This document shows positions 1 through 64,000 of a stretch of 64,000 nucleotides of DNA, one piece after another (within the stretch, counting starts at the first letter, position 1; each line of letters begins with the position of its first letter). The stretch is from positions 1 to 64,000 of the forward strand of contig DVLA01000071.1 of NCBI GenBank assembly GCA_018715745.1, in the 5' to 3' direction. The notes under the pieces are model-generated. The model was given only the letters and a program-made list of their open reading frames with translations, ran no database searches and had not been told where the DNA came from. Position numbers and translations under genes: made by a program. Origin of the DNA: Candidatus Coprenecus stercoripullorum (GTDB lineage Bacteria; Bacteroidota; Bacteroidia; Bacteroidales; UBA932).

Positions 1-42
1 CCATTATCCGTACAATACGAAATGGCCTAACGGAAACCATCG

Positions 43-1407
43 TTATTTCTGGGTCCTGACAGTAGTCGTCTCACTCAGTCCATTGCAGGAAACCGAATAG
101 GTCTCGCCGTCTACAAGGCTATACATGAATGCCATGTCCTGAGCGGGGAAATACTGGGAGAAACTGTTGATATACTTCTGTGCATCCTCTGCCAGCGCCG
201 GGTCCATATTCTTGGCCCGCTGCATATAATCTACGGCTATCCAGTAAGGGGCACGCGTGTCAATTTCATTTCCCTCGCATTTCATCGACCCCCAGATCGT
301 CCCGATCAGGAAATATGCCTTTGGAGCCAGTGTTTCGGAAAGCTTTGCGCATTCCTTTGCGGATTCTACGGCCTTTACGTTATTGGCAAGCGTCTGGGAA
401 TAGTACAGGGCAAGTTCATAATAATATTCCGCATCCTGTTCGGTGTCGGAGTTCTCTTCCGCAATAGCCTCTTCCATGTACTTCACGGCCATATCGCTCT
501 GATCGGGGAGAGAAGAGTACAACTTGAAGAGCAGGTATGCGGAATTATGGTCAGGGTCCATTTTATGGAGGCCTTCCACTGCATTACGGAAAAGGTCGGC
601 GTCGGTACAGTTGAGCGAAGAGAAAAGGGTTACGATATTGGAAAGAAGTTCCTCGTCATTAGGGTTGTTCTCGTAACGCGGCCCGAACAACGACAGCAGG
701 CGGTCGCAATCGGCAGCCCCGCTGCTTGCAAACAGGCTTTCCACATCGGATATGGCCTTGGCCACCATCTCCGAAGGCTTGGCTTTCTCTATTTCATCCA
801 GAGTCGATATCGCTTTCTCAAAAGCGTTGAGAACATCATCGGCAGTAAATGAACCTGCTGCATAGAGCTTGTTGGCAAAGTCCATATACCTTACGATAAT
901 GGGAACGGATGTCCTTGCGCCGCCGGTCTCGATTGTCTCGTCGAGTATGCCGAATACCCTCTGCTCATCTCCCTGCTCGGCATAATTGATGACATCGGAT
1001 GCGTAATTCATCCTGGAAGGTATGAAATACTGCCTGTACGGTCCTGTGGGATCGCTGCCGTAAGTATCTATTCTCATGTTGTGCAACATCATGAGGGTAT
1101 CCAGGAGTTCCTGCTTCCTGACAGGGTTGTTGCCGTATTTGGACAGGTCCATCTTGATTATCTTTATACCGTCCACAATCATGTTCTGGCTGGCAGTGGG
1201 AGGACATGACCTGATGGCATTGCGCCATGCGGCAGCCGCAGCGGGATTGGCAAGGTCCTTCTGCGTCTGATAGGTCTGGAAGAAAGACAGATATTGAAGA
1301 CATTTCAGGCTGTCTTCAGGAGTAGCGCCGTATTTGCCCTGTGCCGAAACCGTAGAGGCAAATATCAAGGAAACAAATGATAAAAGGATTACTTTAACTT
1401 TTTTCAT
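43..1407 (-). CDS. TPR-containing secreted/periplasmic protein
   Basis: 454 aa ORF with N-terminal signal peptide (MKKVKVILLSFVSLIFASTVSAQ) and helical TPR-like repeats; ATG start. Confidence 0.75.
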   Translation of the reverse strand: MKKVKVILLSFVSLIFASTVSAQGKYGATPEDSLKCLQYLSFFQTYQTQKDLANPAAAAAWRNAIRSCPPTASQNMIVDGIKIIKMDLSKYGNNPVRKQELLDTLMMLHNMRIDTYGSDPTGPYRQYFIPSRMNYASDVINYAEQGDEQRVFGILDETIETGGARTSVPIIVRYMDFANKLYAAGSFTADDVLNAFEKAISTLDEIEKAKPSEMVAKAISDVESLFASSGAADCDRLLSLFGPRYENNPNDEELLSNIVTLFSSLNCTDADLFRNAVEGLHKMDPDHNSAYLLFKLYSSLPDQSDMAVKYMEEAIAEENSDTEQDAEYYYELALYYSQTLANNVKAVESAKECAKLSETLAPKAYFLIGTIWGSMKCEGNEIDTRAPYWIAVDYMQRAKNMDPALAEDAQKYINSFSQYFPAQDMAFMYSLVDGETYSVSCNGLSETTTVRTQK

Positions 1408-1443
1408 AATTGTTGCTTTATAGTATTTTCATATTGATTATGC

Positions 1444-2739
1444 CTATTCATACCTGTATTTGACGAACCATACGTCATGGAGGTTGAAGTTTATCACGAA
1501 ATTGAAATACCTCTCCCTCACAAGTCCGTATTTGAGCGTGCCGCGCTGCCCGAGATTTACGGCAACGGATATGGCATTATGCCCTCTGAATATAGGGAAG
1601 GATGCCCCGAATGTAATACCGAAGTCATTTACCCTGTGCCCGTTGAGCATGACATAGGATTCTTCGAAATATCCTCCTACCCTGTACGTCACCCTCTTCA
1701 TATAGTATCTCAGGTCATCCCTGTTGGGAGTAATCTCGAAACCGGCCCTGTAGTACCGGGCCGCACTCTGGCTGAATGATGCCGCCGTACCGTAGTTGAC
1801 AAACGGGTATTTGCTCCAGTTCTGCTGCACGAAGTCAACGCCTACGGTCCACTTGTCGGCAACCCGGTAGGAAATGCCCACCCCGAATTCCTCGGCCACG
1901 TAAAGCGACGCTTCCGGCCTGTTGTCATACATGACCGTATCGGATGCGGTGTACGCATATCTCAGCATGTCCCCTTTCAACCTGTTGCCTATATGGTACG
2001 TGGCGCCTACGGTCAGTTCCGAATCATTTTTCCTGAATGGCTGGGTATATTGTATGCCGAACTTCCCCGAAAAACAGTGGACTCTGTAATTCCAGCCCGT
2101 ATAGACAGTATTGTAGGCAGTAGAGGAGTTGAAAAGTATATCGCTGTGCCTGTTGATGTTCCCGAAATAGTAGATTGCTTCCGCCCCTATTGATATTCTC
2201 TTGGCCACAACCATGGAGGCCCCGGCGAAAAGCTTGTATATGCTGCCCGTCCCGTACTGCTGGTACTTGATGTCCCCTATCTCCGAAACCAGACCCGGAT
2301 CAGTCTCCGTGCTTTGGAACTTGTAGCCCACATTGCTGTACGGGACAATCCCGATTATCATGGCCGATTTCCTGTATATCGGGAAAGTCATCACCACATT
2401 CTGCATATTGAAGACATTATATGCGGAACTTACGGCATTGTCCCTGTTGTAGGAATTTTTCTGCACTACTCCGAAATCCAGCATGAATGCGAGCGTATCC
2501 CGGGCCGTTATGGCCGCCGGGTTGATATAATTGATAAAGCGGTTGTCCCGCAACGCTATCCCTATGCCACCCATCGACAGGTTATAAGAAGTTCCCTGCG
2601 GCTCGATGCGGCCTGCCCCGAACAGGGAATACGGGGAATAGGAACCCAGCGCATTGACTTTCTGGGCCATGGCTTCATTCAAGCCTGGACAGCAAACCAA
2701 TACGCATACAACCAATATAGTTCTAAGCCCCGATTTCAT
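1444..2739 (-). CDS. outer membrane beta-barrel protein (FadL/OMPP1-like hypothetical)
   Basis: 431 aa, signal peptide, alternating beta-strand pattern, PYSLFGAGRI...GGIGIAL...INPAA motif; overlaps coaX by 17 nt. Confidence 0.7.
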   Translation of the reverse strand: MKSGLRTILVVCVLVCCPGLNEAMAQKVNALGSYSPYSLFGAGRIEPQGTSYNLSMGGIGIALRDNRFINYINPAAITARDTLAFMLDFGVVQKNSYNRDNAVSSAYNVFNMQNVVMTFPIYRKSAMIIGIVPYSNVGYKFQSTETDPGLVSEIGDIKYQQYGTGSIYKLFAGASMVVAKRISIGAEAIYYFGNINRHSDILFNSSTAYNTVYTGWNYRVHCFSGKFGIQYTQPFRKNDSELTVGATYHIGNRLKGDMLRYAYTASDTVMYDNRPEASLYVAEEFGVGISYRVADKWTVGVDFVQQNWSKYPFVNYGTAASFSQSAARYYRAGFEITPNRDDLRYYMKRVTYRVGGYFEESYVMLNGHRVNDFGITFGASFPIFRGHNAISVAVNLGQRGTLKYGLVRERYFNFVINFNLHDVWFVKYRYE

Positions 2740-3451
2740 TCAAATAAGCCGCTATACGGACCAAACCTGTCAACACCAGATTATAAACTACAAATATCGG
2801 GAAATCCAATTTGTCTGCAAAAAAAATCGAATCCCCCCCCGTAAATACTATTCTATAACCAGGGTGTTTTCTGATATAGCCCTCTACTTCAAACATTATG
2901 CCTAAAACCACTCCGTTGCATACGGCTTCTTCCGTACTTTTGCCTTTCAATTTATCTGGAGCCTTCGGGGATACCAATGGCAACCTGTTGGTATATTGGT
3001 GAATGGCCTTGAACCTCGTATTCATCCCGGGTGAGATGTTCCCGCCCTTGAAAGTACCGTCGGCAGATTTGAAATCTATGGTAATGGCGGTTCCGAAATC
3101 AAAAATCAGGCAATCCTCGCCGGGGAAAAGGTAATCGGCGCCAACAGCCGAAGCAATCCTGTCTGCCCCAAGAGTTTCCAAAGTAGCATAAGAGTTCTTT
3201 ACAGGCACCGGAGTGCGGCCATTCAGAATGACAAGACGCCTGCACCTGTTTTCAAGCGCCCTGTACAGCTCCATATCGTCTTCCTGGACGCAGGATACTA
3301 TTATAATATCAGGATACCTGCCGCCCGTGAGTTCATCAAGGCCGGAAAGCAGGCCGTCCCTGAGGACCTTGCGGCTCATGGCAAGCCCGTCACCGTACGC
3401 AACTCCTATCTTACAGAATGTGTTGCCAATATCTATCGCAATATTATACAC
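2723..3451 (-). CDS. coaX: type III pantothenate kinase
   Basis: IAIDIGNTFCKIG, DFGTAITID and GGNISPGMNTR motifs; ORF track begins at a TTG at 3472 but GTG at 3451 (MYNIAIDIGNT) fits better because a TATATTTG -7 box sits at about 3470-3477. Confidence 0.9.
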   Translation of the reverse strand: MYNIAIDIGNTFCKIGVAYGDGLAMSRKVLRDGLLSGLDELTGGRYPDIIIVSCVQEDDMELYRALENRCRRLVILNGRTPVPVKNSYATLETLGADRIASAVGADYLFPGEDCLIFDFGTAITIDFKSADGTFKGGNISPGMNTRFKAIHQYTNRLPLVSPKAPDKLKGKSTEEAVCNGVVLGIMFEVEGYIRKHPGYRIVFTGGDSIFFADKLDFPIFVVYNLVLTGLVRIAAYLNEIGA

Positions 3452-3519
3452 TCCCTTGTCAGAAAAGCGCAAATATAAAAAGAAGGGAAAAGCAATGCAA
3501 ATGGTATCTCAGGATATGG

Positions 3520-6500
3520 TCAGAGTTTTCTTATGAGATTCCATGCCCCTTCTATAGTATTGACATTACGGACAGTGATATACAGCTTTCCATTGTTTTC
3601 TTTCAAGGAATAGCGGTCTGCCGGTTTTGACTGGATGGACTTCAGGATTCCGGCAAAACGGTCGCTCCTGTAATAGGGAGACATCTGGTTGCCCACAAAA
3701 TACATTACCATCATCCCGTTTTTGAGCACAATCCTCTCGAACCCCCTTTCCTTTGCAGCCATCCTCAGCCGTACCACGAAAGTAAGCTGGCGGAATTCTT
3801 CCGGCAAAGGGCCGAAACGGTCTTCAAGGTCGGAAGTGAAACGCTGGAGCGAGGCCTCGTCCGAAATGGAGTCCAGCTCCTTGTAAAGCCTTATCTTCTC
3901 TGCCGGAATATTTATATAGGAATCGGGAATAAGGAGTTCCATATCGGTATCTATCGTACAGTCGGAAACATAGGCGGTATCCTCGCCCTTCTCTCTGACT
4001 GCATCCGGCATTGACCCCTTTATCTCTTCGAACGCCTCGGCCAGTATTCTCTGATAGGTCTCGAACCCCATTTCCGCTATATAACCGCTTTGCTCTGCTC
4101 CGAGCATATTCCCCATGCCTCTGATATCCAAATCCCTCATAGCTATATTAAAGCCACTGCCCAGGTCCGAGAAGGCCTCTATCGCGTTAAGCCTCCTGCG
4201 CGCGTCATCGGAGATTGTCGCCATAGGCGGGACGACAAGGTAACAGAAAGCTTTCCTGTCGGAGCGCCCTACCCTTCCCCTCAGCTGATGGAGATCGCTG
4301 AGCCCGAAATTCTGCGCCTGGTTGATAATAATCGTATTGGTATTGGGAATATCTATGCCGTTTTCTATAATAGTTGTCGCTATCAACATGTCATAGTCAC
4401 CGGACATATATTCTATAATCTTCCTTTCCAATATCTTCGGTTCCATCTGGCCATGAGCTACGCAAGTCCTGATACCGGGCACTATCCGCCTGATTATATC
4501 CTCTACCTCCAATATGTCCTCTACCCTGTTGTGTACAAAAAATATCTGTCCGTGCCTTTCTATTTCGAAATTTATTATATCGCGTATCGTATCCTCATTG
4601 AAATCTATTATTTCAGTCTGGATAGGCAGCCTGTTTGGAGGAGGGGTGTTTATTATGGACAGGTCCCTGGCCCCAAGAAGGGAGAACTGCAGGGTTCGAG
4701 GTATCGGAGTAGCTGTTAGGGTCAATGTGTCCACTGAAAGCTTGAGTTTCCTCAGAGCCTCTTTCGCGGCCACCCCGAATTTCTGTTCCTCGTCTATTAT
4801 CAGCAGGCCCAGGTCCTTGAATTTTACAGTCTTCCCCAAAAGCCTGTGCGTCCCTATAATAATATCTATCTTGCCGTCACCCAGCCTCTGCAATATGTCG
4901 GCGGTCTCCTTCGGCGTGCGCAGGCGGCTCAGGTAATCCACACTGCATGGAAAATTCCTGAGCCGCTCGGTGAATGTATTGAAATGCTGGAGGGCGAGTA
5001 TTGTAGTCGGCACAAGGACCGCCACCTGTTTGCTGTCCGCAACCGCCTTGAAAGCCGCCCTTATTGCCACTTCGGTCTTGCCGAACCCAACGTCCCCGCA
5101 GACAAGCCTGTCCATCGGACAGTCTTTTTCCATATCGGATTTCACTGCATCGACGGCCCTTATCTGATCCGGGGTCTCCTCATACTTGAATGATGACTCG
5201 AATTCCTGTTGCAAATAGCTGTCATGCGAAAACGCATAGCCTTTTGCCATCATCCTCTGGGAATAAAGTTTTATCAGATCGCCCGCAATATCCCTGGCTT
5301 TTGATTTTGCGGAGTTTTTGAGCCTTTCCCAGTTTCCCGACCCGAGCTTGTTGACCTTTGGAGGCTTGGATGCGTCCCCTGAGCGGTATTTGGAGATGCG
5401 GTGCAGCCCGTGTATGGACACAAACAATATGTCATTATCCTTATATACAAGCTTGACCGCTTCCTGCACCTTTCCGTTTATCCTGTTCTTGACAAGCCCG
5501 CCGAACCTTCCTATGCCGTGGTCGATATGTACTATGTAGTCCCCTTCCTTGAAGGAATTGATGTCATTGAGCGTAAGCCTTTCGCTTCTCGGCACGGACC
5601 GCCTTATGTTTATCCTCCTGTACCTTTCGAATATCTGGTGGTCCGTATACAGGCATATCCCGGAATCATTGTCCACAAAACCTTCCTGAATAGTGAACTC
5701 CTTATAGGAAGGAGTGACACCGTAGGTGGAAAATATGTTCTTCAGCCTGGTTATCTGCGTATTGTTCTCGCTCATTATATAGACCTGGCATCCCCTGGCC
5801 GTTTTTTCCCTTATATCCTCCGCAAGAATCTCGAAATTCTTGTTGAAAACAGGCTGCGGAACAGTATCGAACTCTATTTCCCTGTCATAAGTCCCGGACT
5901 TCCTTACCGGAGACAGATCTATCCTTTTATGAAAATCAGCCCCGTCCATAAAACCGTCGATGCCGGATACCCAGACGGTCCCTTCCACGGGAAAGAGGGA
6001 GAAAATATCCGAAGACGTGCCGTCCTGCCCCTCATCCTGACACGTAATATTCGGATATATGCCTGCCTCTGCCATGCGCTCCTGCAATGAATGCTGCGTA
6101 TTGGCCTCGAATCTCCTTATACTTTCTACCTCATCTCCGAAAAAGTCTATGCGGTAAGGTTTGTCCTCGCTATAGGAAAACACATCGATTATACTCCCCC
6201 TTACCGCAAACTCCCCGGGCTGGGAGACAAAATCCACCCTTGTAAAGCCCGCTTCAAAAAGCCTGTCGATAAAAGCATCAAATCCGGCGTTCTCTCCCTC
6301 GGCAATGGAAAGTACGGCCCTGTCCAGTTCGCTTTCAAGCATTACCCCTTCTTCCACAGAATCCCTATAACCGACGACTATCAGATATTCGCCCTTATAT
6401 TTTCCTTTGGCATAATCGGAAAGAGCCCCTATCGCCGAAGTTCTCTGGACCTTTAATGAATTGTCGTTGACGGACCCCCTTATACTTTTGGCCCTTGATG

Positions 6501-6747
6501 TGGGAAAAAAGTATACGTTTTCATCACCCATAAGGTTATAGAGGTCATTTACACATCCTTCAGCGTCTTCTTTAGTGGCAAGAACGACAAAATGAGCCCC
6601 GGAATAAACTGTCTGGGATATGGCAAAAGCTTTTGCGGAAGAATACAAACCTTTGAGACATATTGTTTTAACATCCTTATTCCCTATTGCCTCAGCCAAT
6701 TCGGCGACTTTGCTTTTTATTAACAATTCCCACCTTTTCCCGTTCAT
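3520..6747 (-). CDS. mfd: transcription-repair coupling factor Mfd
   Basis: 1075 aa, CarD-like RID (GDYIVHIDHGIGRFGGL), helicase motifs GDVGFGKTEVAIRAAF, DEEQKFGV, TRG/TRCF C-terminal domain. Confidence 0.97.
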   Translation of the reverse strand: MNGKRWELLIKSKVAELAEAIGNKDVKTICLKGLYSSAKAFAISQTVYSGAHFVVLATKEDAEGCVNDLYNLMGDENVYFFPTSRAKSIRGSVNDNSLKVQRTSAIGALSDYAKGKYKGEYLIVVGYRDSVEEGVMLESELDRAVLSIAEGENAGFDAFIDRLFEAGFTRVDFVSQPGEFAVRGSIIDVFSYSEDKPYRIDFFGDEVESIRRFEANTQHSLQERMAEAGIYPNITCQDEGQDGTSSDIFSLFPVEGTVWVSGIDGFMDGADFHKRIDLSPVRKSGTYDREIEFDTVPQPVFNKNFEILAEDIREKTARGCQVYIMSENNTQITRLKNIFSTYGVTPSYKEFTIQEGFVDNDSGICLYTDHQIFERYRRINIRRSVPRSERLTLNDINSFKEGDYIVHIDHGIGRFGGLVKNRINGKVQEAVKLVYKDNDILFVSIHGLHRISKYRSGDASKPPKVNKLGSGNWERLKNSAKSKARDIAGDLIKLYSQRMMAKGYAFSHDSYLQQEFESSFKYEETPDQIRAVDAVKSDMEKDCPMDRLVCGDVGFGKTEVAIRAAFKAVADSKQVAVLVPTTILALQHFNTFTERLRNFPCSVDYLSRLRTPKETADILQRLGDGKIDIIIGTHRLLGKTVKFKDLGLLIIDEEQKFGVAAKEALRKLKLSVDTLTLTATPIPRTLQFSLLGARDLSIINTPPPNRLPIQTEIIDFNEDTIRDIINFEIERHGQIFFVHNRVEDILEVEDIIRRIVPGIRTCVAHGQMEPKILERKIIEYMSGDYDMLIATTIIENGIDIPNTNTIIINQAQNFGLSDLHQLRGRVGRSDRKAFCYLVVPPMATISDDARRRLNAIEAFSDLGSGFNIAMRDLDIRGMGNMLGAEQSGYIAEMGFETYQRILAEAFEEIKGSMPDAVREKGEDTAYVSDCTIDTDMELLIPDSYINIPAEKIRLYKELDSISDEASLQRFTSDLEDRFGPLPEEFRQLTFVVRLRMAAKERGFERIVLKNGMMVMYFVGNQMSPYYRSDRFAGILKSIQSKPADRYSLKENNGKLYITVRNVNTIEGAWNLIRKL

Positions 6748-7009
6748 AACTTTTAAATAACCCGTTAATAATTTTTTAAAACTTACAGATGGCAGACGGC
6801 GATTTTTTTATATGCACGGTCGCCATGACAAATGCAAAAAAGTTATTCAGTTTTTCCTATAATTTTCCCCAAAACTTATCAACATTTTCCATTCTACACT
6901 ACCGGCTTTATCATGCGGAAGTTAGAGACGATTTTCACGAGTTATCAACTTATCGACAACTATACATATACATCAACAGTTTTTTAAAAATATAAGATAT
7001 ATTTGTATT

Positions 7010-8059
7010 ATGGTTTCAAAAGTCAATAGCTGCGAAAATGAAAATTTCGATCCCAGGATTGAAAGCCTCGGCAAAGATAGGGATAATGATCTGGATGGTA
7101 AAATCCGCCCGCAGGATTTCAACAGTTTCTCAGGACAGGACAAAATCATTGAAAATCTGAAAATTTTCGTCAAGGCAGCAAAACTTCGCGGTGAATCGCT
7201 TGACCATATTCTGTTGCACGGCCCTCCAGGCCTCGGCAAGACAACATTGGCTCATATCGTAGCGAATGAGTTGGGTGTCAATATGAAAGTTACATCGGGC
7301 CCTGTCCTGGACAAACCCGGGGACCTTGCAGGGCTTCTTACGGGACTCGATACTGGCGACGTGCTTTTCATTGACGAGATACACAGGCTGTCGCATGCAG
7401 TTGAAGAGTACCTGTATTCGGCTATGGAGGACTTTGTTATCGATATTATGATAGACAAGGGCCCCGGGGCGAGGTCTGTGCAGATATCATTGAATCGCTT
7501 TACCCTGATCGGGGCCACTACCAGAAGCGGGCTGATTACTTCCCCTCTGAGGGCCAGGTTCGGTATTACCGCCCATCTTGAGTATTATGACGCCGGAGTC
7601 CTGTGCGGCATTGTCAAAAGGAGTGCAGGTATTCTTGATGTGGCTATTGAGGATGATGCGGCCATGGAAATAGCCATGCGCAGCCGCGGTACTCCGCGTA
7701 TTGCAAACGCTCTTTTAAGAAGAGTCAGGGATTTTGCCCAGGTGAAAGGTTCAGGGAAAATCGATATGGAAATAGCGGTATATGCCCTGGATGCCCTGAA
7801 CATAGACAAGAGGGGACTGGATTCAGTTGACAATAAGATATTGAAGACTATAATATTGAAGTTCAACGGCGGACCCGTCGGACTCGGGACTGTGGCAACT
7901 GCCGTAGGGGAGGATCCAGGTACGGTAGAGGAAGTTTACGAGCCTTTCCTTATCAAGGAGGGGTTTATCCACCGTACCCCGCGCGGCAGGGAGGTGACGG
8001 ATCTCGCCTATACTCATTTGGGTATTGACAAATACAGGATGGATTCCTTTTTCGGATGA
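7010..8059 (+). CDS. ruvB: Holliday junction branch migration DNA helicase RuvB
   Basis: [47 protein letters not shown] motifs. Confidence 0.97.
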
Positions 8060-9150
8060 AGATTTTGATTCTGTCGGACGCTCGGAGCATCCATACTAAA
8101 AGATGGGTGTCGGCCCTTAGGGAAAAGGGGGACGAAGTCGTGCTTTTCAGTCTTATACCGGCGGATGACGATTTTTTCACTGTTTCAGGTATAAGGACAT
8201 ATTATTTCAATCTGTTTCGTTATAAAAGCAGGTTAAAGGGGCTTTATATGCATTTGCGTGCGGCTTTTTTCCTGCGGAAGGTATTGCATGCGGAGCGCCC
8301 CGACATACTTCATGCGCACTATATAACGAGTTTCGGGCTTGTTGGGGCCCTGTCACTGTGGCATCCTTTCGTTATTTCGCTTTGGGGAAGCGACATTTAT
8401 GATTTTCCCCATGAATCATTGTTTAACAGGCTTTCAGTTAAGTACGTGCTGAAAAAGGCCGACCGTATCCTGTCTACAAGCCGCAACATGGCTTCGGAAG
8501 CGGCCCGATATACGGGAAAGGACATACTTGTCACGCCTTTTGGAGTGGATACTTCCGTTTTCAGGCGTATCCCGCTTCCGGAAAAGGATACCATAGTTAT
8601 AGGAAATGTCAAGGCCCTTTCACCCAAATACGGAATAGATTGCCTTATAAGGGCTTTTGCCATCCTGTGCTCCATGTGTCCTGGGCGGGATATGAGACTT
8701 GTGATAGCCGGTAAAGGGCCTGACAGGGAAAAACTGGAGACACTTGCGGCAGACCTCGGGGTGGCTTCCAGGATTGATTTTGCGGGGTTCGTCCGGCACG
8801 ACAGGCTTCCTGAGCTGTACAGCAGTTTCGATATAGCCGCCTTTCTTTCGTATAAGGAAAGTTTCGGAGTGTCGGCAGTGGAGGCAATGTCATGTTCATG
8901 TCCTGTAGTAGCCTCTGATACTGATGGATTTACAGAAGTAGTTGAGGACGGGGTCACTGGTATTATAGTCGGACGCGGTGATCCGGGGCGGGCGGCTGAA
9001 GCTTTGCGTACTTTGGTAATGGACAGGGAGCTTAGGCTTTCAATGGGGAAAAAAGGACGCGAACGAGTATGCAGACTGTATGAATGGGATGATAATGTCA
9101 GATATATGAGGTCCATATATTCGGATTTGACGGATGGAAACGGGAAGTGA
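8056..9150 (+). CDS. glycosyltransferase family 4 (GT-B)
   Basis: GT4 C-terminal domain with [29 protein letters not shown]; 4-nt overlap with ruvB. Confidence 0.9.
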
Positions 9151-10588
9151 CTTGAAGAACAGGACGGCCAAGGGTATAGGCTGGGGTTTTGTGGACAATA
9201 TTATGAATACGGGATTCATGGCCCTGGTAAATATTGTCCTGGCCAGGCTTCTTTCACCTGCCGAATTCGGTCTTGTAGGTATGTCCACTATATTTATAAC
9301 GCTTTCCAACTCACTTGTGGACAGTGGATTTACCGGAGCCTTGACGAGGAAGAAAAATGCGGGGGAGAAAGATTTCAATACGGTTTTCTATTTTAATTTC
9401 GGTGTGAGCCTCCTGTTGTATGCCGTGCTTTATTTCTGTGCCGTCCCCATATCCTCATTTTTCCGTCAGCCTGTTTTGGCACAGATAATAAGGATTATAG
9501 GGTTATCGTTGATAATAAATGCCTTAAGTATCGTTCAAAAAGTGATATTAATACGGAAGATAGATTTCAGGACACAGGCAATAGTGTCCGGCATATCTTC
9601 CGTAGCCGCGGCTTTGTCAGGCATTGTTTTGGCCGTATGCGGATACGGGGTCTGGAGTCTTGTAGTGATGCAGATTTCAAGGCTTGCCGTAAATACGGTC
9701 CTGCTTTGGATATTTTCCAAATGGCATCCGTCTTTTGTGTTTTCCTTTTCGAGTTTCAGGGAAATGTTCGCTTTCGGGGGGAGGCTTTTGCTTACTTCGC
9801 TGGTCAGTACCGTATGGAATGAGATATATTCTCTGATTATAGGCAGAATGTATACTCCTGGCATCCTGGGCCAGTATAATCGTGCGGAGAAGATAAAGGG
9901 CATGGTGACTTCCAATGTAAGCATAGTGATGCAAAGGGTAAGCTATCCTGTCCTGTCGTCCGTTTCTGACGAGAGGGAAAGGGAAATCCGGGTGTACAGG
10001 AAGGTTCTCAAAACAACCGTTATCATATCGTTTACGCTTGTTCTCGGTATGGCCGCCGCATCCGAGGCCCTGGTTCTTACCCTTATAGGCGGGCAATGGC
10101 TTCAATGCGTTGAATATCTGCGCATTTTGTGTTTTTCGGGAATATTCCTGCCCCTTATGATTTGCAGCGCAAATGTGATAAATGCAAACGGAAGGTCGGA
10201 TATTACCTTTTATCTGGAACTTATAAAAGTTGCTTCGGCCGGGATACCGGTTCTTTTGGGTATCTTCCTGAGTGTGGAATGGCTTCTTTGGGGAATCGTG
10301 GCAGCTTCTTTCCTGTCATATATGTTTCATGCCATGTATGTTTCAAAAGTAATAGGGTACAAGGTCTCTGAACAGTTCAGGGACATTTTCCCCATTCTTG
10401 CCATTTCGGCGGTGATGGCTTTGGCAGTATATGCGCTGTCGTTTATCGACTTGCCTGCCCTGCCGATGCTTCTGTTGCAGATCTCTGCCGGGGCCGGAAT
10501 AGTTTTTGCCGTTTACGGCCTCGTATACAGATGCGAGGAATATGAGGACATAAAGGGACATTTGCTTGGTATTCTGAGGAGAAAATGA
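9134..10588 (+). CDS. lipopolysaccharide/polysaccharide flippase (Wzx/MviN-MATE superfamily)
   Basis: 484 aa polytopic membrane protein; N-terminal GWGFVDNIMNTGF...VLARLLSPAEFGLVGM motif typical of Wzx-like exporters. Confidence 0.9.
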   Translation: METGSDLKNRTAKGIGWGFVDNIMNTGFMALVNIVLARLLSPAEFGLVGMSTIFITLSNSLVDSGFTGALTRKKNAGEKDFNTVFYFNFGVSLLLYAVLYFCAVPISSFFRQPVLAQIIRIIGLSLIINALSIVQKVILIRKIDFRTQAIVSGISSVAAALSGIVLAVCGYGVWSLVVMQISRLAVNTVLLWIFSKWHPSFVFSFSSFREMFAFGGRLLLTSLVSTVWNEIYSLIIGRMYTPGILGQYNRAEKIKGMVTSNVSIVMQRVSYPVLSSVSDEREREIRVYRKVLKTTVIISFTLVLGMAAASEALVLTLIGGQWLQCVEYLRILCFSGIFLPLMICSANVINANGRSDITFYLELIKVASAGIPVLLGIFLSVEWLLWGIVAASFLSYMFHAMYVSKVIGYKVSEQFRDIFPILAISAVMALAVYALSFIDLPALPMLLLQISAGAGIVFAVYGLVYRCEEYEDIKGHLLGILRRK

Positions 10589-11409
10589 TTATGGGGGCCG
10601 ATATATCCATAATAATAGTGAACTATAATACGGGGGACCTGCTCCTTAATTGCCTGAGAAGCATTTGCGCTAATGTGAAAATCAATTATGAGGTCGTAGT
10701 TGCCGACAATGCCTCTTCGGACGGTTCTTTTGATAAATGTATTGCGGAGTTTTCACAGGATTCCAGGTATCTGTTTTTCAGTACAGGGGCGAATCTCGGG
10801 TTTGCAAAGGCCAACAATATGGCTGCGGACAGGGCGACAGGCAGGATATTCCATTTCCTTAATCCCGATACGGAGGTGCCGGCCGGTATGGATACGGACT
10901 ACGGGAAAGTAATGGATTCCCCCGATGCGGTATATATAAACCCTTTGGTCAACGGGGACGGAAGCCTGGAAAATGCAGGCATGCCGTTTCCTACCGTTAA
11001 AAATATGTTCTTGTGGTATTTTAACCGCAAAAAGGCAGGATTGTGGTTCAGGGGGGCGTCGCTCATTGTTTCAAGGGATAACTTTGAAAAGGCCGGGCGA
11101 TGGTGCGAGGATTATTTTATGTATGCGGAGGATCTGGACTTTTTTTATAATATCCATCTTAATTCTGTCCCGGTAAAGTATTTGCAATGCAGGATTTTCC
11201 ATCTCGGCGGCGGTAGCAGTTCAAAAAGATGGACCGGTTCGGAAAGGGAGGCGGCGGTAGAGGCATCGAACAGGATATTCTATGCTAAACACTTTACACA
11301 CAGGGAATATATTCTGATCAAGGTATATTTTCTCTTTCACTATATTTTCCGTCATCCGTCCAGAGTTTTGCCTTATGTGAAGGCCTGGATTTCCGTTTCA
11401 CGCGATTAA
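10585..11409 (+). CDS. glycosyltransferase family 2
   Basis: SIIIVNYNTGDLLLNCLRSI...VVADNASSDGS...NLGFAKANN rhamnosyltransferase-type GT2 signature. Confidence 0.9.
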   Translation: MIMGADISIIIVNYNTGDLLLNCLRSICANVKINYEVVVADNASSDGSFDKCIAEFSQDSRYLFFSTGANLGFAKANNMAADRATGRIFHFLNPDTEVPAGMDTDYGKVMDSPDAVYINPLVNGDGSLENAGMPFPTVKNMFLWYFNRKKAGLWFRGASLIVSRDNFEKAGRWCEDYFMYAEDLDFFYNIHLNSVPVKYLQCRIFHLGGGSSSKRWTGSEREAAVEASNRIFYAKHFTHREYILIKVYFLFHYIFRHPSRVLPYVKAWISVSRD

Positions 11410-11469
11410 GGTTGTATAAGTGCTAAAAAGTGAGTAAAATTGCACAAAATTTTAAGCTAATTATTCAAT

Positions 11470-13413
11470 ATGGAGGAAAAGTTGATTTCCAAAGTTCCTG
11501 AGGGTCCTTTGGCTGAAAAATGGACCAGGCACAAGGCTGCCATCAGGGTGGTCAGTCCTGCTAATAAAAGAAAGTTGGACATTATAGTAATCGGGACAGG
11601 GCTGGGAGGAGCCTCTGCAGCCGCCACTCTCGGAGAGTTGGGCTATAATGTCAAGATATTCTGTATAAGCGACTCTCCCCGAAGGGCACACTCGATTGCG
11701 GCACAGGGAGGTATAAATGCCGCCAAGAATTACCAGAATGATAACGACTCCATTTACCGGCTTTTTTACGATACCATCAAGGGGGGTGACTACAGAAGCA
11801 GGGAAGCCAATGTGTACAGGCTTGCAGAGGTAAGCAACCTCATTATCGACCAGTGTGTGGCTCAGGGAGTGCCTTTTGCAAGAGATTACGGCGGCCAGCT
11901 CGACAACCGTTCTTTCGGCGGGGCGCAGGTAAGCCGTACGTTCTATGCCCGCGGCCAAACCGGACAGCAGCTTCTGCTCGGCGCTTACGCCTCACTCAAC
12001 CGTCAGATAGCCAAAGGCACCGTTAAGTCGTATCCCCGTCACGAGATGCTTGAGCTCGTACTTATCAACGGGGAAGCGCGCGGTATCATTGCCAGAAACC
12101 TCGTTACCGGGGAAATTGAACGTTTCGGCGCGCATGCCGTCGTACTTGCCTCCGGCGGTTACGGAAATGTGTATTTCCTTTCGACGAATGCCATGAATTC
12201 CAACGGATCGGCTGCATGGCGCTGTTACAGGAAAGGGGCTTATTTCGCCAACCCCTGTTTTGCCCAGATACATCCTACCTGCATACCGGTCCATGGAGAC
12301 CAGCAGTCCAAGCTGACCCTTATGAGCGAGTCTTTGAGGAATGACGGAAGGATATGGGTACCAAAAAAGATGGAGGATGTCAAAAGGTTGAGGAATAAGG
12401 AAGTAAAGGGTTCCGAGATTCCCGAGGAAGATCGCGACTATTATCTCGAGCGCAGGTATCCGGCCTTTGGTAACCTCGTTCCCCGTGATGTGGCTTCAAG
12501 GGCTGCCAAGGAAAGGTGTGATGCCGGATACGGCGTAAATGATACCGGTCTCGCGGTATTTCTGGATTTCTCATCCGCTATCAAGAGACTTGGCAAGGAT
12601 ACGATTACTGCAAGGTACGGAAACCTTTTCCAGATGTATGAGAAGATTACCGGAGTCAACCCTTATGTGGAGCCGATGATGATATACCCGGCAATACACT
12701 ACACTATGGGCGGGCTTTGGGTTGATTATAACCTTCAGACAACGATTCCCGGGCTTTACGCCATCGGGGAGGCCAATTTCAGCGACCATGGCGGAAACCG
12801 CCTCGGTGCTTCGGCGCTGATGCAGGGACTTGCCGACGGTTATTTCATACTCCCTTATACTATTGGTGATTATCTTTCACATAAAATCCAGGAACCTAAG
12901 GTGGACACTGAAGATCCTGCTTTCGCGCAGGCGGAAAAGGAAGTGAAGGACAGGATAAACAGGCTGTTTGCCGTGAAAGGCAAGGAGACTGTTGACTATT
13001 ATCACAAGAAGCTCGGTAACATAATGTGGGAGTATGTGGGCATGGCCCGCAACAAGGCCGGCCTTGAGAAAGCCATAAATGATATCCGTGCATTGCGTGA
13101 AGAGTTCTGGAAAAATGTCTATGTTCCCGGAGTAGAGGGAGACTTCAACCAGGAGCTCGAGAAAGCCCTGCGCGTTGCCGATTTTATGGAAATAGGCGAA
13201 CTTATGGCAATGGATGCGCTCAACAGGGAAGAGTCCTGCGGCGGGCATTTCCGTGAGGAGATGCAGACGCCTGACGGGGAAACCAAGAGGGATGATGAAC
13301 ATTTCCAATATGTTTCCGCATGGGAATATCAGGAGGGCAAGGAGCCTGTACTCCACAAGGAGCCTCTTGTATTCGAATTTGTCAAGCCTTCAACACGTAA
13401 TTATAAAGATTAA
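11470..13413 (+). CDS. sdhA: succinate dehydrogenase / fumarate reductase flavoprotein subunit
   Basis: [24 protein letters not shown] motif, [42 protein letters not shown]. Confidence 0.95.
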
Positions 13414-13436
13414 GCAAAATAGGAGGGTCCAATATT

Positions 13437-14216
13437 ATGAATTTCACTTTAAAGGTATGGCGTCAGAAAAACGCGAAAGATAAAGGTCATTTTGAAACAT
13501 ATAAAGTGCAGAACATTTCTCCTGACACCTCCTTCCTGGAGATGATGGATATCCTGAATGACCAGCTTATACGTGAGGGCAACGATCCTGTCTCTCTCAA
13601 CAAGGGCTGCCATACGTCCGGTCCCATTGCTTTCGACCACGACTGCCGAGAGGGTATTTGCGGCATGTGCTCACTGTACATAAACGGCCATGCCCATGGC
13701 CCTGACAGCGAGATAACTACATGCCAGTTGCATATGCGTAAATTCAAGGATGGAGATACTATTACCATCGAGCCCTGGAGAAGTGCAGGTTTTCCCGTTA
13801 TCAAGGACCTGGTTGTCAACAGGGGGGCATTCGACAAGATTCTGCAGGCCGGAGGGTTTATTTCGGTAAATACAGGCGGGGCGCAGGATGCGAATGCCAT
13901 ACTTATTCCCAAAAAGAAGGCTGACGAGAGCATGGATGCTGCCGCATGTGTAGGGTGCGGTGCCTGTGTTGCAACATGCAAGAACGGTTCCGCAATGCTT
14001 TTCGTGGCTGCGAGAGTAAGTTCGCTTGCTCTTTTGCCGCAGGGCAGGGTAGAGGCTGCCCGCAGGGCCAAAAATATGGTTTACAAGATGGATGAACTCG
14101 GCTTCGGCGCATGTACGAATACCCAGGCCTGTCAGATGGCATGTCCAAAAGGCATTACGGTATCCCATATCGCCCGCCTCAACAGGGAATTCCTTTGCGC
14201 TAAACTGAAAGATTAG
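13437..14216 (+). CDS. sdhB: succinate dehydrogenase / fumarate reductase iron-sulfur subunit
   Basis: 2Fe-2S motif [15 protein letters not shown] and Fe-S cysteines [11 protein letters not shown] / [15 protein letters not shown]. Confidence 0.95.
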
Positions 14217-14229
14217 CTTCAGGCGGCAG

Positions 14230-15036
14230 ATGGAGTACTTCACAACATCCGCCGGTTTGCCTCTCCATGTATCCGAAAGCAGTAGCGGTCAGCGCACAGT
14301 GCTTTTCCTCCATGGATATTTGGAGACATTATATGTATGGGAAGATTTCGGAGCGATGTTCTCCGGGTCTTCCCGTATTTTATCTTTGGATTTGCCCGGA
14401 TTCGGCCTTTCGGGCTCCGCACCGGAAATCAATACTGTGGACCATGTTTCCGATGTAATTTTTTCTCTTCTTGAGAAGCTGTCTGTACCTTCGGCCGACA
14501 TTGTGGCGCATTCCATGGGCGGCTATTATGCCCTCTCCTTCCTTAAATCCCATCCTGAGAAAGTGCGTTCCCTGGCTTTGTTGTCTTCATCCCCCTATCC
14601 TGATACCGAACAGACGGTTAAGAGGCGTAATGATGAGATTGGCCTGATTCTGAACGGCAAGTTAATGACGATAGCCCACCTCTCCCTTCCCAACATGTTT
14701 GCAAGGAAGAATCTCAGGCGTATGGACAGCCTTCTGCAGGAAATTCTGGAGATATGCGAGACACATGACCCGCTTGGCGTTGCCGCCTCGTTAAGGGGCG
14801 TTGCAATGCGTCCGGATACATCCGATACCGTAAGATCCTTTCTTTCAAAAATCCTCTTTATTTACGGAGATCAGGACAGGTTCTATCCTCCCGAGGCGAT
14901 AGGCAGGGTAAGGGATGATTTCGGGGCTTCAAGGACAGTAGTGATTGCGGATGCGGGCCACGGTGTATTTCTCGAGCAGCCTGCGGCGGTGTATAAGGCG
15001 ATTGCAGACTTCCAGCTTACCATAGGAAATTGTTGA
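14230..15036 (+). CDS. alpha/beta hydrolase
   Basis: VLFLHGYLETLYVWEDF...VAHSMGGYYAL nucleophile elbow, GDQDRFYP, GHGVFLEQP. Confidence 0.88.
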   Translation: MEYFTTSAGLPLHVSESSSGQRTVLFLHGYLETLYVWEDFGAMFSGSSRILSLDLPGFGLSGSAPEINTVDHVSDVIFSLLEKLSVPSADIVAHSMGGYYALSFLKSHPEKVRSLALLSSSPYPDTEQTVKRRNDEIGLILNGKLMTIAHLSLPNMFARKNLRRMDSLLQEILEICETHDPLGVAASLRGVAMRPDTSDTVRSFLSKILFIYGDQDRFYPPEAIGRVRDDFGASRTVVIADAGHGVFLEQPAAVYKAIADFQLTIGNC

Positions 15037-16180
15037 ACGGGTATCTTCCCGCGTGTATTTCCGCCGCTATCCTGTACAGGTCGTCCCTCAGTTTATCGAT
15101 ATTGACCTTTTCTTTTGCGGAAATGAAGATGCAGGGAGTATTCTCCTTTGCAATCCACATGTGTTTGAGTTCGTCCAGCGACATATTAGCAGGTTCGTCC
15201 CCGAACAGGTCGAATTCGCTTTTCCGATGGTATCTGTATGCATCTATTTTGTTGAAAATCAAATAGACCGGTTTACCTCCCGCACCTATCTCTGTCAGTG
15301 TTTCCTTGACTACTTTTACCTGCTCCTCGTAATTGGGATGGGATATGTCTACAACGTGCATAAGTACGTCGGCTTCCCTGACTTCATCAAGCGTACTCTT
15401 GAAGGATTCGACCAGCTGGGTGGGAAGTTTCCTTATAAAGCCGACTGTATCTGAAAGCAGCAGGGGAAGGTTCCCCAGAACGATCTTCCTTACAGTCGTA
15501 TCGAGCGTGGCGAAGAGCTTGTTTTCCGCGAATACGTCGCTTTTTGACAGGAGGTTCATGAGCGTGCTTTTTCCGGCATTTGTATACCCGACGAGTGCGA
15601 CCCTAACCAGCGAACCCCTGTTGCCCCTTTGCGAGGCCATCTGCCTGTCGATTTTTTTCAAGTCGGCCTTGAGTTTGGCTATTTTCGTGAGGATTATCCT
15701 TCTGTCAGTCTCAATCTGGCTTTCACCTGGTCCGCGCATCCCGATACCTCCCCTTTGTCTTTCAAGGTGTGTCCACATCCTTGTAAGTCTTGGCAGAAGA
15801 TATTGGTATTGTGCAAGTTCGACTTGAGTTTTTGCGTATGCGGTTTTCGCCCTTTGGGCAAAGATATCCAGTATCAGGCTTGTCCTGTCCAATATCCTGC
15901 ATTCAAGTTCCTTTTCGAGATTGCGCAGCTGTGAGGGCGACAGTTCGTCATCGAATATGCACAGGCTTATGTCGTGTTCTTTTATGTATCCCTTGATTTC
16001 AGCGAGTTTGCCACTGCCTACGTAGGTTTTGGAGTTTGCCCGTTCGACCTTTTGTGTAAACCTCCTGCCGCTTCTCACGCCTGCAGTGAGGGCCAGGAAT
16101 TCAAGTTCATCAAGGTACTCCTTTACGCTTTTTTCGTCCGACTCCTTGGTTATGACTGATACAAGTACGGCTTCTTCCAT
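15017..16180 (-). CDS. hflX: GTPase HflX
   Basis: GRRFTQKVERANSKTYVGSGK, QRGGIGMRGPGESQIETDRR, GYTNAGKSTLMNLL; ATG at 16180 preferred to the GTG at 16186. Confidence 0.95.
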   Translation of the reverse strand: MEEAVLVSVITKESDEKSVKEYLDELEFLALTAGVRSGRRFTQKVERANSKTYVGSGKLAEIKGYIKEHDISLCIFDDELSPSQLRNLEKELECRILDRTSLILDIFAQRAKTAYAKTQVELAQYQYLLPRLTRMWTHLERQRGGIGMRGPGESQIETDRRIILTKIAKLKADLKKIDRQMASQRGNRGSLVRVALVGYTNAGKSTLMNLLSKSDVFAENKLFATLDTTVRKIVLGNLPLLLSDTVGFIRKLPTQLVESFKSTLDEVREADVLMHVVDISHPNYEEQVKVVKETLTEIGAGGKPVYLIFNKIDAYRYHRKSEFDLFGDEPANMSLDELKHMWIAKENTPCIFISAKEKVNIDKLRDDLYRIAAEIHAGRYPFNNFLW

Positions 16181-16191
16181 ATACACACAGA

Positions 16192-16223
16192 AAGACAGTG
16201 CCGAACTTGTCCGGCACTGTCTT
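16192..16223 (-). terminator. intrinsic terminator-like hairpin downstream of the TonB gene
   Basis: 12-bp perfect stem AAGACAGTGCCG / CGGCACTGTCTT. Confidence 0.6.
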
Positions 16224-16254
16224 AATTAACTAAAAAAACTATTTATAACAGTCG

Positions 16255-16947
16255 TTATCTTAAAACAAACGTTACAGGGACAGTGTAGGTAACCCTTACG
16301 ACCTTGTCCATCTGCCTTGCAGGTTCCCATTTTGGTGAGGACTGTACGACCCTGACAGCCTCTTTGTCGAGAAGTGCGTCTACGCCTCTGACAACTTTGA
16401 CATTGGTGACCGAACCGTCTTTCTCTATGGTAAGAGAGACCAGAACCCTGCCTGAAATTCCGTTTTCCCTTGCTATTGCAGGATATTTGATGTTCTTTGA
16501 AACCCAGGTACTGAACTGGTCGGGGCTGCCGCCCATGAAGGTAGGCTTGACGTCAACTATCAGAAGCGGGATAGCCTCTTCTATGATTTCTTCCTCGTAG
16601 GTCTCGGCAACATAGTCCATTATCTCGACACCGAGATTCTCGTTGTCCTCGAGGCTGACGAAAAGGTCTTCTTCGATGACTATGTCGTCTTCCACAATGT
16701 CAATCTGATCGGAAAGTACCGGCATCTGCGGGGCCTGAGGCGGTGGCGGCGGGGCTTCCGTGGTAATAGGGATGGTTTCCTGCTCTATTTCCACAGCTTC
16801 CTCGGCCACTACGATAGCCTCGGCTTTCTCCGTGGACTTCCACTCGAATGCCATGAGAACTATACCGAGAGCAATAATTAAGCCTAACTCTCTGAATAGA
16901 AGCTTCCTATTCTCAAGGTCCGCTTTGGGTGATTTCTTTATTTCCAT
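16255..16947 (-). CDS. energy transducer TonB
   Basis: N-terminal TM helix, PPPPPQAP proline-rich segment, C-terminal TonB domain (YPAIARENGISGRVLVSLTIEKDGSV...PVTFVLR). Confidence 0.92.
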   Translation of the reverse strand: MEIKKSPKADLENRKLLFRELGLIIALGIVLMAFEWKSTEKAEAIVVAEEAVEIEQETIPITTEAPPPPPQAPQMPVLSDQIDIVEDDIVIEEDLFVSLEDNENLGVEIMDYVAETYEEEIIEEAIPLLIVDVKPTFMGGSPDQFSTWVSKNIKYPAIARENGISGRVLVSLTIEKDGSVTNVKVVRGVDALLDKEAVRVVQSSPKWEPARQMDKVVRVTYTVPVTFVLR

Positions 16948-17039
16948 TTTCAGTATTCTTAATTAGGCTGTAAAATTGGGAACTTTTTTGCTAATCTGCA
17001 AATTTATTGTTGATAAGCAGGGCTCTTTTTGTTAAAAAG

Positions 17040-17981
17040 TCAGATTGCCTTCAGGTCGTGAAGTATCCTGTTTGTCTTTCTCTGGGCTTCCGCACCGGCG
17101 TGGAACCTTTCTTCTTCTTCTTTCGACAGCGTAAGCTTGACAATCTTTTCAACGCCGCGTTTTCCTATTACAACCGGTACTCCCAGGCATATGTCGCTTT
17201 CACCGTATTCCCCGTTGAGCGGCACGCTGCACGGGATAATCTTCTTCTCGTCGAGCAGGATGGCCTTTACTATGCTTGCGGCGCATGCGCCGGGGGCATA
17301 GAATGCGGACGTACCTATGAGTTTGGTAAGGGTCGCCCCGCCTACCATTGTGTCGGCGATTACCTTATCCCTTTTTGCCTTGGAGAGAATCTTCTCTATC
17401 TTTCCGCCCTTGTAGTGCGCCGAACTCATGAGGGGAACCATTGTGGAGTCGCCGTGCGCCCCGATAACCATTCCGTCAACATCGCAAACAGGGACATTGA
17501 GCGCCTGGCTGAGGTAATAGTTGAACCTGCTGCTGTCGAGGGCCCCGCCCATTCCGATAAGGTGGTTCTTCTTGATTGCGCAGCTCTTGTATGCAAGGTA
17601 AGTCATTGTATCCATAGGGTTGGCCACCATTACTATGAATGCGTTGGGGGAGTGTTTTACGACATTGCCCACAACTTCTTTGACGATGTTGGAGTTTGTG
17701 CCGATGAGGTCTTCCCTGGACATACCGGGTTTTCTCGGCATGCCTGACGTTATTACGACTACCGAAGAGTTCTCCGTAGCCTTGTAGTCATTTGTGACGC
17801 CCTTTATCCTGGAGCTGAGACCGAGGACCTTGGCTGTCTGCATCATGTCTATGGCCTTGCCTTCGGCGAATCCTTCCCTGACGTCGAGGATTACGATTTC
17901 CTTTGCAATATTCAAGTTGGCGATTACATTCGCGCATGTCGCGCCTACGTTTCCTGCGCCGATAATACTTACTTTTGACAT
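17040..17981 (-). CDS. mdh: malate dehydrogenase
   Basis: IIGAGNVGATCANVI Rossmann motif, SGMPRKPGMSREDL, GAHGDSTMVPL. Confidence 0.95.
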   Translation of the reverse strand: MSKVSIIGAGNVGATCANVIANLNIAKEIVILDVREGFAEGKAIDMMQTAKVLGLSSRIKGVTNDYKATENSSVVVITSGMPRKPGMSREDLIGTNSNIVKEVVGNVVKHSPNAFIVMVANPMDTMTYLAYKSCAIKKNHLIGMGGALDSSRFNYYLSQALNVPVCDVDGMVIGAHGDSTMVPLMSSAHYKGGKIEKILSKAKRDKVIADTMVGGATLTKLIGTSAFYAPGACAASIVKAILLDEKKIIPCSVPLNGEYGESDICLGVPVVIGKRGVEKIVKLTLSKEEEERFHAGAEAQRKTNRILHDLKAI

Positions 17982-18005
17982 ATTTTAAGATATTATAATT
18001 GTGCT

Positions 18006-18013
18006 TATTTTTG
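18006..18013 (+). promoter_or_regulatory. -7 box (TATTTTTG) for ybeY-mnmG
   Basis: Matches Bacteroidota TAnnTTTG consensus; also argues against the ORF-track start at 17999. Confidence 0.5.
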
Positions 18014-18031
18014 CTGCAAATTTTAGACCAA

Positions 18032-18493
18032 ATGATAACATTCAACATGCAAGTTGAAGGCTTTATCCTACATGGCAGGACCAGGCTCCGCAGTTGGATA
18101 GGGGAGATACTTTCCGAACATTCGGAGAAAGCCGGAAACATTAATTTCATTTTTGTCGATGACCGGGAAATTCTCAGACTTAACAGGCAGTTTCTCGGGC
18201 ATGACTACTTTACGGATATTATCACCTTCGATACTTCCGGATACCGGCCGTCCGGTACGGGAGGCAGGGTTTCCGCCGGCATATCGGGTGACATATATAT
18301 AAGCGTCGACACTGTTTCCGCCAATGCAAAGGACTACTCCGCGACATTCCTCCTTGAACTCTACAGGGTCATGGCGCACGGGATCCTCCATCTGCTCGGA
18401 TACGGGGACGCAACGCCGGAGGAGACGCTTAAGATGCGCGCCGCCGAGGATGAAGCCATAGCCTTATTGACAAAATTCAACATAGATGCTTAA
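18032..18493 (+). CDS. ybeY: endoribonuclease / rRNA maturation factor YbeY
   Basis: HGILHLLGYGD metal-binding motif; start MITFNMQVEGF chosen because of the upstream promoter. Confidence 0.93.
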   Translation: MITFNMQVEGFILHGRTRLRSWIGEILSEHSEKAGNINFIFVDDREILRLNRQFLGHDYFTDIITFDTSGYRPSGTGGRVSAGISGDIYISVDTVSANAKDYSATFLLELYRVMAHGILHLLGYGDATPEETLKMRAAEDEAIALLTKFNIDA

Positions 18494-20471
18494 GCACTAT
18501 GACGTCATAGTAATCGGTGCAGGCCATGCCGGATGCGAGGCCGCCGCTGCCGCCGCCCGGATTTGCAAATCGGTCCTGCTTATCACTATGGACATGGCAA
18601 AAATTGCCCAAATGTCCTGTAATCCTTCTATTGGTGGTATAGCTAAAGGGCAATTAATCAGAGAGATAGATGCTTTAGGGGGCTATTCTGCCATTGTGAC
18701 CGATGCTTCGACCATCCAGTTCAGGATGCTTAACAAGTCCAAGGGACCGGCCATGTGGAGCCCGAGGGCACAATGCGACAGGATGTCATATTCTCTCAAC
18801 TGGCGTTATATTCTCGAAAATATACCTAATCTTGATTTGTGGCAGGATACTGTCGCTTCCTTTTCCTTCTCGCAAGGCAGGGTAAATTCCCTTACAACAG
18901 TTCTCGGAGTCGAGTTTACCTCTGATGCCTTTGTCCTGACCGCAGGTACATTCCTGAACGGGAAAATATTCGTAGGTCAGGTCCAGGTCTCTGGGGGCAG
19001 GATCTCGGAACCTTCTTCGGACACCTTGTCAACTTATCTCCGCGATGCCGGAGTGCCTGCAGGACGCATGAAAACGGGCACTCCCCCGAGAATCGACATC
19101 CGCAGTGTGAACCTCGACCGTCTTACGCTGCAGGAGGGTGATGCTGAACCGGAGAAATTTTCCTTTCTGCCATATCGCTCCCCGATACAGGCCGGGGTCG
19201 GACAAATGCACTGCTATATTGCGCACACCAATCCTGATGTGCATGCTGTCCTGCGCTCTGCATTCCATCTTTCCCCCCTTTTCTCCGGTAAGATAACCGG
19301 GATAGGGCCGCGGTATTGTCCGAGTATAGAAGATAAATTGCGGACCTTCGCCGACAAGGAGACTCACCAGCTCTTTCTTGAACCTGAGGGATGGCGGACC
19401 AATGAGTATTACCTTCAAGGTTTTTCATCGTCTTTGCCTTTCGATGTCCAATATGCTGCGTTAAGGAAGATTGATGGTTTTGAGCGGGCTGTTCTTTATC
19501 GTCCGGCCTACGCAATCGAATATGACTACTTCGACCCTACGTATCTTTATCCTACCTTACGCTCCAAAGTATTGGATAATCTTTTTCTTGCCGGTCAGGT
19601 AAACGGTACGACCGGATATGAGGAAGCCGCTGCCCAGGGCCTTTATGCGGGAATCAATGCCGCTTTTCATGTTTGCGGCAAGGACCCTTTTGTACTCAGG
19701 AGAGATGAGTCTTATATCGGCGTGCTTATTGATGACCTTATCAATAAGGGGGTAGATGAGCCCTACAGGCTTTTTACCTCGCGGGCCGAGTACCGTATTC
19801 TGTTGCGACAGGATAATGCAGACATGAGGCTTACCCCTGTGGCTGAAAAATACTCTCTCGCCGACAGTATCAGAATACGCCTGTTCCACAAGAAGGCTGA
19901 GGTTCAGAAGAGGCTCTCCGATGGACTTTTGCATACGAAAGTTTCCCCGGATTTGATAAACGGTTTATTAGTTTCATCCGGGACTTCCCGGATAGAGTCG
20001 GCAAAACCCCTGTCTTCGCTTTTACAGCGCCCGCAGCTTTCCTTCGATGACCTTTATAAGTTTGTTCCACGTGGAACGCGGGCTTCCATATCGAGGCTTT
20101 CAAAGATTGATACTTATATTTTAGATGGGAAGAGCGATCTTTCCATCTATTTAAGTCTTCCTTTCAAGCCTCAAGTTTCAGGGCAGTCACTAATCGAGAC
20201 TTCGCTGTTTGACGCTTCGACCTCTGAGGTAGAGATTGAAATCAAATATTCAGGCTATATTGAGAGGGAGGCTGCGATGGCGTCGAAAATGCGAAAGCTG
20301 GAAAATCTCAAGATTCCGTCAGATTTCGATTTTTCCAAAATCACTTCGCTTTCAACCGAAGGCAGGATGAAATTACTTAAGCATAGACCAGAGTCTATAG
20401 CTCAGGCGTCTCGGATTCCCGGGGTTTCTCCTTCGGATATTTCCGTTCTTCTTGTATATTTCGGCAGATAG
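18486..20471 (+). CDS. mnmG: tRNA uridine-5-carboxymethylaminomethyl(34) synthesis enzyme MnmG (GidA)
   Basis: VIVIGAGHAGCEAAAAAARI, CNPSIGGIAKGQLIREIDALGG, GTPPRID, GQVNGTTGYEEAAAQG. Confidence 0.97.
   Translation: MLKHYDVIVIGAGHAGCEAAAAAARICKSVLLITMDMAKIAQMSCNPSIGGIAKGQLIREIDALGGYSAIVTDASTIQFRMLNKSKGPAMWSPRAQCDRMSYSLNWRYILENIPNLDLWQDTVASFSFSQGRVNSLTTVLGVEFTSDAFVLTAGTFLNGKIFVGQVQVSGGRISEPSSDTLSTYLRDAGVPAGRMKTGTPPRIDIRSVNLDRLTLQEGDAEPEKFSFLPYRSPIQAGVGQMHCYIAHTNPDVHAVLRSAFHLSPLFSGKITGIGPRYCPSIEDKLRTFADKETHQLFLEPEGWRTNEYYLQGFSSSLPFDVQYAALRKIDGFERAVLYRPAYAIEYDYFDPTYLYPTLRSKVLDNLFLAGQVNGTTGYEEAAAQGLYAGINAAFHVCGKDPFVLRRDESYIGVLIDDLINKGVDEPYRLFTSRAEYRILLRQDNADMRLTPVAEKYSLADSIRIRLFHKKAEVQKRLSDGLLHTKVSPDLINGLLVSSGTSRIESAKPLSSLLQRPQLSFDDLYKFVPRGTRASISRLSKIDTYILDGKSDLSIYLSLPFKPQVSGQSLIETSLFDASTSEVEIEIKYSGYIEREAAMASKMRKLENLKIPSDFDFSKITSLSTEGRMKLLKHRPESIAQASRIPGVSPSDISVLLVYFGR
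20063..20078. promoter_or_regulatory. parS-like ParB binding site (within mnmG)
   Basis: TGTTCCACGTGGAACG: 14-bp perfect palindrome GTTCCACGTGGAAC, matching the conserved parS core GTTNCACGTGNAAC. Confidence 0.8.
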
Positions 20472-20479
20472 GAGATTGT

Positions 20480-20495
20480 TGTTCCACGTGGAACA
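20480..20495. promoter_or_regulatory. parS-like ParB binding site (just downstream of mnmG)
   Basis: TGTTCCACGTGGAACA: perfect 16-bp palindrome matching the parS consensus. Confidence 0.85.
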
Positions 20496-21359
20496 CTATT
20501 CCATACTGAAGTTGAAAAAAAGGCTGTGTGGGCAATTATTTGAAAGCGGCTTCAGTAAGGCGAACTTTTCCCTGCTTGCTTTTCCTGTTTTTGTTTGACC
20601 CTTTATCGCCGGAGAAAATATTCTTGCATGACGTGCTTCAGGACAGATGGAAAGTACGGTGCTGCAGATATCCGGGAGAGATAATCCGTTAAAATTGTCG
20701 TATCCGCATTCGAGGATATTGAACATGCTGTTGTCATCATCATCCGGAGTGCCTATGATGTATCCTCCGTTCTGCGTCTCTGCTGCTATTCCCTTGCAAT
20801 ATTTTATATACTCGAGAAAAAAACCGTAGATTTCTCTGTCCCATTCCGTATAGCCGCAATCGAGGTTCCTTTTCCTCAATTGAGCTATGCGTTCCGGTGT
20901 CAATGGTCTGAGAAGGACCCTGCTGCGGGATTCTGCGAACAGGGGGATTGTTATATTCTGCCTGTAGAGGTATTGGGAGTATCCGAGATTTTCATAATAT
21001 TTGAAAAGCGATGCAGATGCGGGCCTTGTTACCATAAATTCCATACCGCGTTCCATACTGTCGTTCTCGGCAAATTCCATAAGCCTTGCTGCAAGTCTGC
21101 GCCCCCTGTATTCCGGCATTGTACAGACACCGTACAGATACCCTCCATTCATCGTATGGGCGCCTGCCCCTATGTACTTAAGAGGCATGACTGTGGATGA
21201 TGAAATAATCTCACCCTTTTCTTCGACGATATATGTGACAGATGCCGGAAGACATTTGTCGATAAATATTTTCATGAACCCGTCGTCAGCGTTGAAGCAT
21301 GTTTTCCAGATTGCGGACAACTGCTTTTCGTGGGACGCCCCGGCAATTCCAGTCGTCAT
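20496..21359 (-). CDS. GNAT family N-acetyltransferase
   Basis: GVCTMPEYRGRRLAARLMEFAEND acetyl-CoA binding motif; SLFKYYENLGY. Confidence 0.82.
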   Translation of the reverse strand: MTTGIAGASHEKQLSAIWKTCFNADDGFMKIFIDKCLPASVTYIVEEKGEIISSSTVMPLKYIGAGAHTMNGGYLYGVCTMPEYRGRRLAARLMEFAENDSMERGMEFMVTRPASASLFKYYENLGYSQYLYRQNITIPLFAESRSRVLLRPLTPERIAQLRKRNLDCGYTEWDREIYGFFLEYIKYCKGIAAETQNGGYIIGTPDDDDNSMFNILECGYDNFNGLSLPDICSTVLSICPEARHARIFSPAIKGQTKTGKASREKFALLKPLSNNCPHSLFFNFSME

Positions 21360-21360
21360 A

Positions 21361-23145
21361 TCAGATTCTGTATATTTCCCTTATAAGCTCCGAATACTTT
21401 TTATGTATGTTGCTCCGTTTGAGCTTGAGAGTCTGGGACAGCATATTGTTGGCCGTGCCCCATTCGTCGCAGACAATCCTTTCACGCTTGATGTGCTCGT
21501 GTGGTGCCGTTTTGGAATTTACTTTCTCTATTTCCTCATGGATCTTCGCTATCACTTTCGGGGCTGCAATGAGCTCATCGTTGTCATTATAACTGATTTT
21601 ATGCTTGGCTGCCCAGAAATGCAGTCTTTCAAAGTCAGGGACAATTATCGCGGAGGCGAATTTCTGGTTCTCGCCTATGACTATGCAGTTGGCTATATAC
21701 GGGGATTCTCTCAGCATGTTCTCGATAACCTGCGGGGCTACGTACTTTCCTACGGACAATTTGAAAATTTCCTTTTTCCTGTCGGTAATCTGGAGATATT
21801 CTCCGTCTACAAGTCTCCCGATGTCCCCTGTGTGCATGAACCCCTCACTGTCGATTACGCTCCGGGTCGCCTCCGGGTCCTTGTAATATCCGGCCATCAC
21901 ATGAGGGCCTTTCGTAAGTATCTCTCCGTCATCGGCAAATTTGAGCTCCGTGCCTTCCATCGGTTTTCCTACGGTGCCTATTACATTGAATCCCTGGACA
22001 GGAGAGTTTACAGCAATTACCGGGGATGTTTCCGTCATTCCGTATCCTTCGTAGATATGCAGTCTGGCCGCATTGAATAGCCTTACGATCTTGGCCTGAA
22101 TGGACGACCCGCCTGAAACTACAAGCATCTCATTCCCTCCCAGTTTTTCACGCCACTTGCTATATACCAGTCTGTCAGCGAGATTCCTCTTGAAATTGTA
22201 AAATTTGCCGTGATTATAATTGTCATAACTGTTACCGAACTTCCAGGCCCAGTCATATACTTTCCTCTTAAAGCCGGTCAGGTTTTTCCCTGCGCTTTCG
22301 AGTTTGTCATACATCATTTCCAGGACACGGGGTACAGCGCAGAACCCGTTCGCATGGCAGTCGGCCAGGTCCCTTGCTATGGTCCCGAGGCTCTCCGCAT
22401 AATAGATGCTTATGCCAATGTACTGGTATTCATAGTTCATGCTTCTTTCGTATACATGGCATAACGGCAGGAAGCTCAGCATCCTCTGGTCTGACGTTAC
22501 CGTCTGTTTGACTGCATGTCCGTAGGCGTTGAACATCAGGTTGCGGTGGGTCAGCATTACACCCTTGGGTGTGCCGGTAGTGCCTGACGTATAGATGATT
22601 GAAGCGACCTCATCCGTATCTATGTCCCTTTTCATTTTCTCCACTGGAACCCTGAGTGTGTCCTCGTGTTCTTCCCCGACCCTGTACAGGTCCCGGAGAC
22701 ATTCGTGAGTGTCCGAATCGTCCATAAGTATGACTCTTGCCGGAGTGTCCATACGTTCTATTATGGGAGACAGCTTCTTTAACTGGCTCTCGCTGCCTAC
22801 GAATATTATCTTTGCATCGCTATGATTGAAGATATGTAGGAAATCATCGTTGCCGAGGGTGGGGTAGACAGGGACATGTATCATGTGCGCGATATTCAAC
22901 CCCATGTCCAAGAAGTTCCATTCCGGCCTGTTGCTGCAGATGGTTATGGCCTTGTCGTCTTTCCCGTATCCATAGTGTACAAGAGCGTAAGCTATGAGAT
23001 GTGAACGCCTTACATAGTCCTTCACGCTGTGTTTTATCCATTTTCCGTGGACTTTCCTGCATAGCATGTCATCCTTTTCTGGGAATCTTTCTTCGAGTTT
23101 TGTAAGAAGGTCGAATGTTCTCGGGAGCTGTTCAATCATAGTCAT
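21361..23145 (-). CDS. long-chain fatty acid--CoA ligase (AMP-forming)
   Basis: IIYTSGTTGTPKGVMLTHRN, YGMTETSPVIAVN, GFMHTGDIGRL; start set at MTMIEQLPRTF (23145), not the longer ORF to 23289. Confidence 0.93.
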   Translation of the reverse strand: MTMIEQLPRTFDLLTKLEERFPEKDDMLCRKVHGKWIKHSVKDYVRRSHLIAYALVHYGYGKDDKAITICSNRPEWNFLDMGLNIAHMIHVPVYPTLGNDDFLHIFNHSDAKIIFVGSESQLKKLSPIIERMDTPARVILMDDSDTHECLRDLYRVGEEHEDTLRVPVEKMKRDIDTDEVASIIYTSGTTGTPKGVMLTHRNLMFNAYGHAVKQTVTSDQRMLSFLPLCHVYERSMNYEYQYIGISIYYAESLGTIARDLADCHANGFCAVPRVLEMMYDKLESAGKNLTGFKRKVYDWAWKFGNSYDNYNHGKFYNFKRNLADRLVYSKWREKLGGNEMLVVSGGSSIQAKIVRLFNAARLHIYEGYGMTETSPVIAVNSPVQGFNVIGTVGKPMEGTELKFADDGEILTKGPHVMAGYYKDPEATRSVIDSEGFMHTGDIGRLVDGEYLQITDRKKEIFKLSVGKYVAPQVIENMLRESPYIANCIVIGENQKFASAIIVPDFERLHFWAAKHKISYNDNDELIAAPKVIAKIHEEIEKVNSKTAPHEHIKRERIVCDEWGTANNMLSQTLKLKRSNIHKKYSELIREIYRI

Positions 23146-23189
23146 GAAATTTAAATATATGTGGCAAGATAGGAATTTTCCGCAAAAAA

Positions 23190-23230
23190 TAAAAAAGAAC
23201 CCTGTCCGTGTAATAGCGGACAGGGCCCTT
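23190..23230 (-). terminator. intrinsic terminator downstream of gcvH
   Basis: 9-bp GC-rich stem CCCTGTCCG/CGGACAGGG followed on the minus strand by a T-rich tract (complement of aaaaaag). Confidence 0.7.
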
Positions 23231-23260
23231 TTATGGTAGCGGATGTATGTAAGCTTTTTG

Positions 23261-23635
23261 TTACAGAAGAGCCATATAGGCTTCAGCATCCATCAGCCCG
23301 TCGGCCTCGGAAGGATTTGTCATCTTTATCTTGATCATCCAGCCTTCTCCGTAGGGATCCTTGTTTACAGTTTCCGGAGAGCCTTCAAGGGCTTCATTTA
23401 CTTCTATTATTTCTCCTGAAACGGGCATGAATGCGTCAGCAACTGTCTTTACGGCTTCGATTGCTCCGAATACCTGTTCTTTATCAAGAGTTTCGCCCAT
23501 TGTCTGGATGTCTACGAACACGATGTCTCCAAGCTGGTCCTGGGCGTAGTCGGTAATCCCGACTGTTGCTATTCCGCCATCGATTTTGACCCATTCATGG
23601 TCTTTGGTGTACTTGAGGTCTTTAGGAGTATTCAT
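23261..23635 (-). CDS. gcvH: glycine cleavage system protein H
   Basis: Lipoyl attachment motif GAIEAVKTVADAFMPVSGEI; KYTKDHEWV N-terminus. Confidence 0.97.
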   Translation of the reverse strand: MNTPKDLKYTKDHEWVKIDGGIATVGITDYAQDQLGDIVFVDIQTMGETLDKEQVFGAIEAVKTVADAFMPVSGEIIEVNEALEGSPETVNKDPYGEGWMIKIKMTNPSEADGLMDAEAYMALL

Positions 23636-23684
23636 TTTCTTACATGTTTAATAATGCGCAAATGTATGAAAGTTTCGCGATATT

Positions 23685-24269
23685 TCACAGCATCTTAAGA
23701 GCTTTTTTTATAATGTCCTCGAGGGAAATCCCGTTTTCTTTCGCGATTATGGAATAAACTGTTTTCTCTACGGCCGCCTTGGTAAACCCCAGCAGTATAA
23801 GGGCTGAACATGCCTCTTTTGCAAACGGGTTCGTATCGGCCGGCAGCAGGGGTCCGTCCCCGCCTGCTCCCTTTGATACCTTGTCTTTGAGTTCTATGAT
23901 GACTTTCTGGGCCGTTTTGGCGCCGATACCCTTTACAGCCTTGATACGGTTTACATCCGAATTCCCTATGGCCTTGACAACTTCATCGGCAGTTAGCGAA
24001 GAGAGCATCATCCTTGCCGTATTGGGGCCTATGCCCGAGACAGATATGAGAAGGGTGAATATCCACCTTTCGTTTTTGTCGTAAAAGCCGTACAGGGTTT
24101 CTTCGTCTTCCCTCAGGTGGTGGTATATGTAGGCTTTGGCCTCCGGGCTTCCCCTGAATTTGTCATACGAATTGAGCGAAATGGCTATTTTATATCCTAT
24201 CCCGTTGCATTCGAGTATCATTTCCGCCGGATTAAGCTCTTCGATCCGTCCTTTTATATAATCGTACAT
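23685..24269 (-). CDS. ruvA: Holliday junction branch migration protein RuvA
   Basis: MYDYIKGRI N-terminus, LISVSGIGPNTARMMLSS and VKGIGAKTAQKVIIELKDK HhH motifs. Confidence 0.95.
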   Translation of the reverse strand: MYDYIKGRIEELNPAEMILECNGIGYKIAISLNSYDKFRGSPEAKAYIYHHLREDEETLYGFYDKNERWIFTLLISVSGIGPNTARMMLSSLTADEVVKAIGNSDVNRIKAVKGIGAKTAQKVIIELKDKVSKGAGGDGPLLPADTNPFAKEACSALILLGFTKAAVEKTVYSIIAKENGISLEDIIKKALKML

Positions 24270-24329
24270 CCCCTGACAATTTTTTACAAAATTAATTACT
24301 TTTGCGTGATTTAAATCTTGTTGCGAGAG

Positions 24330-25553
24330 ATGACAGCCGCAGACGACATAAGGGGCAGATTCCCTTTTCTGAAGAACACTGTGAATGGAAGCCGGCTTTC
24401 CGTGTATTTTGACAATGCAGCCACCTCACAGAAGCCGGATACCGTCATAGATTTGGCAGACAGAATGTTCAGAGGGCTCAATGCAAATGTCCACAGGGCA
24501 GTGCACAGACTCGGGGCCGAGGTTACCGATTTATACGAGGCCGGACGGGAAGCCGCCAGGGAGTTTGTCAATGCCGTGTCCCGGGAGGAGATAATACTTA
24601 CCTCTGGAACGACGGCCTCCATAAATTTGCTTGCGTATACTTTTGGAGAACGTTTCATAAATGAAGGGGATGTCATACTGCTGACCGAAGCAGAGCACCA
24701 TTCCAATATTGTGCCCTGGCAGATGCTTGCCTTGAGAAAGAAGGCCCGCCTGATGTACCTCCCTGTAGATGAAAGAGGTGTATGGCGCATGGATCTTCTT
24801 GAAGGACTGATGTCTTCCGGCCGTGTAAGGATAGTTTCAGCCGCTCATGTGTCCAATGTGCTCGGACTTGTCAATCCGGTAGGGGAACTTGTACGTACTG
24901 CCAGAAAATACGGGGCGTACGTGCATATCGACGGTGCCCAAGGCATAGTTCATTCGCGGGTTGACGTGCAGGCGTTGGACTGCGACTTCTATTCCTTTTC
25001 CGGCCATAAGGTCTATGCGGCGACTGGAACGGGAATACTGTACGGGAAGAAAGGGATTCTGGAACAGTTGCCTCCATGGATGGGAGGAGGGGACATGGTA
25101 GATACGGTTACATACGGAAAGACCACGTACGCCCCGCTTCCGCTGAAGTTCGAGGCCGGGACCCAAAATGTCATAGGAGTAGCGACTCTCGCACCGGCAC
25201 TTCGCTTTGCACGTTCGGCCGATACTCCGGAAATGGAAGCTTACCAGAGGAAAATAGTGGAATATATGACAGAGGAGCTGCATTCCGTAAAGGGGCTGAG
25301 ACTTTACGGGGACGCTCCGGGAAAGATACCCCTTTTTTCTTTTACCGTAGACGGAATTCACCACAGTGACATTGCGACGCTTCTTGACCATTTCGGATTT
25401 GCGGTGCGCTCCGGCCTGATGTGCTCCGAACCTCTTATCGGGCGGTTCGGCCAGTCAGGAATGGTGCGGGCTTCTCTTTTGGTATACAATACGATAGAAG
25501 AGTGTTCGGAATTCATGGCTGCTCTCAGAAAAGCCATAAGGATGTTATCATGA
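24330..25553 (+). CDS. sufS: cysteine desulfurase (SufS family)
   Basis: YFDNAATSQKP, VHRAVHRLGAEVTDLYE, DFYSFSGHKVYAATGTGILYGKK PLP lysine; ATG at 24330 preferred over TTG at 24318. Confidence 0.93.
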   Translation: MTAADDIRGRFPFLKNTVNGSRLSVYFDNAATSQKPDTVIDLADRMFRGLNANVHRAVHRLGAEVTDLYEAGREAAREFVNAVSREEIILTSGTTASINLLAYTFGERFINEGDVILLTEAEHHSNIVPWQMLALRKKARLMYLPVDERGVWRMDLLEGLMSSGRVRIVSAAHVSNVLGLVNPVGELVRTARKYGAYVHIDGAQGIVHSRVDVQALDCDFYSFSGHKVYAATGTGILYGKKGILEQLPPWMGGGDMVDTVTYGKTTYAPLPLKFEAGTQNVIGVATLAPALRFARSADTPEMEAYQRKIVEYMTEELHSVKGLRLYGDAPGKIPLFSFTVDGIHHSDIATLLDHFGFAVRSGLMCSEPLIGRFGQSGMVRASLLVYNTIEECSEFMAALRKAIRMLS

Positions 25554-25575
25554 CAGACAATCAAACAGGATATAT

Positions 25576-25989
25576 ATGGCAACAATACAGGAAGAACAGG
25601 AAAAGGTAATCGGGGAGTTCGCCGTATTCGAAGACTGGATGGACAAATACGAGTATTTGATTGATCTTGGCAAGTCTATGCCGGAAATAGACGGGTCCGC
25701 CAAGACGGAGGATAATCTCATAAAGGGATGCCAGTCGCGGGTATGGCTGGATTACAGGCTTGAAAACGGGCGGCTGTTTTTCAGCGCAGACAGTGACGCT
25801 ATTATTACAAAAGGGATAATTTCCCTGTTAATCAGAGTATATGACGGGCGGACACCGGCGGAAATACTCGCTTCGGACTTTTCGTTTATTGACAGGATAG
25901 GGCTTAAGGAGCATCTTTCGCCTACAAGGGCCAACGGACTCGTGTCAATGATGGCCCGCATAATGACCATAGCCAAGGAAAATGCCTGA
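25576..25989 (+). CDS. sufE: SufE family Fe-S cluster assembly protein
   Basis: DNLIKGCQSRVWLDYRLENGRLFFSADSDAIITKGIISLL SufE signature with active-site Cys. Confidence 0.93.
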   Translation: MATIQEEQEKVIGEFAVFEDWMDKYEYLIDLGKSMPEIDGSAKTEDNLIKGCQSRVWLDYRLENGRLFFSADSDAIITKGIISLLIRVYDGRTPAEILASDFSFIDRIGLKEHLSPTRANGLVSMMARIMTIAKENA

Positions 25990-26311
25990 TGATATGGAGA
26001 AGGATATAACTACTTTGACGCGTGATGTAGTTCGGGCGCTCAGGCAGGTGTACGATCCCGAAATACCGGTAAACGTGTATGACCTGGGCCTGATATACAA
26101 TATTGATATAAATGAGGACCATAAGGTGTCGGTGAGGATGACGATGACCGCTCCGAACTGTCCCATGTCCGACTTTCTTCTTGAAGAGGTTCACAATGCG
26201 ATAGCCGATACTCCCGGGGTCACCGATGTGGCCATTGAGCTGACATTCGATCCGCCGTGGGACAAGTCAAGGATGAGTGACGAGGCTTTGCTGGAACTGG
26301 GACTGCTATGA
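25982..26311 (+). CDS. MIP18/DUF59 family iron-sulfur assembly protein (SufT-like)
   Basis: VYDPEIPVNVYDLGLIYNIDI and MTAPNCPMSDFL motifs of the DUF59/MIP18 family. Confidence 0.9.
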   Translation: MPDDMEKDITTLTRDVVRALRQVYDPEIPVNVYDLGLIYNIDINEDHKVSVRMTMTAPNCPMSDFLLEEVHNAIADTPGVTDVAIELTFDPPWDKSRMSDEALLELGLL

Positions 26312-26769
26312 AATTCGAGGACAGACCTGTCAGGGTATATCTTATCCTTGGCAGCAATATGGGAGACCGCAGGCGCAATCTGAGCATAGCCCTGTCATTG
26401 ATAGTGACAGAGCTTGCGCCGTATCTCTTTTCCGATGTACGTGAGTCGGATATCATTCAGACAGAGCCCTGGGGGTTCGAGTGTGACACCCCTTTCCTCA
26501 ATCAGGCCGTCACTTTCGAGACGACATGCCCTCCCGAGGCATTGCTCGATGTGTGCAAGTATGTGGAACATAAAATGGGACGCGAAGACGACGGCCCGCA
26601 ATACCTGCCTGACGGCAGGAGGAAATATTTCCCGAGGATTATCGATATTGATATCGTATTGTACGGGGACAGGCACATCGATACCCCGCGCCTGAAAATA
26701 CCCCATCCCCAACTCAAAGAAAGGGAATATGCCGGGAAGCTTGTCGGGCAGCTCCTGCTCAGGGATTGA
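26308..26769 (+). CDS. folK: 2-amino-4-hydroxy-6-hydroxymethyldihydropteridine diphosphokinase
   Basis: LILGSNMGDRRRNL, GREDDGPQYLPDGRRKYFPRIIDIDIVLYGD. Confidence 0.93.
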   Translation: MKFEDRPVRVYLILGSNMGDRRRNLSIALSLIVTELAPYLFSDVRESDIIQTEPWGFECDTPFLNQAVTFETTCPPEALLDVCKYVEHKMGREDDGPQYLPDGRRKYFPRIIDIDIVLYGDRHIDTPRLKIPHPQLKEREYAGKLVGQLLLRD

Positions 26770-28627
26770 GGAACGCCATGAATTCCTCTTCGCTGCAACT
26801 TCCGACAGGGCCTGACAACGTGTTCCCTTCGGCATCGATTATTGCGTAGAGTGGCTGCGAGGCGGAGCCGAACTGCCTCATCTCATAGTCCCTGAACCTT
26901 CTTCCGAGTGTCCGGAATTCCGCATCCGGCCTTTTGTCGTCCACATACAGGTTCGCTATGATGAATCCGGATTCTATGCGGTTCAGTATCTCTGCATTGC
27001 TGAGAACGGTTGATTCCATCATTTTGCATACACTGCACGTGTGGGACTTGAATGATATGAATATCGGCTTGGACTGCTCTCTTGCGGCCAGTACGGCTTC
27101 TTCAAGCGTGGAGAAACTTTCTATGGAGGCGTACCCGCTCCCTGTTGCCTGTGTCGGCCCGTCGGGGGCAGGCTGCATGGCGGATACCGGGCTGTCTTCC
27201 GGAGGAATGAGCCCGGAGACTGATTTGAGCGGCGCACCTGAAAGGCCCGATGCAAGATAGAAGGCAAACGAGAGGCATGCTACAGACAGGCATATCCTTA
27301 TCCAGCCCGCCCCTTCTGACTGCCCGTCGTGCTTGGTCCTGAATATTCCGAGAAGATAAAGCCCAAGGACGAGCGACAGGGCTGCCCATACGGATATGAA
27401 ACCTGTTCTTGTTATGATATTCAGTCCGAAATACGCGTCAACATTGTACAGGAACTTCATGGAGAAGGCCAGCATTATGAATGCGAATACGACCTTTACC
27501 ATGTTCAGCCAACTTCCGGATTTGGGCATTTTCTTTATAAAGGCGGGGAATACCGAGCATATTACGAAAGGCAGTGAGAACGCCAGTCCGAATACGGCCA
27601 TTCCCAAAACAGGCTTCAGGGCAACTCCATCCATGACTGAGGCTGCCAGGATAGAACCGACAAACGGTCCTGTGCATGAGAAAGATACGATTGTCATTGC
27701 CAATGCGGCGAAAAATGCGGCGATGTATCCTCCTTTGTCTGCCTGCCTGTCGGCCTTGTCAGCCATTGAGCCGGGAAGGGTAATCTCGAACGCACCGAGA
27801 AACGAGATGCCGAAGATGATGAAGAGCAGGGCGAATACAAGGTTGGGAATCCAGTGGGTCCCCAGAGCGTCCGTTGCCGCCGTGCTTTCGAAGACGGCGA
27901 CTATCAGTCCTAACGCCGTGTAGATAAGTATGACGGATATGCCGAAAATGATGCCTTTAAGTATTCCGGACTTCCTGGACCCGCCTGTTCCCATAAGGAA
28001 TCCTACAGTCATGGGTATCATGGGGAATACACAGGGAGTTACAACTCCTGCCAGCCCGGCGGCAAAGGCGACAAGCAGGAACTTCCACAGGGACTGGCTT
28101 CCGCTTTCTGCCGCAGGCCCGGCCTGTCCTGCCCGGATTTCGGAAGATGCAGGATCTTCGTTGCCAGCCGCCTGCCGGTCTCCGGCAGTGAAAGATACGT
28201 CATACTCGTTAAGTATGCATTCCATTCCGTTGCAGGTCTGGCAGAAGAGTGTGCCCTTTACAGTCAGCGCCCCTTCGCGCAACGGTTTTATCATTTGCCT
28301 GAAAACCGCCTTGCCTTCGAAATATTCCACCTCTGTCCCGAATCCGGGGTCGATCTTCCGCAGCGGGACCTCTGTATCCTGCAGACGTCCCGACAGCTCA
28401 CAGCCGTCTATATCTATCGCTTCGAACGATGTTGGCATCGGGCCGTCATTTGCCGGATTCGAACTGTATATATACCATCCAGGATTGAGTGAGACCGTAA
28501 TGAGCATTTCATACAGGCCGTTTTCGGCAGGGCTTCCGGAACTTTTTACGGAGATTATCCCGTCGGCCCTTGCTGTGATGGACATTAGCATTGCCGTTGA
28601 GAGCAAAACGAGTAGTCTGCGCTTCAT
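26759..28627 (-). CDS. DsbD-like thiol:disulfide interchange protein (cytochrome c biogenesis TM domain + thioredoxin-like domain)
   Basis: N-terminal signal and DsbD-alpha-like domain, TM region with GVVTPCVFPMIPMTVGF, C-terminal SHTCSVCKMMES CxxC; start MKRRLLVLLS at 28627. Confidence 0.9.
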   Translation of the reverse strand: MKRRLLVLLSTAMLMSITARADGIISVKSSGSPAENGLYEMLITVSLNPGWYIYSSNPANDGPMPTSFEAIDIDGCELSGRLQDTEVPLRKIDPGFGTEVEYFEGKAVFRQMIKPLREGALTVKGTLFCQTCNGMECILNEYDVSFTAGDRQAAGNEDPASSEIRAGQAGPAAESGSQSLWKFLLVAFAAGLAGVVTPCVFPMIPMTVGFLMGTGGSRKSGILKGIIFGISVILIYTALGLIVAVFESTAATDALGTHWIPNLVFALLFIIFGISFLGAFEITLPGSMADKADRQADKGGYIAAFFAALAMTIVSFSCTGPFVGSILAASVMDGVALKPVLGMAVFGLAFSLPFVICSVFPAFIKKMPKSGSWLNMVKVVFAFIMLAFSMKFLYNVDAYFGLNIITRTGFISVWAALSLVLGLYLLGIFRTKHDGQSEGAGWIRICLSVACLSFAFYLASGLSGAPLKSVSGLIPPEDSPVSAMQPAPDGPTQATGSGYASIESFSTLEEAVLAAREQSKPIFISFKSHTCSVCKMMESTVLSNAEILNRIESGFIIANLYVDDKRPDAEFRTLGRRFRDYEMRQFGSASQPLYAIIDAEGNTLSGPVGSCSEEEFMAFLNP

Positions 28628-28701
28628 TTTCTGTGTATTGTAGTGTTTTGCGGCAAATATAGGAATAATTAGTATTTTTGCGCAATCAACGATTTGTACA
28701 G

Positions 28702-30255
28702 ATGACACAGGAAGAGACATTCAAGCAGCTTACTGCCCATGCAAAGGAATACGGCTTCATTTTCCCCTCAAGTGAGATTTACGACGGACTGAGCGCCGTG
28801 TACGATTACGGCCAGATGGGGGTTGAGCTGAAAAACAACATAAAGAAATACTGGTGGGACGCCATGGTGCGTCTTAACGAGAACATAGTCGGAATCGATT
28901 CGGCTATTTTCATGCATCCCAAAGTATGGCAGGCTTCCGGACATGTCGGGGCGTTCAACGATCCGCTTATAGACAATAAGGATTCCAAGAAAAGGTACCG
29001 TGCGGATGTCCTTATAGAAGACCATATCGCCAGGTTGGAGGAGAAGATCCAGAAAGAAGTGGAGAAGGGCCGCCGGAAATTCGGGGATGCCTTCGATGAG
29101 CGACAGTTCCTCTCGACGAATCCCAATGTGTTGCGAAACAGGCAGAAAGCGGACGAAATCAGGGCGAGGATGACGGAGGCCCTGAATGCCAACGACCTTG
29201 AGGCCCTTCGCAATATCATTATAGACTGCGGTATCGTATGCCCTGTTTCCGGTAGCAGGAACTGGACGGAGGTAAGGCAGTTCAACCTTATGTTCAGCAC
29301 ACAGCTGGGCAACATATCCGGTCAGGACGGAATAATATACCTGAGGCCAGAGACCGCCCAGGGAATATTTGTAAACTTCCTGAATGTCTGCAAGACTGGA
29401 AGGATGAAGATACCCTTCGGAATCGCGCAGACAGGGAAGGCATTCCGTAACGAGATAGTGGCCAGGCAGTTCATATTCCGCATGCGCGAGTTCGAGCAGA
29501 TGGAAATGCAGTTTTTCGTCCGTCCGGGAGACGAACTGGAGTGGTTTTCCAAATGGAAGGAGGCCAGGCTGCAATGGCATAAGGCCCTTGGCCTCGGGGA
29601 CGGCAAATACCGTTTCCATGACCATGAGAAGCTGGCCCATTATGCAAATGCGGCGACCGATATTGAGTTCGAATTCCCCTTCGGTTTCAAGGAACTCGAG
29701 GGGATACATTCCAGGACCGACTTCGACCTGGGCAACCACCAGAAATTCTCCGGCAGGAAGATACAGTATTTCGACCCGGAGACCAATGAAAGCTACACCC
29801 CGTATGTAGTAGAGACCTCCATAGGTCTGGACAGGATGTTCCTTGCCGTATTGTCCGCCGCCTATTGCGAGGAGAAACTTGAAAACGGGGAGACGAGGAC
29901 TGTCCTGAGGATTCCGCCGGTACTTTCTCCCGTCAAGGCGGCCGTACTTCCCCTTGTCAAGAAAGACGGTCTGCCGGAGGTGGCCCGCGAGATAATGGAC
30001 ACCCTGAAATACGATTTCAACTGTCAGTACGATGACAAGGACAGCATAGGGAAGCGGTATCGCAGACAGGATGCAATTGGGACTCCATACTGCATCACGA
30101 TAGACCACGATACTCTTGCCGACAGGTGCGTGACGGTAAGGGACAGGGATACGATGGCCCAGGAAAGGGTGCCGGTCTCCGCGATAAGAGGCATTATAGA
30201 GGAAAAGACGGGCTACAGGCCCGTACTGGAAAAATTGTACGATATAAACAAATGA
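28702..30255 (+). CDS. glyS: glycyl-tRNA synthetase (single-chain, archaeal/eukaryotic-type)
   Basis: Class II aaRS motifs RPETAQGIFVNF, GIAQTGKAFRNEI, ETSIGLDRMFLAVL; start MTQEETFKQL at 28702. Confidence 0.95.
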   Translation: MTQEETFKQLTAHAKEYGFIFPSSEIYDGLSAVYDYGQMGVELKNNIKKYWWDAMVRLNENIVGIDSAIFMHPKVWQASGHVGAFNDPLIDNKDSKKRYRADVLIEDHIARLEEKIQKEVEKGRRKFGDAFDERQFLSTNPNVLRNRQKADEIRARMTEALNANDLEALRNIIIDCGIVCPVSGSRNWTEVRQFNLMFSTQLGNISGQDGIIYLRPETAQGIFVNFLNVCKTGRMKIPFGIAQTGKAFRNEIVARQFIFRMREFEQMEMQFFVRPGDELEWFSKWKEARLQWHKALGLGDGKYRFHDHEKLAHYANAATDIEFEFPFGFKELEGIHSRTDFDLGNHQKFSGRKIQYFDPETNESYTPYVVETSIGLDRMFLAVLSAAYCEEKLENGETRTVLRIPPVLSPVKAAVLPLVKKDGLPEVAREIMDTLKYDFNCQYDDKDSIGKRYRRQDAIGTPYCITIDHDTLADRCVTVRDRDTMAQERVPVSAIRGIIEEKTGYRPVLEKLYDINK

Positions 30256-30259
30256 CGAT

Positions 30260-31240
30260 ATGGCTACATTGGATGTGAAATATTTGGGGCTGGAACTGAA
30301 AAGCCCGGTAATTGTCAGCAGCTGCTCGCTTACTGCCGATGCTGGAAAGATTGAGCTGATGGAGAAATACGGGGCCGGGGCGGTAGTCCTCAAGTCGCTG
30401 TTTGAGGAGCAGATCAGCAACGAGGCGGAATTTCTTTCCGGGGTTTCCGACTCCTACCCCGAGATGGGCGATTATCTTCACGGATATATCCGTCACAATT
30501 CAGTGGCGGATTATAAGGAAAAGGTACGCACCATAAAGGAAAGAGTCTCGATTCCCGTGATAGCCAGCATAAACTGTTACAGCAGAGGGGAGTGGACGGC
30601 CTATGCCAGGGAAATCGAGGCCGCCGGGGCGGATGCCATCGAGCTGAACCTTTATGAAATGCCTACCGGCAGGAAGACTTCTCCTGATGAGATTGAACAG
30701 GGGTATTGCGATACTGTGAGGGATGTCGTTAAAAACGTGCATGTTCCGGTGTCGGTGAAAATAAGTTCGCACCTTACCGGTATCGTCTGGTTTGCAGACA
30801 GGCTGTCATCCTGCGGGGCAAAAGGGGTAGTGGTTTTCAACAGGTTCTTCTCTCCCGACATAGATATTGACAGGTTGTGCATTGTACCTGCTCCGGCACT
30901 TTCCGGTCCGGACGAATACCTGATACCCTTGAGATGGACTGCCGTCCTGTCCGCAGTTACACGCGGGCTGGATATTTCCGCCACCACCGGAATCCATGAT
31001 TCCCGGACGGCCCTTAAGCTCATCCTTGCCGGGGCCGATACGGTGCAGCTGTGTTCGGTTCTGTATAAGGATGGCTTAGAAGTTATAGAAAAATTCAACT
31101 CCGACATCATCAGGTTTATGGATGACAACGGGTTCGCCTCTGTAAATGATTTCAGGGGAAAGCTGAACTACTCCAACATAAAGGACCCGGCGATGTACGA
31201 GAGGGTACAGTTCATGAAGACATTCGGAGAATTCCGGTAA
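30260..31240 (+). CDS. dihydroorotate dehydrogenase-like FMN-dependent TIM-barrel protein
   Basis: LGLELKSPVIVSSCSLT, AGADAIELNLYEMPTG, TTGIHDSRTALKLILAGADTVQLCS; homologous fold to DHODH but altered catalytic motif. Confidence 0.8.
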   Translation: MATLDVKYLGLELKSPVIVSSCSLTADAGKIELMEKYGAGAVVLKSLFEEQISNEAEFLSGVSDSYPEMGDYLHGYIRHNSVADYKEKVRTIKERVSIPVIASINCYSRGEWTAYAREIEAAGADAIELNLYEMPTGRKTSPDEIEQGYCDTVRDVVKNVHVPVSVKISSHLTGIVWFADRLSSCGAKGVVVFNRFFSPDIDIDRLCIVPAPALSGPDEYLIPLRWTAVLSAVTRGLDISATTGIHDSRTALKLILAGADTVQLCSVLYKDGLEVIEKFNSDIIRFMDDNGFASVNDFRGKLNYSNIKDPAMYERVQFMKTFGEFR

Positions 31241-31244
31241 TCTG

Positions 31245-31318
31245 TCGGGGTAAAAGGACTCGAACCTTCGACCCCCTGCTCCCAAAGCAGGTGCGCTAGC
31301 CAACTGCGCCACACCCCG
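31245..31318 (-). tRNA. tRNA-Pro (anticodon TGG)
   Basis: 74-nt cloverleaf on minus strand: acceptor CGGGGTG/TACCCCG (+A), anticodon loop TTTGGGA flanked by CCTGC/GCAGG, T-arm GGTTCGAGTCC. Confidence 0.95.
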
Positions 31319-31325
31319 ATAAAGT

Positions 31326-31410
31326 TGCAAATATACACAGAAGCCGAGAGCGGAGCAAATGAGCTTGCTCAAATTTGCTTGGCCGAGGCGTAACAGTATA
31401 AATGCCGAAG
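31326..31410 (-). repeat. Promoter-bearing hairpin repeat, copy A
   Basis: Aligned with copies B and C: GCAAATATAC-NN-A-N-AAGCCGAG-N6-GCAAA...TTTGC...CCGAGGCG...TATA; contains minus-strand -33 TTTG (31356-31359) and -7 TATATTTG (31328-31335), 20-nt spacer. Confidence 0.75.
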
Positions 31411-31487
31411 GCAAATATACGCAGAAGCCGAGAGTAATGCAAACTTGTTTGCAATTACCGAGGCGCCCAAGTATATGTGGACGAAGC
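31411..31487 (-). repeat. Promoter-bearing hairpin repeat, copy B (tandem with A)
   Basis: GCAAATATACGCAGAAGCCGAGAG...GCAAACTTGTTTGC...CCGAGGCGCCCAAGTATATG; minus-strand -33 TTTG at 31440-31443 and -7 TATATTTG at 31412-31419, 20-nt spacer. Confidence 0.75.
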
Positions 31488-31504
31488 CGATAATTAAACT
31501 TCAT

Positions 31505-32188
31505 ATGAAAATACTTATAGTAGAGGATGATGCTTCGTTGAGGAAACTGATGCTCCGGGATCTTTCCCGAGAGAATTATATTGTCGAGACTGCATCGGAC
31601 TTCAATTCTGCCGATGCGCGCATAGCGGCATACAATTATGACTGTATTTTACTGGACATAATGCTGCCCGGAGGAAGCGGCCTCAAACTGTTGGAGCATA
31701 TTAAGAAGTTGCGCAGGAAGGACAATGTGATCATTATATCCGCAAAGGACTCGACAGAGGATAAGATAACCGGTCTTGACAACGGGGCGGATGACTATAT
31801 TGCCAAACCCTTCGAACTGTCGGAACTCAAGGCGAGAATCAAAAGCGTATTGCGAAGGAGCATGGGCGGCGGGGACATGTCATTGAACATGGGCAATGTC
31901 ACCGTACATACGGACAGCCGCATCGTTTCCGTAGACGGCCATGTCCTCCCGCTCTTGAAAAAGGAATACGATATTCTTCTGTACTTTATCCAGCATCCGA
32001 ACCATCTTGTGGACAAGTCCGATCTTGCGGAGGCAGTATGGGGAGACCATGCGGACGGGGTGGACAATTATCAGTTTCTCTATGCGCAGATGAAGAATCT
32101 CAGAAAAAAACTCGGCGAGGCCGGTGCCGCTATCGAGATAAAGGCGGTCTACGGTTTCGGATATAAACTGACAAGTACGGAAGGATAG
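31505..32188 (+). CDS. OmpR/PhoB-family response regulator
   Basis: MKILIVEDDASLRKLMLRDL, YDCILLDIMLPGGSGL, DDYIAKPFELSEL receiver; winged-helix C-terminus; start at 31505. Confidence 0.93.
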   Translation: MKILIVEDDASLRKLMLRDLSRENYIVETASDFNSADARIAAYNYDCILLDIMLPGGSGLKLLEHIKKLRRKDNVIIISAKDSTEDKITGLDNGADDYIAKPFELSELKARIKSVLRRSMGGGDMSLNMGNVTVHTDSRIVSVDGHVLPLLKKEYDILLYFIQHPNHLVDKSDLAEAVWGDHADGVDNYQFLYAQMKNLRKKLGEAGAAIEIKAVYGFGYKLTSTEG

Positions 32189-32189
32189 G

Positions 32190-33461
32190 ATGAGGCTTAT
32201 TTACAGGATAGCGTTGCGGCTTACCATGATTATGGTCCCCCTTATGGCGGTATGGGCGGCCTTTTTTTATTTTGCCGTAGTCGATGAAGTCAATGACGAG
32301 ACTGACGATACACTCGACAGTTTCTCCCAGGTTATCATTATGAAAATGCTGGCAGGCAGGGAGATGCCCCCTCCTGAGACCGGTACGAACAACAGTTACA
32401 GCATCATGCCGGTGGATTCCCTTTATGCTGAGCAGAATAAGAAGATAAGATATTATGATTCCGAGATGTACATACCCGAAAAGAGGGAAACGGAACCGGC
32501 GAGGATACTCAGTACGGTATTCAGGGACGATGACGGGCAGTATTACCGTCTCGATGTCTTTACCCCGGCAATCGACAAGGAGGACCTGCTCAGGGCGATT
32601 GCACTGTGGGTCGTTGCCCTGTATCTCTCGATGCTGTTTATAGCCGTCGGTGTCAGCCTTTATGTTCTCAACAGGAATATGAGGCCGCTCTATTCCCTGC
32701 TCGAATGGCTGGACAGATACAGACTCGGTGGGAAGAACCCGCCCCTGCCTGACGATACGGACATTGTCGAATTCAGGAAACTTAATGAAGGGGCGCAGGC
32801 GGCGCTGGACAGGATAGAGCAGACCTTTGAGAAGCAGAAGCAGTTTATCGGCAATGCCTCGCACGAATTGCAGACCCCTATGGCCGTGATAGCCAACAGG
32901 GTGGAGTGGTTGGTCGACAATACGGACCTGACTGAGGAACAGTTGGGCGAACTTCTGAGAATAAGGAAGACGCTGGATGATGTGGTCCGTTTGAACAAGA
33001 CCCTGCTCATGCTTACAAAGATTGACAACCGTCAGTTTCCGGAAGCGTCGGATGTGGACATAACCGCCCTTTCCGAAGAGATTCTTTCCGCCTATGATGA
33101 AATATACTCGGACAAGGGGCTTTCCGTAAAAAGGGATTTTGAAGCACCCTTAGTTGTCCGGATGAACACTACACTGGCCTATGCCTTGATATCCAATCTG
33201 CTGAAAAATGCGTACTCTCATTCTCCCGAAGGAGGGCACATAACGGTTACGATAAGGGACAGGCAATTCCTGATAGCTAATGACGGGGACGCGGAACTGG
33301 ATAAGGACCGTATTTTCGAAAGGTTCTACAAAGGTTCCGGCAGGGAGGGCTCTGCAGGCCTGGGCCTGGCGATAGTAAGGTCGGTACAGAGATATTACGA
33401 TCTCCGTGTAGAATATGCCTTCATGAATGGAATGCACGTATTCTCAGTGTTTTGGAAATGA
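32190..33461 (+). CDS. sensor histidine kinase
   Basis: Two TM helices, H-box GNASHELQTPMAVIANRVEWL, N-box LISNLLKNAYSHSPEGG, G-box GSAGLGLAIVRSVQRYY. Confidence 0.93.
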   Translation: MRLIYRIALRLTMIMVPLMAVWAAFFYFAVVDEVNDETDDTLDSFSQVIIMKMLAGREMPPPETGTNNSYSIMPVDSLYAEQNKKIRYYDSEMYIPEKRETEPARILSTVFRDDDGQYYRLDVFTPAIDKEDLLRAIALWVVALYLSMLFIAVGVSLYVLNRNMRPLYSLLEWLDRYRLGGKNPPLPDDTDIVEFRKLNEGAQAALDRIEQTFEKQKQFIGNASHELQTPMAVIANRVEWLVDNTDLTEEQLGELLRIRKTLDDVVRLNKTLLMLTKIDNRQFPEASDVDITALSEEILSAYDEIYSDKGLSVKRDFEAPLVVRMNTTLAYALISNLLKNAYSHSPEGGHITVTIRDRQFLIANDGDAELDKDRIFERFYKGSGREGSAGLGLAIVRSVQRYYDLRVEYAFMNGMHVFSVFWK

Positions 33462-33559
33462 TTTCATTTTTATTTCATAATTGCATTGGACTTTTGCCGT
33501 GTCACAAAATCCCCGTCGGGGAATTAAGAGTGAAGATAAAAACAAAAGCATTAAAAATT

Positions 33560-34822
33560 ATGAAGAAGATTTTAACTGTATTAGCACTTTCGGCTTTTAT
33601 TGTAACCATTATCTCCTGCGACAGGAATGGGAATACTGACAAAGTCGAAATTACCAACGAAACAGAGGCTGCATTGTATGAAATGTATCCGGACGCAACT
33701 GATGTCTCCTGGCAGTTTAAGAGCGGTTACAGCGTTGCTTCTTTTTCAAGTTCCTTTACGAAATCAGACAATTCGGTAAGGCGCTCGGCATGGTTCGATG
33801 ACATGGGCGGCTGGTATATGACCGAAACGGACATAACCTACGACAGGCTGCCCGAAGCAGTCAAGGCTGCATTTGAAAGCAGCGAATATGCATCGTGGAC
33901 TATAGACGATATCGACATGCTCGAACGCGGAGGTGTTGAAACCATATATGTAATCGAAGTGGAAGGCGTCATGGAAGGCCGCACTGTGGAGATGGACCTT
34001 TATTATTCTCCGGACGGTATTCTGGTAAAACAGATAGCCGATGCCGACAGCGATTACGACTATGACGACTATATCCCTACCGACCCCGGTACCGGTATCC
34101 GGGACTTTATTGAAGAGAATTATCCCGGGGCCCGCATCGTTGAGGTGGACGAAGAGGGCGGATATGTCGAGGTGGAGATTATTGACGGAGGCGTATGCCG
34201 CGAACTGCTGTTCGAAATGGGGGGAACATGGATATATACGAAGACCGGGCTGCGCCTTGCGGAAGTTCCGGAGAACATAATGCAGTTCTTCAACAGTTCC
34301 GAATACTCGTCTGCACGGATAGATGATGTGGACCACTACCTGATGCCCGGCAATGAGTTTTACCGCTTCGAGCTCGAAGGACGCGGGGACGATGTGGAAA
34401 TCGACATATATCCTGACGGGACAATCGAGGTCGTGGACCGTGGCGGGAACGGAGGCAACGGGAACGGCCAGATGGTAGGCGAGGAGGTCGCTGCCTTCAT
34501 AGAGGACAGGTATCCCGGTGCCGTAATACTTGAATACGACTATGACGACGGCATGCTTGAAGTGGAGATATTCCATGACTCGCGTGAAAAGGACGTTTAT
34601 TTCAACGGTGCGGACGAGTGGGTATGGAGCAAATGGGAAGTACGGGTGAGCGAACTCCCTGCTGCCGTCATAGCCGCCCTCGATGCCGAGTACGGCCGCT
34701 ATGAGATTGACGATGCCGAGTTCGTGGAAACGCCGTCTTCACAATATTATGTTATTGAAATCGAATTCGGCGATGACAACGAAATAGAGCTGCGCATGGA
34801 TGCAGACGGTAATATCCTGTAA
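33560..34822 (+). CDS. secreted/lipoprotein with three tandem PepSY-like domains
   Basis: Lipobox-like SAFIVTIISC; three repeats of the type (YPxAxxxxxx...W...LPxAVxAAxxxxYxxxxIDDxxxxxxxxxxYxIExE...D..EIxxxxDGxI); very acidic. Confidence 0.78.
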   Translation: MKKILTVLALSAFIVTIISCDRNGNTDKVEITNETEAALYEMYPDATDVSWQFKSGYSVASFSSSFTKSDNSVRRSAWFDDMGGWYMTETDITYDRLPEAVKAAFESSEYASWTIDDIDMLERGGVETIYVIEVEGVMEGRTVEMDLYYSPDGILVKQIADADSDYDYDDYIPTDPGTGIRDFIEENYPGARIVEVDEEGGYVEVEIIDGGVCRELLFEMGGTWIYTKTGLRLAEVPENIMQFFNSSEYSSARIDDVDHYLMPGNEFYRFELEGRGDDVEIDIYPDGTIEVVDRGGNGGNGNGQMVGEEVAAFIEDRYPGAVILEYDYDDGMLEVEIFHDSREKDVYFNGADEWVWSKWEVRVSELPAAVIAALDAEYGRYEIDDAEFVETPSSQYYVIEIEFGDDNEIELRMDADGNIL

Positions 34823-34893
34823 ATAATCCAGTCATGTAAGCTCTGGACGGATACGGCCCTGCGGGGCGGCGCGATTCGGACAGACAATAGCCG

Positions 34894-34919
34894 AAAGCCC
34901 GGAATTTTCCGGGCTTTTT
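34894..34919 (+). terminator. intrinsic terminator
   Basis: Perfect 11-bp stem AAAGCCCGGAA-TT-TTCCGGGCTTT followed by TT. Confidence 0.85.
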
Positions 34920-35005
34920 CAGTTTTATTTTAGAATCGCTTTTCATCTTTGCACTGTCAATGATAGGTAATAATAGTATTAATAAATATTTTAAATTAAG
35001 GAATT

Positions 35006-35446
35006 ATGAAAAAATTAATGGTTATTGCGACAGCTTTTCTGTTCTTGGGACTTTCAACTGCCAGGGCCGACCAGGACATTCCCATTCAGGTAAGCCAGCT
35101 CCCGGTTGCTGCACAGGAGTTCATCAAACAGTATTTTCCGAATGAAAAAGTATCTTATGCCAAAGAAGAGCGCGACCTCATGGAGACAACGTACGAGGTT
35201 ATTTTTACCAACAGCACTAAGGTCGAGTTTTCCCGCAACGGGGACTGGAGGGAGGTAGACTGCAGATATTCACTGGTCCCTGCCGCACTTGTCCCTGCGG
35301 AGATTACATCCTACCTCAACGCCTCTTTCCCTGACATGTCTGTAGTATCCATTGAAAAGGGACGTTACGGATATGAGGTGAAGATTACCAACGGCCTTGA
35401 GATAACATTCGACTCCAAATTCAACGTTGTAGAGATAGACGATTGA
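35006..35446 (+). CDS. secreted PepSY-like domain protein
   Basis: Signal peptide; QLPVAAQEFIKQYFPNEKVSYAKEERD...YEVIFTNSTKVEFSRNGDWREVDC two-half PepSY-like fold. Confidence 0.8.
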   Translation: MKKLMVIATAFLFLGLSTARADQDIPIQVSQLPVAAQEFIKQYFPNEKVSYAKEERDLMETTYEVIFTNSTKVEFSRNGDWREVDCRYSLVPAALVPAEITSYLNASFPDMSVVSIEKGRYGYEVKITNGLEITFDSKFNVVEIDD

Positions 35447-35473
35447 TTTCAGGTACTTTAAGCACAATGAACC

Positions 35474-35503
35474 GGCCGGGCACAGTTTTTGTCCGGCCTT
35501 TTT
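35474..35503 (+). terminator. intrinsic terminator
   Basis: GGCCGG...CCGGCC stem followed by TTTTT. Confidence 0.8.
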
Positions 35504-35555
35504 ATTGCAGTTGCCGGGAATCGGAAATTGCAGATACGGTTAAATTCAAATCGAT

Positions 35556-36038
35556 ATGTTGAAAACAGGTGACAAGGCCCCGTATTTCGAGGGGCATGAT
35601 CAGGATGGCAATCTTATAAAATTAAGCGATTTCGCCGGCCGTAAGCTGGTATTGTACTTCTATCCCAAGGACAATACGCCGGGATGTACCGCCGAGGCAT
35701 GCGATCTTCGGGACAATTACCGGAGATTCCTGGCGGAAGGATATTCGGTCGTCGGGGTAAGCAGGGACAGTGCGGCATCCCATAAGAAATTCGCTGCAAA
35801 ATATTCATTGCCTTTTCCCCTGATTTCTGATCCCGATCTGGCTGTCCTTAAGGCTTACGAGGCTTACGGCGAGAAAAAGATGTACGGGAAAACAGTAACG
35901 GGAACGCTCAGGAAGACATATGTCATAGATGCGGACGGGACTATTTTTGACATTATTTCCAAAGTAGATACAAAGGCGCATTCATCCCAGATACTTTCCG
36001 ATACAGCGGAAATAAATGCCGCGTCCGGCCGCAGGTAG
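35556..36038 (+). CDS. bcp: thioredoxin-dependent thiol peroxidase (peroxiredoxin Bcp)
   Basis: LYFYPKDNTPGCTAEACDLRDNY peroxidatic Cys motif. Confidence 0.95.
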   Translation: MLKTGDKAPYFEGHDQDGNLIKLSDFAGRKLVLYFYPKDNTPGCTAEACDLRDNYRRFLAEGYSVVGVSRDSAASHKKFAAKYSLPFPLISDPDLAVLKAYEAYGEKKMYGKTVTGTLRKTYVIDADGTIFDIISKVDTKAHSSQILSDTAEINAASGRR

Positions 36039-36053
36039 AGACGCATGAAAACA

Positions 36054-36097
36054 AATACGAACAGGCTTACAGGAATGCTCGTAAGCCTGTTCGTATT
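36054..36097. terminator. long inverted repeat, probable bidirectional terminator between bcp and tRNA-Ser
   Basis: Perfect 17-bp stem AATACGAACAGGCTTAC / GTAAGCCTGTTCGTATT with 10-nt loop. Confidence 0.7.
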
Positions 36098-36101
36098 CTT
36101 G

Positions 36102-36188
36102 CGGTGAGGGGGGGATTCGAACCCCCGGTACCGTTTCCAGTACGGCAGTTTAGCAAACTGCTAGTTTCAGCCACTCACTCACCTCACC
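36102..36188 (-). tRNA. tRNA-Ser (anticodon GCT)
   Basis: 87-nt class II tRNA on minus strand: acceptor GGTGAGG/CCTCACC (+G), anticodon loop TTGCTAA flanked by GCAGT/ACTGC, variable arm, T-loop GTTCGAATCC. Confidence 0.95.
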
Positions 36189-36201
36189 GGGTGCAGAGCC
36201 G

Positions 36202-36232
36202 CAAATTTATTACAAAAAGCGGTATCTGCAAA
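36202..36232 (-). promoter_or_regulatory. tRNA-Ser promoter (TTTG-N19-TAAATTTG)
   Basis: Minus-strand -33 TTTG (36229-36232) and -7 TAAATTTG (36202-36209), 13 nt upstream of the tRNA 5' end. Confidence 0.6.
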
Positions 36233-36240
36233 ATTTACTT

Positions 36241-37209
36241 TTATTGTACGGGCTTGGCGATGTTTTCGCGCATGTCGGTATCGGCCTGGATGTTCTTGAT
36301 CTTATAGTAGTCCATTATGCCGAGGTTGCCCGAGCGGAAAGCATCTGCCATGGCCAGGGGGATTTCTTTTTCGGCTTCGATTACTTTGGCCCTGGCTTCC
36401 TGGGCTTTGGCTTTCATTTCCTGTTCGAGGGCTACTGCCATGGCCCGCTTCTCTTCGGCCCTTGCCTGGGCTATGTTCTTGTCTGCGTTTGCCTGGTCTA
36501 TCTGGAGCACTGCCCCGATGTTTTTGCCTATGTCGATATCGGCTATGTCAATGGAAAGTATTTCAAAGGCGGTGCCGGCGTCCAACCCTTTTGCCAGTAC
36601 GACCTTCGAGATGGAATCGGGGTGCTCCAGCACTTCCTTGTGGGACTCGGCGGCCCCTATGCTTGATACGATGCCTTCTCCTACGCGCGCGAGTACCGTC
36701 TCCTCTCCGGCGCCTCCCACGAGCTGCTTAATGTTGGCACGGACGGTAACCCTTGCCTTTGCAATCAATTGGATGCCGTCTTTGGCAACTGCAGTTACGG
36801 GCGGCGTATTGATTACTTTCGGGTTCACCGACATCTGCACGGCTTCGAAAACGTCCCTTCCGGCCAGGTCTATGGCAGCGGCCATTTTAAAGTCAAGGTT
36901 GATATTGGCCTTGTCCGCCGAGATGAGCGCGTTGACTACATTCGGGACATTCCCTTTGGCCAGGTAATGGGCCTCGAGCGCATTGGCATCTAACTTGAGG
37001 CCGGCCTTGGTGCCTGTGACCATGGCCATCACGATCGTGCTCGGGGGAACTTTCCTCCATCTCATCAGTACCAGCTGGATAAGGGATATCTTGACTCCCG
37101 AAATGAGAGCCTGGAACCACAGGGTGACGGGAAAGAACCATAGCAGGATAATAAGGGCCACGATGGCGACCGCTATCCATATTAGCAGAACTGCGATTGA
37201 AGATGTCAT
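36241..37209 (-). CDS. floA: flotillin-like protein FloA
   Basis: [69 protein letters not shown]. Confidence 0.95.
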
Positions 37210-37215
37210 AAAAAA

Positions 37216-37677
37216 TTATTTTGATTTTACGTAAATGCGGTTTGATTCGGTGGAGATTACCTCTACCGGTGTGTTTTCATCGATTATTCCGTTTTCGGCC
37301 GAGGCTTCGACTATATGGCCGTTTATCAGTACTTTGCCCATTGGGTTAAGTCTTGTTACAGTTACACCGCCGCATCCGGCGACAATGCCCTTGTCTTCCG
37401 GATTGCTGTCTGTCCTGCTGTCTATCTGTGCGGTCAGGGCTACCTTGTCCCAGGTTTTGCCCCGCATGGACAGCAGAATAGCCGCAAGAGTGACAATTAT
37501 GTTGACGGCAATCGTTATTATGCCGCCTGTCTGGCCGAATCTGTCGAAAGCGAAAAAACATGAGGCCGTTACCGACGCCAGGCCCAGCAGTCCGGTAATA
37601 AAAAAACCTGGAATAAGCAGGATTTCGGCGATTATGAGGAGTATTCCAATAATAGAAAGACTTATGACAAGTGCCAT
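37216..37677 (-). CDS. NfeD family membrane protein
   Basis: N-terminal TM helices and C-terminal OB-like domain (GKVLINGHIVEASAENGIIDENTPVEVISTESNRIYVK); adjacent to floA as in other genomes. Confidence 0.9.
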   Translation of the reverse strand: MALVISLSIIGILLIIAEILLIPGFFITGLLGLASVTASCFFAFDRFGQTGGIITIAVNIIVTLAAILLSMRGKTWDKVALTAQIDSRTDSNPEDKGIVAGCGGVTVTRLNPMGKVLINGHIVEASAENGIIDENTPVEVISTESNRIYVKSK

Positions 37678-37681
37678 TGGT

Positions 37682-39490
37682 TTATAACTTTATGCTTTGA
37701 ACCGAGACATTTTCCACATTCATCCCCCTGAGCAGTTCCGCTGCGTTTTCCGCTGTTCTCTTTTCGGGGAACGGGCCTATTATGCAGGCCGGGCCGTCAC
37801 CGGTAAGGATCTCTGTTATGTCCTTGTCACCGTATGCGCTTCTTACGGCTTCAATGGCCTGTTCCGGCAGGCCGTCGCTGTAGCCGTAGACAGTGACGTT
37901 GTAGGAGTATTCGGCCGGCTTGTTTTCCAGGGCCCTGGCCGTTTTGACGGATATGCTTTCCCCGTTTTCGTAGGCGATGATGAATGCCTTGGGGAATCCT
38001 TTTGCCCTTACGCCTTTGAGGTTCGAGGATGCCTGGCTGTATGTCCTGTAGGCTCCTACCGCATGCAGATAGTTTCCTGACGGCTGCTTCGTGACATATA
38101 CCGGAACGAGGCCGTTCAGTTTTTCTTCTTCCGCCGGGGAGGAAAGTACCGCTATCTGTATCTGGTATACCAGCCCGTCGGGGATGCCGTCAGTTATTAT
38201 GGATTTTACTTCGGGCAACTCTATGGCCATGTTCGGAATGATTCCGGCCTTGTGTTTTACGAACCTGTAGGGGGCCGTTGGTCTGACTGTCTCTGCATAG
38301 TCTTCTTCTTCCGGAATCTGCGGTATGATACCGTTCTTCAGGAACTCCATTTCCATATCTGCGGCGGCCTTGCCGGCCGAGTCGAGCTGTTTCTTTATGA
38401 CAAAAGACTCCTTTTCGATATCTGCAATCATTTCGGCAAGAAATTCCCGGTCCGCCCCGGATGCCCCTGCGTAAATTTCCCGGCTTTCCCTCAATTTGTC
38501 CAGTTTTGCGGAATAGTCGTCCCTAAGTATGTTTATTCTGTTTATTACAGCTGAATATTCGCCGTACCTCCCGTCTTTTTCCGCATTATCGCCTTCCGGA
38601 CGCTTGCGTCCGGCCCCGTCCGGCCTGCCGGGCTCCAGCATGGCGGCGGTGCGGGCCTGCGATGCACTTTCTATTTTTCTCTTTATAGGGGAAGTCATTG
38701 ATACCGTGATGTATATCCCGACTGAATCGGGGCGGCCGGCCCTGTCGGAGGCTATGATTGTATATTTCCCGTCGGGCGTATTGAAATAGAGCAGGTCGTT
38801 GCTTGTAGAGGAGTAAGGGAAACCGAGGTTTTCCGGTTCTCCCCAGTCCTGCAGCCCGTCGTCCCACCTGCTGGCGTAAAGGTCGTATCCTCCCATGCCC
38901 GCCATTGCATCCGAAGCGAAATACAATGTTTTTCCCTCCCTGTCAAGGAACGGGAAAATTTCATTGCCGTATGAGGAAATCCTTCCTGACACCGGTTCCG
39001 GGGAAGTCCATAGTGTATCGTTGATACGGTATGACTGCAATATTTTCCAGCGCCCTGAGGAATCGGGTGCGGAAAATATCGCCCTGTCCGAGTTTTTCGG
39101 GAAATATATCGCGGAATAGAATTTTCCGGGAGCGGCCTTGACGAGCGGGTTCGGGATCGGAAGCCACGAACCGTCCGCAATGCCGTCGACCCACAGATAA
39201 AAATCCTCTATACTTACCTGCTTTGATGCTATGGTCTTAGGAGTTGCCGCATATCTCATCAGGTTCGCCCCGTTTTCACATTCCGTGACGCTTTTCTCGA
39301 TGTACGGTACGGCAAGGGAGTCCGCCGTTGAGTCCATTGCCGACAAATACATGTCTATTGCCGCCTCGAACTCATAATTCTTGTGGAGGGAGGCAGCTTC
39401 TGACAGTCTGTCCTTTTCCTGCCCGCAGGCTGCGTACGCGGACAGGATGAAAGCGATCGGCATGAAAAACCGTTTGATAAAACCAACCAT
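37682..39490 (-). CDS. PD40/WD40-like beta-propeller protein with C-terminal SPOR-like repeats
   Basis: Signal peptide, PFLDREGKTLYFASDAMAGMGGYDLYASRWD PD40 motif, C-terminal VYQIQIAVLSSPAEEEKLNG...VGAYRTYSQASSNLKGVRAKGF SPOR-like. Confidence 0.78.
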   Translation of the reverse strand: MVGFIKRFFMPIAFILSAYAACGQEKDRLSEAASLHKNYEFEAAIDMYLSAMDSTADSLAVPYIEKSVTECENGANLMRYAATPKTIASKQVSIEDFYLWVDGIADGSWLPIPNPLVKAAPGKFYSAIYFPKNSDRAIFSAPDSSGRWKILQSYRINDTLWTSPEPVSGRISSYGNEIFPFLDREGKTLYFASDAMAGMGGYDLYASRWDDGLQDWGEPENLGFPYSSTSNDLLYFNTPDGKYTIIASDRAGRPDSVGIYITVSMTSPIKRKIESASQARTAAMLEPGRPDGAGRKRPEGDNAEKDGRYGEYSAVINRINILRDDYSAKLDKLRESREIYAGASGADREFLAEMIADIEKESFVIKKQLDSAGKAAADMEMEFLKNGIIPQIPEEEDYAETVRPTAPYRFVKHKAGIIPNMAIELPEVKSIITDGIPDGLVYQIQIAVLSSPAEEEKLNGLVPVYVTKQPSGNYLHAVGAYRTYSQASSNLKGVRAKGFPKAFIIAYENGESISVKTARALENKPAEYSYNVTVYGYSDGLPEQAIEAVRSAYGDKDITEILTGDGPACIIGPFPEKRTAENAAELLRGMNVENVSVQSIKL

Positions 39491-39548
39491 GCGGCCCTGT
39501 TTCTATCCAACAAAATTACTAATTACTTTATAAATTGGAAAAAAATAG

Positions 39549-39556
39549 TACTTTTG
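39549..39556 (+). promoter_or_regulatory. -7 box (TACTTTTG) for secDF
   Basis: TAnnTTTG match 39 nt upstream of the secDF ATG. Confidence 0.5.
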
Positions 39557-39594
39557 TACCCTTATTTTAAGCAAATATTAAAACAGGTTAGAAT

Positions 39595-42500
39595 ATGCAA
39601 AGTAAAGGAGCCATCACTTTTGTGGCAATTTTAATCGCGCTTGCCTGCCTCTATCAGCTTTCATTCACGGCAGTTACCCGCATACAGGAGAACAAGGCCG
39701 TAAAATACGCTGAGGCGGCGGTCGAGGCGGAACAGCAAAAAGCATCTTTTGCAGATGTTGACGTGCAGGATAGGGCATATTTTCTTGATTCTGTAAGAAA
39801 AGACAGGAACAGGTATTATATCGACTCGATCAGTGCGGAAAAAGTTTATCTGGGTTACACTTTCAAGGAAGTAAAGGAAAAGGAGATCAATCTCGGCCTT
39901 GACCTCAAGGGAGGTATGAACGTCATGTTGCAAGTCGAGCTTTCCGACCTTATAAGGGCGCTTTCGGACTACAATCCTTCTCCGGAACTTGCCAAGGCGC
40001 TGGAGCTGGCCAAGCAGAGAGAGGCGCAGACCCGCTCGGATTTCATAACCCTTTTCGAGGAAGCATGGAACGAGGTGGCTCCGAACCAGAGGCTGTCGCA
40101 GATTTTCGGTACGTTCGAAATGCGCGAGAAAATCAGGCCTGAAAGCACCAATGAGGAGGTGATATCCGTTATAAGGCAGGAGGCCGAGAGCGCCATATCG
40201 AACTCTTTCAACGTGCTCCGCAACCGTATCGACAGATTCGGGGTTACTTCGCCGAATATCCAGAGACTCGGCAATTCGGGCCGTATCCTCGTTGAACTTC
40301 CCGGTGTAAAGGAACCTGAAAGGGTGCGCAAGCTGCTTCAGGGAACGGCATCCCTCGAGTTCTGGACAACCTATGAGAATCCCGAGGTCATAATGAACCT
40401 TGAGGAAGCCAACAGGGTGATAAGGGACATCATCTCGGATGAGGAACAGGCCGCCCCTGCCGTTGCCGAAGAAACTGCCGTCAATGCCGGGGAGTCTTCC
40501 CAGAATGAGATGGACGCCCTCGTAGCGCAGATTACGAGCCAGCAGGACAGCATGTCGGCGGCCAGCATGGAGAGCCTGAAAAACAACCCTCTGTTCGCCC
40601 TCCTTGCTCCGTCTTACTATAACGGACAGGCCCTTCCCGGACCGGTAATCGGAATGGCCCATTACAAGGATACCGCTCAGATTAATCTTTGGCTGAACCA
40701 TCCTCAGGTGCGTGCCGTCCTGCCGGCCGACATGACACCGATGTGGACGGTCAAGCCTTCACAGCAGAACGATTCATATTATGAACTCATAGCGATAAGG
40801 ACAAATACCCGTGACGGCAAGGCTCCCCTTGACGGCGGTGTGGTGACTGACGCCAGGATGGCGTACGGCCAGACGGGCCAACCGGAGGTCGATATGACCA
40901 TGAATGCCGAAGGGGCCCGTACATGGGCACGCCTGACAGCCGACAATATCGGCAAGAGCATTGCCATAGTACTTGACGGGATGGTATATTCCTTCCCCCG
41001 CGTAAATACTGAAATCACGGGCGGAAGTTCGGTTATTTCCGGAAACTTTACCATCGAGGAGGCGGAGGACCTTGCCAACGTGCTCAAGTCCGGTAAACTT
41101 CCCGCCCCGGCGACAATTGTCCAGGAACAGGTTGTAGGTCCGTCCCTCGGCAGCGAGTCCATCAGGGCGGGAATGCTTTCGTTCTTCGTCGCTTTCCTCC
41201 TTGTCCTGGTGTACATGCTCTTCTTCTATAAGGGTGCGGGTTTAGCGGCCGATGCGGCTTTGCTCTGCAACGTGCTCTTCCTTTTCGGCGCGCTGGCTTC
41301 ATTCGGGGCAGTGCTGACATTGCCCGGTATAGCCGGTCTTGTCCTTACCCTCGGTATGGCCGTCGATGCCAATGTGCTTATATATGAACGTATCAAGGAG
41401 GAGCTTAAGGCAGGCAAGGCATTGAGGCTTGCGGTTGCCGACGGATACAGGAATGCGTATTCGGCAATCATAGACGGTAACCTGACGACACTTATCACCG
41501 GTTTCGTGCTCTTCTTCTTCGGCTCCGGCCCGGTACAGGGATTTGCCACCACTCTGGTTGTAGGTATCATTACATCAATGCTTACCTCCATCTTCATATC
41601 CCGTCTGATATTCGAGAGCCGCCTGTCAAGGAACAAGAGCATCTCATTCTACAACAAGTTCACCAAGAACTTTATGGAGAATGTCCATATCGATTTCGTG
41701 AAAATACGCAAATACGCCTATGTCATTTCCATAGTCATTATAGCCGGATGTCTGGTCTCCATATTCGTGAAAGGATTTACGTACGGTGTCGACTTCACGG
41801 GCGGACGTACGTATGTCGTAAGGTTTGACAACGATGTCCAGCCTGAGGAGATAAGGGCGGCCATGATAGAAGAGTTTGAAGAAGCCGTCGAAGTCAAGCA
41901 GTTCGGTGGCGGCAGCCAGATGAAGATAACCACGACCTACCTTATCGAGGACAACTCCACCGCTTCGGACAGCGTGGTGGACGGCAAGATGTACAATGCC
42001 TTGAAAGGCTTCTACGACGAGCCTATAACCTACAGCGAATTTACTTCTACTCTCGAGAATCCGAACGGTATCATATCTTCCGACAAGGTAGGGCCTACCA
42101 TTGCAAATGACATGAAACGCAACGCCCTGATAGCAGTAGCCATTTCCCTCTTTGCGATATTCCTCTATATTGCCCTGAGGTTCAAAGGCTGGATATGGGG
42201 TCTCGGAGGGGTTATCTCCACGGCGCATGACGCGATTGTAACGGTGGGCTTCTTCTCCATATTTACAGGGATACTACCGTTCACCCTCGACGTAGACCAG
42301 ACATTCATAGCGGCGGTGCTTACCATCATAGGGTATTCGATAAATGACAACGTGGTCATATTCGACAGAATCCGCGAGTACAGGACGCTGTACCCCAAAC
42401 GCGGCTTCTATGAAAACATCAATGAAGGTATCAACAGCACCCTGGCCCGTACGATAAATACGGCCGGCACGACACTCGTCGTCATGCTTGCTATAGCGAT

Positions 42501-42651
42501 TTTCGGAGGGGAAGTCATAAGGGGTTTTGCCGTAGCCATCATAGTAGGTCTTGTGGCGGGAACCTATTCACCTCTGTTTGTCGGTACGCCGATTATGTAC
42601 GATATCGACAAGTGGAATGCCAAGAGAAAGGCAAAGGCGCTGAAGAAATAG
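39595..42651 (+). CDS. secDF: fused protein translocase subunit SecDF
   Basis: 1018 aa with SecD (LGLDLKGGMNVMLQVE, GMAVDANVLIYERIKEEL) and SecF (GVDFTGGRTYVVRF, GYSINDNVVIFDRIREY) signatures. Confidence 0.97.
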   Translation: MQSKGAITFVAILIALACLYQLSFTAVTRIQENKAVKYAEAAVEAEQQKASFADVDVQDRAYFLDSVRKDRNRYYIDSISAEKVYLGYTFKEVKEKEINLGLDLKGGMNVMLQVELSDLIRALSDYNPSPELAKALELAKQREAQTRSDFITLFEEAWNEVAPNQRLSQIFGTFEMREKIRPESTNEEVISVIRQEAESAISNSFNVLRNRIDRFGVTSPNIQRLGNSGRILVELPGVKEPERVRKLLQGTASLEFWTTYENPEVIMNLEEANRVIRDIISDEEQAAPAVAEETAVNAGESSQNEMDALVAQITSQQDSMSAASMESLKNNPLFALLAPSYYNGQALPGPVIGMAHYKDTAQINLWLNHPQVRAVLPADMTPMWTVKPSQQNDSYYELIAIRTNTRDGKAPLDGGVVTDARMAYGQTGQPEVDMTMNAEGARTWARLTADNIGKSIAIVLDGMVYSFPRVNTEITGGSSVISGNFTIEEAEDLANVLKSGKLPAPATIVQEQVVGPSLGSESIRAGMLSFFVAFLLVLVYMLFFYKGAGLAADAALLCNVLFLFGALASFGAVLTLPGIAGLVLTLGMAVDANVLIYERIKEELKAGKALRLAVADGYRNAYSAIIDGNLTTLITGFVLFFFGSGPVQGFATTLVVGIITSMLTSIFISRLIFESRLSRNKSISFYNKFTKNFMENVHIDFVKIRKYAYVISIVIIAGCLVSIFVKGFTYGVDFTGGRTYVVRFDNDVQPEEIRAAMIEEFEEAVEVKQFGGGSQMKITTTYLIEDNSTASDSVVDGKMYNALKGFYDEPITYSEFTSTLENPNGIISSDKVGPTIANDMKRNALIAVAISLFAIFLYIALRFKGWIWGLGGVISTAHDAIVTVGFFSIFTGILPFTLDVDQTFIAAVLTIIGYSINDNVVIFDRIREYRTLYPKRGFYENINEGINSTLARTINTAGTTLVVMLAIAIFGGEVIRGFAVAIIVGLVAGTYSPLFVGTPIMYDIDKWNAKRKAKALKK

Positions 42652-42703
42652 CGTAGTGCCTGTGTGCAACCGATGAAGGGGAGGCGGATAACCGTTTCCC
42701 CTT

Positions 42704-42786
42704 TTTTCGTCTTCGCCGCATATACTTGTGCGCCTCGGCATGAGCAAATAAATTTGCTCTGCACTCGGCTTGTACGTATATTTGCA
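42704..42786 (+). repeat. Promoter-bearing hairpin repeat, copy C
   Basis: CATATACTTGTGCGCCTCGGCATGAGCAAATAAATTTGCTCTGCACTCGGCTTGTACGTATATTTGC, inverse orientation to copies A/B; plus-strand -33 TTTG (42753-42756), -7 TATATTTG (42777-42784), 20-nt spacer. Confidence 0.75.
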
Positions 42787-42818
42787 TATCAAATTTTCCG
42801 TGTTACCGTTTAAATATT

Positions 42819-44450
42819 ATGAGAAAGATTTCATTTTTTTGCATGATGGCCGCTTTGCTGTTTACGGCGGTTTCATGTTCAAAAGACGATGAAGGCGATG
42901 GGATAGATGTGCCTTCCACTTCACTGGATGTTATTGTTACGGCTGACAGTTTCGTATCAGGGGACGGTTCGCTTTCCGTGCCCGCTGAGCTTAAGGCCGG
43001 GGATAAGATGGGGATTTTTGCCGTGGAGGACGGAATTATCCTCAATGATATTGTCAATGTATGCTTTACGGCTGCCGATGATGGAAACGGCGGGCTGGTC
43101 TGGAAAAGCGAGGAGGAAGTGATGTTTTCTTCCGGCTCCGAGTATTATGCATATATGCCTTACCAGGAGGCCCTGACAACCGCGCCCGACCCTTCTGCCG
43201 GGGATGCGGACGGCTTCTTCGCCCCGATGGCGGAGGCGTGGGCTGTCCGGGAGGACCAGAGTACGGCGGAATCCTATTGTGCCTCTGACATGATGACCGG
43301 CAGCGGCACTGTCGGGGAGGACGGCATGTCTATAAACCTTTCGCACAGGATGTCGTTGCTGCTTGTAGAGATACCGGTTACGCACTATACCTTTACGAAT
43401 ACCGAACGCACTATCCCGGACTATACCGTGACGGGTGAGGTCGGGTTTGACGGAGTGCAGCCCTATATTGACGGCGATTCGTATGCCCGTTTTATTGTCA
43501 ATCCCTGCAGCCCTTTGACAATAAAGGCTACTTATCTTTCAACGTCAGGGGATGAGGCCGAGTGGGAATTCGTGACGGATTATTCGGAAGGAACGCTGTA
43601 TCATGATGTCATAGGCAGCGGCAGACGTTCTGTCGAGCATAATCTCCAGGTCGGCGACTTTTTCTGTGCCGACGGCAATATCATTTCCAAGGATGCCGAC
43701 GGATCGCTGATTGCCTCTTCCAACGTTGTCGGCATGGTATTCCAGACAGACCCTTCCCGCTTCGGACAGAGGGAGACGGAGGCCCTGGACGGAGAAATAA
43801 GGGCTTTGGTATTCTCTACGAGGATGTCCGGAGGAAGCAAGGAGCCTGCGCACATGTGGTATATGGATTACGAAACGGAGACATGCGACAGGGACGAGTC
43901 GGAAATAGGCCTTGCCAGTATCAGGGCCGAAGGTGACTATACGCAGTCTTTCCTCAATGCGGATGCCGACTTGAGCGGCCTGCACAATACCGAGGCGATC
44001 ATAACCGCCAGGGCCGAGGACGTGGCGGCAGGAGAGTATCCTTCTTTTGAATTGGCGTATAACTTTATACAGGAAGTGGGCGGGCCGTTTGAGAATGTCC
44101 GTACGACCGGTTGGTTCCTTCCTTCGTCGGGCCAGGTTTTCGATATTCTCAGGGCGTTCACGGGGCTGACGCTTGATGAAGGGACGGACGGGTTCGCAGG
44201 ATACAACACAGACGAGTTCTATTGGCTTTTCGATCAAGGCATCGACGCCGTGCAGCTTCTTAACGATGCTATGGCCAAAGTCGGTACAGACAATAAGGAC
44301 CTCTTCGAAACAGGTTGGGGTCTGTGGTCTTCCACACAGGCCGAGAGCGACAAGGCATGTAATATCGGACTCGGGGCTCCCGGTTTTATCGACTGCATAT
44401 TCGAGTATAAGAAAAACGGAGGCAGGGTCCGTCCCGTACTTGCATTTTAA
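42819..44450 (+). CDS. fimbrillin-like lipoprotein with C-terminal DUF1566/FISUMP-like domain
   Basis: Lipobox LFTAVSCSKD, Mfa-like middle (INLSHRMSLLLVEIP), C-terminal GWFLPSSGQVFDIL...GLWSSTQAESDKACNIGL...GGRVRPVLAF. Confidence 0.75.
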   Translation: MRKISFFCMMAALLFTAVSCSKDDEGDGIDVPSTSLDVIVTADSFVSGDGSLSVPAELKAGDKMGIFAVEDGIILNDIVNVCFTAADDGNGGLVWKSEEEVMFSSGSEYYAYMPYQEALTTAPDPSAGDADGFFAPMAEAWAVREDQSTAESYCASDMMTGSGTVGEDGMSINLSHRMSLLLVEIPVTHYTFTNTERTIPDYTVTGEVGFDGVQPYIDGDSYARFIVNPCSPLTIKATYLSTSGDEAEWEFVTDYSEGTLYHDVIGSGRRSVEHNLQVGDFFCADGNIISKDADGSLIASSNVVGMVFQTDPSRFGQRETEALDGEIRALVFSTRMSGGSKEPAHMWYMDYETETCDRDESEIGLASIRAEGDYTQSFLNADADLSGLHNTEAIITARAEDVAAGEYPSFELAYNFIQEVGGPFENVRTTGWFLPSSGQVFDILRAFTGLTLDEGTDGFAGYNTDEFYWLFDQGIDAVQLLNDAMAKVGTDNKDLFETGWGLWSSTQAESDKACNIGLGAPGFIDCIFEYKKNGGRVRPVLAF

Positions 44451-44471
44451 AACTCATTAAAAACTAAAGAT

Positions 44472-45854
44472 ATGGAACTTCCTTTTGCTGAATCCTACAG
44501 GATTAAAATGGTGGAAACCATTAAGAAGAGTACCCGCGAAGAGCGTGAGAGATGGATAAAAGAAGCCAAGTACAACCTTTTCATGCTCAAGAGCGACTAC
44601 GTGTTTATCGATTTGCTTACCGATTCCGGTACAGGCGCCATGAGCGACAAGCAGTGGGCCGCTATTATGGAAGGGGACGAGAGCTATGCCGGGGCGCGTT
44701 CTTTCTATAATCTGAAGAATACTATAGAGAGTCTGACCGGTCTCAAGTACGTATTGCCTTCACATCAGGGCCGTGCTGCCGAGAACGTATTGTTTTCTTC
44801 CATTGTCAAGGAAGGGGATATCCTGCCTGGCAACTCCCATTTCGATACCACCAAGGGACATATCGAATACCGCAAGGCCATAGCTCTGGACTGCACCATT
44901 TCCGAAGCGTCGGATACAGAACTTGAGATTCCTTTCAAGGGCAATATGGACCTGAACAAGCTCGAAGACGTGCTTAAAAAGACCCCTAAGGAAAAGATTC
45001 CCTGCATAGTATTGACAATCACGAACAATACTGCTGGGGGACAGCCCGTTTCCATGGAGAATATCAAGGGTGTTTCCGCACTGGCCAGGAAATACGGTAT
45101 AAAGCTCCTTATCGACTCGGCCAGGTTCGCTGAAAACGCATATTTTATCAAGACACGCGAAAAAGGCTACGAAAACAAGTCCATCCGCGAGATAGTACGC
45201 GAAATATATGACTGTGCAGACTATATGACCATGTCGGCAAAGAAGGATGCCATAGTGAACATAGGCGGTTTTGTGGCTTTCCGCAATGAGGAAGACATGC
45301 GTAAGGCGCAGATGTTTACTATTATGAACGAAGGATTCCTCACATACGGCGGCATGGCCGGCCGCGACATGAACGCGCTCGCACAGGGCCTTATGGAAGG
45401 AACGGAGTTCGAATATCTTGAAACGCGGATCAAGCAGGTCGCTTATCTCGGAAAGAAGCTGGACGAATATGGCGTACCTTATCAGAGACCTGCCGGCGGA
45501 CATGCTATCTTCCTGGATGCAAAGAAGATACTTACTCACGTACCTAAGGAGGAATTTATAGCGCAGACTCTCGGAATCGAGCTTTATCTCGAAGCCGGCA
45601 TAAGGGGTGTGGAGATAGGCTCTCTCCTTGCCGACCGCGATCCGGTGACGCGCGAGAACAGGTATCCCGCCCTCGAACTTCTCCGTCTGGCCATACCCCG
45701 CAGGGTATATACCAATAACCATATGGATTATATCGCTGCAGCGGCCAAAAATGTGTATGACCGCAGGGAAAGCATCACGCGCGGGTACAAAATTGTAAAA
45801 GAATTGCCCATAATGCGCCATTTCACCATTGAAATGGACAAGGCCGACAGGTAA
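44472..45854 (+). CDS. tnaA: tryptophanase (tryptophan indole-lyase)
   Basis: FIDLLTDSGTGAMSDKQWAA, DSARFAENAYFIK, MSAKKDAIVNIGG PLP Lys, AGIRGVEIGSLLADRDPVT (Ile where tyrosine phenol-lyase has Arg). Confidence 0.93.
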   Translation: MELPFAESYRIKMVETIKKSTREERERWIKEAKYNLFMLKSDYVFIDLLTDSGTGAMSDKQWAAIMEGDESYAGARSFYNLKNTIESLTGLKYVLPSHQGRAAENVLFSSIVKEGDILPGNSHFDTTKGHIEYRKAIALDCTISEASDTELEIPFKGNMDLNKLEDVLKKTPKEKIPCIVLTITNNTAGGQPVSMENIKGVSALARKYGIKLLIDSARFAENAYFIKTREKGYENKSIREIVREIYDCADYMTMSAKKDAIVNIGGFVAFRNEEDMRKAQMFTIMNEGFLTYGGMAGRDMNALAQGLMEGTEFEYLETRIKQVAYLGKKLDEYGVPYQRPAGGHAIFLDAKKILTHVPKEEFIAQTLGIELYLEAGIRGVEIGSLLADRDPVTRENRYPALELLRLAIPRRVYTNNHMDYIAAAAKNVYDRRESITRGYKIVKELPIMRHFTIEMDKADR

Positions 45855-45855
45855 T

Positions 45856-46833
45856 ATGTATGACGGGAGCAGTTTCGCGGAGGACTGCCTGTCCGTATTC
45901 CGCTACCAGTACGCCAACTGTGCGGAATATCGCGAATACTCCCGGCTGCTTGGGGTGGAGTCTCCCGATACCGTGACCGGTATTGACGGGATTCCGTTTC
46001 TGCCTGTCAGGTTCTTCAAGCAATATAAAATCGTATCGGAGGGTTGCCGGAAGATATCCGGCGACCCTGTTGTTTTCAGCAGCAGCTCGACTACCGGACA
46101 GATACCCTCACGCCACTATGTCCTGGACCGTACAGTCTATGAACGCAGTTTCCTTGACTGTTTCAGGATGTTCTACGGGCAACCCGACACTTATGTCATT
46201 CTTGCCCTGCTTCCGTCGTATCTCGAAAGGGAAGGCTCTTCGCTGGTGTATATGGCCGAACGGCTTATCAGGGAGACATCCGACCCGTTAAGCGGATTTT
46301 ATCTTTATGATTACGGCAGGCTTTATTCATTGCTTCAGGATTTGGGGCGTCAGGGCAGGAAGACCCTGCTGCTCGGGGTCGCTTTCGCCCTTATGGATTT
46401 TGCCGACAAATACTCTCTGCCCGGTCCGAATGACAGCTGGCTTACCGTTATGGAAACCGGAGGCATGAAAGGACGGCGGGAGGAAATATCGCGGGATGCG
46501 ATGCACGGTAAACTGCGTAAAGGATTTTCAGTATCTTCCATCCATTCCGAATACGGCATGTGCGAACTTCTGTCGCAGGCCTACTCTGCGGGCAATGGCA
46601 TATTCAGGACGCCTCCGTGGATGAAAATCATAGTCAGGGATATCCACGACCCGTTGGTTTCCCTGCCCGAAGGAAAGCAGGGCATAATAGACATAGTGGA
46701 TCTGGCCAATATCAATTCCTGCTCGTTTATAGAGACGGAGGATATCGGGCGCCTGCTTCCCGACGGCTCGTTTACCGTGGACGGCCGTTTGTCCGGAGCC
46801 GAGCGCAGGGGATGCAATATGCTTATTGAATGA
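45856..46833 (+). CDS. LuxE-like acyl-protein synthetase / acyltransferase family protein
   Basis: GIPFLPVRFFKQYKIVSEG, FSSSSTTGQIPSRHYV, ETGGMKGRREEISRDAMH, SEYGMCELLSQAY motifs of LuxE/PaaK-type adenylating proteins; start at 45856. Confidence 0.8.
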   Translation: MYDGSSFAEDCLSVFRYQYANCAEYREYSRLLGVESPDTVTGIDGIPFLPVRFFKQYKIVSEGCRKISGDPVVFSSSSTTGQIPSRHYVLDRTVYERSFLDCFRMFYGQPDTYVILALLPSYLEREGSSLVYMAERLIRETSDPLSGFYLYDYGRLYSLLQDLGRQGRKTLLLGVAFALMDFADKYSLPGPNDSWLTVMETGGMKGRREEISRDAMHGKLRKGFSVSSIHSEYGMCELLSQAYSAGNGIFRTPPWMKIIVRDIHDPLVSLPEGKQGIIDIVDLANINSCSFIETEDIGRLLPDGSFTVDGRLSGAERRGCNMLIE

Positions 46834-49800
46834 GGCTTTCTATTTTTTTGTAGTAGGCATCAGCCTTGTCCTTGTCTACCATATTGAGCAACTCAATGCC
46901 GTAACTGTAATATGTCAGGCAGTTCTGGGCATCGGTGTAGGAAAGGTAGCCCCCGTGGTATGGTTTAGTAAAGAACATCACTGACTTCAGAGTCTCATCG
47001 AGGAACTTCTCGGCCAATGCCGCGCCTTTTTCTTCCGCCCCGCATTTTATGTACAGTTCTATGGCCAGCAGGACTGACCTTTCGTTAAGCGAATAGAGAA
47101 TCGACGCATTAAGCGGGTACTTGCTGTCGGGGAAATACTCCTGCATCCTGTCAAGAATCTCTATTGCCTTTTCCGGTTTCCCGTCCTCATACAGGCCGAG
47201 TGCGGTCTGGGCGAATATGAACCGCTGCCCTTGTGAGTTATAGAATGTACTCAGGTTTTGATAGTCAAGGAAGAAGTCTCTGGTAAAGCTGTCCCATCTG
47301 TAGACATTCATTATCTTGTCGTACATGTCTTCCGAGTCTATCTGCCCTATCTCCGATATCGTTGTCCTGCTCTTTATCGGGACTAACTTGTACAGGTAAC
47401 CTTCGAACTGCAGGTACTGTTTAAGCCCGATATTGAGGGAGCCGCCCTGCGTTACGAAATATATCGGTCTGTCCCAGTCATAGTTGGAGAGCATGTCCAG
47501 AATCATGAGCTCCGTTTTGTCTATGTCCGTCCTTTCCGCCGGTATATCGAGATACAGCGTATCCACTATCCTGTCATAGTCTTCCGGGGCGACAATGCCG
47601 TATTTCATTACATTTTCCTTGTTTACCGGAAGCCTGAGCCTGTGGGTGGCGAGCACGCATCTTTCCTTGCCCATCATGTTTACCTTCAGGTTGGGATTGT
47701 TGAAAAGCCCTATGGCTTCCTTCAGGGTCAATGGCCTGTCTACCATATCTATTACCAAAGGATAGTCGTTTGTACCGTACAGGTAGTTGATTCTCGGTGT
47801 GGTGAATTTTATCGGTTCGGCTTCATACTGTTTCCACTGCATCTGGTCTATGTACCAGTCGATACCCAGCAGGGACGTATTCATGACCCTGCAGTCGGTC
47901 CTCACCCCTTCCACTTCCTGGATATACCACAGGGGGAATGTGTCGTTGTCCCCGTGCGTGACGAGTATGCCTTGTTCGTCTGCGGACATGAAATAGTTGT
48001 AGGCCATGTCCCTTGCCGTATACCTGTCGCTTCTGTCGTGGTCGTCCCAGTTTTCACAGGCCATAAGTACCGGTACACCAAGCAGCAGGACACCTATGGA
48101 AACGGCGAGCGCGGTCTGAGGCAAATGTATTTTTTCTGCCGTCTTCCTGAGTGCGTCGAATACGGCCAGAACCGCCAGGCCTATCCAGATGCTGAACATG
48201 TAGAAAGAGCCTGCATAGGCATAGTCCCTTTCCCTTACCTGGTACGGGGACTGGTTAAGGTATACTATTATGGCGACCCCGGTCAGCAGGAACAGCAGAA
48301 GGGTCACCCACCAGTTGCGCTTGTCCCTGCCGAGCTGATACAGGAAGCCGATTATCCCGAGCAGCAGGGGAAGCATATAGTAATGGTTTTTGGCCTTGTT
48401 GTTTACGATATAGTCGGGACCTTCGGACTGGTCGCCGAGCCTGGCCCTGTCGATGAACCCTATGCCGCATTCCCAGTTTCCGGAGAGCGGATCGGACGGC
48501 ACCTGGCCGTGCAGGTCATTCTGCCTTCCGGCGAAATTCCACATGAAATATCTCATGTACATCCAGTTGAACTGGTAGTCAAAGAAGAATGCAAGATTGT
48601 CGGCAAATGTGGGCATTTTGTTCGAAGTGCCCGGAATGGGTTTCCCCCTGTCTCCCATATAGCTCCTGTACAGATCCACATGGTGGGGATCACGGCTGTG
48701 CATTCTCGGGAACAGCATTTTGTTGTCATTTGTAAATACGTAATCCTTTGGAGCACTGGCTTTGTAGTATTTGCCGTCGAGAGGGGTGTAATAGTGGCCT
48801 TCGACAATGTCAACCGGCACTGATGCGAATGTCTCCCCGTAGATTAGCGGTACGCTTCCGTACTGTTCCCTGCCGAGATACCTTATAAGGGAAAACGGAT
48901 TGTCCGGCTGTCCTTCATTTGTCGGGGTGTTGTTGGCCGAGCGTATGACGACAACGGTAAAGGCTGAGTAGCCGGTCACAATCATGGTAAAGCACAGCAG
49001 GACCGTATTCCACAGACGTTGGCCTTTCTTCCTTGTAATGAAAATCCCCGCAAAGCAAAGACACAGCAGGCAGACCATGAAAATCGCGGCTCCGACATTG
49101 AACGGCAGCCCGAGTACGTTTACGGTAAACAGGTCTATATATGCGGCGAACTTGGGCAGATACGGGATTATCCCCCACAGGATAAATGCCAGGATTGCCC
49201 CGGACAGCATCAGTACGCCGAAACTTCTGGCTGTCGTGACTTTATCCGTTTTCTTATAGTAATATACGAAAGCTATGGCCGGTATTACGAGCAGGTTGAG
49301 CAGGTGTACCCCTATTGACAGTCCCATCAGGAAGGCTATGAGGACTATCCACCTGTCAGCATATTCCTGGTCGGCTTCTTCTTCCCATTTGAGGATGGCC
49401 CAGAACACTATGGCGGTAAACAGGGATGACATGGCGTAGACTTCGGCTTCTACCGCCGAAAACCAAAATGTGTCGGACCAGCAATAGGCGAGGGCTCCTA
49501 CTACGCCCGAGCCTATTATCGCTGCGGCATTGCCTGCCGAAAGGGCCGTTCCCCCGTTGTTCTCTACAATCCTTCTGCCGAGATGCACTATGGTAAGATA
49601 CAGGAAGAAAATCGTAAAGGCAGAGCACAGCGCACTCATGACATTCACGGCTACCGCTGCATTCTCCGGTGATGCAAACATGGTAAAGAACCTGGCTATC
49701 AGCTGGAATACCGGATTCCCCGGAGCATGCCCCACTTCGAGTTTGTACGATGAGGCTATAAATTCGCCGCAGTCCCAGAAACTGACCGTAGGCTCTATAG

Positions 49801-49882
49801 TCATCAGATATGTTACGGATGCCGTAATCAGCACGATTACCGAGAATAGTCTGTTAAGGAGGTTGAACTTCTTCTGTTCCAT
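46823..49882 (-). CDS. DUF2723 family membrane protein (GT-C-like)
   Basis: [33 protein letters not shown] DUF2723 signature, multiple TM helices, periplasmic C-terminal helical region; start [13 protein letters not shown] at 49882. Confidence 0.88.
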   Translation of the reverse strand: [1019 protein letters not shown]

Positions 49883-50080
49883 ATATGTGTCGCCTTTATC
49901 CGAATTAAGTTGCAAACTTACGAATATCATCGGAATAATTGAAAAAATACCGTGTATTAAATGAGGCTGCCGGCTCCGGAGGCGGATAGCCCCGAAACCG
50001 GCAGCGATTTATTGTGCTCTGTGTTCTGAGGCGGATGCCGGTACGCTATTCCGGCTGCCGCCCTACTGGTATGGGCCTGC

Positions 50081-50608
50081 TCAGAGCGGAAGCATCTTCA
50101 ACTTGCCGGAATATTCGACAGAGACAATAGTGCCGTCAGAGGTTGTCCCCCTGAATTCAACTGTATATCTGTCATTGGCGCCGCCGCTGACAGTCAGCGT
50201 CCCTTCCGACGGATAATATTCCGTTCCGGGGTCATCGAAGCTCTCTCCCATGGCGAATGTAACGGACAGCCCTCTTCCTATTTCGAACCTGCCGTCAGGA
50301 ATCCGCCCTTCGGGATACTCGTCCGTATCCGTCTCCGAAAGGTCGATTTCAAGGTCTATCAGGCATCCCTTCCCGGTCTCCAACACCCCTTCCGAATAAA
50401 AATCCAGATAATATACCGGATCGGCGATGGCACCTTCGTAAATATCACTGAAGTCCGGATAGTACCCGAGGGCTTCTCCGATTTTCCATGAGTTTTCTCC
50501 TGCGGTGATGTTCCCGCCTCCTGACATGGACGAGCCTTTTTCGCAGCCGGTCAGCGCCACTGCGGCTGCAATGCAAAGTATGGGAATTATTCTGCTGGTT
50601 GTTTTCAT
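50081..50608 (-). CDS. hypothetical lipoprotein
   Basis: Lipobox AAAVALTGCEKG; beta-rich; paralogous to the adjacent ORF. Confidence 0.7.
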   Translation of the reverse strand: MKTTSRIIPILCIAAAVALTGCEKGSSMSGGGNITAGENSWKIGEALGYYPDFSDIYEGAIADPVYYLDFYSEGVLETGKGCLIDLEIDLSETDTDEYPEGRIPDGRFEIGRGLSVTFAMGESFDDPGTEYYPSEGTLTVSGGANDRYTVEFRGTTSDGTIVSVEYSGKLKMLPL

Positions 50609-50621
50609 TGTCCTTAATGTA

Positions 50622-50879
50622 TTACATTGACCTAAGTTCTACAGGCCCGGACCAGAATGCGGACATGGGAGTCCCGTCTTCTGCCGTGCCGTTGAAAGTA
50701 ATCGAATAGCCGTTGCGGAGGGAATTGACCTCAAGTACGCCGCTTGCAGCTATCAGGTCTTCGTATCCGTCGTCCGTGTAAAGAGTAAAAGCCGCCATGT
50801 CGAGTTCATTCCCCAATTCAAATCTGCCCGTAGGTATTTCAAGAACGGCTTCGTCTAAGTATACGTCGAAATAGAACAT
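50622..50879 (-). CDS. short ORF paralogous to the C-terminal half of the adjacent lipoprotein; no signal peptide (possible truncated gene)
   Basis: Shares GRFE(I/L)G...G.L.V....Y...F.GT..DGT..S...SG with 50081..50608; in-frame TAA immediately precedes the ATG. Confidence 0.55.
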   Translation of the reverse strand: MFYFDVYLDEAVLEIPTGRFELGNELDMAAFTLYTDDGYEDLIAASGVLEVNSLRNGYSITFNGTAEDGTPMSAFWSGPVELRSM

Positions 50880-51079
50880 TTATCCGGCAAAGGTATATAA
50901 AATTTCATAAATATTAGCGTATCATATAAGGCGCACATATCCAGACAATAGAGTTTACGGCACTGATTATCCGCAAATTTCAGGCATATAAGTTTTAATC
51001 GTTCTATTTTGCTGTATTTTTATGGCCGCCGGTTGGAGGAAAATCCCTATCTTTACGTTTTACATGAAAAGTATCTGAT

Positions 51080-51397
51080 ATGCCTTTAGTATATTCGACA
51101 AATCCATCCCTTATGGAGGATATGGAAAGAAAGAACGAAGTCCAGACCCTTCCGCCTTCTTCACAGAGACTTGTCGTGTGTATAGACCGCCGGAACAGGG
51201 GAGGCAAGCAGGTTACTCTCGTAAAGGGTTTCGCCGGCAGTGAAACGGACCTTGTCGCCCTTTCCAAGTCGTTGAAAACCAAATGCGGGACCGGGGGAAG
51301 CGCCAAGGACGGCGAGATTGTTATCCAGGGGGATTTCAGGGACAAGGTGGTGGAACTGCTAAAGTCTATGGGATATGGGGCCAAACGCGGTAACTGA
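51080..51397 (+). CDS. SUI1/eIF1-family translation factor (YciH)
   Basis: RNRGGKQVTLVKGF, LKTKCGTGGSAKDGEIVIQGDFRDKVVELLKSMGY. Confidence 0.95.
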   Translation: MPLVYSTNPSLMEDMERKNEVQTLPPSSQRLVVCIDRRNRGGKQVTLVKGFAGSETDLVALSKSLKTKCGTGGSAKDGEIVIQGDFRDKVVELLKSMGYGAKRGN

Positions 51398-52088
51398 CAC
51401 TCTCGGCGGGATTGACCTGGCCTGGCCCGGCTCGGTCCTGTCGGAATTCGATGTCCCGGCCCCTTCTCCGGACATCCTGCTGTATGACGGACAATATTTC
51501 GCATGGGGCATGCTCTGCCTTATAATAATCGCCCTTGTGTTCCGGAGGCATGTAAGGGACTTTTTCTCTTCCCTTACGGCAATTGTGCTGTTCCCGTCAT
51601 CCGGCCACAGGTATAAGGGCTTCCCCTTCCAGCTTGGCGCCGCCTTTGTGGTTGCGACAGGTATACTGTGTTTTGTCATGTCCGACTTCGGGGCAGTGTC
51701 CCGGGACAATTTCGACTATCCCGCCCTGCTGCTTGTAATCGGTGGCGCAATGGCTCTTAAGGCAGTTGTCCTGCTGCTTTCTGGATACGTGTCATCGGAT
51801 ATGGGATTTGTCTTACAGGCCATGAGGCTTTTTGCAGTATTTACGGTACTGTCGGCCATTATGTCCATATTGCTCTATCCTGTCGCATACTTTGTACCGG
51901 ACGGGGCTGTGGAGGCCGTGAGAGTGACTGCAATCGTACTGGCGTCACTGGTGGCGGCAGCGTATCTTTTTGATATAGTCCGTATTATTTTTACATTTCA
52001 GATATCTCCTTTCTTCTCCTTTTTGTATCTTTGCACTCTGGAAATTTTACCGGCGGCACTGCTTGTCGCGACAGTTGTGAAATATTAA
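51375..52088 (+). CDS. DUF4271 domain membrane protein
   Basis: Multiple TM helices, C-terminal FTFQISPFFSFLYLCTLEILPAALLVATVV; upstream of hemD. Confidence 0.8.
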   Translation: MGPNAVTDTLGGIDLAWPGSVLSEFDVPAPSPDILLYDGQYFAWGMLCLIIIALVFRRHVRDFFSSLTAIVLFPSSGHRYKGFPFQLGAAFVVATGILCFVMSDFGAVSRDNFDYPALLLVIGGAMALKAVVLLLSGYVSSDMGFVLQAMRLFAVFTVLSAIMSILLYPVAYFVPDGAVEAVRVTAIVLASLVAAAYLFDIVRIIFTFQISPFFSFLYLCTLEILPAALLVATVVKY

Positions 52089-52092
52089 GTGT

Positions 52093-52830
52093 ATGAAATT
52101 GAGTAGCATACTTGTGTCTCAGCCTGTACCTGCAAACGGCTCCCCATATGATGAGATAGTGAACAGATACGGCGTGAACGTGGATTTCTTTCCGCTGTTC
52201 AGGGTGGAACCTGTCAATGCACGTGAATTCAGGACGCAGAAAATAAATATCCTCGACTTTACTGCCATAGTTTTTTCCGCCAAGACTACCATAGACGCGT
52301 TTTTCAGCGTATGCGAAGAGATGCGCGTTACTGTACCGGAAACCATGAAATACTTCTGCACGACGGAGTCGATAGCCCTTTACCTGCAAAAGCATATCGT
52401 CTACAGAAAGAGAAAGATATTTTTCGGGACAGGGACTACCGAGTCCATAATATCCATTATAGGGACAAAGCACAAGGGCGAGAATTTCCTGGTGGCCTCT
52501 ACGGACAACGTGAAGACGGAGACGGTCAGGATGTTTTCCAAGGCGAAACTCAAGTGCGACAGTGCCGTATTCAGCAAGACGGTATACAGCGACTTTTCCG
52601 GCATGGACTTTTCCAAATACGACATGATGGTCTTTTACAGTCCGTCGGACGTGAAATCCCTGTTGTACAATTTCCCCGAAGCCATTCCGGAAAACCTTCG
52701 CTTTGCCGCATTCGGCCCTTCTACGGCCAAGGCCATGAAAGCAGCCGGCCTTACGCTTGAAATCCAGGCGCCGACACCGGAAGCTCCGTCAATGGCAAAG
52801 GCATTAATGTTATACTTGGACAGACAATGA
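52093..52830 (+). CDS. hemD: uroporphyrinogen-III synthase
   Basis: ILVSQPVPANGSPY..., DFTAIVFSAKTTIDAFF, MMVFYSPSDVKSLLYNF, FAAFGPSTAKAMKAAGL. Confidence 0.9.
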   Translation: MKLSSILVSQPVPANGSPYDEIVNRYGVNVDFFPLFRVEPVNAREFRTQKINILDFTAIVFSAKTTIDAFFSVCEEMRVTVPETMKYFCTTESIALYLQKHIVYRKRKIFFGTGTTESIISIIGTKHKGENFLVASTDNVKTETVRMFSKAKLKCDSAVFSKTVYSDFSGMDFSKYDMMVFYSPSDVKSLLYNFPEAIPENLRFAAFGPSTAKAMKAAGLTLEIQAPTPEAPSMAKALMLYLDRQ

Positions 52831-53618
52831 AGAGACTGTATCTTCCGATAGCGCTTGCGGCCGTGCTGATATCGGCCCTTTCATGCGACAACGACAATCC
52901 GGCATATAACAGGGAAAATATGCGCGGTACATGGATTGTGGATACCTATGACGGCATGCAGCTGGCCTACGACGACTATACCGTTCAGAACTATAACGGG
53001 AGCGGTACTCTTTCGGTCTACGGCATACTCTCGGTTGCGGACAGCGGCAGGCAGTGGGGTATGAACAGCCTGTATTATGACATATATTGCTGCGGGATGA
53101 CCGTGGACGGGTCTTATTCCGGCCTGTTCGGACATACTTCGGAAGTGTCCACCTCGCAGGAATACGAGTTTTCGGCTACGGCGGATTCGTCAGTCACCCT
53201 TCTCAATACCTTGTATCTTATCAATGATGCAGAGTTTTCTCCTGGATTCTCTACTGTTACCATGAGGAAACTGCCCTACACCTATTCGGCTACGGATTCG
53301 ATTTCAGGGATATGGCAGTTCTCTTCCAGAAACGGGCAGCCCTTTTCGGACTACCGTTTCCAGTTCCTGCCTGACGGGCAGCTGGTTTTCTTTTCCCGCG
53401 AAGGGGAAAACAACTGGATACGCGGGAATGACAGGGATTATTACAGCCTCTACCATGACTTTATGGCTGTTACCCTGTATGACAATGATGTGTTCGGTAC
53501 GGACGGCATGTGGGACGTGGCCTGTTTCAGGATTGACGGCATAAGCCCTTCTGCCGGCAGTATGACCATAGGGACTTATACGGATACCTATGTTCTTACT
53601 TACGTATCATCCAACTGA
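52827..53618 (+). CDS. hypothetical lipoprotein
   Basis: Signal/lipobox AAVLISALSCDND; GTWIVDTYDGMQL lipocalin-like N-terminus. Confidence 0.7.
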   Translation: MKRLYLPIALAAVLISALSCDNDNPAYNRENMRGTWIVDTYDGMQLAYDDYTVQNYNGSGTLSVYGILSVADSGRQWGMNSLYYDIYCCGMTVDGSYSGLFGHTSEVSTSQEYEFSATADSSVTLLNTLYLINDAEFSPGFSTVTMRKLPYTYSATDSISGIWQFSSRNGQPFSDYRFQFLPDGQLVFFSREGENNWIRGNDRDYYSLYHDFMAVTLYDNDVFGTDGMWDVACFRIDGISPSAGSMTIGTYTDTYVLTYVSSN

Positions 53619-53624
53619 CGCTGT

Positions 53625-53942
53625 GTGGGGCTGAAATCGTATACCGGGCGTATTTACAGTGAAGGGGAAAGGAAATATTCCTATCCTTTCAGGGTTTACA
53701 GTCTCCCTGCCAGGGACAGCCTTCAGGGCAGGCTGATAATCTCGGTTCCCAAGAAGCTTTTCAAGAGGGCGGTAAAGCGCAATCTCATACGCAGGAGAAT
53801 CAAGGAAGCCTACCGGCGCAACTGCGGGGATTATCCTGACCTCAGGGACAAGGACCTGCTGATTGTATATGTTTCAAACCGTATTCTGGATTATGAAGAT
53901 ATCTCCAGGTTTCTGGCGGAGACTATGGAAAAGGTCCGCTAA
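53625..53942 (+). CDS. rnpA: ribonuclease P protein component
   Basis: Central motif [29 protein letters not shown] start. Confidence 0.93.
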
Positions 53943-54168
53943 GGCGGCCCGAAAGTGCGCCGTTTTCCCTTTCCTTGTCCTTATAAGGTTTTACCAGGTA
54001 TGCATATCCCCGTTTACGCCTGCAGCATGCAGGTTTACGCCGACATGTTCCGCCTATGCGATGGAAGCTTTCCGCAAATACGGTCCGTTCAAAGGCTTTT
54101 ACCTGTCGTTGAAAAGAATATTGAGATGCCACCCTTGGGGGGGCAGCGGTTATGACCCTGTGCCGTAA
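53893..54168 (+). CDS. yidD: membrane protein insertion efficiency factor YidD
   Basis: [35 protein letters not shown]...[17 protein letters not shown]; start uncertain (ORF extends to 53863). Confidence 0.92.
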
Positions 54169-55958
54169 CCGAAACGCCTGTAGATTGCCTCGGGATCTTC
54201 GCTTCCTTTGACAAGTGCGGCAATCTCTTCCATCGGAACATCTTTCAGGCGGAGGAATATCATTCCGTCCACGCAGTCGTTGAATTCTGTGTCTATATTG
54301 AAGGCCAGTATCTCGGAATTGAGCCGTATGTATTTTTTGAGCAGGGTGGGCAGCCTGTATCTTCCCTCGCTCAGGTTCAGCATGAACCTGTCGAATTTCT
54401 CTATGTTGCCCGGCCTGTCGGGAAACAGGGCGCATGGCTCTACTCTCAGGTAGTCCGGGACGAACGGAGTCTTTGGAATTACGGAATATTCCGTTCCCTC
54501 CTTTTTGTACATGGACAGCACATAGACCATCAGGCTTCTGTAGAATGGCGGATACCAGCTGCTTATGCTTGCAGGACCGAACAGGTACTTGCAGTCGGAG
54601 TACTTTATTACACTGTACAGAAGGCCTTTTATAAGCAGCATCAGTGGAAGGGCCTCCTTTTTATATTCTACTGAAATAAACGATCTGCCAAGTTCTATCG
54701 CTTCCGGGAGTTTTTCTTTGAAGCCGTCTGAAAAAGAGAACAGGGTGCTGGTATAGAAGCCGTCGGTCCCGTATCCGGCCATTATCTCTCTCCCTATGCC
54801 AAGCCTGTAGGCGCCCACAAGTTTTCTTTTCTGTTTGTCCCAGAGGATAAGGTGTTTGTAATACGGGTCGAATTTGTCGGTGTCTATGCTTTTGCCTGTC
54901 CCTTCGCCTACTTCCCTGAATGATTCCTCCCTCTTTCTGCCGATTTCCTTCAGCAGGCAGGGTATGTTTTCGGGATCTGCGAGCAGGCATTCGTATTTCG
55001 CGGCTTCGAAAAGTATGGAACTTTTCTCCAGATTTCTTATCTCGTTGCGAAGCAGGATGCGGTTCTGCGGCAATATGAGTTCTTCGTATGCCGGATCCGC
55101 CTTTTTCACCGAGGCATGGCCCGGCGTATTGGCTTCCAGTGCATAGCATCTGTTGCGCAGGTATTTGCCGAAAGCGTCCGTGTCACCGTATTCCGACAGT
55201 TCGTAGGTGCTTATCAGTTTTCCTATACGCATTGTAACCGTACCTGAAGCCTTCCTGTCCAATTCCCGCGGGAGGGCGGCAGTCCGAAGGTACGGGTTGA
55301 TTTTTCCGAGCAGATGGAACAGCCTGGAATTGCCGCCGTCGAAATATACCGGTACGACGGGGACATTGCATTTTTTTATAAACTTGATGATTGCAGGCTG
55401 CCATTCCTTGTCTGCGGGGAAACTGTTTTTACCGTAATATGTTGCTACCTCCCCGGCAGGGAAAATCCCCAGGCAACCGCCCTGGCGGATATGCCCGTAT
55501 GCCTGCCTTAGCCCTCCGAAGCTGTTTTTAAGTTTCTTGTTGTCCGTAAACGGGTTGACTTCAAAGAAGCATCCTTTCAGATTGGGAATGAGGGAGAGTA
55601 TGAAGTTGGCCATAATCTTGAAATCCGGCCGGACGGAGGCGATGGTGTTGTATAGCACTATGCCGTCCCATCCCCCGAACGGATGGTTGGAGACTACGAT
55701 AAACGGGCCTTTTTGCGGTATGCTTTCCAACATGCCGGAGTTGATGTCGCATCTTATGCGGTATGTTTTCATGGCCGCATCGGTAAAGTCTCTGCCGCTG
55801 TACATGGAGTATTGCGGATACAGGGCATTGATGCGGGAAAATCCCAGTATGCGCATGGCGCATGCCGCTATAAGATTCCCTATGGGCCCCTTGATCTTTA
55901 TGGCTTTCCTGATGTCGCGGATATTGACTAATTTTGCAGCAGACTTGTTATTCATCAT
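54150..55958 (-). CDS. bifunctional acyltransferase, N-terminal PlsC-like + C-terminal OlsB-like (OlsF-type, ornithine/glycine lipid synthesis)
   Basis: N-terminal [13 protein letters not shown] acyltransferase motif and FPAGEV; C-terminal [28 protein letters not shown]...[25 protein letters not shown] OlsB-like motif. Confidence 0.85.
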
Positions 55959-55996
55959 TGGAGAATAGGCATACCCGCGGCAAAGGTATTAAAAAA

Positions 55997-57805
55997 ATGT
56001 CCGTAAGCGAAAAATTAAAGATGCTGCCCCACCTTCCAGGAGTCTACCGTTTTTTAGACGGGGAAGGGAACATAATATATGTAGGAAAGGCCAAGGATTT
56101 GAAAAACAGGGTTTCCCAATATTTCAGGCCGGTTGCCTCCCTGAACCGTAAAACCGCCGTAATGGTCTCGAAGATATGCGATATACGCCATACGATAGTC
56201 GATTCCGAGGCGGATGCTTTTCTTTTAGAGAACAATCTTATCAAGCAGTTCCAGCCGCGTTACAACATCCTGCTGAAAGACGGAAAGACATATCCGTGGA
56301 TATGCGTGAAGAATGAACCGTTTCCGAGAGTCGTGCTTACCAGGAAGTTTAAAAAGGACGGTTCAAGGTATTTCGGCCCCTACAGTTCCGTGCAGCATGC
56401 CAACGGCCTGCTTTCCCTTATCAATTCCATGTTCAGGCTGAGGACGTGCCGGTTGCCCCTTTCGCCGTCCGCCATAAAGGCCGGCAAGTTCAAGGTATGC
56501 CTGAATTACCATATCGACAGGTGCGGCGGGGCCTGTGCCGGGAAGGTCTCCCTTGAAGAGTACGAGGGATACATCAGACAGGTCATCGGAATACTCAAGG
56601 GAAACACCTACAGCCTTATCAAGGAGTACGAAAGGAAAATGGCCGAAGCCGCCGCTGAACTCAGGTACGAACAGGCTCAGGAATACAAGGAGAAGATGGA
56701 GCTTTTAGAACGGCATTATGCAAAATCGCTGGTAGTCAATTCAAGGCAGCTTAATGTCGATGTGTTTGCAATAATACCGGAAGGGGACTGCGCGTTCGGG
56801 AATTTCATGAGAGTGTGTCACGGATGTATCGTACAGTCGGTCAATATGGAAATCCGCCCGGCCATTGAAGAGGGGCCGGCATCCGTATTGTCCGCTTTTA
56901 TTGCCGGCATCTATGCCAGGCTGGGTGAGGCCGGGGAAACAGGCACGCCGGACAGGATAGTCGTGCCGTTTATGCCTGACATGGATGACAGGAGGCTTAC
57001 GGTTCCCGAGAAGAAAGGGGATCTGATGTCCCTTCTGGAACTGAGCCGGAAGAATGCGGCTGCAATGAAATTCGAGAAACTCAAGCAGGAGGAGATAACA
57101 AGCCCTCAGGAGCATTCTGCAAGGGTAATGGAAAACCTGATGAGGGACCTGGGAATGGACGTGCTTCCGCGCCATATAGAATGTTTCGACAATTCGAATA
57201 TCCAGGGAACCAATCCGGTAGCTTCCTGTGTGGTGTTCAGGGACGCGGTCCCTTCAAAAAAGGACTACAGGCATTTCAATATAAAGACTGTTGTCGGGGC
57301 CAACGACTTTGCATCCATGAAAGAGGTTGTGGGCCGGAGATATTCCCGGCTTTTGCGGGAGGGTGGGGACTTGCCTCAGCTTGTTGTCATAGACGGTGGG
57401 AAAGGGCAGGTGTCGTCAGCCTGCGAAGCCCTTGAGGAACTCGGTCTGTCCGGCCGCATAAAGCTTATAGGCATAGCTAAAAGGATGGAGGAGCTGATAA
57501 TACCCGGAGACCCGTGGCCAATGTTCCTCGACAGGAATTCGACGTCTTTAAGGCTCATAATGCAGCTTCGCGACGAGGCCCACCGTTTCGGCATAACCCA
57601 CCACCGCAACAGGCGCAGTTCTTCTGCACTGCACTCCGAACTTGACGGAATTCCCGGGGTAGGTGCGGTCAGCAGGGAAAAACTTCTTACGAGATACAGG
57701 ACCGTCTCGAAGATCAGGCAGGCCCCCTATTCCGAAATTGTAAATGTAATAGGGCGCAGGAGCGCGAATGCGTTGTTCTCTTACTTCGGGCTTCCGGTAT
57801 CTTAG
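55997..57805 (+). CDS. uvrC: excinuclease ABC subunit C
   Basis: GIY-YIG PGVYRFLDGEGNIIYVGKAKDLKNRVSQYF, ECFDNSNIQGTNPVASCVVF, LVVIDGGKGQ; start MSVSEKLKMLP at 55997. Confidence 0.97.
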   Translation: MSVSEKLKMLPHLPGVYRFLDGEGNIIYVGKAKDLKNRVSQYFRPVASLNRKTAVMVSKICDIRHTIVDSEADAFLLENNLIKQFQPRYNILLKDGKTYPWICVKNEPFPRVVLTRKFKKDGSRYFGPYSSVQHANGLLSLINSMFRLRTCRLPLSPSAIKAGKFKVCLNYHIDRCGGACAGKVSLEEYEGYIRQVIGILKGNTYSLIKEYERKMAEAAAELRYEQAQEYKEKMELLERHYAKSLVVNSRQLNVDVFAIIPEGDCAFGNFMRVCHGCIVQSVNMEIRPAIEEGPASVLSAFIAGIYARLGEAGETGTPDRIVVPFMPDMDDRRLTVPEKKGDLMSLLELSRKNAAAMKFEKLKQEEITSPQEHSARVMENLMRDLGMDVLPRHIECFDNSNIQGTNPVASCVVFRDAVPSKKDYRHFNIKTVVGANDFASMKEVVGRRYSRLLREGGDLPQLVVIDGGKGQVSSACEALEELGLSGRIKLIGIAKRMEELIIPGDPWPMFLDRNSTSLRLIMQLRDEAHRFGITHHRNRRSSSALHSELDGIPGVGAVSREKLLTRYRTVSKIRQAPYSEIVNVIGRRSANALFSYFGLPVS

Positions 57806-60687
57806 AAAGAAATATTGAAAAGCATTCCGAAATAATTCCTGTCTGTCCCGATGTTCATCCGGGCGTATCTCATTCCCGCGCTTATCGGGTATGGCAGGCG
57901 GAATATGTTGAAGTCTATCAGCACGTCGGCCCCGAAAGAAAAGTAATCGGTCCTTGTACGGCGCGAGGTGTAGTCTACGGCGTAATCGGCAAATGGAATA
58001 AGCTGCATTCTCTTGAAATATAAGAATCCGGGTATGGCCGCATCGCCCAGATATATCGGGATGGCATAGTCTGCGGTGACTTTATAGAATTCCGTATTCG
58101 GCGTTTGTATGAACCCTCTCGGAAGGCTGGCGTATGAGGACATAAGGTAAAGTTTGCCGTCGGCTATCTGGCGCTGGTAACTGAATGTGAGTTTCAGGCC
58201 CTGCCGGCGGGTTATTCCGGGCAGATACAGGTATGCGTATGCGTAAAACATGTCTCCGAAATTCTCATCCATCAATGGTGATACGGCACCCATGAGCGTG
58301 GCGCTGAACCCCCATCTGGGAAAAATCTGCGAAGGTGCGGCCGGAAGAGTCTGCGCATAGGATATTCCATAATGCAATTCGGTCTTTTGCGTAAACTTCT
58401 CCATGGTATGGGAATAGAACCTGTCGTTCGAGTAGTACAGGCTGAATTGCGGAATCAGGCTGCGCAGCCATCCGCCGGAAGAGAAGTTGAGGGGATAATA
58501 CAGGGTAAGGCTGGCGCTGATATACGGTTTTCCTCCGTCATAGTTGAGGTACAGGACATTGCTCTCATAATCGAACAGATATCTGTAGTTTGCCCTGTCG
58601 TTTATATCGAAAGCGGCTTCCATCCTGAGGCCCGCGAACAGCGCCGCATCGATTTTCAAATGCCCGCTGTGCCTGTTGTTGTGCCATGAATATCCGAACA
58701 TGGCGTTTACGGTGCCGAGCGTATTCTGAGTATATATGGTTGCCCCTAAGGAGGCGGCCGTATATACTCTGTCGAATGTCAGAGACTGAATTCTGTCTAC
58801 GTTGTAATATACAGGGGCCCACGAATGTATTCTGAAAGCATGCAGCAGCTTGTTGAACCTTTTCGAGGTGTATTTTCCGGCGTTTCCCCTTTCCGGCCCT
58901 GCCGCCGGTATGTTCCCGGTTGAATCCCTTCTCTGCGAGCTGACAAATTCCGCAAGGAAGTACCGGTGAGGGTTCCCGAATGACATCAGGGAGTCCTGCA
59001 ATTCGTCTTTTCCGCTTTTTACCGGCCTGAATCCGTCCGGTCCGTATTCCGAATAATAAAGTATGTTCCCGGAAGGGGGAATGTACGGATAATCGGCCCC
59101 GTACATAGAGTTGGTAACCCGTTTCAGCCGTCCGTCCTCCGGAGAGAAAACATAGATGTTCAGTACACCGTCGAGGTCCGATGAAAAATAAAGTTGCCCG
59201 TCATGGCTTTTCAGCCCGCTTATGGACTGGTGCTGCGGATGGACGGCCTCTGCCCACCCGCCGTTTTTGAAAGCGTACACTCCCATGCCGTCCGCGGTAA
59301 TTACGGTGCAGAATATGGTCCCGCCGTCGAATGCGGTCTCCACTATCTGCCCGTTCTCAGGGGGCGTATGCCTTGAAACAGGCTTGCCGTCCCGGGCGGA
59401 GATGAGCGTGAGGAATATTTTCCCGTCCGTGGCGTATTCCGCGACTGCCAGTGTATCCCCGGTGGTTGAGGGGGCCGGGTTGAAATATTTGGTTTCGGCG
59501 GTGAGCCTGCCGCTTTTCTTTTTTATATAATCGTAATAGGCTATTATCGAAAAGTCTTCAAGACTGTACGGGCCGGCATGGACAGTCTCGCTCCAGTATA
59601 TTCTGTCCCGGCCGTTGCTTGTAAGTCTCGATGTCACAGTGTTGAAATACCTTAACAGCCTCTCTTTCCCGTCCGGGTCTATGCTTACCAGGCTGCGTCC
59701 GGTCTGCATGCCTTCCTTGACGGCAATGATGCAGCCTTTAAGAGGGGAGTCTTCCGACGTTACGGGTATGGGGTCGGTATATTCTGTATACAGCCTTTCC
59801 TTCATAGAAGTGACGGTTTCGGGGACTGTCAGGCTGCCTCTGGCTTCCAGGTCCTTTTCCCACAGGTCTTTGAGGAATTTCTGGGATTCCTCGAGTATTT
59901 CCCGGTTGTTCATCCCAGTTACCTTTTTTGTTTTCAGCACCGATGCGGACAGAAGCCCGGTAAGGGAGTACAGCCCTGTGGCGTATCTGGCATACGCATT
60001 CTGGAAGTACCCGAGTTCGTACATGTCCGGAGTAGGGTGCCTGAATGAACCGAGCAGCATTCTGTCCCAGTTACGGAAGTCGCCGTTGAGATACATCGCC
60101 CTTGTAAGTTTCATGAAGTCCGCACTGCGGCCGCGCCCGCTCCGTGAAAGCTCGGTTTCCGCAACTACGGCATCCCCTTCGAGTATGAACCTGCGGCTGA
60201 AAAGGCCGAGCCCCAGGCCTGTAATCTGTTCCCCGAACGGATAATACAGGACGTTCCAGATTCCTTTTGTGAAATGTTCTATCTGCCCTACGTGCCTCAG
60301 TTCATGCAAGGCGAGCTGGTCGGTCCATGGCTGGGGGGTAGTGCCGTATGGGTCAGGGGAAGAAAACAGGTCCATCCTTTTTGGGGCCCATGCCACCGAA
60401 CCGTTGCTGAGCGTCGTATAAGGGTGTATCACTACCGGGATTCTTCTTGGGCTTATCCGCAACGGGCGCATGACGGCCGGGGCGGATGATTCGAGGGCAT
60501 CCAGATACTCTCTTGCAAGTGAGTCCGTCTCCTCAGGGTATACGAGTATGAACCTGTCGGTTCTAATCTGTCTCCACCGGATGTTTGCAGGGTCGTTTCC
60601 GAGAGTGTAGAACTGGGCCTGCAGTGTGGGCGAAAAGCCTGTAAGAATCAGTAAGGCGGATGATAACAGTTTGGCATACCAAGTCAT
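57802..60687 (-). CDS. putative HExxH metallopeptidase / beta-propeller / outer membrane beta-barrel protein
   Basis: Signal peptide; LALHELRHVGQ (HExxH, nt 60292-60306) with FILEGDAVVAETEL downstream; TolB/PD40-like repeats; C-terminal barrel strands ending in Phe (MLFNISF). Confidence 0.72.
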   Translation of the reverse strand: MTWYAKLLSSALLILTGFSPTLQAQFYTLGNDPANIRWRQIRTDRFILVYPEETDSLAREYLDALESSAPAVMRPLRISPRRIPVVIHPYTTLSNGSVAWAPKRMDLFSSPDPYGTTPQPWTDQLALHELRHVGQIEHFTKGIWNVLYYPFGEQITGLGLGLFSRRFILEGDAVVAETELSRSGRGRSADFMKLTRAMYLNGDFRNWDRMLLGSFRHPTPDMYELGYFQNAYARYATGLYSLTGLLSASVLKTKKVTGMNNREILEESQKFLKDLWEKDLEARGSLTVPETVTSMKERLYTEYTDPIPVTSEDSPLKGCIIAVKEGMQTGRSLVSIDPDGKERLLRYFNTVTSRLTSNGRDRIYWSETVHAGPYSLEDFSIIAYYDYIKKKSGRLTAETKYFNPAPSTTGDTLAVAEYATDGKIFLTLISARDGKPVSRHTPPENGQIVETAFDGGTIFCTVITADGMGVYAFKNGGWAEAVHPQHQSISGLKSHDGQLYFSSDLDGVLNIYVFSPEDGRLKRVTNSMYGADYPYIPPSGNILYYSEYGPDGFRPVKSGKDELQDSLMSFGNPHRYFLAEFVSSQRRDSTGNIPAAGPERGNAGKYTSKRFNKLLHAFRIHSWAPVYYNVDRIQSLTFDRVYTAASLGATIYTQNTLGTVNAMFGYSWHNNRHSGHLKIDAALFAGLRMEAAFDINDRANYRYLFDYESNVLYLNYDGGKPYISASLTLYYPLNFSSGGWLRSLIPQFSLYYSNDRFYSHTMEKFTQKTELHYGISYAQTLPAAPSQIFPRWGFSATLMGAVSPLMDENFGDMFYAYAYLYLPGITRRQGLKLTFSYQRQIADGKLYLMSSYASLPRGFIQTPNTEFYKVTADYAIPIYLGDAAIPGFLYFKRMQLIPFADYAVDYTSRRTRTDYFSFGADVLIDFNIFRLPYPISAGMRYARMNIGTDRNYFGMLFNISF

Positions 60688-60719
60688 ATTTGCAAAGATA
60701 TTAATATCTTTGCAAATAT
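60686..60719. promoter_or_regulatory. 34-bp perfect palindrome forming divergent -7 boxes
   Basis: ATATTTGCAAAGATATT|AATATCTTTGCAAATAT; TATCTTTG on plus (60705-60712) and minus (60693-60700). Confidence 0.75.
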
Positions 60720-60729
60720 TTTTGAAACC

Positions 60730-62421
60730 GTGGGCGTATTCTTTAATATATTGTATATTATAGGCTCATTGGGACTTTTCCTGTTCGGGATGACCCTGAT
60801 GAGTTCCGCTTTGCAGAAACTGGCCGGATACAGACTCCGCTCATTCCTTATGCCTATGACCTCAAGTCCGTTCCGGCGGATACTTACGGGGGCTGTATTT
60901 ACCGGGATAATACAATCGTCGAGCGCTACGACCGTAATGACAGTCAGCCTTGTCAACGCAGGGCTGCTGACTCTCGTCCAGGCCATAGGGGTCATAATGG
61001 GGGCCAACATAGGTACTACGGTAACCGCATGGATTGTATCTTTTTTCGGCTTTACCATAGAGATATCTTCCGTTTCCCTGCCGCTGATAGCTTTCGGCTT
61101 TGCATTGATGATGCTCAGGAAAGACAGGTACAGAAGCGTGGGAGAGATGGTAATCGGCTTTTCCCTGCTTTTTCTCGGCCTGACCTATCTCAAGGATGCT
61201 TTCCCGGATCTGGAGGATATGCCCGCGCTGCTTTCATTCATGGCAAAATGGACGGACTGGGGCTTCCTTTCAGTTTTGGTCTTCGTGCTTGCGGGTATAG
61301 TCATTACCGCCCTTCTGCAGTCTTCAAGTGCCACAATGACCCTCACGCTCGTACTTTGCTGCATAGGCTATATCCCTTTTGAGATGGCGGCAGCCATGGT
61401 TTTGGGAGAGAACATAGGGACTACGGTGACAGCCAATATCGCCGCGTCGGTGGCCAATGTGTCTGCAAAGAGGGCCGCCCTTTCCCATACGCTGTTCAAT
61501 GTGATAGGGGTCATCTGGGCTCTTGTGCTGTTCAGGCCGTTTATGTGGGCGGTTTCGGAACTCGTCGTGCTTTTCGGCGGAGAGGACCCCGCGGTTTCGA
61601 CGGCTTCGGCAACTTATGCCCTTTCTGCCGTGCATACGCTTTTCAATGTGGCAAATACATTGCTGTTAGTATGGTTTACGCCCCAGCTGGCATCCCTGGC
61701 TACCGTACTTATAAAGGACAGGAAGCACAAGGAGGTTTACAGGCTGAAATATCTTCGGAGCGGTCTGACCGATACGGCGGAATTGTCGCTTGAGCAGGCA
61801 AAACTGGAAATTGTGCATTTTGCGGAACTTGTCAGGAAGCAGTTCGGGTATGCCCGTCAGGCCGTATATGATGCCGACGATGAGGCGAAGTTCAAGGAGG
61901 TATACATGAAACTTGAACATTATGAACAGATAACCGACAGGGTGGAACTTGAAATCGCCAAATATCTCGGAGGTATCAGGGAGGGCTACCTGAGCAGGGA
62001 GGGGACAAGGGCCCAAAGGGCGATGTATAAAATTATAGGGGAACTGGAGAGCCTCGGGGATGCAGGTTTCAACATTGCCAGGATTCTCAACAGAAAAAAT
62101 ATCCACGGCCAGAAGTTCGACTATGGCATGGTCCTGAAAATCGACCGCATGCTCGGCCTGGTGCTTGCGGCTATAGACTGCATGACAGCCAATCTTAAGG
62201 CTTCTGACACCGCATCTGTTGATATTGCCGCAGCGCGCAGGGCGGAGATGGAAATAAACGAATACAGGGATACGCTCAAGGAAGAGAACCTGCGCAGCAT
62301 CGAGTCGGAGGAAAGTTCCTATCTGCTCGGGGTATATTATATGGATCTGATAGCGGAACTCGAAAGGGCCGGAGACTACATAATAAATGTTTCAGAGGCC
62401 ATGATGGAAAAAATTGACTGA
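60730..62421 (+). CDS. Na/Pi cotransporter family protein with C-terminal PhoU-like domain
   Basis: GAVFTGIIQSSSATTVMTVSLVNAGLL and ALLQSSSATMTLTLVL QSSSAT repeats, GANIGTTVTA; PhoU-like helical C-terminus; GTG start. Confidence 0.93.
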   Translation: MGVFFNILYIIGSLGLFLFGMTLMSSALQKLAGYRLRSFLMPMTSSPFRRILTGAVFTGIIQSSSATTVMTVSLVNAGLLTLVQAIGVIMGANIGTTVTAWIVSFFGFTIEISSVSLPLIAFGFALMMLRKDRYRSVGEMVIGFSLLFLGLTYLKDAFPDLEDMPALLSFMAKWTDWGFLSVLVFVLAGIVITALLQSSSATMTLTLVLCCIGYIPFEMAAAMVLGENIGTTVTANIAASVANVSAKRAALSHTLFNVIGVIWALVLFRPFMWAVSELVVLFGGEDPAVSTASATYALSAVHTLFNVANTLLLVWFTPQLASLATVLIKDRKHKEVYRLKYLRSGLTDTAELSLEQAKLEIVHFAELVRKQFGYARQAVYDADDEAKFKEVYMKLEHYEQITDRVELEIAKYLGGIREGYLSREGTRAQRAMYKIIGELESLGDAGFNIARILNRKNIHGQKFDYGMVLKIDRMLGLVLAAIDCMTANLKASDTASVDIAAARRAEMEINEYRDTLKEENLRSIESEESSYLLGVYYMDLIAELERAGDYIINVSEAMMEKID

Positions 62422-62455
62422 TTTTTTTAAATTTGTGCTCTAAAATCTAACGTAT

Positions 62456-64000
62456 ATGTCAGAAAAAACTGTTAAAACCCCATGGTATCCCTTTACGGGC
62501 GGGGTTCCAGTGCATCTCAAGTATTTTCAGGGTTCCATGTTTGAAATGGTGGCTTCCGTGGCTGCCGCCTATCCGAAATACGTGGCTTTCGACTTCATGG
62601 GAAAGTCAACCACGTATGCCAAAATGATAAGGAAGATAGAGCAGTGTGCGAAAGCATTGAAAACAATCGGGATAAGGAAGGGAGACTGTGTTACCATTGC
62701 CATGCCCAACTGCCCGCAGGCCATTTATGTGTTCTATGCAGTGAACCTTATAGGGGGTATTGCGAGCATGGTGCATCCCCTTTCGAGCGAAAAGGAAATA
62801 GAATTTTATCTGAACGAGTCCAGAAGCGTTACCATTGTCACCCTGGACCAGTTCTACGGCAAGATAGAGGCCATCAGGAAAAACACCGGTATTGTCAATG
62901 TCATATTGGCCAGGATAAAGGACGAACTATCCAAACCCTTGCGCGCAGGCTACATGCTTACGGAGGGATATAAGATAGCCAGGATTCCCAAGGACGCTCC
63001 GGTCATAAGCTGGAAGGATTTTATGAAACTTTCCGGGTGCTGTTTCTACAATTACAAGGTGGACAGGGGGGACAATGACCCTGCGGTTATCCTCTACTCG
63101 GGGGGCACGACCGGCACGACAAAGGGGATAGTGCTGACCAACCGTAATTTCAATGCACTGGCCGAACAGGTCATTGCGACGAATCCCATGTTTGTGCCCG
63201 GAGACCGCATGCTCGCGGCCATGCCTATATTTCACGGATTCGGGCTCGGGGTGTGCATACATACCATGCTTGCCAAAGGGGGGCGTTGCGTGCTTGTGCC
63301 CAGGTTTACGGCAAAAAGTTATTCCAAGTTGATTACAAGGTATAAATGCAACTTCATGGCCGGTGTTCCCACCCTCTATGAGGCTCTTCTGCGGCTTCCG
63401 AACATGACGCATGCCGACCTGTCGCATCTCAAAGGCGTGTTTTCCGGTGGCGATTCGCTTTCAATCGAGCTGAAAAAGAAGTTCGACGACTTCCTGTCAT
63501 CGCATAACTCGTCTATCAGGATCAGGGAGGGCTACGGTACTACCGAGTGTGTTACCGCATCTTGCCTGACTCCGGTGGAATTGTCAAAGGAAGGGAGCAT
63601 AGGCATCCCTTTTCCTGACACGTACTATAAAATCGTAAAACCTGATACGGATGAAGAACTGCCTTATGGTGAGGAGGGGGAGATTCTGATATCCGGCCCT
63701 ACCGTCATGGCCGGATATTATAACAGGCCGGAAGAAACTGCCAGGGCACTGAGAGTCCATGCGGACGGCATGACATGGCTTTATACCGGGGATCTCGGGA
63801 TAATGGACGATCAGGGATTCATTTATTTCAAGGGCCGTATAAAGAGAATGATAATTACTTCTGGATATAATGTGTATCCTGCACAGCTCGAGAATATTAT
63901 CGATGCTCACGAAAAGGTGCAGATGAGCTGTGTAATAGGGGTGCCGGATCAGTACAAAATGCAGAAGGTGAAGGCATTCGTGATGCTGAAACCCGGTATT
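62456..64000 (+). CDS. AMP-dependent acyl-CoA synthetase/ligase (3'-truncated by window edge)
   Basis: Open frame from ATG 62456 to the window end (515 codons, no stop); motif ILYSGGTTGTTKGIVLTNRN, EGYGTTECV, YTGDLG; absent from the supplied ORF track. Confidence 0.88.
   Translation, partial: MSEKTVKTPWYPFTGGVPVHLKYFQGSMFEMVASVAAAYPKYVAFDFMGKSTTYAKMIRKIEQCAKALKTIGIRKGDCVTIAMPNCPQAIYVFYAVNLIGGIASMVHPLSSEKEIEFYLNESRSVTIVTLDQFYGKIEAIRKNTGIVNVILARIKDELSKPLRAGYMLTEGYKIARIPKDAPVISWKDFMKLSGCCFYNYKVDRGDNDPAVILYSGGTTGTTKGIVLTNRNFNALAEQVIATNPMFVPGDRMLAAMPIFHGFGLGVCIHTMLAKGGRCVLVPRFTAKSYSKLITRYKCNFMAGVPTLYEALLRLPNMTHADLSHLKGVFSGGDSLSIELKKKFDDFLSSHNSSIRIREGYGTTECVTASCLTPVELSKEGSIGIPFPDTYYKIVKPDTDEELPYGEEGEILISGPTVMAGYYNRPEETARALRVHADGMTWLYTGDLGIMDDQGFIYFKGRIKRMIITSGYNVYPAQLENIIDAHEKVQMSCVIGVPDQYKMQKVKAFVMLKPGI

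Follow-up and report, generated by a model that had tools for sequence, protein, structure and literature searches.

What a short repeat is doing in front of a fimbrillin-like gene, when the same sequence stands in the opposite orientation before a tRNA gene in the same 64,000-nucleotide stretch of Bacteroidales DNA (the window), is the question raised by this locus. The initial annotation read the copy at the fimbrillin-like gene (copy C) as a delivered promoter, and its palindrome, −33 element, −7 box and downstream ATG at 42819 were all confirmed in the sequence. As defined from the sequence and the genome-wide family, copy C is one unit on the plus strand (42711–42785). It contains the left end CATATAC (42719–42725), in which N′ is the pairing partner of the variable position in the −7 box (GTATN), the block CCTCGGC to the left of the palindrome (42733–42739), the palindrome GAGCAAA-TAAA-TTTGCTC (42742–42759) with the −33 element TTTG in its right arm (42753–42756), the conserved spacer CTCGGCTTGTACG (42764–42776) and the −7 box TATATTTG (42777–42784), at which the element ends. 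Its start had been placed at 42704, but this position closes a terminator-like stem of secDF (42675–42704, plus strand) lying just upstream of copy C and outside it, so that the element proper spans approximately 42711–42785. Copy C matches copies A/B (31327–31452, minus strand) in the opposite orientation, as had been claimed, with zero matches genome-wide for the reversed control. The palindrome of copy C also holds a second TAnnTTTG word, TAAATTTG, at 42749–42756.

Copy C precedes the fimbrillin-like gene (42819–44450, plus strand; PF13149, E 1.1e-11), a probably cotranscribed tryptophanase (beta-eliminating lyase) gene (44472–45854, plus strand) and a LuxE-like acyl-protein synthetase gene (45829–46833; PF04443, E 3.7e-9). 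Where the region is intact, most congeners have tryptophanase directly after secDF with a −7 box of its own, while in the source genome copy C and the fimbrillin-like gene are found between the two. The tryptophanase gene starts 21 bp behind the fimbrillin-like gene, and TAnnTTTG is absent from the 270 bp before its ATG in the source genome, suggesting that copy C probably drives both genes. Copy C is absent from the congeners, and none of the fimbrillin-like homologues elsewhere in the genus carries the element.

Copies A and B are two units of one tandem array with an 84-bp period, pointing at tRNA-Pro. Unit A (31327–31410, minus strand; −7 box 31335–31328) adjoins the tRNA-Pro(TGG) gene (31244–31318, minus strand), and unit B (31411–31484, minus strand; −7 box 31419–31412) is the second of the array. 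This locus is syntenic in congeners. The tRNA was found at 12 congener loci, each of which has the native −7 box, GCAAATATA (plus strand), 10–15 bp from tRNA-Pro and lacks the element. In the source genome the same native box is kept, followed by units A and B in place of the native sequence. Both copies are absent from the congeners and appear to have taken over tRNA-Pro in this window. On the other side of the array lies a response-regulator gene (at 31505), for which most congeners have a −7 box reading TAAATTTG or a close variant. The source genome lacks this stretch (31485–31505), and there the gene is faced by the outer end of copy B (CAAGTATATGTGG, preceded at 20 nt by TTTG). From the lost box and the facing outer end, the element may also work backwards, toward the response-regulator gene.

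Based on pattern searches, the source genome, a fragmented Bacteroidales assembly (1.69 Mb, 95 contigs, 86% complete), holds about 25–30 copies of the repeat and not three as first described: 30 matches to TCGGCTTNTNCGTATNTTTGC were obtained with up to two mismatches and 25 with a stricter pattern, against 0 for the reversed control in each case. Elsewhere in Bacteroidales, at least 114 stretches matched exactly, and the carriers among the matches listed from named genomes were Cryptobacteroides, Merdivivens, Coprenecus, Egerieousia, Alistipes, other Rikenellaceae and one Muribaculum. The cultured strain Alistipes muris DSM 112343 was one of these carriers. Matches were present in 15 of 18 congeners and absent from three. 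In an evenly drawn sample of 247 Bacteroidales genomes, only four had more than one match, indicating a patchy distribution. Viral contigs gave no exact match and plasmids no match, which speaks against phage or plasmid as the vehicle. An Rfam search at the element returned no RNA family, and no description of the repeat was found in the literature searched, the coverage of which was incomplete.

The aligned copies share a unit order of N′ATAC, TGTTGCGCCTCGGC, palindrome, CTCGGCTTCTGCG and TATNTTTG(C), the last being the σABfr −7 box, with a unit length or tandem spacing of 73–87 bp. The two ends form putative, imperfect terminal inverted repeats (CANATAC / GTATNTTTG), and tandem units are joined via a small hairpin, for example TATATTTGGCC-TGAC-GGCCACATATAC. 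Palindromes were diverse, with 96 distinct inner sequences in 138 copies, and varied freely in both sequence and length. Their halves paired at 71.7% within a copy versus 65.7% (sd 0.55) with same-length halves of other copies, and the left-end N′ was complementary to N of the −7 box in 124 of 138 copies (shuffles: mean 94.5, maximum 106), both covariation tests being inflated by the relatedness of the copies. Single-strand folding of single units was weakly better than that of shuffles (z −0.8 to −1.9), so that the palindrome structure rests on covariation. The palindrome overlaps the −33 element while its symmetry is kept by covariation, and control through a cruciform or a bound protein, as a candidate reading, may operate there. 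Broken −7 boxes were found in 53 of 85 internal tandem units and in 7 of 203 terminal units, a set partly selected by that box.

The −7 TAnnTTTG and −33 TTTG of the repeat are the same as those of the σABfr consensus (PMC7366714). Of 218 distinct copies, 172 had YTTG at a spacing of exactly 20 nt before the −7 box, and 125 had TTTG there. The repeat has, in addition, the conserved spacer and the palindrome upstream, whereas the ordinary σABfr promoters of the same genes lack both. A standard σ70 scan detected no promoter, as expected for Bacteroidota. A gene start was counted where an ATG began an ORF of 100 codons or more, or where an ORF of 60 codons or more continued past the contig edge. 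By this definition, each of the 106 copies from named genomes that could be tested had a start within 300 nt downstream (median 26 nt), and no copy away from genes was found among them. The same criterion gave 53% on the opposite side and 58% at random positions, which is chance level. Within 100 nt, a start followed 80.8% of the TAT[ACT]TTTG words in elements and 49.5% of non-element words.

The genes downstream are unrelated to each other and include miaB, surE, GAPDH, thyA, glnS, serS, hisS, tyrS, valS, rpsP, tatC, tRNA and others, as named by reading of protein starts (Pfam was run for window proteins only). One gene, with the protein start MPIPVNIEQLL, stands behind the element in the source genome and in three other records (L027, L082, L117, L145). 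With the majority of copies standing before tRNA, synthetase, ribosomal and metabolic genes, the fimbrial link drawn in the initial annotation is incidental, and the repeat, given such unrelated targets, marks no regulon. One mark of a mobile promoter, the occurrence of nearly the same promoter sequence in front of genes that are not homologous within a genome, was found. From the sequence we infer that the copies are active σABfr promoters. The fixed σABfr geometry, the gene always just downstream and the ordinary −7 box in element-free congeners support the idea of promoter delivery.

Comparison of filled and empty sites showed where the repeat joins its targets. Element positions differ between species, with presence or absence at orthologous genes of close relatives; at miaB, rdgB, yidE and thyA the element was found only in the source genome (for rdgB, the native −7 box is not clear in the nearest empty congeners). 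At pyrD, the empty locus reads CCTAAATAG-TTTTTA-CGTATATTTGCCATTG and the filled locus has 223 nt between CCTAAATAG and CGTATATTTGCCATTG, with a left flank of 99.8% identity. An 85-nt insert at serS is flanked on both sides by TATATT, approximately 23 nt of the native upstream region is lost at rpsP, and one unit lies at the box of a Cof-like gene with box-like sequence at both ends. The only candidates for a target duplication are serS and the Cof-like gene; pyrD, rpsP and lgt show none and have lost native bases. Nine loci gave a separate right-hand BLAST block. In seven of them (prfB, serS, the L317 gene, pyrD, rpsP, the L337 gene and an RNase-R-like gene), homology with the empty locus restarted 8–15 nt before the end of TTTGC, and in the other two (CutC-like and Cof-like genes) it restarted later. 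The junction is the native −7 box of the target gene at tRNA-Pro, pyrD, rpsP, serS, the Cof-like gene and others. The gene's own box and leader stay in place, the DNA upstream is replaced or displaced, and this pattern recurs at unrelated genes, sometimes with alteration of native −7 letters (TATCTTTG to TATATTTG or TATATTCG). The left junction is ragged, native DNA being missing over 0 to about 26 nt, and this raggedness, together with duplication at no more than two loci, indicates a process other than textbook transposition. At a gpd-like gene, G018 and G012 have a common element left half and different palindromes, which suggests exchange between copies.

The best reading of these results is that the repeat is a 'mobile promoter' dispersed through chromosomal Bacteroidales DNA, short and non-coding, similar to REPs and MITEs and tied to the −7 box, and as a whole this explanation is probably correct. 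One unit would supply a palindrome with a −33 element and a fixed spacer, ending at the −7 box TAnnTTTG(C). Spread may proceed via recombination or template switching anchored on the shared 8–13 bp −7 word, which would account for the fixed right end and the ragged left end. Copies would persist where they drive a gene, and selection for useful promoters would account for the lack of copies away from genes. Alternatively, a transposition system may target the −7 box, perhaps inserting into the strand exposed at promoter opening. That a dedicated mobile system of this type fuses its own −33 half to the native box and leader, leaving the transcript unchanged, is a tentative proposal that we consider possible rather than probable. 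Given the consensus −7 box at the element end, insertion and the repeated conversion of promoters already in place would leave identical right junctions. Putative mobile promoters of prokaryotes have been described (Matus-Garcia 2012; van Passel 2014, as cited in PMC8049555). Compared with these, as they are presented in the citing article, the repeat joins at the native −7 box and exchanges the upstream half only, has a palindrome and tandem-unit anatomy, and is represented by many filled and empty sites.

Mobilization by a RAYT (Y1) transposase, with the repeat as a REP-like sequence, would fit short intergenic palindromic repeats in many copies. REP elements with RAYT, including TnpAREP subclass 2.6 of Bacteroidetes, likewise consist of short intergenic palindromes in tens of copies and provide a precedent (PMC6006769). 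Within the genus this candidate was promising by Pfam, with Y1_Tnp in 15 of 15 element-bearing and 0 of 3 element-free congeners, and one Y1 gene had a copy right upstream in four congeners. However, it failed with a local-family profile and more genomes: Y1 proteins were found in the copy-free G001 and G008, and none in G000 (25–30 copies, only 86% complete) or G136 (10 copies, 99% complete), the latter also being without Y1 by Pfam. Other Y1 genes had no copy nearby, no GTAG or CGTC foot was seen, and the aligned copies showed CTCGGC and GGC/TAAT contexts at the hairpin foot. Unlike REP elements, the repeat has no consistent RAYT and always places a promoter at a fixed position before genes, making this origin unlikely.

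It is similarly improbable that the copies form a regulon, each being an ordinary conserved operator and promoter that arose locally at its gene and is bound by one common regulator. The conserved CTCGGC blocks, the palindromes near −33 and the fixed orientation would be expected of such sites, but the genes downstream are functionally unrelated, positions differ between congeners, the palindromes are free to vary in sequence and length, and tandem units and shared left ends indicate copying.

A MITE moved by its own unseen DDE transposase, with promoter positions reflecting selection only, would explain the imperfect terminal inverted repeats with their covarying base and the apparent short duplication at serS, and promoter-bearing MITEs are known in Porphyromonas (PMC4596501). 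Among these, BrickBuilt of Porphyromonas gingivalis is likewise a Bacteroidales intergenic repeat with tandem units, small inverted ends and promoter activity, the last being inferred for our repeat. BrickBuilt has a 23-nt tandem unit and lies 49–591 nt from genes (PMC4596501), in contrast to units of 73–87 bp that end in a −7 box at a median of 26 nt from the ATG. Such a MITE is very improbable here, as insertions at pyrD, rpsP and lgt proceeded with loss of native bases and no duplication, the element always joins at the −7 box and not at diverse sites, and no copy away from genes was found. The repeat behaves as a mobile promoter would, and lacks some of the tested features that define REP/RAYT elements and BrickBuilt. 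Invertible promoters are known from Bacteroides, and the imperfect inverted ends and the fimbrillin-like gene downstream would fit the phase-variable fimbrial switch considered in the initial annotation, but this is extremely improbable, as 106 of 106 copies face the gene, orthologous copies keep their orientation, no inverted form was seen, inversion would take the −7 box away from the gene, and the same element serves tRNA and housekeeping genes.

Turnover of promoters is commonly attributed to point mutation or to a complete outward-facing promoter being inserted. The repeat appears to swap a promoter's upstream half and to leave its −7 box, start region and leader in place. In this way it appears to alter how common gut bacteria turn on ordinary housekeeping genes, at genes for tRNAs, ribosomal proteins, synthetases and metabolic functions. 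It represents a natural experiment on promoter rewiring, with a set of filled and empty sites for testing the targeting mechanism.

Two variants of the unit were also observed. At six loci (L063, L077, L084, L062, L079 and L118), the left half is swapped for a longer, different hairpin (for example, CATAAGACATGAAGTCTTCTGTC) with the right half unchanged, and this hairpin is possibly a second repeat family fused to the repeat. At L039, L040, L053, L067 and other Alistipes-type loci, a variant with GATAC/GTATC ends and the spacer CTCGGCTTATTCG parallels the TATAC/GTATA type.
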